Of a stretch of 45,851 nucleotides of DNA, positions 1 to 45,851 are shown in pieces. Where the stretch lies: NCBI GenBank assembly GCA_016879935.1, contig JAACJQ010000353.1, forward strand, positions 1-45,851. Direction: 5' to 3'. Origin of the DNA: Archangiaceae bacterium. Lineage in GTDB: Bacteria; Myxococcota; Myxococcia; Myxococcales; Myxococcaceae. Below the pieces are notes generated by a model that saw nothing but the letters and a program-made list of their open reading frames with translations, was not told the DNA's origin and ran no database searches. Numbering within the stretch: the first letter of the stretch is position 1; every line of letters starts with the position of its first letter. A program made the translations under genes and the position numbers.

Positions 1-195
1 AAACACGGCTGGTGGAAACACGGCTGGTGGAAACACGGCTGGTGGAAACACGGCTGGTGGAAACACGGCTGGTGGAAACACGGCTGGCGGAAACACGGCT
101 GGTGGAAACACGGCCGGTGGAAACGCGGCTGGCGGAAACACGGCTGGCGGAAACACGGCTGGTGGAAACACGGCTGGTGGAAACACGGCTGGTGG
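1..195 (+). repeat. 15-bp tandem repeat (13 copies) encoding NTAGG
   Basis: Thirteen uninterrupted copies of aaacacggctggtgg run from the window edge. Most differences are synonymous third-base changes (ggt/ggc, gct/gcc); one unit has gcg in place of acg. The unit length is a multiple of three, so copy-number change would lengthen or shorten the protein linker without a frameshift. The array probably continues upstream of the window. Confidence 0.95.
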
Positions 196-2410
196 AAACA
201 CAGCGCCTGTTGCAGTCGTCGCAGGCCGCACGGCGGTTCGCGCGGGTTCGACCGCGAGGCTCGATGGCACCCGCAGCTTCGACCCGTCCGACGCGGGCCC
301 CCTCTCCTACCGATGGGTCGAGCGCAGCGATGCGGGCGTCACCTTGAGCGTGAACGACTCGGTGCTCGCCAGCAGCCCCACCTTCGTCGCGCCCGCCACG
401 CCCCGACTGCTCGCGTTCGACCTCTCCGTCACCAGTCAGAGCGGCACCGCGTCTCCATTCGCGTCCACCATCGTCGAAGTCCTCGCGCCGCCCGCCGCGC
501 TGGTGAGTCCGAACACCGTGGTGATGCGCACTGGAACGAGCACGGTGCTCTCGGCGGCAGCCAGCTCCGATCCAACGGGCGCGCCGCTCACCTTCAGCTG
601 GAGCGTCGCCTCAGGCAACGTGCAGCTCTCGTCGACGACTGGCGCCAGCGTGACCGTCACCGCCCCGTCGCTGCCCGAAGCGGCGCAGGTGAGGCTGGTG
701 GTCTCGAACCCAGCGGTCAGCGCAGATCCGCTCCTCATTCCCATCGTCGTCTCGACCTCGGCCACGCCAGTCGCCACGGTCAGCGTCGGCCCGCCGCAGG
801 TCGTCGGGATCGGCACGAACGTCACCATCACGGCCACCGCGAGCTCGACGAACGCGACCGAAGGCTTCACGTTCAACTGGTCGCAGACGAGCGGCGGTGG
901 CCCGCTGGTTCTGGTCGGTCCCGCCTCGCCCACCGTCGGCTTCACCGCGCCAAACGTCACAGGTCGGCTCACCCTCACCGTCACCGCCACCGGTGATGCT
1001 GGCGCGGTCGGCATGGCCGTCGCCACCGTCGACGTCGAAGACGACGTGCAGCCGGTGCTGGTGTCGAGCGACCCGACCGACGCTCCCGGCGCCTCGGGAG
1101 GCTGGTATTCGTTGACGGCGACGTTCAGCGAACCGCTCGACCCCGCCTCGGTGAACCCGATGAACGTCTCGCTCCGAGAGGGGCTGTCGACGCCCGTCTC
1201 GGTCGACCTGCGCCTCGAGAACCAGGCCCGCACGGTGCGCATCACACCGCAGGTGCCGCTGATTCCCGGCGCGGCCTACACGCTCGACCTCGGCGCCGTC
1301 ACCGATGCCTCACCTCGCAAGAATCCGTTCGCCGGGCGCGCTCTCGCCTTCAACGCGCGGCAACCCAGGTTCACCAGCTGGTCGTACGCGACGGGGACCA
1401 GCCTTGGCACGTTGGCGTTTCCCGGCCTGGCCGTCTCCTCCACCCAGGCCTGGGTGTTCAGCCGCGATTGGACGGGGACGAACCTGGGGGAATACGCCTT
1501 CGAGCCCAACTTCGCCGACGGCGGCGTGCTGCAGAACCGCATCGCGCTGCCCGGGGGCATTCCTGCGCCCGTGTCGTCTCGGCGCGGCGTGGTGGTCAAC
1601 GACGTGCCCCACCTCTTGTGCCCCACCCCCATGTACCGAACGTTCTCGAGAACCAGCTCGAGCACCTGGAACTTCGTCGCCAGTGGGAGCGAGGCAGCGA
1701 TTGCGTCCGATGGCCAGCGGCTCGTCGGGGTCTCCGAGAACTATGGCCCTCACTGGCTGACGTTCACGAGCCCATCGACGGCGCCCCTCGATGAACAGGT
1801 CGACGACTACCGCGGCTCGTCACCAGCCTGGGTTGGGCTCAACCCCGCGGGGCAGGAGGGCGCCTTCGCGGCTGCGGTCTCGGGCACGGCACAGTTCCTC
1901 GTCATTCCCACCACGGCCCGCTCGCTTCGGGCCTACCTGCGGTTCGGCTCGGGCTCGTGGCAGAACCTCACCAACGTCTCGGTCCTGCCGTCACAGGCCC
2001 GCGAAGTTCGCGCCACCTTCAACGGCTCGACCCCGATCGTCTGCTACGTGCACATTCCCGTCACTGGCAGACAGCTGAGCTGTTCGTCGTGGAACGGCTC
2101 GACGGCCTGGAACCACACGACCGACCTCGCACCCGGCACGGTCGAGAGCCTCGATCTCTTCACCCGCGGACAGCTCACCTGGCTCACGTTTGCTGCGGGC
2201 GGCCAGATTCAGGTGAAGTGGCTGCGGGTTGGCGCAGCTGGCGCGTTGAACGTCTCGATGTTGAATGGGCCGACCGGCGTCGCGACCTGGAGCACGCCGG
2301 GCAGACCCAGCTCGAACCCTGAGACCTTCGCGACCGCGAACGCCCTGTACGTCGTGTGGGAAGAGTACGCGGCCCCCTGGAATCAACTCGTGCTGCACAA
2401 GGTGGAGTAG
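2..2410 (+). CDS. Large secreted Ig/PKD-fold protein, probable lipoprotein, 5'-truncated
   Basis: The frame is open from the first bases of the window, so the N-terminus lies upstream; 802 residues are visible. Residues 1-65 are thirteen NTAGG pentapeptides (one reads NAAGG), a linker of the kind seen after the lipidated cysteine of myxobacterial lipoproteins. Three Ig/PKD-like segments follow at about 68-345, each with an 'S-x-D-P...G-x-L-x-(Y/F)-x-W' style core such as RSFDPSDAGPLSYRW. Residues about 352-456 resemble a bacterial Ig-like (Big_5/SbsA) domain ('ATFSEPLDPASV'). The last 340 residues contain many short beta-type segments and may form a propeller, which is inference. Ig, Big_5 and linker content suggest an outer-surface protein. 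The function is unknown. The ATG at 344 is internal to the PKD-like region and is not the start. Confidence 0.8.
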   Translation, partial: NTAGGNTAGGNTAGGNTAGGNTAGGNTAGGNTAGGNTAGGNAAGGNTAGGNTAGGNTAGGNTAGGNTAPVAVVAGRTAVRAGSTARLDGTRSFDPSDAGPLSYRWVERSDAGVTLSVNDSVLASSPTFVAPATPRLLAFDLSVTSQSGTASPFASTIVEVLAPPAALVSPNTVVMRTGTSTVLSAAASSDPTGAPLTFSWSVASGNVQLSSTTGASVTVTAPSLPEAAQVRLVVSNPAVSADPLLIPIVVSTSATPVATVSVGPPQVVGIGTNVTITATASSTNATEGFTFNWSQTSGGGPLVLVGPASPTVGFTAPNVTGRLTLTVTATGDAGAVGMAVATVDVEDDVQPVLVSSDPTDAPGASGGWYSLTATFSEPLDPASVNPMNVSLREGLSTPVSVDLRLENQARTVRITPQVPLIPGAAYTLDLGAVTDASPRKNPFAGRALAFNARQPRFTSWSYATGTSLGTLAFPGLAVSSTQAWVFSRDWTGTNLGEYAFEPNFADGGVLQNRIALPGGIPAPVSSRRGVVVNDVPHLLCPTPMYRTFSRTSSSTWNFVASGSEAAIASDGQRLVGVSENYGPHWLTFTSPSTAPLDEQVDDYRGSSPAWVGLNPAGQEGAFAAAVSGTAQFLVIPTTARSLRAYLRFGSGSWQNLTNVSVLPSQAREVRATFNGSTPIVCYVHIPVTGRQLSCSSWNGSTAWNHTTDLAPGTVESLDLFTRGQLTWLTFAAGGQIQVKWLRVGAAGALNVSMLNGPTGVATWSTPGRPSSNPETFATANALYVVWEEYAAPWNQLVLHKVE

Positions 2411-2482
2411 CGGCAGAGCCCCGATTCGGGCTAGGGCTGCCGCGGGGCTCCACGGTGGCGTCTCTTTCGCCCGGAGCCCGTT

Positions 2483-3121
2483 CTGATCGACCTCTGTGAA
2501 GGCTGCGGCATGTGCTGCAACGGTACGTTGTTCAACTACGTCACGCTCATGCCCGACGACATGGCGAAGCTGAAGAAGTACCCGCAGCTTCGCTTCAAGG
2601 AGCGCAACGGCCAGGGCACCTTCAACGAGCCGTGCGTGCTGCATACCGGCAAGGGCTGCTCGGCCTACGACGATCGACCGGCGACCTGCTCGCGGTACGT
2701 CTGCGGCGTGCTGCTGCTGGTCGCCAAAGACGAGCTGACCGAGCTCGAGGCCGTGAACGTCATCAAAGAAGGCCGCGCGCTGGTCGACAACGTGAAGGAG
2801 CTGGTGCCCTTCGCGCCCGGTGAACCACTCGCCGTGAGCACGTGGGAAGCGGCGCCCGAGGAGTTCTCTGACGAAGCGAAGCTCGCGTGGGAGCGCACGG
2901 CGTACCACCTGCAGAAGTATTTCCTGCAGACCCTCAAGCCAGACCCCGTCGCGACGGACGACGTTCATCCCATTGCAGAAGGTGGAGTGACCACGGGGAA
3001 GCGGGTAGAGCGCGCGCATGCCCCGCCGCGTGCTCGTGCTTCATGGACCGACGCTGAACCTCGAGGCCGTGCTCGGCCGGCCCCTGCCGTCCCTCGACGA
3101 AGAGCTGGTGACGAAGGGTGA
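2483..3121 (+). CDS. YkgJ-family zinc/iron-chelating (CxxCxxCC) domain protein, likely CTG start
   Basis: The protein carries the YkgJ-type cysteine pattern C-E-G-C-G-M-C-C at its N-terminus, followed by a spaced C (EPCVLHTGKGCSAYDDRP) and C-S-R-Y-V-C. The family is thought to bind Zn or an Fe-S cluster; its cellular role is unclear. The first ATG, at 2510, falls inside the motif and would remove its first two cysteines. Between the in-frame stop at 2432 and that ATG there is no ATG, GTG or TTG. A CTG at 2483 sits six bases after GGAG (2473-2476) and restores the motif, giving 212 residues, so I chose it. The last 35 residues are Arg/Pro-rich and overlap the next gene by 104 bases, so the true C-terminus may be affected by an error or a shift. 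Confidence 0.65.
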   Translation: MIDLCEGCGMCCNGTLFNYVTLMPDDMAKLKKYPQLRFKERNGQGTFNEPCVLHTGKGCSAYDDRPATCSRYVCGVLLLVAKDELTELEAVNVIKEGRALVDNVKELVPFAPGEPLAVSTWEAAPEEFSDEAKLAWERTAYHLQKYFLQTLKPDPVATDDVHPIAEGGVTTGKRVERAHAPPRARASWTDAEPRGRARPAPAVPRRRAGDEG

Positions 3122-3842
3122 GGCGCTCGGCCTGACGGTCGAGACGTTTCAGGCGAGCGGTGAAGCGGCGTTGCTCGACGCGCTGCTCGAGAAACGTGAA
3201 GGGCTCGCCGGCGTCATCGTGAACCCCGCCTCCCTCGGGCCGGTCTGCTTCTCCATCGCTGATGCCGTCGAAGCGCTCGCCATTCCGTGCATCGAGGTGC
3301 AGCTGAAACACGACGCGAAGTCACGTGGCCGCAGCGCGCTCAAGCGCGTCGTCGAGAAGCAGTTCCACGGGCACGGCGTCGACGGCTACTTCAAGGCGCT
3401 CGCGTCACTCGCGAAGCTGGAACCGGCTCCTGTCGAGGCGACGGAAGAAGAAGCGACCGACGCTGATGAAGTCGCGACGCCGAGCGCACCGCCACGCGGA
3501 AAGACCATCGGCCGGCAGAAGCCTGCGCCGAGCGCCGCGCCTGTCGCTGCGAAGGGCAAGACCATCGGCAAGTCGATCGGCAAGGCCGAGAGCGCGCCTG
3601 CGAAGCCGAGTGCGGCAGGCACCATCACGCGTGCGCTGGTGCGAGATCAGATCACGGCGCGGCTGAAGAAGACGCTCAGCCCCGACGAGTTCGCGCAGTG
3701 GGCCCGCTCGCAGTGGGCGGCGATTCAGCGTGGCGTTCCAGCCGAAGATCCGAGGCTCGAAGACGTGCTGCTGCTGTTGTCGACGAGCGCGAAGGCCAGT
3801 GACCACGTCATCCTCTCCTACGCGGCGAAGCTCGAGTCATGA
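3018..3842 (+). CDS. Divergent type II dehydroquinase (AroQ)-like protein with C-terminal extension
   Basis: Residues 1-135 follow the layout of type II 3-dehydroquinate dehydratase: RRVLVLHGPTLNLEAVLGRP corresponds to the usual 'LNGPNLNLLGxREP', and the domain closes with GHGVDGYFKAL, like 'GxGADGYxLAL'. Catalytic features look altered. The REPxxYG tyrosine region reads GRPLPSLDEE, the 'NPGAYTHTS' loop reads NPASLGPVCFS, and the 'HISNxHxREEFRHxS' block reads QLKHDAKSRGRSALKR. Residues about 140-205 are an Ala/Pro/Lys linker with repeated GKTIG. The last 70 residues look helical. I infer an AroQ-fold protein that may have lost dehydratase activity. It overlaps rsmB by 4 bases (ATGA), which suggests translational coupling. 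Confidence 0.6.
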   Translation: MPRRVLVLHGPTLNLEAVLGRPLPSLDEELVTKGEALGLTVETFQASGEAALLDALLEKREGLAGVIVNPASLGPVCFSIADAVEALAIPCIEVQLKHDAKSRGRSALKRVVEKQFHGHGVDGYFKALASLAKLEPAPVEATEEEATDADEVATPSAPPRGKTIGRQKPAPSAAPVAAKGKTIGKSIGKAESAPAKPSAAGTITRALVRDQITARLKKTLSPDEFAQWARSQWAAIQRGVPAEDPRLEDVLLLLSTSAKASDHVILSYAAKLES

Positions 3843-5206
3843 CGCCTCCCGCGAAGAAGAAGACGCGCGCGCCGCTGGTGCCGCCGAAGAAGAAGGCACC
3901 GCTCTCGGCGCGTGGGCTCGCGATTCAGGTGATGTCGCGCGTAGCCGCGACCGACGCGTACCTGAACGTCGTGCTCGACACGGTGCTCGACGAGTTCCAG
4001 CCGAAAGACCCACGCGACGCAGGCCTGGTGACCGAGCTCTGCTACGGCGCGACGCGACGGCAGTTGGCCCTCGACTACGCGCTCACCACGGTGGCCGACC
4101 GCAAGCTCGAGTCCATCGAAGACAAGGTGCTCGCGGCGCTGCGGCTCGGCGCGTACCAGCTCTTCTACATGCGGGTGCCGAAGCACGCGGCCGTCGGAGA
4201 GACCGTCGACGCGCTGAAGTCCCTCGGCCTCGAGCGCGCCACCGGCTTCGTGAACGCGATTCTGCGCAAGCTGTCTGCGTTGGAGGCGCCTCCCCTGCCC
4301 TCGGGCGACGACGCGACGAAGCTGGCGGTCGCCGAGAGTCACCCCGAGTGGCTCGTGCGCCGGTGGCAGCGGCAGTTCGGCCCCGAGCGCGCGGCGTCGA
4401 TGGTGAAGGCCGACAACGACCCTCCGAACGTCGTCATTCGTGCGAACACCTCGAAGACGACGCGTGACGAGCTGCTCGCACAGCTGCTCGACGTGGGCGT
4501 GAAGGCGCATGCGGCGTCGACGTCTCCCGTGGGCATCGTGCTCGAGAACCCGGGCCGCGTGGAGGACCTGTTCGGCTACGCGGAAGGGCTCTGGCAGGTG
4601 CAGGACGAAGCGGCGCAGCTCGTGGGCGTGTACGCGCAGCTGCCCGAGGGCGCGAAGGTGCTCGATGCGTGTGCGGCCCCGGGCGGAAAAGCGTGTCACG
4701 CGGCCGAGCGAAACCAGGTGCTCGCCATCGACGTGCACGCGAACAAGCTGCCGAAGATCGAGAGTGAAGCGCGCCGGCTGGGCCTCAAGGAGCGCCTCTC
4801 AAGTCGCGCGCTCGACGCCTCGAAGCTGCCTGACGATCTGGGAGAGTTCGACGTGGTGATGGTCGACGCGCCGTGTTCGGGCCTGGGCACGCTGCGCCGT
4901 CACCCCGAGCTGCGCTACCGGCGCACCGAGAAGGACTTCGCGGGCCTCGCGACGTTGCAGCGTGAGATTCTCGAGTCATGCCAGCAGCACGTCGCGCCGG
5001 GTGGGCTGCTCGTCTACGCCGTATGCACGACCGACCCGACCGAAGGCGCTGATCAGATCGAGCTCTTCCTGCGCAGCCACCCTGACTTCACCGCCGAGCC
5101 GCCACGCGCGACGGGCCTGCCGCTGGTGCAGGGTTACCTGCGCACGCTGCCCGGGCCCGAGGGCTTCGATGGCTTCTTCGCCGCGCGTCTTCGCCGCATG
5201 TACTGA
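3839..5206 (+). CDS. rsmB: 16S rRNA (cytosine-967-C5)-methyltransferase RsmB
   Basis: This 455-residue protein has a Lys/Pro-rich N-terminal tail, then a NusB-like RNA-binding domain (about 25-165), then a Rossmann-fold RNA m5C methyltransferase domain. The SAM motif reads DACAAPGGKACHAAE. The two functional cysteines of the family are present: C346 in DAPCSGLGTLRRHPE and C396 in YAVCTTDPTEG, separated by 50 residues as in the E. coli enzyme. It methylates C967 of 16S rRNA in the cytoplasm. The start overlaps the stop of the AroQ-like gene in an ATGA, so the two are probably co-translated. The stop TGA directly abuts the stop of the convergent OmpA-like gene. The NusB plus methyltransferase order favours RsmB over RsmF. 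Confidence 0.9.
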   Translation: MTPPAKKKTRAPLVPPKKKAPLSARGLAIQVMSRVAATDAYLNVVLDTVLDEFQPKDPRDAGLVTELCYGATRRQLALDYALTTVADRKLESIEDKVLAALRLGAYQLFYMRVPKHAAVGETVDALKSLGLERATGFVNAILRKLSALEAPPLPSGDDATKLAVAESHPEWLVRRWQRQFGPERAASMVKADNDPPNVVIRANTSKTTRDELLAQLLDVGVKAHAASTSPVGIVLENPGRVEDLFGYAEGLWQVQDEAAQLVGVYAQLPEGAKVLDACAAPGGKACHAAERNQVLAIDVHANKLPKIESEARRLGLKERLSSRALDASKLPDDLGEFDVVMVDAPCSGLGTLRRHPELRYRRTEKDFAGLATLQREILESCQQHVAPGGLLVYAVCTTDPTEGADQIELFLRSHPDFTAEPPRATGLPLVQGYLRTLPGPEGFDGFFAARLRRMY

Positions 5207-6028
5207 TCAGGGCCGCTCGACGAGCTCGACGCGCCGGTTCTTCGCACGCCCGGCTTCGTCACGATTCGTCGCGACGGGACTGTAGGGACCGACGCCAGCA
5301 GCTTTGAGCCGGCCAGCGTCGATGCCGCGACCGACGAGCGCCGCGACGACGGCCGCAGCGCGATCGCCCGAGAGCTTCAGGTTCACCTCGAGCGTGGCAG
5401 TACTGTCGGTGTGCCCGACGACGAAGAGCTTCAGGGCCGGGTTGTCTTTGAGCAGCTTCGTCACCTGCACGAGCGTGGGCTCCGACTCGGGCTTCACGAC
5501 CGCCTTGCCAGTGTCGAAATAGATTCCGTACAGCGCGATCCTTCCCTCGGCAGCGAGCCCCTGCTTGAGCGCGGCAGCATCGGCCACGACCTCGACCTCG
5601 AGCGCCTTCGTCTCGACGATGACGAGCTCATAGATGGAGCCCTCGTTGAAGGCGCCGGCCTGCACGTACGTCTTCGCGCCACCCTTCTCGAACTTCGCGA
5701 CGGTGGTGTTGCCCTCGGCGGAGAGAATCTTCGCGCCGGCCTTCTTCATCGCGCCTTCGTAGTTGCGCGCGATCTGCACCATCGAGAGCTGTCGGCCGCC
5801 GGGCTGTACCGTGTAGCCGATGCGCGTGAGCTTCCCTTCCCACTTCGCGTCGGCGGCGGTGCAGTAGGCGCAGTCGTAGGCGTCCCACTCCTTCTGCTCG
5901 TAGCTCGAGATGTAATAGCCGGGCATTCGCGAGAGCAGCGGGTGGTCTTTGCTGCCATCGAAGTCGCGCTCTTCGGCGACCGAGGGAACGGCGAAGACGA
6001 GCAACAGCGCAACAGCGAGTCGAGTCAT
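5207..6028 (-). CDS. OmpA-family periplasmic/outer-membrane protein
   Basis: The protein has 273 residues. A signal peptide (MTRLAVALLLVFAVPSVAEE) is followed by a domain beginning DFDGSKDHPLLSRMPGYYIS, which resembles the DUF4892-type N-terminal region found in some OmpA-like proteins (tentative). The C-terminal 110 residues are a peptidoglycan-binding OmpA domain: YFDTGKAVVKPESEPTL, VVGHTDSTATLEVNLKLSGD RAAAV and the AxNRDEAGRAKNRRVEL ending are all present. The start at 6028 was preferred over an upstream in-frame ATG because AGGAGG lies five bases before it and the signal peptide starts there. The likely role is anchoring or sensing at the peptidoglycan. It lies downstream of the SWIM gene on the same strand with a 78-bp gap. 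Confidence 0.85.
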   Translation of the reverse strand: MTRLAVALLLVFAVPSVAEERDFDGSKDHPLLSRMPGYYISSYEQKEWDAYDCAYCTAADAKWEGKLTRIGYTVQPGGRQLSMVQIARNYEGAMKKAGAKILSAEGNTTVAKFEKGGAKTYVQAGAFNEGSIYELVIVETKALEVEVVADAAALKQGLAAEGRIALYGIYFDTGKAVVKPESEPTLVQVTKLLKDNPALKLFVVGHTDSTATLEVNLKLSGDRAAAVVAALVGRGIDAGRLKAAGVGPYSPVATNRDEAGRAKNRRVELVERP

Positions 6029-6106
6029 GGGTGCCTCCTGGCACTGGCACGGTTCCACTCGTGGTGACCGCTCACAAGCGTCATGGAGGGCGCTGCTTGT
6101 CGCAGA

Positions 6107-6547
6107 TCACGCCGTGAGTTCGTGGAGCGCAGCCAGCAGCGCAGGCTCGGTGCGCGCACGCGAGAGCAGGCCCTCCATCAGCTCACGCAGCGAGAGGTCC
6201 ATGAGCTTCTCCTTGAGGTGCGAGAGCTCGGCTTCGGCGCGGCGGCGCTCCTGGTCGAGGTGCGCGAGGGTGACGGCGACGGTGTGTTTGCAGATCTGTC
6301 GGGTGTTGCCGATGGGGCACGTGCAGTCGAACGAGAGGCCGTCTTCGCGCACCCAGATGCGAACTTCGTACGGTTTGCGGCCGGTCTCGGCGGGCTTCAC
6401 GATGCCGGCGAGCTCGCCACCCGCCGATTGCACGCCGAGCACGCGGCCTTCGCCGAAGCACTCTTCACCGCGGGCGAAGGTCTTGCCGCCGACGATCATC
6501 GCGAGGGTGTCACGGTGAAGCACGTGGGTGATGGGCACGGTCTGCAT
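6107..6547 (-). CDS. Small SWIM zinc-finger protein
   Basis: This 146-residue protein contains a SWIM-type zinc-binding motif, CxCx(n)CxH, read as CTCPIGNTRQICKHTVAV at about residues 74-91. It is preceded by a beta-rich segment (YEVRIWVREDGLSFDCTCP) typical of SWIM domains and followed by a charged helical tail. SWIM domains bind zinc and are found with helicases, transposases and standalone DNA-associated proteins. This one stands alone, so its partner is unknown. It is divergent from the methyltransferase at 6670, with 122 bp between them for regulatory sequence. Confidence 0.8.
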   Translation of the reverse strand: MQTVPITHVLHRDTLAMIVGGKTFARGEECFGEGRVLGVQSAGGELAGIVKPAETGRKPYEVRIWVREDGLSFDCTCPIGNTRQICKHTVAVTLAHLDQERRRAEAELSHLKEKLMDLSLRELMEGLLSRARTEPALLAALHELTA

Positions 6548-6669
6548 GGAGCGGCTTCTTACTCCGCGGCCTGACGCGTGTGCCCTGCTTCGACCGGCTC
6601 GACTCGCGACAGTGATGTCACGGCTCCCTCGGAGGCGGTGGCGGCACAGGCCTTGCGAAGGGCGCGCGC

Positions 6670-7512
6670 ATGTCGAGGCGACCCTTCTTCACGGCGTGTC
6701 CCGTGTGCGAGTGCCATGTGAGGGCGCCGCTCATCGAGTTCCCCGAGCTGGTCTACGTGCGGTGCGGCGGGTGCGGGCTCATCTACAAGTCGGAGCAGGT
6801 GGAGCGGCTCGGCGTCGGCTACGAAGACGAGTATTTCAAATACAACCGCGCCGGGTTTCTCAAACGCTGGGCGCATCGCGTACGAAAATGCATGCGACAG
6901 TTGAGAGATTGTCTGGTGGTGACACCCGACGCGAAGGTGGTGGTCGATGTGGGGTGCTCTGCCGGCTACGTGCTCGAGGCGGGCAGGCGACTGGGGCTCG
7001 AGCCGATTGGTGTCGACATCTCGCAGTTCGCGGTGGGGTTGTGTCGCGAGAAGGGCTTTCGCGCCGAGCTGGGCAGTCTGTCGAGCATTCCGTTGGCCGA
7101 TGAGTCGGTCGACATCGTGACGTTGAAGCACACGCTCGAGCACGTGCCCGATCCGCTCGCGGGGTTGAAGGAGTTGTTCCGCATTCTGCGGCCAGGCGGC
7201 TCGGTGCTGATCGTCGTGCCCGATGCAGACAAGTGGAAGATTGCGTTGATGCCGCGCGTAGGAAGAGACCTGCGACCCGAGCTGCGCGGGTGGCAACACC
7301 ATGTCTACTTCTCGAGCAGCACGTTGCGGTTGGCGTTGGCGCGATGCGGGTTCGAGGTGATGCACGAAGACAAGGCGGTGTTCCGACGCAACGCGAACCC
7401 GATCGTCGAGTGGCCACGGTTCGCGATGTACTGGGTCACGTCGAAGCTGGGCCGGTTGCTCCGCCTGCGCCGCGAACTGCACGTCGTGTCACGAAAGCCA
7501 ATGATGGGCTGA
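6670..7512 (+). CDS. SAM-dependent methyltransferase with N-terminal zinc ribbon
   Basis: The protein has 280 residues. Cysteines 10, 13, 32 and 35 (CPVC...CGGC) form a zinc-ribbon-like knuckle before the methyltransferase fold. Motif I reads VVVDVGCSAGYVLEAG and is followed by the acidic motif II residue in GVDIS. LKHTLEHVPDPLAGLKELFR and ILRPGGSVLIVVPD match class I (Methyltransf_11/23) motifs. This zinc-ribbon/methyltransferase arrangement is common in sugar or polyketide modification loci, but no such genes are adjacent, so the substrate is unknown. The C-terminal part contains aromatic and basic stretches (GWQHHVYFSSSTLRLAL). Confidence 0.8.
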   Translation: MSRRPFFTACPVCECHVRAPLIEFPELVYVRCGGCGLIYKSEQVERLGVGYEDEYFKYNRAGFLKRWAHRVRKCMRQLRDCLVVTPDAKVVVDVGCSAGYVLEAGRRLGLEPIGVDISQFAVGLCREKGFRAELGSLSSIPLADESVDIVTLKHTLEHVPDPLAGLKELFRILRPGGSVLIVVPDADKWKIALMPRVGRDLRPELRGWQHHVYFSSSTLRLALARCGFEVMHEDKAVFRRNANPIVEWPRFAMYWVTSKLGRLLRLRRELHVVSRKPMMG

Positions 7513-7562
7513 GTGGAGGCGTTGAGGCATCATGCTGCGCCCGAAGGCAACCGTGGGGTCTG

Positions 7563-9683
7563 ATGAGAGTTCGAGCCCGAGCCCTGCTGCTCTTGCTCCT
7601 GGCTGGGGGCTGCCAGTGCTTCGTGCCTGTGTCTGAGGACAGCGGAGTCGTCATCGATGCCGGCGTCGTCGATGCGGGCGTCGTCGATGCGGGCGTCGTC
7701 GATGCGGGCGTCGTTGATGCGGGCGCCGTCGATGCGGGCGTCGTTGATGCGGGCGTCGTCGATGCGAGCGTCGTTGATGCGGGCGTCGTAGATGCGGGCG
7801 TCGTCGATGCGAGCGTCGCCGATGCGGGCGCCGTCGATGCAGGCGCCGTCGATGCGGGCGTCATCGATGCGGGCGTCGTTGATGCGGGCGCCGTCGATGC
7901 GGGACCGATCGTCACCTGTGCAACCGTTCGATGCGCGCCCTGGGCGGTCTGCGTCGAGGACGCAGGCGCCTCATGCATTCCCACCGTCAGCGCACTCCGG
8001 TTCGTGGTTCCCAGTTTCGACGCGTCAATTCCAATCGACACGATTCGGCTCTCGATCGCGGTCGAAGTCACCGGAACCGCAGACTCGATTCCGGTGAGTG
8101 GGGGCCTCAGCTCGACAACTGCAATGCGAACAGACGCGGGTCTCGCTGTGGGAGCGCTGTCGTTCGTCCAACTTGATGCTGGTCTGCTGTTCCTCACTGC
8201 CGGCTGGAGTGGAGGCCCGCAGACGACGACCGTGGTGAACGTTTTGCCAGTGCGAGCAATTGAAGTCGTTGGGCCAAATCCTCCAAGTCACGGCGTCAAC
8301 ACGGCTGAGTTCGAGCCGAACGACCCAGAGGGAAACGCCTGGCGACTCGACGACGTCGTGCCAATCCGAAATTGGCCCGACACGGTCGTAGCAGCCCGTC
8401 ACGATTCCCCGGATGCGAGTACAGCGCTGCTTCGTGAAGGCGCGCCCTGCGACGGAGGCTGCTCGGGTTTCTATTTGCAGGATCTCGAGTTCAACGCCTT
8501 CCGAGACAACGTCGAACTTCGTGCCATCAGCGACGCAGGCTGGGAAGCCCGGCCCCAGCGAATCATCGTCACGCGCTGGCGTTGGCGCCGCGTTGTCGCT
8601 GGTGTCCCCAATCCCATCAAGGTTCAAACACCAGTCGTCGCCTACACGTTCAGCGCCAGTCGTGCGATCACGATTGGGACCAACGACACGGGCACGACGG
8701 GAAGGCTGGTCTTCGTCGACGCAGAGGGAAATCTGGAGCCAGGATGGGCGCCCCAATGGACCGCGGCGGTGACGGCCCCGATTGCCGGTTGCCTGCCCAC
8801 AGTCGCGGGGTTCGATGGAGACGCCGGCTTCCTGAGCAATCCCAATTGGGAGGGATTCCGTCGACCAGGAGAGCGCTATTCATTGCTCGGCGCCGCAGAC
8901 AACGTCTCAATCGCAGTCACCGAACAAGGCGACGTCATTTCGGTGGAGCACCAGACCGGGGTCTTTCCGCCGAATTTCGACTTCGGTAGATGCGGGTTCG
9001 ACGGAGGCCGCCCCACGAGTCTCGCTGCAGGAGCCTACGCTGGACTCGTTTCCAGTTCAGGTGGTGAGATCTGTGAGTTCCTTTACACACCAGGAGGCGC
9101 AGGCTCGCTCGCAGTCCTGCCCGTCAGTGCATACCCCCGCGCGATCTCGGGACAGCCGCCGGCCTACGTCACACGGGCCGGAGTGCTGATCGAAAACTCA
9201 CTTTTCGGGCGCAAAGAGACCGACGCGGGCGCTGCCGACACCTTGGTCTCGAACTTCGTCACCTATTACATCACAACGCCGACCCCACAATTCGTCGAAG
9301 TGCGAACCGCGTCTCTTGGCGCCGGTATCATTGAACGAATTCCACTTTTTTCCCGCATCACCGAACCCCCCGTCATGCGGAGCCTGTCCTCTGGCGAACA
9401 GCGGTTCTTCGCCGTCGACGACAACGGCCGCCTCATCGCCCTCGCTTCCTCGCCGCTGCGAACCCTCTGGTCCTGGGCTCCCGACGGAGGTCTTCCACTG
9501 AGTTCAGCGATCGGCTTCGCGCCATCCGCTACCCGGCTCGGCAGCCTGCTCATTCCCACAAGAGCGAGCGTGCTGAGCGTTGTCGCAAGTAAGGGCACGA
9601 ACGTGGGGAACTGGAGCCAGTCGGGAGGAGACCCTGCCAACTGTGGGGGCGACGGCGTCAGTCCGTACTTCGACCTTCCTTGA
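7563..9683 (+). CDS. Lipoprotein with DAGVV repeat linker, function unknown
   Basis: This 706-residue protein begins with a lipoprotein signal (MRVRARALLLLLLAGGCQC). Sixteen DA(G/S)xx pentapeptides follow, then a cysteine-containing segment (CATVRCAPWAVCVEDAGASC) of the kind seen after such linkers in myxobacterial lipoproteins. The remaining 580 residues have no family I recognise. They read as beta-rich, with segments such as FFAVDDNGRLIALASSPL and GRLVFVDAEGNLEPGW that suggest a PQQ/WD-like propeller displaying repeated values (inference). Codon choice from about 8000 to 9660 is less GC-biased than in neighbouring genes, which hints at weak selection or a recent origin. The start was chosen for its signal peptide; the frame is open further upstream but overlaps the methyltransferase. 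Confidence 0.75.
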   Translation: MRVRARALLLLLLAGGCQCFVPVSEDSGVVIDAGVVDAGVVDAGVVDAGVVDAGAVDAGVVDAGVVDASVVDAGVVDAGVVDASVADAGAVDAGAVDAGVIDAGVVDAGAVDAGPIVTCATVRCAPWAVCVEDAGASCIPTVSALRFVVPSFDASIPIDTIRLSIAVEVTGTADSIPVSGGLSSTTAMRTDAGLAVGALSFVQLDAGLLFLTAGWSGGPQTTTVVNVLPVRAIEVVGPNPPSHGVNTAEFEPNDPEGNAWRLDDVVPIRNWPDTVVAARHDSPDASTALLREGAPCDGGCSGFYLQDLEFNAFRDNVELRAISDAGWEARPQRIIVTRWRWRRVVAGVPNPIKVQTPVVAYTFSASRAITIGTNDTGTTGRLVFVDAEGNLEPGWAPQWTAAVTAPIAGCLPTVAGFDGDAGFLSNPNWEGFRRPGERYSLLGAADNVSIAVTEQGDVISVEHQTGVFPPNFDFGRCGFDGGRPTSLAAGAYAGLVSSSGGEICEFLYTPGGAGSLAVLPVSAYPRAISGQPPAYVTRAGVLIENSLFGRKETDAGAADTLVSNFVTYYITTPTPQFVEVRTASLGAGIIERIPLFSRITEPPVMRSLSSGEQRFFAVDDNGRLIALASSPLRTLWSWAPDGGLPLSSAIGFAPSATRLGSLLIPTRASVLSVVASKGTNVGNWSQSGGDPANCGGDGVSPYFDLP
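7656..7895 (+). repeat. 15-bp tandem repeat (16 copies) encoding DAGVV variants
   Basis: Sixteen copies of a gatgcgggcgtcgtc-like unit encode DAGVV, DAGAV, DASVV, DASVA or DAGVI, and a partial unit follows (GAT GCG GGA). Changes between copies include GTC/GTT/GTA and GGC/AGC, so the array is older or more diverged than the NTAGG array at the window start. The frame is preserved throughout. Confidence 0.95.
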
Positions 9684-9689
9684 CCGCCG

Positions 9690-9721
9690 TCGTCAACCAA
9701 CTCTCTGCGACAGGTTGACAA
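9690..9721 (+). promoter_or_regulatory. Putative BirA operator upstream of bioB
   Basis: An inverted repeat TCGTCAACC (9690-9698), a 14-base spacer, and GGTTGACAA (9713-9721) match in eight of nine arm positions. Known BirA sites in bacteria have this form: arms close to TTGTxAACC and GGTTxACAA with a spacer of 14 or 15. The right arm contains the -35 hexamer of the bioB promoter, so a bound BirA-biotinyl-AMP would block RNA polymerase. The identification rests on arm sequence, spacing and position. Confidence 0.7.
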
Positions 9722-9743
9722 GGCTCGGATCCGGTCCTATCGC
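9715..9743 (+). promoter_or_regulatory. Sigma-70-type promoter for bioB
   Basis: A perfect TTGACA (9715-9720) is followed after 17 bases by TATCGC (9738-9743), a weak -10 that keeps the TAT. It lies 37 bases before the bioB start, and GGAG at 9765-9768 serves as the ribosome binding site. The overlap of the -35 with the BirA-like operator supports it as the regulated promoter. Confidence 0.6.
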
Positions 9744-9779
9744 GCCGGAATTCCTCGTCTCTCTGGAGCCTCGCCACCC

Positions 9780-10814
9780 ATGACGACCTTCACCGGCCAC
9801 GGCCACACCGGCCATGAGCGCCCCACTCCGCCCGCCGAAATTCCGCTCCGCCACGACTGGTCCATCGCCGAAGTGAAAGCCCTCTACGAGCTGCCGCTGA
9901 TGGACCTCGTCTATCGCGCACAGTCCGTCCACCGCGCGGTGTGGAAGGAGAACAAGGTTCAGCTCTGCAGCCTCCTCTCCATCAAGACCGGCGGCTGCCC
10001 CGAAGACTGCGCATACTGCCCCCAGGCCGCGCGTCACGACACCGGCGTGAAGGCCGAGAAGCTGATGCAGGTGAACGAGGTGCTGACCTCGGCGAAGGAA
10101 GCCCGCGACGCCGGAGCCACGCGCTTCTGCATGGGCGCCGCCTGGCGCGAAGTGAAAGACGGCCCGCAGTTCGACTCGGTGCTCGAGATGGTGAAGGGCG
10201 TCAAAGCCCTCGGCATGGAGGCGTGCTGCACGCTCGGCATGATCTCCGAGACGCAGGCGAAGCGGCTCAAGGCTGCCGGCCTCGACGCGTACAACCACAA
10301 CCTCGACACCGGCGAGAGCCACTACGGCGACATCATCTCGACGCGCACCTACCAGGACCGTCTGCGTACCCTCTCCTTCGTCCGCGACGCCGGCATCGAG
10401 GTCTGCTCGGGCGGCATCATCGGCATGGGCGAGACGGTCGATCAGCGCTGCGAGATGCTCGTCACGCTCGCGAACCAGGTGAAGCACCCCGAGTCGGTTC
10501 CGGTGAACGCGCTCGTCGCCGTCGAGGGCACGCCGCTCGAGAAGCAGAAGCGCGTCGAGACCACCGAAATGGTGCGAATGATTGCCACCGCGCGAATTCT
10601 GATGCCCGCGTCGATGGTACGTCTGTCGGCCGGTCGGCTGCAGATGAGCGAAGAGGCGCAGCTGCTCTGCATGCTCGCCGGCGCCAACAGCATCTTCTTC
10701 GGCGACCGCCTGCTCACGACCTCGAACCCCGAGTTCGCCGCCGACATGGCGCTCCTCGAGAAGGCCGGCGTCAAGCCGCTCGAGCCGTCCACCGACACAC
10801 CGGTACAGCAGTAA
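9780..10814 (+). CDS. bioB: Biotin synthase BioB
   Basis: This 344-residue radical-SAM enzyme inserts sulfur into dethiobiotin in the last step of biotin synthesis. The radical SAM CxxxCxxC motif is C73-PED-C77-AY-C80. Family blocks [29 protein letters not shown] and [11 protein letters not shown] are all present, supplying the cysteines that bind the auxiliary 2Fe-2S cluster. The length is typical. The gene is preceded by a predicted BirA operator and promoter. The bioF-bioA fusion starts two bases after its stop, so the genes form an operon. No bioD, bioC or bioH is visible, so the rest of the pathway must lie elsewhere. Confidence 0.95.
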
Positions 10815-10816
10815 TC

Positions 10817-13327
10817 ATGGGCCTCGTGGACGAGTGGAGCGCGCAGGAACTGAGCGCGCTCCAGGCGAAGGGGCTGGCGCGTCGGCTCGAACCGCTCGAG
10901 TCGGCGCAGGGCCCCGTCGTGCGCGTCGACGGGCAATCGCTCATCAACTTCTCGTCGAACGACTACCTCGGGCTCGCGAACGACGAGTCGGTGCGGCACG
11001 CCGCGAAGCTCGCGCTCGAGACGTTCGGCGTCGGCTCCGGTGCCTCGCGGCTCGTCGTCGGCGATACGACCGAACACCAGGCCCTCGAAGCCGAGCTCGC
11101 GCGCTTCGAAGGCACCGAGGCCGCGCTTCTGTTCAACACCGGCTACGCCGCGAACACGGCGGTGCTCCCGTCGCTCCTCGGAGCGCACGACCTCGTCTTC
11201 TCCGACGCGCTCAACCACGCCTCACTCGTCGACGGCTGCCGGCTCTCGAAGGCGCGCGTCATCATCTACCCGCACGCCGATGTCGCCGAGCTCGAGCGTC
11301 TGCTCGCAGTGCACCGCGGTCGTCGCCGAATGATCGTCACCGACACCGTCTTCTCGATGGATGGTGACCGCGCGCCCTTGAAGGAGCTCGCCCGTCTCGC
11401 GAAGACCCACGACGCTGCGCTCTACGTCGACGAAGCGCACGCGACGGGAGTGATTGGCGCGACCGGTGCCGGGCTCTGCGAGTTCGCCGACGTGAAGCCC
11501 GACGTGCGCATGGGCACGCTCTCGAAGGCGCTCGGGTCGAGCGGTGCCTACGTGGCCGGCTCGAAGGCGCTGCGCGCATTGCTCGTGTCGTCTGCGCGTC
11601 CCCTCATCTTCTCGACGGCACTCCCCGCGATGGTGGTCGCAGCGGCGAGAGCGGCGCTGATCAAAGCGAAGGAGCCGACGCTCCGCGCGAAGCTCTGGCA
11701 GCACATCGAACGGTTCGCCACAGGAGCCCGCACGCTCGGCTTCGACGTCGCGCCCGACTCCGCGATCTTCTCACTCGTCATCGGCAGCCCTGACTCCGCG
11801 CTCCGTGCGAGTGAACACCTGCGCGAGGCGGGCCTGCTCGTGAAGGCGATTCGTCCACCGACGGTGCCAGACGGAACCAGCCGCCTGCGCGTTTCACTCT
11901 CGGCCGCGCACTCGACACAGCAGGTCGACGCGCTCCTCGACGCGCTCGGGTCGTTGCCGAAAGAACGTCGCGCTCCACTTGTGCCGAAGCCCACCGACAC
12001 GAAGCGCCTGCTCGCCGACGACATCGCGCACGTGTGGCACCCCTTCACGCAGATGCAGGTGTGGCCCGACGACTCGCCGCTCGTCATCGAACGCGCCGAA
12101 GGCAACTGGCTCATCGACACCGAAGGCCGCCGCTACCTCGACGCGATCTCCTCGCTGTGGGTGACGGTGCACGGCCACCGCCGCGTGGAGCTCGACGCCG
12201 CCGTGAAGGCGCAGCTCGACAAGGTCGCGCACTCCACCCTGCTCGGGCTCGCCTCGGTGCCCAGCATCGAGCTCGCGAAGAAGCTCGTCGCCATCGCACC
12301 CGAAGGCCTCAACCGCGTCTTCTATTCCGACTCCGGCAGCACCGCCGTCGAGGTCGCGGTGAAGATGGCGTACCAGTACTGGCAGCTCGCGGGCCGGCCG
12401 AAGAAACAACGCTTCGTCGCGCTCGCCGAGGCGTACCACGGAGACACCATCGGCTCGGTCTCGGTCGGCGGCATGGACCTGTTCCACGAGCGCTTCCGCA
12501 ACCTGCTCTTCCCCGTCGAGCGCATTCCAACCCCGCACGCGTATCGCTGGAACGGCTCCGATGTGCTCGCCGACTCACTGGCCGCGGCCGAGAAGCTGCT
12601 GCGCGAGAAACACCAAGAGCTCGCAGGCCTCGTCGTCGAGCCACTCGTGCAGGGCGCGGCCGGAATGCTGATGCAGCCGAAGGGCTATCTCAAAGGCCTC
12701 GAGACGCTCTGCCGCAGGTACGACGTGCTGCTCATCTGCGACGAGGTCGCGACCGGCTTCGGCCGAACCGGAACCATGTTCGCCGTCGAGCAGGAGGACG
12801 TGCGCCCCGACTTCCTCTGTCTCGCGAAGGGCCTCACCGGCGGCTACCTGCCGCTCGCCGCGACCATGGCCACCGAGCGCGTGTACCAGGCGGTCCTCGG
12901 CTCGTTCGGTGAAGCGAAGACGTTTTTCCACGGCCACACGTACACGGGAAATCCGCTCGCGTGCGCCGCCGCCCTGGCTTCGTTGAACCTGTTCGAGACC
13001 GACTCCACGCTCGAACGCGTCAAGCCCGTGATGCAGACGTTGGAGCGCGGCCTCTCACGAATCGCGCAGCTGCCTCACGTGGGCGACGTGCGCCGCCGCG
13101 GCATGATGGTCGGCATCGAGCTCGTGAAGGACCGCGCCACGAAGCAGGAGTACGCGTTCGACGAACGCCTCGGCTTCAAGGTCTGTCTCGAAGCGCGCAA
13201 ACACGGGGTGTGGGTTCGCCCACTCGGCAACGTCATCGTGCTCATGCCGCCGCTTTCGCTCACCGTCGCCGAGGCCGAGCTGCTGCTGAACGCCGTGGAG
13301 CAGTCGATCGTTCAGCTCACGCAGTGA
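10817..13327 (+). CDS. BioF-BioA fusion: 8-amino-7-oxononanoate synthase / DAPA aminotransferase
   Basis: One uninterrupted 836-residue frame encodes two PLP enzymes that act consecutively in biotin synthesis. Residues 1-385 are BioF, with [36 protein letters not shown] and the PLP lysine K237 in [12 protein letters not shown]. Residues about 395-836 are BioA, with [43 protein letters not shown] and the PLP lysine K671 in [10 protein letters not shown] short Pro/Arg linker ([14 protein letters not shown]) joins them. BioF condenses a pimeloyl thioester with alanine to KAPA and BioA transaminates KAPA to DAPA, so the fusion could channel KAPA. Both active sites look intact. The start ATG lies two bases after the bioB stop. 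The frame is open upstream through bioB, but that stretch is a shadow. Confidence 0.93.
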
Positions 13328-13345
13328 AGATGCGACGCTGCGGTC

Positions 13346-14995
13346 GTGCCGACGATCGACACGAGCGCGCTCGCGACCCGGTTGCTTCAGGGAGCGCCAG
13401 GCGCACGCGAAGAGGTCGAGCGTTCGTTCGGCGTCGAGCTGCCCGCTCATCACTTCTCGATGTTGCGGCGACTCGCGAAGGAACACGGCGACGAAGCGCG
13501 GGGACTGGGCATCGTGCTCTCGCTGCTCTCCCGCTTCGCGCACGCGACCGATGATCTGCTCTACGAACGCCACGAGCTTCGCAGGGCCCTCGTGCATGAC
13601 CTCATCGTTCGCTGGGACGATGCGGGCACAGGCAGGGTCACCATCGGCGTCGCGAAGACGTACGCGCGATCGATCACCGAGGCGTGGCCAGAGCTCGAGC
13701 CGTGGTCACGAACGCTCGAGAAGAACCGTGAACGACTGAACGCCTGGGCTCGCAAGTCTTCGGGAGCCACCGTCACGTTGAAGGCGCGGCCGGTCGAAGC
13801 GGTCGCCAGCGCTTACGACGAAGCGATGCTGCGCGCTGCCATCATCGCCGACCCCGACGCCGATGAACCGCGGCTCGTCTACACCGACTGGCTGATGGAG
13901 CGCGGTGACGTTCGTGGCGAGCTCATTCGTCTGCAGTGCGCAGCGCCGTCGTTCGAGTCTCGGCAGCGCATCAACGAAATCCTCTCCGCGAACTGGACGA
14001 CCCTGGCGGGGCCGGCGGCGACCTTCACCACGCAGGCCTCGTTCGATCGCGGCTTCGTCGACCGCGTGACCATGACGATCGCGGCGTTCCTCAAACACGG
14101 CGAGGCGCTCTTCTCGACCGAGCCGATTCGCAGCTGGCGCGTCGACAACCCGAAGTTCACCGATCGCGAGCTCGAGCGGCTCGGCAGGGCTCCCGCGATG
14201 GAGCGGGTTCGCAGACTCGAGCTCGCACAACTGAACCCCGACGCGAAGCCACGCCGCCCGCTCGCTGCCCTCGCCAGGGGCACGACGTTCTCGAGCCTGA
14301 GACGCCTGGCGCTCGACTTCTGCGGTGAGTCTCCCGGCGATTGGGGCACGCTGTTCGGAACGCTCGCGGCGCCGAAGCTCGAAGCCGTGCACCTGCACTA
14401 CAACCACGGCAGCGCTGAGCTGTACCGCGCGCTCGCCACGAACCCGTCGTTGAACGAGCTCCGCACGATTCAGGAGTACCGGTTTCGCACGCTCGATGGC
14501 GACGACGCTGCTTCGAAGACCGTCGACGCCTTCACCGCGCTCGCCCAGCACCGGCCGTCGCTGAAGCACCTCGAGACGTCGCAACTGGCCCACGTCACCG
14601 ACGCCGCCCTGGCGCCCTTCTTCCAGCCAGACTCGGTCGTGAAGCTGGAGCACCTCTCCATCACCGGCGCCCGGCTCACCGACGTCACCGCGCGCACCAT
14701 CGCGCAGTCGCCGAGCTCGCGCGCGCTCCGCGTGCTGCACACCCACAACGCGAACATCGGCCTCGAAGGCCTCGAGGCGCTGCTCTCGTCGCAGCACCTG
14801 TTCCAGCTCGAACGCCTCGCGGTCGGAAACTACGACGAGCAGCTCTGGCCGGCCGCACACGTCGCCCGATTCGCCGAGCTGCTCCTCGCGCTCCCTGCCA
14901 CGTGGCGCCTTCACGAAGTCACCCTGCCCCGCGCCGCCAGCCTGCCAACGACGCTCGCGAGCGCACTGAACTCCAGGTTCACGGTGTCACTCTGA
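13346..14995 (+). CDS. TIGR02996 repeat-companion domain protein with LRR-like C-terminus
   Basis: The protein has 549 residues and a GTG start 18 bases after bioFA. Residues about 155-192 match the TIGR02996 repeat-companion domain, with the hallmark LRAAIIADPDADEPRLVYTD followed by WLMERGDVRGELIRLQ. This domain is common in Myxococcota and Planctomycetes beside leucine-rich or other repeats. The following 350 residues contain spaced leucine patterns, such as LRRLALDF, LEAVHLHYN, LKHLETSQLAHVTDAAL and LEHLSITGARLTDVTA, consistent with irregular LRR units. The first 150 residues are helical and unassigned. The role is unknown. Co-orientation with biotin genes may be incidental. Confidence 0.75.
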   Translation: MPTIDTSALATRLLQGAPGAREEVERSFGVELPAHHFSMLRRLAKEHGDEARGLGIVLSLLSRFAHATDDLLYERHELRRALVHDLIVRWDDAGTGRVTIGVAKTYARSITEAWPELEPWSRTLEKNRERLNAWARKSSGATVTLKARPVEAVASAYDEAMLRAAIIADPDADEPRLVYTDWLMERGDVRGELIRLQCAAPSFESRQRINEILSANWTTLAGPAATFTTQASFDRGFVDRVTMTIAAFLKHGEALFSTEPIRSWRVDNPKFTDRELERLGRAPAMERVRRLELAQLNPDAKPRRPLAALARGTTFSSLRRLALDFCGESPGDWGTLFGTLAAPKLEAVHLHYNHGSAELYRALATNPSLNELRTIQEYRFRTLDGDDAASKTVDAFTALAQHRPSLKHLETSQLAHVTDAALAPFFQPDSVVKLEHLSITGARLTDVTARTIAQSPSSRALRVLHTHNANIGLEGLEALLSSQHLFQLERLAVGNYDEQLWPAAHVARFAELLLALPATWRLHEVTLPRAASLPTTLASALNSRFTVSL

Positions 14996-15053
14996 ACGTT
15001 CCCGTCCACCTGACCGACTCGCTTCGCGCCGCGGGCCTCGCTACGGTGACGTC

Positions 15054-15485
15054 ATGTTGCTCCCGCTCGCCCTGGCAGCCGTGCTGGCTCAAGCACCTCA
15101 GAAGCCCGCGACCAAAGACGTGAAGGTGATCAAGTCGAACCGCGCCGCGAAGTCCGTCGCGGCGAAGACGCAGGCCGAGCTCGACGCCGAAGCCCGCGCC
15201 GAAGATCTCAAGCTGCGCTGCGCCGACGACCCGGCCGCGTGCGACGGCGCCTCACCCGACGCGAAGTCGAAGGACCTCTCGGCCAAAGAAGAAGCGCTTC
15301 GTCGAAAAGAAGCAGAGCTTGCCGAGCGGGAAGAAGCGCTCCGCAAGAAGCAGGAAGAAGAGAAGGACGAGAAGGAGAAGGTCGAAAAGCAGCGCGCCGA
15401 GCAGAAGAAGCACGTCGAGAAGCAGGCGAAGCAGCTCGAGAACGTGATGCAGGGCCTCGGTGGAGCGCTCGCAGGCGAAGAGTGA
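15054..15485 (+). CDS. Secreted coiled-coil protein of unknown function
   Basis: This 143-residue protein has a short signal peptide (MLLPLALAAVLAQAP), a basic segment, then one cysteine pair (RCADDPAACDG). A strongly charged coiled coil follows at about 75-130, rich in Lys, Glu, Ala and Arg heptads (KEEALRRKEAELAEREEALR). Such proteins in Gram-negative bacteria often span or line the periplasm, but nothing identifies a partner here. A short GC hairpin (15492-15511) lies just after the stop. Confidence 0.6.
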   Translation: MLLPLALAAVLAQAPQKPATKDVKVIKSNRAAKSVAAKTQAELDAEARAEDLKLRCADDPAACDGASPDAKSKDLSAKEEALRRKEAELAEREEALRKKQEEEKDEKEKVEKQRAEQKKHVEKQAKQLENVMQGLGGALAGEE

Positions 15486-15625
15486 GCTCGCGCGGGTGGT
15501 GAGCGACCCGCACCAAAATCGCGACCCGTGAACGCCCACCATCGCAGCGTGGGTTGCACGTGGATCCCACCTTGCAGTGACGACCATTCGTTGGGCGGAC
15601 CCTCCCCCGCCCCGTGGAGTCACAC

Positions 15626-16003
15626 ATGGCTGGCGAAACCGAAAGACTGTCGGAGCAGCTGAACGCGGCTCGCCTCGAGCCCGTGCTCGAGCGGCTCTCG
15701 CACCACGCCGAGCTCTCGCCTGATCAGCGCCGCTCGTTCGACACCTGGGCGCACTCGATGATCGAGCGCATCGTTCACCCTGCCCACGCCGGCCTCGCCG
15801 GCTATCGCGAAGCCCTCGAGTCGGTGCGCCGCGAGTTTCGCGCCGTGCACTCGGGCGTCGCCGCGGGCTGGCTCACCCAGGGCCACATCGACGAAGAGCT
15901 GGTGTGCCGCCGCGCGTTCCTCGGGCACCTCATCGATCTCGTCGGGCCGCTCGTCGGCCACGAGCCGATTCCCCAGCAGCGCATCGTGAAGGCCGCTGCA
16001 TGA
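15626..16003 (+). CDS. Small helical protein of unknown function, coupled to the next gene
   Basis: The protein has 125 residues, is predicted mostly helical and has no signal peptide. It is rich in Leu, His, Ala and Arg (LEPVLERLSHHAELSPDQRR). I do not recognise a family. The ATG at 15626 was preferred over the GTG at 15614 because GGAG lies six bases before it. Its stop overlaps the start of the AMP-binding-like gene in an ATGA, so the two proteins are probably made in step and may work together. Confidence 0.6.
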   Translation: MAGETERLSEQLNAARLEPVLERLSHHAELSPDQRRSFDTWAHSMIERIVHPAHAGLAGYREALESVRREFRAVHSGVAAGWLTQGHIDEELVCRRAFLGHLIDLVGPLVGHEPIPQQRIVKAAA

Positions 16004-16737
16004 GCGCGCTCGACCGCTTCCACGCGTCGTGGCCTCGCGGGGTGAGCCCGACCGTCGTCGAGCACTTCGCGGGCGCGGCTGATCACGTCGCTCCGGCCAT
16101 GTCGCTGTGGAGTGGCGCCGAACGCATCGCCTCGTCGTTGTCGTCCATGGGCCTCGTCGCCGGAGATCGGTTCGGCTGTTCGCTGCCTCCAGGCATTCGC
16201 TGGGCGCAGACCTTCGTCGCGTGCCTCATGCGCGGGCTCGTCTTCGCGCCGATTCCTCCGGGTCAGAAGCCGGGCCTCGGCCTGCGCGCGCTGGTCGACG
16301 AGAGCGGCAACTTCACGATGGCGACCGAGGCGCCTCCACGCCTCCAGGGCCCCGGCGCCGTCAGCCTGCGCGAAGGCCGCACGTGGTCGTTGGATGCCCT
16401 CGACGGCGTGAGCACGCAGCTCACCGAGCGCCAACACGTTCGTGCAGGCGCGCGTCTCGTCTCGGAAGCCCCCTGGTGGGAGCCATCGGGTTTGTGCGCC
16501 GCCTGGCTCGGCCTCTCGCTGGGCTGCGAGCTGCACGTCGGCCTGTCTGACGAAGAGCTGCATCGCCTCGGGCCCGACGTCGTCTGCGCTCGCAGCGGCC
16601 ACGTCGAGCGCCTGATGAACTGGGTTCCTGCGGCGCCCACCGGTCTTCTGGTGGTCAACGGAGAGGCCTCTGCCACCGATCGCGCCGTCGCTGATCGCCG
16701 AGGGTGGAAGCTGGTGTCGTTGGCCCTGCCTGCCTGA
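16000..16737 (+). CDS. Protein resembling the N-terminal part of an acyl-adenylate-forming enzyme
   Basis: The protein has 245 residues. Residues about 35-95 (WSGAERIASSLSSMGLVAGD, then RFGCSLPPGIRWAQTFVACL and RGLVFAPIPPG) read like the start of an AMP-binding acyl-CoA synthetase, where 'A..L...GV.kGDrVa..lpn...w...flA..raG.v..P..P' is conserved. A second, weaker similarity lies near VSEAPWWEPSGLCAAWLGLS. The P-loop (T/S)(S/T)GTTGxPK and all later motifs (YGxTE, YRTGD, catalytic lysine) are absent, and the gene ends normally. It could be a remnant, a regulatory decoy or a partner subunit; these are inferences. It overlaps the 125-residue gene upstream in an ATGA. Confidence 0.55.
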   Translation: MSALDRFHASWPRGVSPTVVEHFAGAADHVAPAMSLWSGAERIASSLSSMGLVAGDRFGCSLPPGIRWAQTFVACLMRGLVFAPIPPGQKPGLGLRALVDESGNFTMATEAPPRLQGPGAVSLREGRTWSLDALDGVSTQLTERQHVRAGARLVSEAPWWEPSGLCAAWLGLSLGCELHVGLSDEELHRLGPDVVCARSGHVERLMNWVPAAPTGLLVVNGEASATDRAVADRRGWKLVSLALPA

Positions 16738-16797
16738 ACCGACACCTGCGCGTCGAACTGAAAACCCGTGAAGCAATGCTTCTGGGCGCGACAGTGA

Positions 16798-18420
<1,623 letters not shown>

Positions 18421-18448
18421 ACCGCCTGCCGAAGGGCCGAAGTCGCAA

Positions 18449-18484
18449 CGGGTCGTCCGGGCAACCGGGCGGCCCGTTTGCTTT
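18449..18484 (+). terminator. Rho-independent terminator of atpA
   Basis: The arms CGGGTCGTCCGG (18449-18460) and CCGGGCGGCCCG (18465-18476) form a 12-bp stem with two G-U pairs and a GCAA tetraloop (GNRA type). TTTGCTTT follows directly. It lies 28 bases after the atpA stop. Confidence 0.9.
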
Positions 18485-18561
18485 CCGGCAGGTGGCCGGC
18501 GCTTTGCTCTCCAGAAAGCCCAGCGATTGTCGGCAGCCGCAACGGCGCGAGAGGTGGCGAG

Positions 18562-19731
18562 ATGGAACTCGGTGACATGCTGGCGGAGGCGGTCCGAAAA
18601 GACTCGATCCGGGTTCCGCCGTACCCGATGACGGCGATGAAGCTGCAGCAGGTGCTCTCGAAGAGCGACTACGCGCAGAGCGACCTCGTCAACGCCATGC
18701 GCACCGACGCGGTTTTCACCGGCAACCTGCTGCGGCTCGCGAACTCACCCTTCTATCGCCGCGGAGAGGCCGTCACGTCGTTGCAGGTCGCAGTCGGCCG
18801 CATCGGCGCCAAAGAGCTCACCCGGCTCGCCATGGCCGCCACCGTCACCCAGGCCTCGAGTGGCGCAGGCCCGCTCGCGCAGCTTCGTCGCGGCCTGTGG
18901 CGCCAGTCGCTGAGCGCCGCCCTCGTCACCGAGGCGCTCTCGAAGGTCGATGGGGCCGACGGCGGAGAGGGCTTCGTCGCCGGGCTGCTCCACGACGTCG
19001 GCAAGCTGCTCGTCGTCGGCAGCATCGAAGACGCCATCGCGAAGGGGGCGTCACCAGACTCGGCCGCCATCGCGCGTGCCCTCGAGAGTCAGCACCTGGC
19101 GCTCGGCCGCGTGCTCGCAGCACGCTGGCAACTGCCCGAGGCGCTCGTCACCGTCATCACCCGCCACCACGAAGACCCGCTCCCCGATGCGCTGACGAAG
19201 CGGGTGGCGCTGGCTGATCGCATCGTCGACGCGCTGGAGCAGCAGGCGACCCTGACGACGAACGACCTCTCGGCGCTGACGGGCCTCGCGGCGCCCGCGT
19301 GCGAAGCGCTCGCCCAGATGCTCCCCGGCATACCCGCCACCATCACCGCGTTCGAGACCGAGTCGGTCGAGCCCGAACCCAGCTCGACGGGAGCCTTCAC
19401 CACGCCGTTGCCCGCGATGGCGCCGAAGCCTGGGCTGCGCGAGGTGGCGTTCAGCGTCGAGCTCAAGCGCGCCAACAAGCCACTGCACGTCGACGTCTGC
19501 CGTGCCGACGCCACGACGTTCTCGGGGCTGTCGAGAGAGGCGCTCGAGCCCAATCGGCTGCTCGAGTTCGAAGTCGTCGGAGCGTCGATGAAGGTATGGG
19601 CCGTGGTGCAGCGCGCGCGGAAGATCGGAGAGCTCTTCGACCTCGAGTGTTCGCTCTACGCCGCCTCGCCCGAGATCGCGCGCGCGTGGCAGCAGCTGCT
19701 CGAACGCTCCGTCGTGCGCCCTGCCGCCTGA
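18562..19731 (+). CDS. HDOD-domain signalling protein
   Basis: The protein has 389 residues. Residues about 12-215 form an HDOD domain: VPPYPMTAMKLQQVL, LVNAMRTDAVFTGNLLRLAN and the HD-like GFVAGLLHDVGKLLVVG are characteristic. HDOD proteins relate to HD phosphohydrolases and usually regulate signalling or motility without a confirmed enzyme activity. After a Pro-rich linker, the last 100 residues form a small beta-rich domain (FSVELKRANKPLHVDVCRAD, LEFEVVGASMKVWAVVQRAR) that recalls PilZ, but the c-di-GMP motif (RxxxR...D/NxSxxG) is not evident. The ATG follows GAGG by seven bases. It converges on the MshEN gene with only four bases between stops. Confidence 0.8.
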   Translation: MELGDMLAEAVRKDSIRVPPYPMTAMKLQQVLSKSDYAQSDLVNAMRTDAVFTGNLLRLANSPFYRRGEAVTSLQVAVGRIGAKELTRLAMAATVTQASSGAGPLAQLRRGLWRQSLSAALVTEALSKVDGADGGEGFVAGLLHDVGKLLVVGSIEDAIAKGASPDSAAIARALESQHLALGRVLAARWQLPEALVTVITRHHEDPLPDALTKRVALADRIVDALEQQATLTTNDLSALTGLAAPACEALAQMLPGIPATITAFETESVEPEPSSTGAFTTPLPAMAPKPGLREVAFSVELKRANKPLHVDVCRADATTFSGLSREALEPNRLLEFEVVGASMKVWAVVQRARKIGELFDLECSLYAASPEIARAWQQLLERSVVRPAA

Positions 19732-19735
19732 GCGG

Positions 19736-20527
19736 TCACTCTTCGCCGAGCTCGGCGATGAACTCCTCGCGTGTGGGCAGGCCCTTTTTCTGCAGCACGC
19801 GCAGCAGCGCCCAGAAGCGGCGCTCCATCGTCTCGACGTCTTCTTCGCCCTTGAGGCCGAAGAGAAAGTCGAGGTCCTTCGAGACAGCCGCGTCGAGGCG
19901 CTTCTTCGGTGCGGGCTGGGCGGCTTGCGCCGGAACCTGCACGTCGGGCGGCAGCTGGTTGTGAATCGAGATGATCTCTTCGCCCATCACCACGGGCTCG
20001 TCCTCCTCGACGGGAGAAGGAATGAGCCGCACGGTCGCGGCGCCGGGTTTGCCTCCGGGCACGGGCGACGCCGCGCTCGCAGTGACCTTGTGGTAGTAGC
20101 GCAAGATCGCCTCGCGCACCTGCGAGTGCGTCGCCACGCACGGTGACGGCTTGAGCCCCGTGGTGAACTCGACCTCGTCGATCGCCGCCTGGTTCAACGG
20201 GTCGCTCATCGCGAGTACGATGCGCTTCGTCGTGGTGCCCTTGCCGTCGATGCCGAAGGGAAACACCTCGTGGTTCTCGCAGAAGCGCGCCCGCAGCATG
20301 TGCACGGCGCTCCAGTCGACCTGCACCTTCGACAAGTCGACCGCGGGAAGGCCGAGTGAGACCGCCAGCGCGCCCGCGAGCTGCGCCTCGGTGAGCACCC
20401 CCTGCTGAATGAGCGTGATGCCCAGGCGCTGTCGCGTGCGCTTCTGCGCGAGCAGCCCCGACTCGAGCTGCTCTTTGCTGATCACTTTTCTTTCGAGGAG
20501 CAGTTCGCCGATTCGCTTCCGCGACAT
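19736..20527 (-). CDS. Standalone GspE-N (MshEN) domain protein
   Basis: This 263-residue protein starts MSRKRIGELLLERKVISKEQ and continues with paired repeats RLGITLIQQGVLTEAQLAGAL, typical of the N-terminal domain of GspE/PilB ATPases. That domain (MshEN type) can bind c-di-GMP in some proteins. LGLPAVDLSKVQVDWSAVHM and RIVLAMSDPLNQAAIDEVEF complete the fold. No ATPase Walker motif follows; instead there is a linker and a helical tail (DLDFLFGLKGEEDVETMERR FWALLR). It may act as a regulator or adaptor of a type II secretion or type IV pilus motor (inference). The ATG at 20527 is the family-typical start. Confidence 0.8.
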   Translation of the reverse strand: MSRKRIGELLLERKVISKEQLESGLLAQKRTRQRLGITLIQQGVLTEAQLAGALAVSLGLPAVDLSKVQVDWSAVHMLRARFCENHEVFPFGIDGKGTTTKRIVLAMSDPLNQAAIDEVEFTTGLKPSPCVATHSQVREAILRYYHKVTASAASPVPGGKPGAATVRLIPSPVEEDEPVVMGEEIISIHNQLPPDVQVPAQAAQPAPKKRLDAAVSKDLDFLFGLKGEEDVETMERRFWALLRVLQKKGLPTREEFIAELGEE

Positions 20528-20653
20528 GCGCCAACGTCTCGCATTTCCGGGCGAGCTGATCCACCCCGGGCCGTTTTTCTCTCTCAGCTTTCGCGAAAAC
20601 CGATGCGCGCGGCGGGTGGGTGAAGCCCAGCTTTCATCGGCATTTATCCTGCC

Positions 20654-20683
20654 TTGACACCCTTTTCCGCAGGCGCTTATGGT
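20654..20683 (+). promoter_or_regulatory. Sigma-70-type promoter for the TolQ-TolR-TolR operon
   Basis: A perfect TTGACA (20654-20659) is followed by an 18-base spacer and TATGGT (20678-20683). It lies 82 bases before the TolQ-like start, leaving a leader of about 75 bases. The 238-bp gap to the divergent MshEN gene also holds a 10-bp palindrome TTTCGCGAAA (20589-20598) of unknown meaning. Confidence 0.55.
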
Positions 20684-20765
20684 GCGCGCGATTTTCGGAC
20701 AGGTCCTGATCCGAAGACAGTCAATCAACAGGGGACACTGGACACTGGTTGGAGGCTTTCCCGCA

Positions 20766-21497
20766 ATGACTCTCGCATCGCTGATTCCGCTCGCAAATGA
20801 GGCCGCTGGTGAAGGTGGAGACGCCAGCCTTTTCGCCCGTATCGCTGACGCATGGGTTGAAGGTGGCTGGGGTATGTACCCCATCGCTTTCTTCTTCGTG
20901 ATCGGCCTCGCCATCACGGTTGAGCGCGTGATCGTGTTGTTCTTCGGCGCCGCCATCAACAAGGACGGCTTCCTCCGCGGCCTGAAGAAGCACATCTACG
21001 CGGGCGACCTCGACAAGGCGATCAACTACGTCGCCGGTCAGAAGCCCACGCCGCTCACGAACGTCGTGAAGTCGGGCCTGATGAACGTTCCGAAGGGTGA
21101 AGAGGAAGTTCAGGCGGCGCTCGACGAAGCGGCGCTCCGTGAGAACCCGAAGCTCGAGGCTCGCTCGGGCTACCTCGCCATGCTCGGCAACGCGGCCATG
21201 CTCGCCGGTCTGCTCGGCACGGTCGATGGTCTCATCGGCTCGTTCAAGGCCGTCGCGCACGCTGCGCCCGCCGACCGCGCGACGATTCTCGCCGGTTCGA
21301 TCGGTGAAGCCATGAACTGCACCCGCTTCGGCCTCATCGCCGCCATCCCCCTCCTGATCTTCTTCTCGGTGCTCAACGGCCGCACCCAGTCGCTGATCAA
21401 CGACATCAACGAGACCTCGGTCGCGGTTTTGAACCTGATCGTCCAGAACAAGGACAAGTTCAAGAACCTGACGGTCCCGGCTCAGGCCGAAGAGTAA
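20766..21497 (+). CDS. MotA/TolQ/ExbB-type proton-channel subunit (AglR-like)
   Basis: This 243-residue inner-membrane protein has the TolQ/ExbB layout. The first membrane segment (GMYPIAFFFVIGLAITVERVIV) is followed by a long cytoplasmic loop. The second and third segments contain YLAMLGNAAMLAGLLGTVDGLI and GEAMNCTRFGLIAAIPLLIFFS, with the conserved GTV and (T/S)xxGLxxAIP signatures. With the two TolR proteins downstream it would form a proton-driven motor. In Myxococcus the gliding motor AglRQS has the same set of one TolQ-like and two TolR-like subunits, so AglR is a plausible counterpart, but Tol or Exb import roles cannot be excluded. The ATG at 20766 has GGAGG 11 bases upstream. Confidence 0.85.
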   Translation: MTLASLIPLANEAAGEGGDASLFARIADAWVEGGWGMYPIAFFFVIGLAITVERVIVLFFGAAINKDGFLRGLKKHIYAGDLDKAINYVAGQKPTPLTNVVKSGLMNVPKGEEEVQAALDEAALRENPKLEARSGYLAMLGNAAMLAGLLGTVDGLIGSFKAVAHAAPADRATILAGSIGEAMNCTRFGLIAAIPLLIFFSVLNGRTQSLINDINETSVAVLNLIVQNKDKFKNLTVPAQAEE

Positions 21498-21505
21498 GTC
21501 GTTCG

Positions 21506-21560
21506 CTGCCCCGAAAGGGCAGTGTCCCCAGACGGCCGGGAGGAACCATTCCCGGCCGTC
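21506..21560 (+). terminator. Tandem stem-loops between TolQ-like and first TolR-like gene
   Basis: A small hairpin CTGCCC/GGGCAG (21506-21522, loop CGAAA) is followed by a perfect 11-bp stem GACGGCCGGGA/TCCCGGCCGTC (21531-21560, loop of eight bases). The following sequence ACTGTCTTG has few T residues, so this is more likely a partial terminator or RNA-stability element inside the operon than a full stop. Confidence 0.5.
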
Positions 21561-21636
21561 ACTGTCTTGAAGCCCGTTCTGACTTTCATGCAGTCGATGT
21601 CACCGCAGCAATGCCGGTGACCTGAAGGAGTTGACC

Positions 21637-22122
21637 ATGGCCGGCGGTATGGACCTTGGCGGTGGTGGAAAAGGCGGCAAGAAGCCCCTCGACACCAGCA
21701 TCAACCTCGTCCCGTTCATCGACCTGATGGCCGTGACGATCGTGTTCCTCATCATGACGGCCGTGTGGACGCAGCTTGGGCGTCTGCAGGTGTCGCAGTC
21801 GGGGCAGTCGGCGCAGGAAGAGCAGCCGCAGGAAAACAAGCCGCCTCCGCCGTCGCTGCTCATCACCGAGAAAGAGCTCAAGCTCTCGGTCGGTGGTCTT
21901 CAGTACGACCCGATTCCCGTCATCAAGGACGAGAAGGGCCGCATCGAGCTCAAGAAGCTCGTCGAGAACCTCGGCAAGGTGAAGGCAGAGCAGCCTGACC
22001 AGGTCTCCATCACTCTCCAGACGGAAGACGGCGTGCTGTACGACGACCTCGTTCGCATCATCGACGCCGTCATTGGCGCTCAGTTCCCCAGCGTGTCGGT
22101 CTCGCCGGCCTCCAGCAGCTGA
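21637..22122 (+). CDS. TolR/ExbD-type subunit 1 (AglQ-like)
   Basis: This 161-residue protein has a Gly/Lys-rich N-terminus, then one membrane helix with the conserved aspartate D29 in SINLVPFIDLMAVTIVFLIM. A Gln/Pro linker (EEQPQENKPPPPS) and a periplasmic ExbD-type domain with a C-terminal strand-helix follow. The aspartate is the proton carrier of TolR/ExbD proteins. The start at 21637 was preferred over TTG 21631 because AAGGAG ends directly before the TTG, leaving the correct six-base spacing only for the ATG. It is separated from the TolQ-like gene by 139 bp with two hairpins. Confidence 0.85.
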   Translation: MAGGMDLGGGGKGGKKPLDTSINLVPFIDLMAVTIVFLIMTAVWTQLGRLQVSQSGQSAQEEQPQENKPPPPSLLITEKELKLSVGGLQYDPIPVIKDEKGRIELKKLVENLGKVKAEQPDQVSITLQTEDGVLYDDLVRIIDAVIGAQFPSVSVSPASSS

Positions 22123-22137
22123 AGAAAGACAACGACC

Positions 22138-22710
22138 ATGGCCATCGAAGCCCCCGGTAAGCGGTACGGTAAGCGCCTGCAGCACTCGAAGATCTTCGGG
22201 CACGGCCTGCACGGCCCCAAGAGCACCAACGCCGACCTGAACGTGACGCCGCTCGTCGACATGTTCGTCATTCTCGTGCTCTTCCTCGTCGCGAACTTCT
22301 CGGCGACGGGCGAGATCCTCTCGATGTCGAAGGACATCGAGCTTCCCGAGGCCTCCAACACGGACGAGCTGCAGCTCGCGCCCGTCGTGCAGGTCTCGAA
22401 AGATCAGGTCATCGTCTCGGGCACGTCGGTCGGTCGCGTCGACGACCTCACCCGTGAGGACTACCTCAACATTCCCGCGCTCGAAGAGAAGCTGCGCGAC
22501 ATGAAGAAGCAGTTCGAAGACCTGCACAACGCGGCGAACGACTCGGGCTCCTTCAAGGGAGACGTGAACATTCAGGCCGACAAGAAGGTGCAGTTCCGCA
22601 TCATCAAGCGCGTGATGTTCTCGTGCGCTGCGGCGGGCTACGGCAACATCGCGTTCGCGACGATGGCGCCCAGCAAGTCGGGCTCCGACGCCACGGCTTC
22701 TCGCGAGTAA
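22138..22710 (+). CDS. TolR/ExbD-type subunit 2 (AglS-like)
   Basis: The protein has 190 residues. A basic N-terminal tail of about 30 residues precedes the single membrane helix DLNVTPLVDMFVILVLFLVA, in which D41 is the conserved proton-carrying aspartate. The periplasmic part contains ELPEASNTDELQLAPVVQVS and a longer helical insert (PALEEKLRDMKKQFEDLHNA) absent from subunit 1, then the typical FRIIKRVMFSCAAAGYGNIA ending. Two dissimilar TolR proteins in one operon suggest a heteromeric motor. A terminator follows 25 bases after the stop. Confidence 0.85.
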   Translation: MAIEAPGKRYGKRLQHSKIFGHGLHGPKSTNADLNVTPLVDMFVILVLFLVANFSATGEILSMSKDIELPEASNTDELQLAPVVQVSKDQVIVSGTSVGRVDDLTREDYLNIPALEEKLRDMKKQFEDLHNAANDSGSFKGDVNIQADKKVQFRIIKRVMFSCAAAGYGNIAFATMAPSKSGSDATASRE

Positions 22711-22735
22711 GTCGCATCGAGTCGTTCATCGAACG

Positions 22736-22770
22736 GGCGCTCCTGGAAACGGGGGCGCCTGTTTCGTTTC
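22736..22770 (+). terminator. Rho-independent terminator of the TolQ-TolR-TolR operon
   Basis: GGCGCTCC (22736-22743) pairs with GGGGCGCC (22752-22759) with one G-U pair, around an eight-base loop. TGTTTCGTTT follows. It lies between the second TolR gene and the DedA gene, whose ribosome binding site starts at 22772. Confidence 0.75.
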
Positions 22771-22781
22771 TGGAGGGCTCG

Positions 22782-23507
22782 GTGCTATGCGCGCGCTCGC
22801 ACATGGACTCCATCGTCGACCTCGTTCACACCATGCTGGGCTGGCTGCGCGACCCTGGCACCCTCATCGAGGGGCACTCGACCCTCTACGCGTACGGCAT
22901 TCTGTCGCTGGTGGTGTTCCTCGAGACGGGCGCGCTGGTGGCGTTCCTGCCCGGAGACTCGCTGCTGGTCGTCGCCGGCACCTACGCAGCGGCTGCTGCG
23001 AACAACCCCGACGCGAAGCTGCAGATCAGCCTGCTGCTGCTGAACCTGTGTCTGGTGCCTGCGGCCATCATCGGCGACGCCACTTCATACTTCATCGGCT
23101 CGCGGCTGGGCTCGGCGCTCTACAACCGGCCCGACTCGCGCTTCTTCAAGAAGGCGCACCTCGAGGCGGCGCGCGCGTTCTACGAGAAGCATGGTGGCAA
23201 GGCGATCATCATTGCCCGCTTCATGCCGCTCGTTCGCACCTTCGTGCCGGTGGTGGCTGGCGCCGCGAAGATGCCGTACCGCCGCTTCGCCACGTTCAAC
23301 ATCGTGGGCGGCGCGGCGTGGGTGATGTCGATGACGGTGATGGGCTACGTGCTCGGCCAGCTGGTGCCGAACATCGGCAAGCACGTCGAGAAGGTGATCA
23401 TCGTGGTGGTGTTCCTCTCGATTCTGCCGGGCATCATCAGCTACTTCCGCCGCGACAAGACGCCGCCGCCGTCAGCGCCCCCCGCCGAGGCGCCCAAGCC
23501 CGCCTGA
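22782..23507 (+). CDS. DedA-family (SNARE-associated/VTT) membrane protein
   Basis: The protein has about 241 residues and several membrane segments. DedA family marks are FLETGALVAFLPGDSLLVVAG, the internal re-entrant-type region GDATSYFIGSRLGSAL, and FEKHGGK-like FYEKHGGKAIIIARFMPLVR followed by RTFVPVVAGAAKMPYRRF. The family is linked to membrane homeostasis and lipid-carrier flipping. The C-terminus is Pro/Ala-rich and cytoplasmic. GTG 22782 has GGAGGG four to five bases upstream, so I chose it; ATG 22803 is the common alternative and lacks a nearby ribosome binding site. Confidence 0.85.
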   Translation: MLCARSHMDSIVDLVHTMLGWLRDPGTLIEGHSTLYAYGILSLVVFLETGALVAFLPGDSLLVVAGTYAAAAANNPDAKLQISLLLLNLCLVPAAIIGDATSYFIGSRLGSALYNRPDSRFFKKAHLEAARAFYEKHGGKAIIIARFMPLVRTFVPVVAGAAKMPYRRFATFNIVGGAAWVMSMTVMGYVLGQLVPNIGKHVEKVIIVVVFLSILPGIISYFRRDKTPPPSAPPAEAPKPA

Positions 23508-23568
23508 CCGGTCGATTGTCGGGAGAAGGGGTGGCATCACCGCCCCTCCAGCAGTTACGGAGCACCTC

Positions 23569-24231
23569 GTGCGAGACGCGCTCGAGCGGGTGAAGGCAGC
23601 GGCCCAACGGCTGAAGGTCTTCCCGCTCCCCTCGGCGGTGCTGTTGCCTGGCGGCATCATGCCGCTGCACATCTTCGAGCCCCGCTACAAGGCGATGCTC
23701 AAAGACGCGATGGACACCGACGGCGTCTTCGCGATGGCGCAGGTCGTTCCAGGCCAGGAAGACCACCTCGCCGGCAAGCCCGAGCTCGACCCGATGCTGT
23801 GCGTGGGCGTGGTGTCGGTGCACGAGCACCTCGAAGACGGCCGCTCGAACATGGTGCTGACCGGTGTGTGCCGTGCGCGAATCGTGACGGAGCACTCGCA
23901 GTCGAAGGCCTACCGCGAGGTCGTGGCCGAGGTGTTGCCCGATGCGCCGTATGAAGGCGAAGAAGAGGCCGCGCTCCGGTCGGCCATCTTCGAGCTGATG
24001 GCCCGTGTGCCGAACGAGGTCGGTCAGCGAATCGCGCAGGTGACGACTGGCGCCCGAGGTGGAGCCCTCGCCGACATCATCGTCGGAAGTCTGGTGTCGG
24101 ACCCGGAGCGGCGCTTCGAGGTGCTCTCGCAGCTCGACGTGCCAGCCCGATTGAGCGCGGTGACCAGCGATCTCATCGAGCTCGCCAGCCGCATCAAGCC
24201 GCCGCGCAAACCAGAGGGCTTGCTGAACTGA
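23569..24231 (+). CDS. Lon N-terminal (substrate-binding) domain protein without protease
   Basis: The protein has 220 residues and a GTG start. Residues about 16-200 match the Lon substrate-binding domain: KVFPLPSAVLLPGGIMPLHI, FEPRYKAMLKDAM and GVCRARIVTEHSQSKAYREV. No AAA+ or protease domain follows. Standalone LON-N proteins are common in bacteria and may act as adaptors or chaperones; the role here is unknown. It lies 61 bases after the DedA gene and may be co-transcribed. A structured sequence (24229-24282) begins at its stop codon. Confidence 0.82.
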   Translation: MRDALERVKAAAQRLKVFPLPSAVLLPGGIMPLHIFEPRYKAMLKDAMDTDGVFAMAQVVPGQEDHLAGKPELDPMLCVGVVSVHEHLEDGRSNMVLTGVCRARIVTEHSQSKAYREVVAEVLPDAPYEGEEEAALRSAIFELMARVPNEVGQRIAQVTTGARGGALADIIVGSLVSDPERRFEVLSQLDVPARLSAVTSDLIELASRIKPPRKPEGLLN

Positions 24232-24282
24232 CGCTGGCCTCGGCTACGCCGAGCGGAGCGCTTCGACGCTTCGCGAGCGTCA
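24229..24282 (+). other. Nested inverted repeats at the end of the Lon-N gene
   Basis: TGACGCT (24229-24235) pairs with AGCGTCA (24276-24282), enclosing a perfect CTCGGC-tac-GCCGAG hairpin (24239-24253). There is no T-tract, so it may be an RNA 3' end stabiliser or a Rho-dependent site rather than an intrinsic terminator. Confidence 0.4.
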
Positions 24283-24339
24283 GCATCAACCTGCTCGCCG
24301 GTCTGGGCGACGAGGTGCCGTCTCGAAATCGAGCCTGCT

Positions 24340-24835
24340 CGAGGCCGGGTCGCCCATCAACTCGCTCGTGAAAGTGGCCCGAACCGAGCCTGCGTCGGAG
24401 TTCACGATGAAGGTCCACGCACTGCCTCATCAACTGGCTCGTGACTGGATCCAGGCTGATGGGCCCGAGTCGGAATTCACGATGAAGACGGCTGCGAGTT
24501 CGACACCGTGTCACTCAACTGGCTCGTGAGTGAATCCATGCCGGAGGCGTAGCGAGCTCGGCCACCACAGTGGCCGCATCGGCTGGCTCGTGAGTGAACT
24601 CAAAGGCTGGTGGACTCGCGAGCCTTCGTCGCAATTCGCGATGAAGACTCTGCGAGCTGGTCCACGAGCACAGGGGCAACATCAACCGGCTCGCGAGTGA
24701 ATCCAGGCTGCGGGCCCGCGACGCGCGTGCGTCGCATCTCACGATGAACCGTCCACGAGCACGGCGACCGCATCAGCCACCTCGTGAAGCGGAGTCGACG
24801 CGGCCGTTTCGTCCGGGTCCACGATGAAGACGGCC
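24340..24835. repeat. Degenerate direct repeats in a gene-free stretch
   Basis: The 631 bp between 24231 and 24863 hold no convincing gene. Two motifs recur in alternation. GGCTCGTGAGTGAATCC-like sequences start near 24364, 24436, 24521, 24585, 24688 and 24778. TTCACGATGAAG-like sequences start at 24401, 24476, 24635, 24738 and 24818. Spacing varies from about 64 to 103 bp, with one expected TTCACGATG copy missing between 24521 and 24585. Read on the minus strand, units give fragments like FIVNSDxG...WIQSRAS interrupted by stops, so an ancient coding repeat that has decayed is possible. Confidence 0.7.
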
Positions 24836-24862
24836 ACCTCCACGCCCCACGCATCGAGGACT

Positions 24863-26161
24863 TCAGGCGATGTGCGCAACGCGCGGGGTCGGCAGCGCTT
24901 TGGGCGTGCGGCGGGCCTCGACGGGAATCTCGACCGTGAAGCACGCCCCCTGCTCCGTGGGCGTCAGCGAGAGCTCGCCGCCCATCGCCCGCACCATCTC
25001 CCGCGACATCGCCAGCCCCAGACCCGTGCCTTTGCCTGGCGGGTTGGTCGTGAAGAACGGCTCGAACAGGTGCTCCTTCACCTCGTCACTGATGCCCGGC
25101 CCATTGTCGGCCACGTCGACGGCGACGCCCTTCGCGGTGCGGCGAAGCGTGACGACCAACCGGGGCTCCTTCACCCGGCCCTGCTGCAGCGCATCTGAGG
25201 CATTGACGAGCAGGTTCAACACCACCTGCACGAGCTTGCGGTGGCTCGCCTTCACCAGCGGCACCGTCGAGAGGCCCTTGCAGTCGACGAAGGCGCCGGG
25301 CGGCATTCCCACCGAGGCCAGGCGCAGGGCCTCTTGCACCACGTCGGCCAGATGCACCTGCTTGCCGCCGTCGGACTCGTCGCGTGCGAAGGCCTTCAAG
25401 TCGGAGACGATCTGCCTGATGCGTTCGATGCCGAGCTGGGCCTCGGCGAGCACCTCTGCTGGTGGTTCGTCACCGAGCACACCTCCGTGAACGAGGTGCT
25501 CCCGCACGAGCCCGACGTTCGAGCTCACGAACGCGAGCGGGTTGTTGATCTCGTGCGCCACGCCCGCCGCCAGCTGCCCGACGAGCGCCATACGTTCGGC
25601 TTGCGCCTGACGGCGCTCGGCGGTCTGCAGCTGCTCGTTTCGCGAAGCCTCGCGCTCGAGCTCGGCCTTCCGCTGGAGCGAGTACCCAAAGGAGCACAAC
25701 GCAGCCAGACCGTTGACCACAAAGCCAGAGACGACGAACTCGACGAGCTCGCCCTCACTCAACGGCAGATCGCCACGCGCGAGCAGCGCCGAAACCCCGC
25801 CCGCCAGCGCGGCGGCGACCACGACACGCACCTCGTCGAAGAAGATGATGCTCACGACGAGCGGCACCGAGCAGATGGTGAGCAACAACGTATAGGGCCG
25901 GGTGTCGGTCATCATCGACGGCACGAGGACGATGAAGAGCGCGGTGACGGCGACGGGGCTCCAGCGCCGAACGAGCAGGCCCGCCTTCCGCTCGACGAGC
26001 ACCAGCGCGATCAACATCGCGGCGGCGCCGAGCTCCCACAGCGCACGAAGCGGCCCCAGCGTTCCCATCATGAACTGGAGCACCGAGAACACGCAGCCCG
26101 AGAGGGCGCCCAGGGTGAGCACCAGCTCTCGCATCGAGCGCATGGGCATGGAGCGAACCAT
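24863..26161 (-). CDS. Membrane sensor histidine kinase (second of a tandem pair)
   Basis: This 432-residue protein has five or six hydrophobic segments (about 10-155) with little periplasmic sequence, then a coiled segment ([19 protein letters not shown]) and the dimerisation domain with phospho-acceptor His 203 in [17 protein letters not shown]. ATPase boxes follow: N ([17 protein letters not shown]), G1 ([10 protein letters not shown]), F ([11 protein letters not shown]) and G2 ([11 protein letters not shown]). The compact N-terminus suggests it senses a membrane or lipid signal. The ATG at 26161 overlaps the stop of the upstream kinase (TGATG), so they are translationally coupled. No response regulator is adjacent. 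It is a paralogue of the kinase upstream. Confidence 0.88.
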
Positions 26162-27477
26162 CACGCCACCAGTCTTCCCGGAACGGGCGTCTCTCCCGTC
26201 ACCACGGCCATTCGCAACATCACCAGGAACCGCGCACCACCACCCGGAGCGCTGGCCGCCCGAATCGACGCGCCGAAGCCGGCCAGGTACTCCCGCGACA
26301 GCGCCAGGCCCAGGCCGGTGCCCTTTCCCGGCCCCTTGGTGGTGAAGAACGGCTCGAACAGCCGCTGCTGAACCTCGTCGGTCATGCCTGGCCCGTTGTC
26401 TTCGATCGAGAGCACCACCCCATCGTCGGTGTGCTCCGTACGCACGGTGATGAACGGCCTCGAGGTGCGGGCCTCCTCGAGCGCCTCCCCCGCGTTGACG
26501 AGCAGGTTCAGCACCACCTGCGAGAGCTTTCGTCGGTTGGCACGAACGAGGGTGCCCCGGTGGATCTCGACGACGGGCTTCATGCCAATGGGGAGTCGCA
26601 CCGAGGCCAACCGCACGGCGCCATCGACGAGGTCGCGCAGGTCGACTGGCTCGATCTCGTCTTTGCCTTCGCGCGCGAAGGCCTTCAGGTCGGCGACGAT
26701 CTGACAGATGCGCTCGATGCCGGCGGTGGTCTCGTCGAGAATCTCGTGCGCTTCGGCCTCGGGGAGCGGCTCGCTCGCGAACAGGTCTCGCCTGAGCACT
26801 CCGACGTTCGCCTTCACGTACGCAAGGGGGTTGTTGATCTCATGGGCGACGCCCGAAGCCAGCCTTCCGACGATGGCGAGCCGCTCGGCGTGGGCCCGCC
26901 GCGTCTCCGACATGCGCAGGGCCTGACTTCGCTGCTGCTCTGCTTCGAGCTCGAGCCGCCGCACGGAGCGCAGCCAGGCCGAGGTGAGCGCGAGCATGGC
27001 GGCCGTGGCGATTTCGCCGAAGATCACGCCCGCCATCTGCAGCACCGAGAGCCCCGACCACGCGAACCACGCCGTCACCGAGATCAACCCGGCGACGAGC
27101 ACCGAGCTCACGATGACGAATTGATCGAAGAAGAGCACACAGAGCACGACCGGCAGGAGCACCAGAGTCGCCTGCTCGGCTGGCCCTGAGCCCTCGAGAA
27201 AGAGCGTGACGGGACCCGAGAGGGTCAGCAGCACGGGAATCACGGCCCAGTGCCCGATCGACTCGCCCTCACGGCGCAGCATGGTTCGTGCGAGCCACGC
27301 GACCAGGGCCGGGCTCGCCATCTGCCACAGCGCCCGCCCGAGCCCGATGTGACCGACCGCCAGCTGCGCGAGGCTCAAGGGAACCGCCACCGCAGCGCCC
27401 ACCAACAGCAACAGCAGGCGTCGCGCGTTGATCAGCGCAGAGGGCGACGGGAGCGAGCGGGAGAAGATCGACACCAC
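26161..27477 (-). CDS. Membrane sensor histidine kinase (first of a tandem pair)
   Basis: The protein has about 438 residues. Several membrane helices (about 20-165) precede a coiled linker (LELEAEQQRSQALRMSE) and the H-box [21 protein letters not shown] ([17 protein letters not shown]), G1 (SIEDNGPGM), F ([11 protein letters not shown]) and G2 ([11 protein letters not shown]) boxes are intact. It shares layout and many motif residues with the downstream kinase, which points to tandem duplication. Start choice is uncertain. GTG 27477 has AGGA five bases upstream and is preferred; TTG 27492 has AGGGG directly against it, which is too close. A cluster of inverted repeats lies just upstream. Confidence 0.85.
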   Translation of the reverse strand: MVSIFSRSLPSPSALINARRLLLLLVGAAVAVPLSLAQLAVGHIGLGRALWQMASPALVAWLARTMLRREGESIGHWAVIPVLLTLSGPVTLFLEGSGPAEQATLVLLPVVLCVLFFDQFVIVSSVLVAGLISVTAWFAWSGLSVLQMAGVIFGEIATAAMLALTSAWLRSVRRLELEAEQQRSQALRMSETRRAHAERLAIVGRLASGVAHEINNPLAYVKANVGVLRRDLFASEPLPEAEAHEILDETTAGIERICQIVADLKAFAREGKDEIEPVDLRDLVDGAVRLASVRLPIGMKPVVEIHRGTLVRANRRKLSQVVLNLLVNAGEALEEARTSRPFITVRTEHTDDGVVLSIEDNGPGMTDEVQQRLFEPFFTTKGPGKGTGLGLALSREYLAGFGASIRAASAPGGGARFLVMLRMAVVTGETPVPGRLVA

Positions 27478-27493
27478 CCGGGTCCTGTGCAAC

Positions 27494-27571
27494 CCCTGAT
27501 CCGCGTGCAGGGGCGCAACTGATCAGGGAATGACCTGAGTCATCGTCGACGATCGGGTCACCAACGACCCG
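27494..27571. promoter_or_regulatory. Cluster of four inverted repeats upstream of the twin kinases
   Basis: Within 78 bp lie CCCTGATC-N19-GATCAGGG (27494-27528), ATGAC-ctga-GTCAT (27530-27543), the perfect ATCGTCGACGAT (27542-27553) and CGGGTC-accaac-GACCCG (27554-27571). The stretch lies between the stop of the DUF3006-like gene and the start of the first kinase. The last could terminate the upstream gene; the others look like operators. No matching known regulator was recognised. Confidence 0.5.
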
Positions 27572-27575
27572 CAGC

Positions 27576-27935
27576 TCAGCCCCGCGAAAGCACCTGAAAC
27601 AGGTCTGTGATTCGGGCTTCGGCGCGAAGGGTGGCGCGAAGATCGACGGTCGCGGCGATGGAGTCACCCTGCCGTTCGAAGCGCACCCACTGATCGACCT
27701 TCAGCTTCGGCAAGAGCGCGCGAGGCACGGCGACAGCCCGCCCGCCGAAGTCGAGCGAGACGTGCGTGGTGGAGACGGCCTCGACCCGCCGAAACGCCGC
27801 CTTCTGCCACCCGAACAGCTCGCTCGAGCTCACACCTGCATCGGCCAGAACCGACGCCAAGCTCTTTGAATCACTTGGCTTCTGTGACGTGGCCGACGTT
27901 CTCGTCACCGGCCGATCTGGTCTCACTGCAGGCAT
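27576..27935 (-). CDS. DUF3006-like small beta-barrel protein
   Basis: The protein has 119 residues from ATG 27935 (a GTG at 27962 would add nine). The C-terminal 70 residues ([40 protein letters not shown], then [20 protein letters not shown]) resemble the DUF3006 pattern of a small beta fold with 'vP..lLP....GD'. The N-terminal half is Ser/Pro-rich and probably flexible. The role is unknown. It lies upstream of the twin kinases on the same strand, separated by the palindrome cluster, and is divergent from proS. Confidence 0.55.
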
Positions 27936-28092
27936 GCCGACATTGTCGTACCCCGTTCCCACGAAGTTGCGCGGTGCGCCATCAACCGTGCTACGCGCGC
28001 CGCATGTCGGAGGCGTGGAACGAGTCCGTCGGAGCCGAAGCCGATCGCGAAACGCTCCACGACGACGCCGACCTCAACCGACCCGAACGACC

Positions 28093-29571
28093 ATGACCGA
28101 ACAGAATGCCGCCGCGCCCGCCCCGAAGAAGCAGAACGACAACCTGAAGCTGCCGACGCGGGCCGAAGATTTCTCTGGCTGGTACAACGACCTCGTCAAG
28201 CGCGCGAAGCTCGCGGACAACTCCGACGTTCGCGGCTCGATGGTGATCAGGCCGAACGGCTACGCCATCTGGGAGAACATGCAGCGCGTGCTCGACGGAA
28301 TGTTCAAGGACACGGGCCACCAGAACGCCTACTTCCCGGTGCTCATCCCCGAGTCGTACCTGGCGAAAGAGAAGAAGCACGTCGCCGACTTCGCGCCGCA
28401 GGTGGCCGTCGTCACGCACGCCGGTGGCAAGCCGTTGCCCGAGGGCGAGCGCTACGTGATTCGCCCGACGTCGGAGACCATCATCAACCGCAGCTTCACC
28501 AACTGGGTGCAGAGCTATCGGGATCTGCCGATTCTCATCAACCAGTGGGCGAACGTGATGCGCTGGGAGATGCGCCCGCGCCTGTTCCTCCGCACGACCG
28601 AGTTCCTCTGGCAGGAGGGCCACACCTGTCACGCGACCGAGGCCGACGCGACGGAAGAGACGCTCAAGATGCTCGACGTCTACGAGCGCTTCGCCGAGGA
28701 CTACATGGCGATGCCGGTCATCAAGGGCCAGAAGACCGAGAGCGAGAAGTTCCCGGGCGCGGTGAACACGTACTCCATCGAAGCGATGATGCAGGACAAG
28801 AAGGCCCTGCAGGCCGGCACGTCGCACATGCTCGGGCAGAACTTCGCGAAGATGTTCGACACGATGTACCAGTCGAAAGAAGGCAAGAAGGAGTACGTCT
28901 GGCAGACGTCGTGGGGCGTCTCGACGCGGCTCATCGGTGCGTTGATCATGAGCCACTCCGACGACGCGGGCCTCATCGTGCCGCCGAAGCTCGCGCCCAT
29001 GCAGTGCGTGATCGTCATCATCGGCAAGACGCCCGAGGAGCGCACGGTGGTGCGTGAGAAGGCCCACGCCATCGCCGCTGACCTCAAGAAGGCCGGCGTG
29101 CGGGTGCTGGTCGACGACGACGAGACCAAGGGCCCGGGCTTCAAGTACGCCGAGTACGAGCTGCGAGGCGCGTGTCTGCGCGTCGACCTGGGGCCGAAGG
29201 ATCTCGAGAAGAGCCAGGCCATGCTGACCCGCCGCGACACGAAGGCCAAAGAGGCCATCGGCATCGACACCGTGGTCGCCAAGGTGCAGGAGCAGCTCGA
29301 CGCCATGCAGAAGGCGTTGTTCCAGAAGGCGAAGGACTTCCGCACGGCGCACACGTTCGAGGTGAACAGCATCGACGAGCTCAAGGCGAAGGCCGACGAC
29401 GGCTTCCTGCTCGCGCACTGGGACGGCACGCCCGAGACCGAGAAGCGCATCAAGGACGAGTTCGGCCTCACCACGCGCAACCGGCCGTTCGACCTCAAGC
29501 AGGAGCCGGGCAAGTGCATCATCACCGGCAACCCGTCGACGGGCCGCATCGTCTTCGCGAAGGCGTACTGA
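28093..29571 (+). CDS. proS: Prolyl-tRNA synthetase, archaeal/eukaryotic-like form
   Basis: This 492-residue class II synthetase charges tRNA-Pro. Motif 2/3 regions are visible in [20 protein letters not shown], and [15 protein letters not shown] and [20 protein letters not shown] match ProRS. It lacks the long editing insertion of E. coli-type ProRS and ends with an extra C-terminal domain finishing in FAKAY, as in the archaeal/eukaryotic-like type found in some bacteria. The anticodon-binding domain is around 315-410. The ATG at 28093 starts the Ala/Lys-rich tail; the frame is open further upstream without conservation. larC follows after seven bases. Confidence 0.95.
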
Positions 29572-29578
29572 GGCGAAG

Positions 29579-30751
29579 GTGAGCCGGGTCCTCTTCCTCG
29601 AGCCGGTCGGTGGCATCGCGGGCGACATGTTCCTCGCGGCGGCCATCGATCTGGGCGTCGAAGTGAAGACGCTCGAAGAGGGGCTCCGAAGTCTCGGCGT
29701 TCCCGGGTGGAAGTTCGCGCTCTCGCGACAGGAGCGGCACGCCATCACCGGCACGCACCTCGACGTCGTGCAGGACGCGAAAGAGGAGCACCCGCACCGC
29801 AGCTACCGTGACATCGACGCGCTCATCGCGAAGAGCACCCTGCCCGACCGCGCGAAGCAGGTGGCGTTGACCATCTTCAAGAACATCGGAGAGGTCGAAG
29901 CGAAGATTCACGGCACCACGCTCGAGGCGATTCACTTTCACGAAGTGGGTGGCGTCGACTCCATCGTCGACATCTGCGGCGCGGCGCTCGCGCTGCATCT
30001 GCTCGGCTGGCCCGAGGTGTTCACCACGCCGCCGCCGCTCGGCTCGGGCACCATTCGCATCGCGCACGGCACCGTTCCGATTCCCGTGCCGGCGACGATG
30101 GAGCTGCTCAAGGACCGGCCGGTGAAGTTCGAAGGGCGCGGAGAGCTCACGACGCCGACGGGCGCGGCGATTCTGAAGACGTTGGCGACGTTCGCGCAGC
30201 CGCCCGAGCTGATCATCGAGCGCATCGGCTACGGCGTCGGCACGAAGGACTGGCCCGATCGCGCGAACGTCGTGCGAGCCTCCATCGGCCGGCGAACGAG
30301 CGACACGACATCGACGCTCACACTGCTCGAGTGCAATTTGGACGATGCCTCGGGGCAGTTGGTCGGTTCGCTGCTCGAGACGTTGATGAGCCGTGGCGCG
30401 CTCGACGTGTGGGTGACGCCGGTGCTGATGAAGAAGAGCCGGCCCGCGCAGGTGCTGAGCGTGCTGTGTGACGCGTCGAAACGGGCGGTGCTGCTCGACA
30501 CGTTGCTCGTCGAGTCGACGTCGCTCGGCGTGCGTGAGTCGCAGGTCTCCCGCATCGCGCTCGAGCGCCGCTTCGACACCGTGCAGACGCCGTACGGGCC
30601 GGTGCAGGTGAAGGTCGGCCTGCGTGATGGGCGCGTGGTGAACGTGGCTCCGGAGTTCGAAGACTGTCGCGCGCTGGCTGAAGCCGCGAAGGTACCGCTC
30701 AAGGAAGTGCAGCAGCGGGCCATTGCGGCCTGGTACGCCGAAGCGCGCTGA
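29579..30751 (+). CDS. larC: Nickel-pincer cofactor biosynthesis protein LarC
   Basis: This 390-residue protein matches LarC (DUF111), which inserts nickel into the pyridinium-dithiocarboxylate nucleotide cofactor of lactate racemase and related enzymes in a CTP-dependent step. Characteristic blocks are FLEPVGGIAGDMFLAAAIDL, EAIHFHEVGGVDSIVDICGA, RIAHGTVPIPVPATMELL and ECNLDDASGQLVGSLLETLM. In some lactobacilli larC is split by a programmed frameshift; here it is a single frame. It has a GTG start with GAGG overlapping the proS stop. No larA, larB or larE is nearby, so the enzyme served by the cofactor is not evident. Confidence 0.9.
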   Translation: MSRVLFLEPVGGIAGDMFLAAAIDLGVEVKTLEEGLRSLGVPGWKFALSRQERHAITGTHLDVVQDAKEEHPHRSYRDIDALIAKSTLPDRAKQVALTIFKNIGEVEAKIHGTTLEAIHFHEVGGVDSIVDICGAALALHLLGWPEVFTTPPPLGSGTIRIAHGTVPIPVPATMELLKDRPVKFEGRGELTTPTGAAILKTLATFAQPPELIIERIGYGVGTKDWPDRANVVRASIGRRTSDTTSTLTLLECNLDDASGQLVGSLLETLMSRGALDVWVTPVLMKKSRPAQVLSVLCDASKRAVLLDTLLVESTSLGVRESQVSRIALERRFDTVQTPYGPVQVKVGLRDGRVVNVAPEFEDCRALAEAAKVPLKEVQQRAIAAWYAEAR

Positions 30752-30817
30752 CGGCTCATGTCCCACCTGGCAGGGCTCGTGTGTCGAACGAGGCATCCAG
30801 ATGTCGGAGGACAAGCC

Positions 30818-31940
30818 ATGACTCGCCTCGTGGTCGTGTGTGCCGTGGTGCTGGCGTCGTGCCTCTCGGCACCGGGCTCGGACGCCGGAATGGCGGGCGA
30901 TGCGGGCTCGACGATGGCGGGCGGCTCGGCTGGTGGCTCCGCAACTGCTGGCGGTTTCGCGTCATCTGGCGGCGGAGCGGCGTCGACGTGCGGCATGCGG
31001 GCCGCGGGCGGCGCCGACTATCGGCCGGGCACCGAGTTTCTGACCAGCGCGAGCATGCCCGGCGCGTTCGGGGGCTTCGCAGGCGCGGCCAGCCGATGCG
31101 TCATCGCTGCGAGAGGCGCAGGCCTTCCTGCCCGCGCGTGGACGCCGTGGCTCTCTGCCGACACGACCTGGCCGGGTGATGCGTTCTTCACGTCGACTGA
31201 CGACGGACCCGACACGTTCGTCTCGCCAGCCTGCGGAGGCGACGCGTTCTGCGCACGGCGGTCGGACGAACGTGGCGTCGTCGCCTCGGCTTCGACTTGG
31301 AGTGGCTTCACCACGCCATGCGCGGCCGCGCCCAACTGCGCGGGTTGGACGACCGCCAATGCCGCCACGCAGGGAGTGACCGACCGGGGCGCGGTGAGCT
31401 GTGGAGCGGCACCGCCTGCTCTGTCGAACCTTCGGCGGGGCGTGGCCCGTCGTCGCAGCTGACGCTGGTGTTCGGGCTCGCACGCACTTCGTGACGCGGG
31501 AGCAGTTCAGCGGGGCGCTCGGCGGAGTCTCGGGCGCGGACACGCACTGTCAGGACGTCGCGCGAGACGCAGGGCTCACTGGTGACTACCGTGCCTTCCT
31601 CGGAACCTCGGCGGTCGCCGCGCCGTCGCGCTTCACGAGCGGTGGTCGCTGGGGCGCGGTGGGCTCGACGGAGATCACCTTTCTCAACGACGCAACGCTC
31701 TCGACGACCCCCCACAAGCCGCTCTCGGAAGACGAAACAGGAGCGCGCCTTTCGGACGAAGCCCCGATCTGGACGGGCACGGAGCCGTGGGCCATCTCGA
31801 CGGGCAGCGACTGCGCGCAGTGGACGAGCACGAGCGGTCAGGGCACGCACGGGGCCACGGGGCATCTCGACGAGGCGTGGGTGCTGCGCGGAACGCTCGC
31901 GTGCAGCCAGACGGCGCACCTGCTGTGTCTCGAGAACTGA
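30818..31940 (+). pseudogene. Two-domain DUF1554-like lipoprotein broken by a frameshift
   Basis: The first frame (30818-31462) begins with a lipoprotein signal (MTRLVVVCAVVLASC, cysteine 15) and a Gly/Ala/Ser linker. A first domain contains SASMPGAFGGFAGAASRC and ARAWTPWLSADTTWPGDAF. A second frame carries a similar domain (REQFSGALGGVSGADTHCQD, DYRAFLGTS) to 31940. Both recall DUF1554. The first domain should end like the second, which closes LACSQTAHLLCLEN. That is recovered only if the frame changes near 31403-31410: AVSCGA in the first frame joins HRLLCRTFGG in the second when one G is removed. GGAGG precedes the ATG by seven bases. The shift may be real decay or an assembly error. Confidence 0.75.
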
Positions 31941-33209
31941 TCAGACCGACAGCAGCAGCGCGGCGCCTTCGACCGTCGTGAGCTGCTGTTCGGCCAGGTA
32001 GGCCTCACACAGCTCCATGAACGCGGGCACGTGCTCGACGTTCTTCGCGATGATTTGAAACGAGTCGACGGCCAGCTCGTCGAGCGCCGCTGTGTCCTTC
32101 GCGTCGGTGACGCCCGGGTGCACGAAGAGCGCGAAGCGCGACAAGGCGAGGCGAACGATGAGCCGGCGCAACGAGCCGGCGAGCGTGGGTTGCTGCGTGT
32201 ACCAGTCCTTCACGAACGAGTTCACCGCGGCCCGTTGCAGGTACCCATCGAGCACGACGCCGAAGCGCGTGTGCACCGACTGACTCCCGGCCTGAACCAG
32301 CGCCGTCACGTCCTTCGCGACGCCCGCGTTACCCTGGAAGTACGCACCGATGTTCGCGCGCTCGAGCGCCGGGTCGGTCAGCAGCAGCGGCCGGAAGAGC
32401 GCGTTGAACCGCTTGTTGTCGCAGCCGCTGAGCCTCGCCAGCAGCATCTCGTGCAGGGCCTTCACGGCGCGCGCGCTCGGCCTCCGCTCTGGGAGCGACT
32501 CGACGACCGACAGCCGACTCCCGATCGCGTCGACGGCCTGGCCGAACGCTGCCGAATCGAAGGTCGTGGTGCCGCGATGAAAGTGGGGCTCCACCCGCAG
32601 CGCGAAGTCGAGCAACAGCAGCAGCTTCGTCGTCGTCGACACGCCTCGAAGATCCATCACGTCGAGGCAGATCTGCCGAACGTCGTCGAGCAGCGCGACG
32701 TACGGGTCGGCCGAGGCCGTGTCGTGCGTACGAACGACGATTTCCCGCGCCACCATCAACGGCTCGTACGGCACGGAGTCGACCGCGTTCTCCGTCGTCA
32801 GGCACAGGCGCGCGGCTTCGGGGCACGCGAGCGTTGCCGAGAGCTCGTACCGGCCGTTCACCTCGGCGATGACGCGGGGAAACAACGAGCACGGGTCGGC
32901 CAGCGTCTCTTCCCCCGCGTGCCGATGAATCGCGCAGAGCCAGTCGCCATCGAGGTACGGGCACGAGGGACCGTGCGGCTCGATGTGGGCGTAGCGCTTC
33001 GCCGTGCGCGTCGCCTCCGGCTCGAGCTCGAGGTGCTTCTCGAACAACACCTGGAGCCCGGGGATCTTCGCGCTGCGCTCCGCCAGCTTGCGGTGGTTCG
33101 CCTCCGTGAGTTCGACGCGAAGGCCAGTGCAGCAGTTCTCACGGCAGCTGCCGGCGATGCAGCGAAACCCGAGCATGTACCGCAGCGTGAGACGGTCGGG
33201 AGAAGACAT
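31941..33209 (-). CDS. FliB-family (flagellin lysine-N-methylase-like) Fe-S protein
   Basis: This 422-residue protein has the FliB cysteine pattern. An N-terminal cluster (FRCIAGSCRENCCTGLRVEL) is followed by GPSCPYLDGDWLCAIHRHAG, ADPCSLFPRV and LACPEAARLC. This resembles the YkgJ-like metal-binding core with a long helical C-terminal domain. FliB methylates flagellin lysines in Salmonella; in organisms without flagella the substrate is unknown, and no flagellar genes are present here. The ATG at 33209 was chosen because the family starts shortly before the first cysteine. Its stop abuts that of the DUF1554-like gene in a shared TGATCA. Confidence 0.75.
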   Translation of the reverse strand: MSSPDRLTLRYMLGFRCIAGSCRENCCTGLRVELTEANHRKLAERSAKIPGLQVLFEKHLELEPEATRTAKRYAHIEPHGPSCPYLDGDWLCAIHRHAGEETLADPCSLFPRVIAEVNGRYELSATLACPEAARLCLTTENAVDSVPYEPLMVAREIVVRTHDTASADPYVALLDDVRQICLDVMDLRGVSTTTKLLLLLDFALRVEPHFHRGTTTFDSAAFGQAVDAIGSRLSVVESLPERRPSARAVKALHEMLLARLSGCDNKRFNALFRPLLLTDPALERANIGAYFQGNAGVAKDVTALVQAGSQSVHTRFGVVLDGYLQRAAVNSFVKDWYTQQPTLAGSLRRLIVRLALSRFALFVHPGVTDAKDTAALDELAVDSFQIIAKNVEHVPAFMELCEAYLAEQQLTTVEGAALLLSV

Positions 33210-33303
33210 GAGCCGCCGACAGTACCGCGAACTGACGCGCTGTCTTCGACTCAGCGACGCACAGGGCACCACGCCCCCGCGCCGCTCGACCGGAGCACAG
33301 CCA

Positions 33304-33355
33304 GAGGACGTGTCGCCCGCGCCGCACGCGCGAGCCCCGGCCCCCTCACGTCCTC
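33304..33355. other. Long-loop inverted repeat between two minus-strand genes
   Basis: GAGGACGTG (33304-33312) pairs with CACGTCCTC (33347-33355) across a 34-base GC-rich loop. It lies in the 156-bp gap between the FliB-like start and the lipoprotein stop at 33366. It could be a 3' end for the lipoprotein transcript or a regulator site for the FliB-like gene; nothing decides between them. Confidence 0.35.
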
Positions 33356-33365
33356 CGGCTGCGCG

Positions 33366-34346
33366 TCACGGCCGTGCCTGGCAGGTCGTCTGACTTCGCG
33401 AACACCCCGGCGCGCTCGCGCTCACGAAGAACGTCGTCACGCGTGGCCAGCCCTGCGTAGCGTTGGGGTTGCTCAGGAGCGCGGCACCGACCTCCGCGAT
33501 GGCAGTCACCTCCCACGTACAGCCATCGGCTTCGACGCTCGCCGCGGCGTGACAGAAGTGACCTTCGCACACGAGGCGCTTGCCGCCCGCGTCGAGAGCG
33601 CCGCGCTCGAAGTGGGCATCGCCCTTCACGAAGGCCGACCAGATGCCCTCGGGACAGGGCGCGGGGTAGCTCGCAAACGTCGACTCCTCGGCCCGCGGCG
33701 CCACGACCTGGCTGGTGCCGTAGTACTGCGCCTGCTCCTCCTGCTCGTTCGAGGTGGAGTTGCCCGGGCAGTAGAACGCACGTCGGGTCGAGGGCTCGCT
33801 GCACGACGCAAAGACGGTGAACGAGCCCTTTGCCTTCACGTCGTTCAGCTTGCCGTTCACCACGCGGGTGCCGACGAGGTGAATGTCGAACGCGCCGTCG
33901 ACCTGCACCGGGTCTTGCGCGTCGCCCGTGAGCCTCACGCGCGTCACCTCGAGGTTCGCCTTCTCGTCCGACGTCATGCCCGTCACCAGAATCGTGCCGT
34001 GCACCGGGCCGACGAGAGGAATCTTGTAGAGCTGGTCGAGCGCGACGGCGACGGGCACGCGCTTCGCGGGATCCATCGAGGGCTCTTCTTCGGTGAGGCG
34101 CTGCGTCGTGTAGTCGGCGCTGTCGTAGAGCTGCTCCGTGGGCTTGAACGTCGTCTTCTCGTCTGACGCCATGTAGATGCCGCCGAGCGGGTAGTGCTTG
34201 AGCGACTGTCGGCCCCCCGTGAGGGCGATGGTGCGCATGCCCGTGCTGCTCTCGCCGTTGAGCGTGTAGTCCCACGAGACGGTGTAGGTGCCTTCGCGCG
34301 GCGCACAGGCCGTGACGAGGAGGAGCAGCAGCATCGAGCGCTTCAT
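33366..34346 (-). CDS. Secreted lipoprotein of unknown function
   Basis: The protein has 326 residues with a lipoprotein signal (MKRSMLLLLLVTAC, cysteine 14). The mature part contains many cysteines (FASCSEP, FYCPGN, APCPEG, LVCEGHFCH, DGCTWE, PGCSRS, TTCQARP), which suggests a disulfide-rich exported protein, and beta-rich segments such as GTYTVSWDYTLNGESSTGMR. I recognise no family. AGGAGA lies seven bases before the ATG. It overlaps the upstream small lipoprotein gene by four bases (ATGA), so the two are probably made and function together. Confidence 0.7.
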   Translation of the reverse strand: MKRSMLLLLLVTACAPREGTYTVSWDYTLNGESSTGMRTIALTGGRQSLKHYPLGGIYMASDEKTTFKPTEQLYDSADYTTQRLTEEEPSMDPAKRVPVAVALDQLYKIPLVGPVHGTILVTGMTSDEKANLEVTRVRLTGDAQDPVQVDGAFDIHLVGTRVVNGKLNDVKAKGSFTVFASCSEPSTRRAFYCPGNSTSNEQEEQAQYYGTSQVVAPRAEESTFASYPAPCPEGIWSAFVKGDAHFERGALDAGGKRLVCEGHFCHAAASVEADGCTWEVTAIAEVGAALLSNPNATQGWPRVTTFFVSASAPGCSRSQTTCQARP

Positions 34347-34672
34347 CGGGGTTCTCCTGGTGGCGTCGGCCCGCCCTGGCAGACCGGCGCGAGGCACTTC
34401 GAGGTGTCGAGGCGGCCGGGCAGAACGGCGGTCGCGCCAGACATCGGGTCGACACCGCAGGCGTTGACGTGCGCCGCCAGCTGGCACCGCAGCCACGTCT
34501 CCATCGCCTTCGAGTCGCACGTCTTCCCGCGAAACGGTCTGCAGTCGATGACGAGGCCCTTCGTCAGGCCGCACGTGTACGCCGTGCGTTGGGTCTCGCA
34601 CTGGTCGAAGGCCGGGTCGGCTCCACAGCTCGCAAGCCACACGCTCGTTGCCACCGCCAGCGACAGTCGCAT
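34343..34672 (-). CDS. Small cysteine-rich lipoprotein
   Basis: The 109-residue precursor has a lipobox ending WLASC (cysteine 16). The mature part has seven further cysteines (QCETQRTAYTC, DCRPFRGKTC, RCQLAAHVNAC, KCLAPVC), suggesting several disulfides. I recognise no family. It overlaps the larger lipoprotein gene downstream by four bases (ATGA) and starts 36 bases after the histidine kinase stop on the same strand, so it may share that transcript. Confidence 0.65.
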   Translation of the reverse strand: MRLSLAVATSVWLASCGADPAFDQCETQRTAYTCGLTKGLVIDCRPFRGKTCDSKAMETWLRCQLAAHVNACGVDPMSGATAVLPGRLDTSKCLAPVCQGGPTPPGEPR

Positions 34673-34708
34673 TCGGCCGGCGATTGAGCCGCGACGAGCC
34701 GGGCGGCG

Positions 34709-35872
34709 CTACCCATGTTCATGGGTAGGCACGCTGAACGAGACGCGCGTGCCCCGCAGGAGCCGCTCGACGCGCGAGCTGCCCCCACAGGCCTGGGCGC
34801 GCCGCTGGAAGTTGCGCAGGCCACCGGTGCTGCGCAGCTCGGCCCCCTCTGGAAGGCCGCACCCATCGTCCTCCACCGACACTTCGATGGCGGCAGGCCA
34901 CTCGAGGCGAACCTTCACCGTCGTCGCGTGAGCGTGGCGAAGCACGTTGCGCACGGCCTCTTGCACGAAGCGCAGCACGTCGATGCAGGCGGAGCCGGGA
35001 ACGGGCCACGCGGAGTCTTCGTCGGCAGCCTCGACCGTCACGCGCAGCCGCTCCGTGGAGGCTTCGGTGCAGCGCTGGCGAACCCACGCGACGAGCGCGG
35101 CCCAGGTTCGGTCCTCCTGGCGCAGCGACCACACGATGGAGCGGAGGTCGTCGATACCCTCGCTCGCGCGGGTGGCGAGCTGCTCGAGCTCGACACGACG
35201 GGCGGGGTCCGACGGCAGCCGCTGCAGCAGCGCCTCGGCCTTCCACACGACGGCGGCGAGATCGGCGGCGGTGCCGTCATGCAAGTCTCTGGCGATTCGC
35301 CGGCGATCTTCCTCGAGCTTCCACCGCACGAGCTGAGCCATGGCCTCTTCGCGGCGCAGGTGCGCGCGGCTGGTGGCGACGAAGACCATCAACGCGAGCG
35401 AGTCGACGAGCAGACACACGAGCGCGCCCGCAGCGTCACCGCGCAGCGCGAAGGCCACCGCGGCGCCGATGGGCGGCACCACCACCAGGGCCCCGAGCAG
35501 CAGCCTCGCCTCGGTGATGCCAGCCTGGAGCGACGCGAAGGCGATCGTGATGAGCCAGAGCGGGCTCGCCGGGCGGTCGCTCGAGGTGATGACGGTCGCG
35601 GCTCCGACTTGCAGCAGGCACGCCTCGGTGACGGCGACGACACGGTAGACGGTCGCCGTCTCGCCGACGGTTCGGTACAGCACGGTGGCGATGGCAGTCG
35701 CGGTCAGGCACGCGCCGACCCACCACACGAGGGTGCCGCTGGTCAGCCCGAGCAGCGCCTGCATGCCCGGCACCTGAGGCAACGCGCAGAGCAGCAGGCC
35801 GACGCCCGTGTAGATGACGAGGTTCTGAGGAGCGCGTTGGGCTGCGCGGAAGGCGCGGGTCGTCTCGTCCAC
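34709..35872 (-). CDS. NarL-type sensor histidine kinase
   Basis: The protein has 387 residues. Six hydrophobic segments (about 17-165) form the membrane sensor. The HisKA_3 dimerisation region carries the phospho-acceptor His 198 in EEDRRRIARDLHDGTAADLA. The ATPase domain has N-box-like VLRFVQEAVRNVLRHAHATT and G-boxes EVSVEDDGCGLPEGAELRST and GGLRNFQRRAQACGG. The GTG at 35872 starts one base after the regulator's stop, so the pair is translationally linked. It should phosphorylate the upstream LuxR-type regulator. The signal is unknown. Confidence 0.88.
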   Translation of the reverse strand: MDETTRAFRAAQRAPQNLVIYTGVGLLLCALPQVPGMQALLGLTSGTLVWWVGACLTATAIATVLYRTVGETATVYRVVAVTEACLLQVGAATVITSSDRPASPLWLITIAFASLQAGITEARLLLGALVVVPPIGAAVAFALRGDAAGALVCLLVDSLALMVFVATSRAHLRREEAMAQLVRWKLEEDRRRIARDLHDGTAADLAAVVWKAEALLQRLPSDPARRVELEQLATRASEGIDDLRSIVWSLRQEDRTWAALVAWVRQRCTEASTERLRVTVEAADEDSAWPVPGSACIDVLRFVQEAVRNVLRHAHATTVKVRLEWPAAIEVSVEDDGCGLPEGAELRSTGGLRNFQRRAQACGGSSRVERLLRGTRVSFSVPTHEHG

Positions 35873-35873
35873 C

Positions 35874-36500
35874 TCAGCTCCACCCCAGCCGGGTCGCGAC
35901 GGCTGCCGCCTCGGCCTTCGACGACACCTCGAGCTTCGCGTACAGGTTTCGCACGTGCATCTGCACGGTGCCGAGCGCGATGCCCAGCGCGGTGGCGACC
36001 TCGGCGTAGGCGTGCCCCCTGGCGAGCAGCCGCAGCACGTCACGCTCGCGGGCCGTCAGCGCGTCGACGCGGCGCCCATCTTCTTCGGCGGGGAGCTGCG
36101 CGACGAGATAGCGCGCGACCTGCGCCGACATGGGCACGCCACCCAGCCTCGCCTCGTCGAGCGCCTCGACGAGCCGGTCGAGGCGGGTCGACTTGAGCAG
36201 GTAGCCGCGCGCCCCTGCACGAAGGGCCTCGATGACGGTTGGCGCGTCGTCCTGCACCGTGAAGACGAGGGCAACGGCGTCGGGCCGCTGGCGGCGCAAG
36301 GCACGCACCACGTCGACGCCGGAGCGGTCGGGCAGGCCGAGATCGAGCAGCGCGAGGTCGACGAGAAGGCCGGCGTCGAGAGCGAACAGCGCCGGGAGCG
36401 CCGCGGGAAAAGCCGACACCTCGTAGCCCCGTGTCGTCAGCGCCGTGCTCAACGCCTCACGCAGGTGGCGGTCGTCTTCGACGAGCAACAAGGACGGCAC
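35874..36500 (-). CDS. NarL/FixJ-type response regulator
   Basis: The protein has 208 residues. The receiver domain has the acidic pair EDD (8-10), phospho-acceptor D53 in LALLDLGLPDRSG and the lysine of GYLLKST. The C-terminal LuxR helix-turn-helix is complete: LTARERDVLRLLARGHAYAE followed by VATALGIALGTVQMHVRNLY. It binds DNA as a phosphorylated dimer. The GTG start has no Shine-Dalgarno sequence, but TACACT lies six bases before it, so a leaderless transcript is possible. It sits 28 bases after bpt. Partner kinase: the next gene. Confidence 0.9.
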   Translation of the reverse strand: MPSLLLVEDDRHLREALSTALTTRGYEVSAFPAALPALFALDAGLLVDLALLDLGLPDRSGVDVVRALRRQRPDAVALVFTVQDDAPTVIEALRAGARGYLLKSTRLDRLVEALDEARLGGVPMSAQVARYLVAQLPAEEDGRRVDALTARERDVLRLLARGHAYAEVATALGIALGTVQMHVRNLYAKLEVSSKAEAAAVATRLGWS

Positions 36501-36506
36501 GGCGAG

Positions 36507-36531
36507 AGTGTAGCGCGCGTGACTCGAGTCA
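36507..36531 (-). promoter_or_regulatory. Possible promoter and palindrome before the response regulator
   Basis: On the minus strand TACACT (36512-36507) ends six bases before the GTG start, the spacing of a leaderless mRNA. The perfect 12-bp palindrome TGACTCGAGTCA (36520-36531) lies just upstream and overlaps the bpt stop codon. No good -35 is visible, so an activator bound at the palindrome, possibly the regulator itself, is plausible but unproven. Confidence 0.35.
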
Positions 36532-37284
36532 GTCCTTGTCTTCGGGCGTCGCGACGGTGCGCTGGGCTTCGAGCCACACAGGCTCTTCGTCGAGAGCGGG
36601 ACGCCCCATCAACAGCTCGTGCGGGCGAAAGCCGCCCTTGTACGTCAGCGATGGACAGCCATCGACGCGGTAGCCCAGGTACATGTGCTGACAGCCGAGC
36701 TCACGCGCGAGCTCCACGCACTGCATGACGTTGCCGACGCCAGGAGACAGGCGCGCGATGTCAGGGTGATAGAAGAAGTAGGCGGCGGAGAGACAGTCTG
36801 GCGTGACGTCGATGAGGCCGAGCGCAACGAGGCGCCCCTCGTCGTACCAGGCCATCTCGCGCCCGGTGCTCGAGGGAAACGCGAACTGGGTGGCGTACTC
36901 GTCTTCGGTGAGGTTGGTGGGCTCCCAGCCGCGCGACGACTCTCGGGTGCCGTGCCAGGCCGCGTGAAGCGTCAGCCGCTCCTCGTCGATGCGGGGGCGG
37001 CCGAGCTCGACCTTGAAGCGCTTCGAGCGACGCAGGCCACGCTTCTGGCTCGGCGTGGGGTCGAACCGGTGCACATCGAGACGAATGGAGACGCACTCCA
37101 TGCACGAGGCGCACGACGGGCGAAAATACGCAGGGCCAAAGCGCCGCCAGCCACGCACGACGAGCGCCTGCAGCTCCATGGGCGTGACGTCGACCATGAG
37201 CCGGTACTCGAGCGCTGCCTTCAGGTTTGGCAGGTAAGAGCACTGACGAGGCTCTTCGACGAAGTGACGGACGAGCCGTGCCAC
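36529..37284 (-). CDS. bpt: Aspartate/glutamate leucyl-tRNA-protein transferase (Bpt/ATE family)
   Basis: This 251-residue enzyme adds an amino acid, leucine in bacterial Bpt, to proteins with acidic N-termini and feeds them to ClpS-ClpAP (N-degron pathway). Family marks are C15 in RQCSYLPNLKAALEYRLM, the cysteine block RPSCASCMECVSIRLDV and the GNAT-like C-terminal core LGLIDVTPDCLSAAYFFYHP with LGCQHMYLGYRVDGCPSLTY. The family cysteines may bind an iron-sulfur cluster. It starts ten bases after the GNAT gene and is followed by the two-component pair, in one likely operon. Confidence 0.9.
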   Translation of the reverse strand: MARLVRHFVEEPRQCSYLPNLKAALEYRLMVDVTPMELQALVVRGWRRFGPAYFRPSCASCMECVSIRLDVHRFDPTPSQKRGLRRSKRFKVELGRPRIDEERLTLHAAWHGTRESSRGWEPTNLTEDEYATQFAFPSSTGREMAWYDEGRLVALGLIDVTPDCLSAAYFFYHPDIARLSPGVGNVMQCVELARELGCQHMYLGYRVDGCPSLTYKGGFRPHELLMGRPALDEEPVWLEAQRTVATPEDKD

Positions 37285-37294
37285 GGAGCCGTTT

Positions 37295-37903
37295 CTAGCG
37301 CGCTCCCACCACGGGCGCCGGTTGCGCGATGACGGAGGGCGTCATTCTCGCGAGGCCCCACGCCTCGAACGAGAGCCGGTACAGCACGTGCGGCCGCAGG
37401 GCATGTCCTTCGGCGACGCGCGGGTGCAGGAAGTCGCCGGCTTCGTCGTGCGTCATGCCGAGCTTCTCCATCACGCGGCGTGACTGGCGGTTCGCTGGCA
37501 CGGTGAACGCGACGATTTCCTGCAGGCCGAGTGAGGTGAAGCCGAAGGCCACGGCGGCCCGCGCGGCTTCGGTCGCGTAGCCCTGCCCCCACGCCTCACG
37601 AGAGAGCCGCCACCCGACCTCGACGCACTCGGTGAAGGGCGCGAACGAGGGCCGGCCGAGCCCGACGAACCCGATGAAGGGCGCGCCGCCGACGACCTCG
37701 ACCGCCCACAGCCCCCAGCCGTTCTCCGAGAGGAACTCCCGAATCGAGCGCGCGAAGGTGTCGGTCTCGTACGGCGTGAGCAGCGAGGGAAAGTAGCGGC
37801 GCACCTCGCGATCGAGGTTCAGCGCGCGAAAGGCTGGAAGGTCCTCGTCACGCCAGTCACGAAGGCGAAGGCGCGGCGTGGCGAGCGTGGGCACGGGAAT
37901 CAT
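37295..37903 (-). CDS. RimJ/RimL-type GNAT N-acetyltransferase
   Basis: This 202-residue acetyltransferase has the layout of the RimJ/RimL group: TPRLRLRDWRDEDLPAFRAL at the start, VEVGWRLSREAWGQGYATEA for the acetyl-CoA pyrophosphate loop, and IVAFTVPANRQSRRVMEKLG for the conserved asparagine/glycine region. It may acetylate ribosomal protein N-termini or small amines; the substrate is not predictable. It is divergent from the BMP gene across 53 bp and heads a likely operon with bpt and the two-component genes. Confidence 0.85.
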   Translation of the reverse strand: MIPVPTLATPRLRLRDWRDEDLPAFRALNLDREVRRYFPSLLTPYETDTFARSIREFLSENGWGLWAVEVVGGAPFIGFVGLGRPSFAPFTECVEVGWRLSREAWGQGYATEAARAAVAFGFTSLGLQEIVAFTVPANRQSRRVMEKLGMTHDEAGDFLHPRVAEGHALRPHVLYRLSFEAWGLARMTPSVIAQPAPVVGAR

Positions 37904-37956
37904 CGCTCGACGGTACCTGCTTTGCCCGCTCCACCGTGAGCGCTACAAACCCGCGC

Positions 37957-39099
37957 ATGCGACGAGCGCTCCTGCTGATGCTGTTGGCGGTCACCGGCTG
38001 CAAGAAGGACTCGAAGGACCCCAAAGCCGAGGTGAAGCCGAAGAGCGGGCTGACGGTCGGGCTCGTCACCGACATCGGCGGGCGTGGTGATCAATCGTTC
38101 AACGATTCGGCGCTCCGCGGGCTCGAGGTGTGGGCGGCGGGCTCGACGTACAAGGGCGGCAGCTATGAGCCGATGCCCGCGGCTGCGCGCGACGCGTTGA
38201 TTCCCGACGAGCTGAAGAGCCGCATCACGCCCATCGCGCTCAAGCCCATCGTCGTGCAGTCGAAGGTGCAGGAGGACTACCAGCCGAACCTTCAGCTCGT
38301 GGTCGACCAGGGCGCAGGGCTGATCATCGGCGTGGGCTTCGCGCTCGAGAACGCGGTCGAAGCGGTGGCGAAGCAGAACCCCGACTCGAAGTTCCTGCTC
38401 ATCGACAGCCCGATTCTCGACGCCAAGGGCGCTCCGCAGGCGCTGAAGAACGTGCGCACGGTGGTCTTCAAGGAGCACGAGGGCAGCTTCCTCGTCGGCG
38501 CGCTCGCGGGCCTCGTCGCCAACGAGAAGGTCGGCTTCGTGGGCGGCATGGAGATTCCGCTCATCAAGAAGTTCGAGGCCGGCTTCCGCGCGGGGGTGAA
38601 GACGACGAACCCGAAGGCCCAGGTGCTGGTGCAGTACACGGGCAGCTTCGACAACGTGCAGCACGGCAAGCAGGCCGCGGCCGATCTCGTGGCGAAGAAC
38701 GCCGAGGTCATCTTTCACGCAGCGGGCAGCGACGGCACGGGCGTGATTCAGGCGGTGAAGGAGGCGAAGGACGGCGGGAAGAACGTGTTCGTCATCGGCG
38801 TCGATTCCGATCAGTCACACCTGGCGCCGCAGGCGGTGCTGACGTCGATGGTGAAGCGCGTCGACCTCGCGGTGTGGCAGGCGATCAAGGATCTCGAAGC
38901 AGGTACCTTCAGCGCCGGAGACGGCGTCATGGGCCTCAAAGAAGGTGGCGTGACGTTCGCGCCGGTCACCCTCGATTTCCCCGGCAAAGCTGAGGCGCTC
39001 GCGAAGGTGAAGGCGCTCGAGGCGGCCATCGTCGCGGGCACCCTCGTCGTGCCGTCGAACGAGAAGGACCTGGAAGGCTTCGCGCCGCCTGCCAACTGA
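37957..39099 (+). CDS. BMP-family lipoprotein, substrate-binding protein of a nucleoside-type ABC importer
   Basis: The 380-residue precursor has a lipobox ending LLAVTGC (cysteine 16) and a basic mature N-terminus. It matches BMP/PnrA proteins: VGLVTDIGGRGDQSFNDSAL, IIGVGFALENAVEAVAKQNP, VFKEHEGSFLVGALAG, KVGFVGGMEIPLIKKFEAGF and EVIFHAAGSDGTGVIQAVKE. These bind purine nucleosides in characterised cases. The ATG at 37957 begins the signal peptide; GTG 37936 would add seven residues. The ATPase and permeases it should serve start 1.3 kb downstream, beyond two minus-strand genes. TACAAA at 37944-37949 is a weak -10 candidate. Confidence 0.9.
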   Translation: MRRALLLMLLAVTGCKKDSKDPKAEVKPKSGLTVGLVTDIGGRGDQSFNDSALRGLEVWAAGSTYKGGSYEPMPAAARDALIPDELKSRITPIALKPIVVQSKVQEDYQPNLQLVVDQGAGLIIGVGFALENAVEAVAKQNPDSKFLLIDSPILDAKGAPQALKNVRTVVFKEHEGSFLVGALAGLVANEKVGFVGGMEIPLIKKFEAGFRAGVKTTNPKAQVLVQYTGSFDNVQHGKQAAADLVAKNAEVIFHAAGSDGTGVIQAVKEAKDGGKNVFVIGVDSDQSHLAPQAVLTSMVKRVDLAVWQAIKDLEAGTFSAGDGVMGLKEGGVTFAPVTLDFPGKAEALAKVKALEAAIVAGTLVVPSNEKDLEGFAPPAN

Positions 39100-39101
39100 G
39101 C

Positions 39102-39611
39102 TCACCGCTTCGCGCGGGCGATGCTGCGAGCGAGCAGGTCGAGCGGGTACTCGGCCCGACCATCGAGCACGTCGAGCAGCGTGACGAGCAGGGCGTCGAA
39201 GGACGGTGCCACGGGTGGCTCGGCCTGTGTGTCACCGTCGTGCTGATACGCGTACACCGCTCCGTCACGGTCGAGCAGGAGCAGGTCTCCGTCGCGGCAG
39301 AAGATCGGCAGCATGGCTCCGTACACCCCGTCGAGCGGCAGCGGATACCCGGAGCGTCCGAAGAGCGACTGGTAGTACTTCGAAGCCTCGGCGCTCAACA
39401 CGCCCCAGCCACCGAACTCGAGCTCCACCTCGGCGTCGCAATCGAGCAGGTCGAGGAACGCCGCAGGGCCCGTCAGCCCGAGCGACGCGAAGTGCGCTTC
39501 CCAGGCCGGCCGCAGTGACTCGCGGGGCTTCTGAAAGTTGGGAGGGAGCGACGCGCGAGACATGCACGCGAGGCGCGCGAACTCCGCAGCCAGCGACTGG
39601 GGCGTGCGCAT
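39102..39611 (-). CDS. SUKH (SMI1/KNR4)-like protein
   Basis: The protein has 169 residues. A helical N-terminus is followed by AAFLDLLDCDAEVELEFGGW, YPLPLDGVYGAMLPIFCRDG and DLLLLDRDGAVYAYQHDGD, then a final ASFxxFL-like segment (PSFDALLVTLLDVL). This order, with a Gly-aromatic turn, a 'GD.l.lD..G.Vy...Hd' block and a closing helix, resembles the SUKH superfamily, many members of which are immunity proteins against toxins. The call is by pattern only. Its start lies five bases after the esterase stop, so the two form a pair. Its stop is two bases from the BMP stop. Confidence 0.6.
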   Translation of the reverse strand: MRTPQSLAAEFARLACMSRASLPPNFQKPRESLRPAWEAHFASLGLTGPAAFLDLLDCDAEVELEFGGWGVLSAEASKYYQSLFGRSGYPLPLDGVYGAMLPIFCRDGDLLLLDRDGAVYAYQHDGDTQAEPPVAPSFDALLVTLLDVLDGRAEYPLDLLARSIARAKR

Positions 39612-39616
39612 CAGCG

Positions 39617-40351
39617 CTAGACCAACTGCGCGAGGTAGTGCCGCGCCTGTTTGCGCCACCACGTGTAGTCGTGCCGGCTGTCGTCACCCCAGACGCCGAG
39701 GTGATGCGGCACGCCCTTCTTCTTGAGCCACGCGCCGAGCTCGATCGTCTCGGGAATGCACCGGTTCTCGAACGGACCGCGCCCCACGACGAGCGTGAGG
39801 TGCGTCTGCCGGCGAACGCGCTCGAGCTCATGGCCCGACAGGTTCGGCACGAAGGCGAGCGGGTCGTTGAAGTACGACGCCTCCGACGCTCCGCCGCGAA
39901 TGAAGCCCGAGCCGCGGTAGCGCCCCGACATGCACAGCGCCGAGCGGAAGGTCTCGGGGTGTTTGAGCGCGAACAGCGACGACATCAACGCGCCCATGCT
40001 GCAGCCGGTGGCCACCATGCGCACGTGCGGCTGGTGCGTGTCTTTGCGAATGAACGGCACCAGCGTGTCGAGAATGAAGCGCTCGTAGAGGTGGTGCCGC
40101 TGCATGCGCACGCTGAGCGGGCCCTCGGTCGAGAAGGTCTGCGAGATGTTGCTCTCGGGGCAGTAGAGCTTGATGCGGCCGGCGGCGAGCAGCGGCCCGA
40201 GCGCGTCGACCATGCCGCTCTCTCGCCACTCGTGCGCCACGCCTGCGTTGGAGGGGAAGACGACGACGGGCGTTCCGTAGTGTCCGAAGCACCACACGTG
40301 CGCGCGGCGACCGAGGGCTGGGCTGTCGAGGAGAAGATGTCGAGCGGTCAT
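39617..40351 (-). CDS. Alpha/beta-hydrolase, putative esterase (esterase D-like)
   Basis: The protein has 244 residues with no signal peptide. The nucleophile elbow is ATGCSMGALMSSLFAL, and the probable catalytic histidine is in WGDDSRHDYTWWRKQ, the 'HDW.yWr.ql' ending of the esterase D (PF00756) family. The N-terminus (RAHVWCFGHYGTPVVVFPSN) is typical. The substrate is unknown; such enzymes act on acyl or carbohydrate esters. The ATG at 40351 was chosen by frame and homology; no strong Shine-Dalgarno precedes it. It is divergent from the ABC operon. Confidence 0.82.
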   Translation of the reverse strand: MTARHLLLDSPALGRRAHVWCFGHYGTPVVVFPSNAGVAHEWRESGMVDALGPLLAAGRIKLYCPESNISQTFSTEGPLSVRMQRHHLYERFILDTLVPFIRKDTHQPHVRMVATGCSMGALMSSLFALKHPETFRSALCMSGRYRGSGFIRGGASEASYFNDPLAFVPNLSGHELERVRRQTHLTLVVGRGPFENRCIPETIELGAWLKKKGVPHHLGVWGDDSRHDYTWWRKQARHYLAQLV

Positions 40352-40366
40352 GAAGGAGGCGATCGC

Positions 40367-40435
40367 ATGCGGAGTGGCCCCCGCCGTCAAGTCCAAGACC
40401 AGGGAGATCGATTCTGCAAGAGTGCGCGCCGGTGA
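40367..40435 (+). CDS. Possible 22-residue leader peptide before the ABC operon
   Basis: An ATG at 40367 lies seven bases after a strong AAGGAGG (40353-40359) and opens a 22-codon frame, MRSGPRRQVQDQGDRFCKSA RR. Its TGA (40433-40435) falls within GGTGA (40431-40435), the only ribosome-binding-like sequence before the ATPase start at 40446. The peptide is Arg/Gln-rich and has no family. The arrangement suggests coupling or attenuation. The Shine-Dalgarno overlaps the divergent esterase start, so coincidence is possible. Confidence 0.35.
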   Translation: MRSGPRRQVQDQGDRFCKSARR

Positions 40436-40445
40436 CCGGTTCGAC

Positions 40446-41927
40446 ATGACCATCGCGCTTCGGCACATCTCCAAGCGCTTCGGCACGCAGGTGGCGCTCG
40501 ATGACGTCTCGCTCGAGCTGGAGCGCGGAGAGCGCGTCGCCCTCGTCGGAGAGAACGGCGCCGGCAAGTCGTCGCTGATGAATGTGCTGTACGGGCTCTA
40601 TGCGGCCGACGCGGGAGACGTGGCCATCGACGGCGCGCCCATTCGAATTCGCACGCCCGCCGACGCGCTCACCCGCGGCATCGGCATGGTGCACCAGCAC
40701 TTCACGCTCGTTGGCACGTTGTCGGTCGCCGAGAACGTGGTGCTGGGCAAGGAGCCGACCCGATTCGGAACGTTCGACCTGCCACGCGCGGTGAGCGAGG
40801 TGCAGGCGACGTGCAGGCGCTTCGGCTTCGATCTCGATCCACGCGCGCGCGTCGACACGTTGACGGTCGGCTCGCAGCAGAAGGTGGAGATCGTGAAGGC
40901 GCTCCACCGCGGCGTGTCGACGCTGATTCTCGACGAGCCCACCGCGGTACTGACGCCGCAGGAAGCCGACGAACTGTTCGCCGTCACCCGCAAGCTCTCT
41001 GACGAGGGCCTCACGGTCGTGCTCATCAGTCACAAGCTGCGTGAGGTGCTCACCTTCGCGACCCGCATCGCCGTGATGCGCCGCGGGAAGAAGGTCGCCG
41101 AGGTGAAGCCGTCGGAGTCGACGCCGGAGTCGCTCGCCGAGCTGATGGTGGGTACGCGCACGCCGCCGCCCGCTCCGCCGCAGGCGATGCCGGGTGAGCT
41201 GGTCGTCACGCTGGAGCAGCTCTCGGCTGGGCCGCTTCGCGACGTCTCGCTCGACGTGCGCGCGGGAGAGATTCTCGGCATCGCCGGCGTCGACGGAAAT
41301 GGACAACGCGAGCTCGCAGAAGTGTTGACGGGCCTTCGCAGCGTCGACGCGGGAGTGCTGCGGGTGGCCGGCCGAACCGGTTCACTCACGCCACGGATCG
41401 CGCGGGAGATCGGCGTCGCGCACATTCCCGAAGACCGGCTCAAACACGCCGTCGTCACCGACTTCACGGTGGGCGAGAACGTGTCACTGGGCCGGCATCG
41501 TCACGCGCCGTTCGCGAACGGAGCCCGCATCGACTTCGCTGGCCGCCTCGACCGCACGCGCACCTTGATGGAGTCGCACGACGTTCGCCCGCGCGAGCCA
41601 CAGCTCCGCCTCGGTGCGCTCTCGGGTGGCAATCAACAGAAGCTCGTCGTGGGTCGGGAGCTCGACGCGAACCCGAAGCTGCTCGTCGCGGTGCAGCCGA
41701 CGCGTGGGCTCGATCTCGCCGCCGTCGATGCGGTGCGCAGCCGGTTGCTCGACTTCCGTGCGAAGGGTGGCGCGGTGGTGCTCGTCTCGCTCGATCTCGA
41801 AGAAGTGCTCGCGCTCGCCGACCGGGTGGTCGTGCTCTACGAGGGCAAGGTGAGCGGCGCCTTCATGCGTGCGCAGTTCGACGAGCGGCTCATCGGCAAG
41901 TGCATGCTGGGAGTGCGTGATGCTTGA
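40446..41927 (+). CDS. Double-ATPase subunit of a BMP/nucleoside-type ABC importer
   Basis: This 493-residue protein contains two ATPase domains in tandem, as in sugar and nucleoside importers (RbsA/NupO type). The first has Walker A GENGAGKSS, signature-like TVGSQQKVEIVKAL and Walker B LILDEPTAVLTP. The second has GVDGNGQRELAEVL in place of Walker A, lacking the lysine, and signature LSGGNQQKLVVGREL with Walker B-like LLVAVQPTRGLD; this asymmetry is usual in the family. It energises the two permeases that follow. The ATG was chosen as the family start (MTIALRHISKRFG). It overlaps the first permease by eight bases. Confidence 0.92.
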   Translation: MTIALRHISKRFGTQVALDDVSLELERGERVALVGENGAGKSSLMNVLYGLYAADAGDVAIDGAPIRIRTPADALTRGIGMVHQHFTLVGTLSVAENVVLGKEPTRFGTFDLPRAVSEVQATCRRFGFDLDPRARVDTLTVGSQQKVEIVKALHRGVSTLILDEPTAVLTPQEADELFAVTRKLSDEGLTVVLISHKLREVLTFATRIAVMRRGKKVAEVKPSESTPESLAELMVGTRTPPPAPPQAMPGELVVTLEQLSAGPLRDVSLDVRAGEILGIAGVDGNGQRELAEVLTGLRSVDAGVLRVAGRTGSLTPRIAREIGVAHIPEDRLKHAVVTDFTVGENVSLGRHRHAPFANGARIDFAGRLDRTRTLMESHDVRPREPQLRLGALSGGNQQKLVVGRELDANPKLLVAVQPTRGLDLAAVDAVRSRLLDFRAKGGAVVLVSLDLEEVLALADRVVVLYEGKVSGAFMRAQFDERLIGKCMLGVRDA

Positions 41928-43020
41928 GTCGTTGCGCGCGGCGCTGCCTTCCATCGGCTCGATTCTCACGTCGCTGCTCGGGTGCTTCGTCGCGGTGGCG
42001 GTGCTTCGCGGCGGCGTCGACGTCGCCATCGATGCCTTCCTCGCGATGTGCTGGGGCGCGTTCGGCGACTTCCCGAAGTTCTTCGACGGCGGCGCCAGCG
42101 CAGTGCTGCTCCGCCCGTTGGGAGAGTCGGCGACGAAGGCCGCGCTGCTCACGCTGACGGGCCTCTCGGTCGCGGTCGCGTTCCGCGTGGGGCTCTTCAA
42201 CATCGGCGCTCAGGGCCAGCTCATCGTCGGTGCGCTCGCCGCTGCAGTCGTCGGCGCTGCGGTGGAGCTGCCGTCACCGCTTCACGTGACGCTCTGCCTG
42301 CTCGCCTCTGCGACCGCCGGCGCGCTGTACGCACTCGGCCCTGCCCTGCTCAAGCGCTACCGCGGCGTGCACGAGGTCATCAGCACCATCATGTTGAACT
42401 GGGTGGCGTTGATGCTCGTCGAGAACTGGCTGGTGACGGGGCCGCTGCGCGCGGTGACGACGGGAGACAACTCCATCGCGGGCACGGCGCAGATTCACGA
42501 GAGCGCCGAGCTGCCACGGCTCGCAGGCGAGGTGTCGCGGCTCAACGCCGGCATTCTGCTCGCCATCGCCGCGGCCATCGTGCTGTGGCTGTGGCTCTCG
42601 CGCTTCGTTGGCGGCTTCGAGTGGCGGGCCATCGGCGCGACCCCGGCAGCGGCGCAGGCGTCGGGCATGAACGTCGGCCGCTCGTTCATCTCGGCGATGC
42701 TGGTCTCGGGTGCGCTCGCCGGGCTCGGCGGCGCCGTGCTCATTCTCGGAACGGAGCAGCGCTACCCGGCCACCATCGGCGCTCCGTACGGCTTCGACGG
42801 CATCGCGATGGCGCTCATCGGCAACGGCCATCCACTCGGGGTGCTCGCGTCGTCGCTGCTCTTCGGCGGTCTTCGCGCTGGTGGAACACGCATGCAGTTG
42901 TTCGGCGTGCACAAGAGCTTCCCCGAGCTGATTCAGGGGCTCGCGCTGCTGCTCGTCGCCGCGCGGCTGGTGTGGATGAAGCTGTCGAACCGGCTCCTTC
43001 CGCCGAAGGGAGGTGCGTGA
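41920..43020 (+). CDS. ABC importer permease 1 (NupP/BmpB-type)
   Basis: This 366-residue inner-membrane protein has multiple helices and the family block FRVGLFNIGAQGQLIVGALA, then HEVISTIMLNWVALMLVENW and SGMNVGRSFISAMLVSGALA with GLGG. These mark the BPD_transp_2 permeases of nucleoside and branched-chain-type importers. GGGAG lies six bases before the ATG. The start overlaps the ATPase stop by eight bases, and its own stop overlaps the next permease by one base (TGATG), showing a tightly coupled operon. Confidence 0.92.
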   Translation: MLESLRAALPSIGSILTSLLGCFVAVAVLRGGVDVAIDAFLAMCWGAFGDFPKFFDGGASAVLLRPLGESATKAALLTLTGLSVAVAFRVGLFNIGAQGQLIVGALAAAVVGAAVELPSPLHVTLCLLASATAGALYALGPALLKRYRGVHEVISTIMLNWVALMLVENWLVTGPLRAVTTGDNSIAGTAQIHESAELPRLAGEVSRLNAGILLAIAAAIVLWLWLSRFVGGFEWRAIGATPAAAQASGMNVGRSFISAMLVSGALAGLGGAVLILGTEQRYPATIGAPYGFDGIAMALIGNGHPLGVLASSLLFGGLRAGGTRMQLFGVHKSFPELIQGLALLLVAARLVWMKLSNRLLPPKGGA

Positions 43021-43904
43021 TGTTGCTCGCGCTCCTCGACTCGGTGCTCGATGCCGCTCCGGCGCTCGTCTTCGCAGCCATCGGCGCCACGCTCTCGGAG
43101 CGCGCGGGCGTCGTGAACGTGGGTGTCGAAGGCATGATGCGCGCTGGCGCGTTCGGTGCCGCGGCCGCTTCGATTCTCATGCCGACGCCGCTGGGTGTGC
43201 TGGTCGGTGTCGCCGCAGGAGCGCTCGTCGCTGCGCTGCACGCGTGGCTCTGCATTCACGGAAGAAGCGATCAGGTCGTCTCGGGCATGGCCATCAATCT
43301 GGTGATGCTCGCGCTCGGCCAGTTCCTGCTCGAGGCGGCGTTCTCGTCTCCGGCCGGCACACCGCCCATCGAACAATTGCCGAAGTGGTTGGGCCACTCG
43401 CCCCTCACCTGGCTCGCCATCGTGTTGCCGTTCGTCGTGCACTTCGCGGTGACTCGGACCCCCTGGGGCCTTCGCCTGCGCGCCGTGGGAGAGAAGCCGC
43501 AGGCCGTCGCTGCGATGGGTGTGCGCGTGACCCGGCTGCGCTTCGGAGCAGTCGTCCTCTCAGGCGCCCTCGCGGGCCTCGGAGGCGCTCAGCTCTCGAC
43601 CGCGGTGCTCGATCGATTCGAGAACCACATGCCTGCCGGGCTCGGCTTCATGGCCGTTGCTGCGATGGTGTTCGGCCGGTGGACACCGCTCGGAGCTGCA
43701 GGCGCCGCGCTCTTCTTCGCGTTCGGCAACGCGCTGCGCATCTCGTTGTCGTCCTCGGCGCCGGGCCTGCTCGAGGTGATTCCACAAGGCGTGCTGCTCG
43801 CGCTGCCGTACGCGCTGACGCTCGTGGTGCTGGCGCTGCAGAAGCCCGGAGCCTCTCGGGCTCCGGCCGCGCTTGGCCAGGCGTACGACCCCGAGCTGCG
43901 GTGA
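43020..43904 (+). CDS. ABC importer permease 2 (NupQ/BmpC-type)
   Basis: This 294-residue inner-membrane protein pairs with permease 1. Family blocks are IGATLSERAGVVNVGVEGMM, DQVVSGMAINLVMLALGQFL, PWGLRLRAVGEKPQAVAAMG and LSGALAGLGGAQLSTAVLDR. It completes a typical one-ATPase, two-permease importer whose binding protein is the BMP lipoprotein at 37957. GGGAGG lies just before the start. Its stop is one base from the stop of the convergent SDR gene. Confidence 0.92.
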   Translation: MLLALLDSVLDAAPALVFAAIGATLSERAGVVNVGVEGMMRAGAFGAAAASILMPTPLGVLVGVAAGALVAALHAWLCIHGRSDQVVSGMAINLVMLALGQFLLEAAFSSPAGTPPIEQLPKWLGHSPLTWLAIVLPFVVHFAVTRTPWGLRLRAVGEKPQAVAAMGVRVTRLRFGAVVLSGALAGLGGAQLSTAVLDRFENHMPAGLGFMAVAAMVFGRWTPLGAAGAALFFAFGNALRISLSSSAPGLLEVIPQGVLLALPYALTLVVLALQKPGASRAPAALGQAYDPELR

Positions 43905-43905
43905 C

Positions 43906-44736
43906 TCACTCTTTCGGAGCGCGCAGGGCCTTGATGGCCTGCTGCTTCTTTCGGCCCTGGGAGTTGAACGTGGGCCCGAGGCTCATGGCGGTCGACGGCA
44001 TGAAGGTGGCGAAGCGCGCGATGAGGCCACGCGTCATCGGAATCGTCACCTCGAGCGGCCGGTTCGGCAGCACCTCTTCGATGAGCACGCGCTCGATGTC
44101 CTGCACGGTGAGCGCGCGAGGGCCCGAGAACGTCATCGCGGCCTCGTCGTAGTCGACCTGCAGGTCGAGCATCGGCGTCTGCACGGCGTCGGGCATCACG
44201 AGCGAGACATGCACGTGGTGGGGCGCGAGCTCTTGCGCAATCGCGAGCGTGAAGCCGCGCACGGCGTACTTCGAGGCGACGTACAAGTTGAGCCCCGCGA
44301 CCGGCGCGAGCGAGGCGAGGCTGCCGACGTTCACGATGTGGCCGCTCTTCTGCGACGCGAAGTGCCGGCCGATGACGCGGCACCCGTGGATGACGCCCTT
44401 GGTGTTGATGTCGAGGTGCTTGTCGACCTCGGCGGCGTCGAGCTGATGCACGAAGCCCGGCTTCAGGTAGCCCGCGACGTTCATCAACACGTCGACGCGG
44501 CCGAAGTGCGCGAGGGCGACGCGAAGGCACTCCTCCCACTCACCCGCGTTGCGCACGTCGAGCTTGAGCGTCTTCACCTGCTCCGGGTTCCAGCCGTCGT
44601 CCTTCGCGGCCTGCTCGAGGCCCGTCACGTTCACGTCGGTGGCGACGATGCGGTAGGCGGTCGAGAGCGCCTTCGTCAGGTGGCGAGCGATGCCGCTTGC
44701 ACAGCCCGTCATCACGATGACCTGGGTCGTCTGCAT
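43906..44736 (-). CDS. Short-chain dehydrogenase/reductase
   Basis: This 276-residue SDR has the cofactor motif TGCASGIARHLTKAL, where the usual GIG reads GIA. DVLMNVAGYLKPG corresponds to NNAG, and the catalytic serine region VNVGSLASLAP with Y-V-A-S-K is intact. An adenine-site aspartate in VATDVN suggests NAD preference, which is inference. The C-terminal 30 residues are basic. The substrate is unknown; similar enzymes reduce ketones or act in lipid metabolism. It converges on the permease operon. Confidence 0.85.
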   Translation of the reverse strand: MQTTQVIVMTGCASGIARHLTKALSTAYRIVATDVNVTGLEQAAKDDGWNPEQVKTLKLDVRNAGEWEECLRVALAHFGRVDVLMNVAGYLKPGFVHQLDAAEVDKHLDINTKGVIHGCRVIGRHFASQKSGHIVNVGSLASLAPVAGLNLYVASKYAVRGFTLAIAQELAPHHVHVSLVMPDAVQTPMLDLQVDYDEAAMTFSGPRALTVQDIERVLIEEVLPNRPLEVTIPMTRGLIARFATFMPSTAMSLGPTFNSQGRKKQQAIKALRAPKE

Positions 44737-44803
44737 GGCGGGCCCCGTAGCGCGACTGCGGGCGGCTTCCCATCACATGGTGCGCTTCGTCACCCGCCCC
44801 CGC

Positions 44804-44992
44804 TCAGTACGGGAGGGCCGGTGGTGCGGCAGGCGCGACGTAGCGGCAGGGCTCGAGGAGCCAGGAGCCCTGCACGCCGTCGACCGCGACCGAGTTCTCG
44901 CTCCACCGCACCTGCGCAGCCGACGCCTCACCGGGTTGCGAGCAGCCGATCGTCGCCGCGAAGAGCAGCGCCACCACGAGCCGAGGGAGCAT
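44804..44992 (-). CDS. Very small lipoprotein
   Basis: The precursor is 62 residues: MLPRLVVALLFAATIGCSQP gives the lipobox (cysteine 17), then about 45 residues with one further cysteine (LLEPCRYVAP). No family is recognised. The ATG at 44992 was chosen because the signal peptide starts there; the frame is open 29 codons further. No clear Shine-Dalgarno is visible. It is divergent from the lipoprotein at 45127. Confidence 0.5.
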   Translation of the reverse strand: MLPRLVVALLFAATIGCSQPGEASAAQVRWSENSVAVDGVQGSWLLEPCRYVAPAAPPALPY

Positions 44993-45126
44993 GGACACCA
45001 ACGGTACATGGCTTGCGAATGACCGTCGCGGCGTCAGCGCCTGGGTGACCCGCTGCGGCAGCGGGGCCGGAACATCCACCGCCCCTCCCGTGCGCTCAGC
45101 CGCGAGTCTCTGCTACACGCGCGCGC

Positions 45127-45851
45127 ATGCTCCGGTCTGGAAAGCGTGCACCCTGGGTCGTTCTCTTCGCCGTCTTCGCGGCGTGCGGCGGCATGGGTGG
45201 TGGCGGCTGTGGTGGGTGCATGGGGTTTCAGCAGCAGCCGCAGGGCACGTACACCGGCCCCAAGCTCGACGCCGCTGGAGCCATTCGCGTCTCGCAGCAG
45301 GGCTTCGCGTACCTGAACTCCGACGCTGGCGTGGCGACCGTGTTGTCGGTGCTCGCCCCGGGCGGCTCGCTGCGCGTTCCAGTGCCGTGCTCGATTCAGA
45401 CGACCAGCCTGCTCGGCATTCCCGTGCTGCAGCTGGCCATCGCCGACGAAGGCTCGCTGCTCTGCAACGACGAGTCGTGCGGCCTGATGGACGGGCGCTG
45501 CACCACGGCCGACCTGCCGCGTGAGGTCGTCATCAACATCACCGGCATGCGCTTCGCTCCGAAGTCGCCCGACATCATCGAGGCGAACCTGAGCGCCACC
45601 GTGCAGACCGGCCAGCTGCACATCGGCTCGGTCAGCAACAGCGCCTGTCTGCTCGGCGGTGGCGGCCGCATCAAGTGCACCGTCGACTTCGACACTGCGC
45701 GCGCGATGCCCGAGTTCACCGAGCTGGGCCTCAACATCAAGCTGGCCATCGACACCAAGTGGGACCGGCTGCTCTCGCTCGAGGTCGCCGGCATCGACGG
45801 CACCAGCACCTGCTCGGGGAGCACCGCGCCACCAGCCTGCATCGACCCGAA
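45127..45851 (+). CDS. Lipoprotein, 3'-truncated by the window edge
   Basis: The frame is open to the end of the window (241 residues seen). A basic N-terminus and hydrophobic core end in a lipobox (VLFAVFAAC, cysteine 20), followed by a Gly/Cys-rich stretch (GGMGGGGCGGCMGF) and a Gln/Pro segment. The mature part begins GPKLDAAGAIRVSQQGFAYL and contains GGSLRVPVPCSIQ and VVINITGMRFAPKSPDIIEA, which read as beta-rich extracellular sequence. The cysteine spacing (LLCNDESCGLMDGRC) may form disulfides. No family is recognised. The start is supported by the signal peptide. The gene continues beyond the window. Confidence 0.75.
   Translation, partial: MLRSGKRAPWVVLFAVFAACGGMGGGGCGGCMGFQQQPQGTYTGPKLDAAGAIRVSQQGFAYLNSDAGVATVLSVLAPGGSLRVPVPCSIQTTSLLGIPVLQLAIADEGSLLCNDESCGLMDGRCTTADLPREVVINITGMRFAPKSPDIIEANLSATVQTGQLHIGSVSNSACLLGGGGRIKCTVDFDTARAMPEFTELGLNIKLAIDTKWDRLLSLEVAGIDGTSTCSGSTAPPACIDP

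Follow-up and report, generated by a model that had tools for sequence, protein, structure and literature searches.

The window analysed here is a stretch of 45,851 nucleotides from an Archangiaceae genome. It contains bioB followed directly by a single long gene, bioFA, in which two further biotin enzymes, usually made as separate proteins, are joined. The features of the locus are as follows.

9780..10814, + strand: bioB, biotin synthase, 344 aa (TIGR00433, 397 bits against a cut-off of 225)
10817..13327, + strand: bioFA, fused 8-amino-7-oxononanoate (KAPA) synthase / DAPA aminotransferase, 836 aa
10817..11947, + strand: BioF domain, residues 1–377 (TIGR00858 match at 21–377; E. coli BioF 1bs0 aligns over 12–377)
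11525..11527, + strand: codon of the BioF PLP lysine K237, invariant in the 20-row alignment
11948..12016, + strand: inter-domain linker, residues 378–400, 23 codons, variable and rich in Pro, Arg and Ala
11981..11983, + strand: in-frame GTG inside the linker, the most plausible internal BioA start here, near the usual BioA N-terminus
12017..13324, + strand: BioA domain, residues 401–836 (TIGR00508 match at 406–831)
12827..12829, + strand: codon of the BioA PLP lysine K671, invariant in the 20-row alignment
13346..14995, + strand: gene with a TIGR02996 domain (55 bits against a cut-off of 29), 18 nt downstream of bioFA

Domains of the fused protein and its neighbours

Translation of bioFA runs from the ATG at 10817 to the TGA at 13325–13327 with no internal stops. 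A longer open reading frame at 9941–13327 (1128 aa) consists of bioFA plus a 5′ extension, and is out of frame with bioB. Pfam identifies Aminotran_1_2 followed by Aminotran_3 in the product, and the two curated equivalog families are both matched above their cut-offs: TIGR00858 (bioF) on residues 21–377 with 468.3 bits (cut-off 426.45), and TIGR00508 (bioA) on residues 406–831 with 566.7 bits (cut-off 405). The earlier note had claimed that BioF and BioA, which catalyse consecutive steps of the pathway, are joined in a single frame through a short linker with both PLP lysines, K237 and K671, in place. This description is borne out: the 836 residues are uninterrupted, both positions are lysine, and the two steps are consecutive. 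Among the family and solved-structure matches listed, no family or solved chain covers both the BioF and the BioA domain.

Taken singly, the two domains are ordinary. H134, D205 and H208 of BioF, which like K237 align with E. coli BioF 1bs0, and Y540, E608, D642 and R801 of BioA are all present and invariant in the 20-row alignment, which includes distant relatives and whose rows from outside the genus are bioF-stop-bioA neighbours read through their stop codons rather than fusions. Both domains are under purifying selection, with pairwise dN/dS among the fused genes (NG86) of 0.21–0.41 for BioF and 0.16–0.29 for BioA. The solved BioA chains 3dod, 6wnn, 6zhk and 6ed7 align across the BioA domain. 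The scores are 484 bits for 3dod, which we take to be the lysine-dependent enzyme of B. subtilis, 465 bits for 6zhk, and 309 bits for E. coli BioA 6ed7. At the position of E. coli Tyr17, 3dod has F, as does bioFA (F410), and 6zhk has Tyr. The amino donor may be S-adenosylmethionine or, as in B. subtilis BioK, lysine; for bioFA, sequence alone favours neither decisively.

The structure of the product was predicted using AlphaFold2 from the 20-row alignment, giving a mean pLDDT of 84.3 and a pTM of 0.54. The model consists of two confident folded domains with a break at residues 383–392, the core of the linker, where pLDDT falls under 50. At this pTM the relative position of BioF and BioA is not fixed by the model, which therefore gives no claim on channelling; it is also a single chain, in which the expected dimers cannot show.

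The stop of bioB is separated from the ATG of bioFA by 2 nt, and bioB holds the same place in the fused relatives (L009–L012 and L025), where it is 83–89% identical. A separate bioD is located elsewhere in the genome, and was found in six of the seven genomes of the genus. With bioB, bioFA and bioD present, all the steps from pimeloyl thioester to biotin are encoded. BioW has no match in the genus and was rejected as the source of pimelate. BioC has no match over the cut-off in this genome, but of 14 control genomes only one passed it. A scan of 9500–13600 found no promoter pattern of the sigma-70 type, which is a weak test in a GC-rich genome.

The gene at 13346–14995 was considered as a member of the bioFA unit and rejected: it has no match in the fused relatives, and is therefore probably a recent neighbour. 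We also note an 816-residue open frame at 7233–9683 on the + strand, which matches nothing in NCBIfam or Pfam, has no tblastn counterpart in related loci, and overlaps a methyltransferase frame at 6670–7512. This frame may be a non-gene, or may be lineage-specific.

Occurrence of the fusion

Five of the seven genomes of the genus (G000, G002, G003, G004 and G006) contain a stop-free frame across the whole protein, with 75–100% identity; G000 is the source genome of the window, and the other full-length fused copies are 75–84% identical to it. In G001 the two halves of bioFA lie at two contig ends, which share an exact overlap of 69 nt within the first part of the BioA domain. A split gene in G001 was therefore rejected, and this genome is taken to carry the same fusion. 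In G005, which is 85% complete, bioD was found and bioFA was not. The genus has no second bioF or bioA of the same type; the best remaining matches are at most 42% identical. The named records behind the related loci derive from metagenome assemblies and bear the labels Myxococcaceae, Myxococcales or Myxococcus sp.

The window is part of a draft assembly of 445 contigs, and we considered whether an error of assembly or sequencing might have erased a stop between two genes. The same fused frame is present in six genomes of the genus, at 75–84% identity to the window copy where it is full-length, and a search of the other assemblies for a stop or frameshift found none. Chance and misassembly are both excluded by the stop-free frame in five genomes and by the overlap in G001; the probability that we assign to such an error is vanishingly small. 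Like the natural fusions BioWF and BioAD, bioFA unites enzymes of two successive biotin steps in a single open frame, and it is kept in six genomes.

Outside the genus, no other stop-free match spanning both domains was found in approximately 1,420 genomes from five phyla, using searches that would miss fusions with the domains reversed or with less than about 40% identity, and a sample that excludes Pseudomonadota, Bacteroidota, Actinomycetota and eukaryotes. Among the 195 genomes of Myxococcota there is no further stop-free spanning match, and the nearest spanning matches beyond the genus (G047, G078 and G165) are all interrupted by a stop. In the four further phyla (395, 398, 387 and 46 genomes, one of these samples being searched without a positive control) the only spanning matches, where there were any, had stops. 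Long “open frames” in G082, G108, G203 and G204 were rejected as further fusions, since there are stops between the genes in the sequence. In a plasmid collection, five records matched over 80% or more of the query, and all are annotated with separate bioA and bioF. The possibility that the fusion is widespread, raised in the earlier note, does not hold in the genomes sampled. The BioF-BioA fusion is real, conserved and, as far as sampled, confined to one uncultured myxobacterial genus.

In many genomes of the same family (genera g23, g26, g15, g7 and others) there is a BioF relative of about 60–63% identity, whereas the only BioA relative is more distant (about 43%) and encoded elsewhere. In the closer relatives of the genus, by contrast, the two genes are paired.

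The linker and the origin of the fusion

The linker is the least constrained part of the protein. Its amino acid identity among the fused genes is 22–57%, and its dN/dS is approximately 0.5–1.8 (NG86, which is rough for such short stretches). Frame and length are nevertheless nearly unchanged: the linker of the relative L012 is two residues longer, and no stop has been gained in any of the fused genes.

A full-length fusion might be accompanied by a separate BioA translated from the GTG at 11981, making the fusion partly or wholly a translational arrangement. This GTG is in frame, 18 codons upstream of the WHPFTQM motif and about where BioA usually begins, and the close spacing or overlap of bioF and bioA in the relatives makes translational coupling a plausible ancestral state. 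However, this candidate start is not conserved among the fused genes, which have GTG or TTG at different positions in the linker, and no clear Shine-Dalgarno sequence was seen upstream of 11981 by eye. In the linker of L003/L010, the 60 nt nearest the BioA core contain no start codon, and comparison of the linkers revealed no internal start codon common to the fused genes. We therefore regard this arrangement as quite improbable. The absence of a shared start codon, together with the retention of frame and length, favours one polypeptide rather than two, with some internal initiation possible in the present gene.

The closest relatives have bioF and bioA as two distinct neighbouring genes, in arrangements that range from an overlap to gaps of about 100 nt. 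Among 24 distinct loci with bioF and bioA in the same frame, the stop is absent only in five, all of them in this genus. The six fused sequences form one clade (support 1.0 for BioF, 0.97 for BioA and 1.0 for the concatenated tree), and the sister loci to this clade have separate, adjacent bioF and bioA. A single fused clade with such sisters is most simply explained if the genes were joined in frame only once, in an ancestor of the genus. The event would have occurred once in a bioB-bioF-bioA cluster, by loss of the bioF stop and joining of bioF and bioA in frame.

The two genes are often in the same frame with one stop between them at other loci also (L006, L095, L014, L096, L137, L146 and others). 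At loci such as L006 and L014 a one-codon change would join bioF and bioA, and no fusion was seen there.

Proposed function and comparison with known fusions

The N-terminal BioF domain is expected to convert a pimeloyl thioester and L-alanine to KAPA (8-amino-7-oxononanoate), which the C-terminal BioA domain would transaminate to DAPA. BioF and BioA are homodimers elsewhere, and the expected assembly of bioFA is therefore a dimer or larger, with two BioF and two BioA sites and, between the domains, a flexible stretch of about 23 residues. The most likely gain from such an arrangement would be that the two kinds of site are kept in a fixed 1:1 ratio and close to one another, rather than a closed tunnel. 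Activity of both domains, assembly into oligomers and an effect of proximity are inferred. The best explanation of the data as a whole, which we hold with considerable confidence, is that bioFA very probably encodes a bifunctional KAPA/DAPA synthase, on one polypeptide and of single origin within the genus.

The earlier note regarded KAPA channelling as possible. In its strong form, the proposal is that KAPA made at the BioF site reaches the BioA site without entering bulk solvent, and that this true channelling was the reason for fixation of the fusion. The two steps are consecutive, the enzymes are covalently joined, and KAPA is, as a matter of general chemistry, a reactive aminoketone. Against this, the linker sequence changes freely, with a dN/dS near 1, and the arrangement of the domains is undefined by the structural model. 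Fixation by drift or for stoichiometry accounts for the same data. We therefore consider channelling an unlikely reason for fixation, and the corresponding description of bioFA, as an undescribed bifunctional synthase that retains reactive KAPA between the PLP site of BioF and that of BioA within a single chain, is similarly doubtful. The reading that we prefer is the bifunctional synthase with its stoichiometry and site proximity.

The earlier note did not regard BioF-BioA as an established combination, and this holds as far as the literature and the sampled genomes reach. The natural biotin-enzyme fusions named are BioA-BioD and BioW-BioF (PMC9544090). BioW-BioF occurs in Desulfosporosinus orientis and Corynebacterium amycolatum, and was shown to be bifunctional (PMC9544090). 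BioA-BioD (DAPA aminotransferase-dethiobiotin synthetase) is described from plants and fungi, PDB 4A0R (PMC10829540, PMC9544090), and a 2024 paper on transaminase fusions gives BioA-BioD as a biotin example (PMC10829540). A full-text search, with most subscription journals outside its scope, found no BioF-BioA fusion, and the combination is apparently undescribed.

Few natural fusions of biotin enzymes are on record, and bioFA adds one in which two PLP enzymes acting in succession are joined. Together with its close relatives with separate genes it provides a matched pair, in which the effect of joining could be sought in KAPA leakage, in flux, or only in stoichiometry. It is also a natural candidate for aminoketone-to-diamine biocatalysis.

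Both known fusions resemble bioFA in part. BioW-BioF is likewise a natural fusion of two consecutive biotin enzymes that includes a BioF domain; however, its partner is BioW (pimeloyl-CoA synthetase) and its BioF domain is C-terminal, whereas in bioFA the BioF domain is N-terminal and the partner is BioA, in a genus without a BioW match. BioA-BioD is also a natural fusion with a consecutive step, and bioFA shares with it a C-terminal BioA domain; but BioA-BioD is eukaryotic and its partner carries out the step after BioA, whereas the partner in bioFA carries out the step before, and bioD is separate. The separate bioF-bioA pairs of other Myxococcota and other phyla (for example L008, L022, L006 and L014) have the same gene order as bioFA, and in near relatives bioB lies upstream and the two genes are the closest homologues of both bioFA domains. 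In these pairs bioF is closed by a stop and translation of bioA begins at a start codon of its own, and the continuous frame of bioFA occurs at no examined locus outside the genus.
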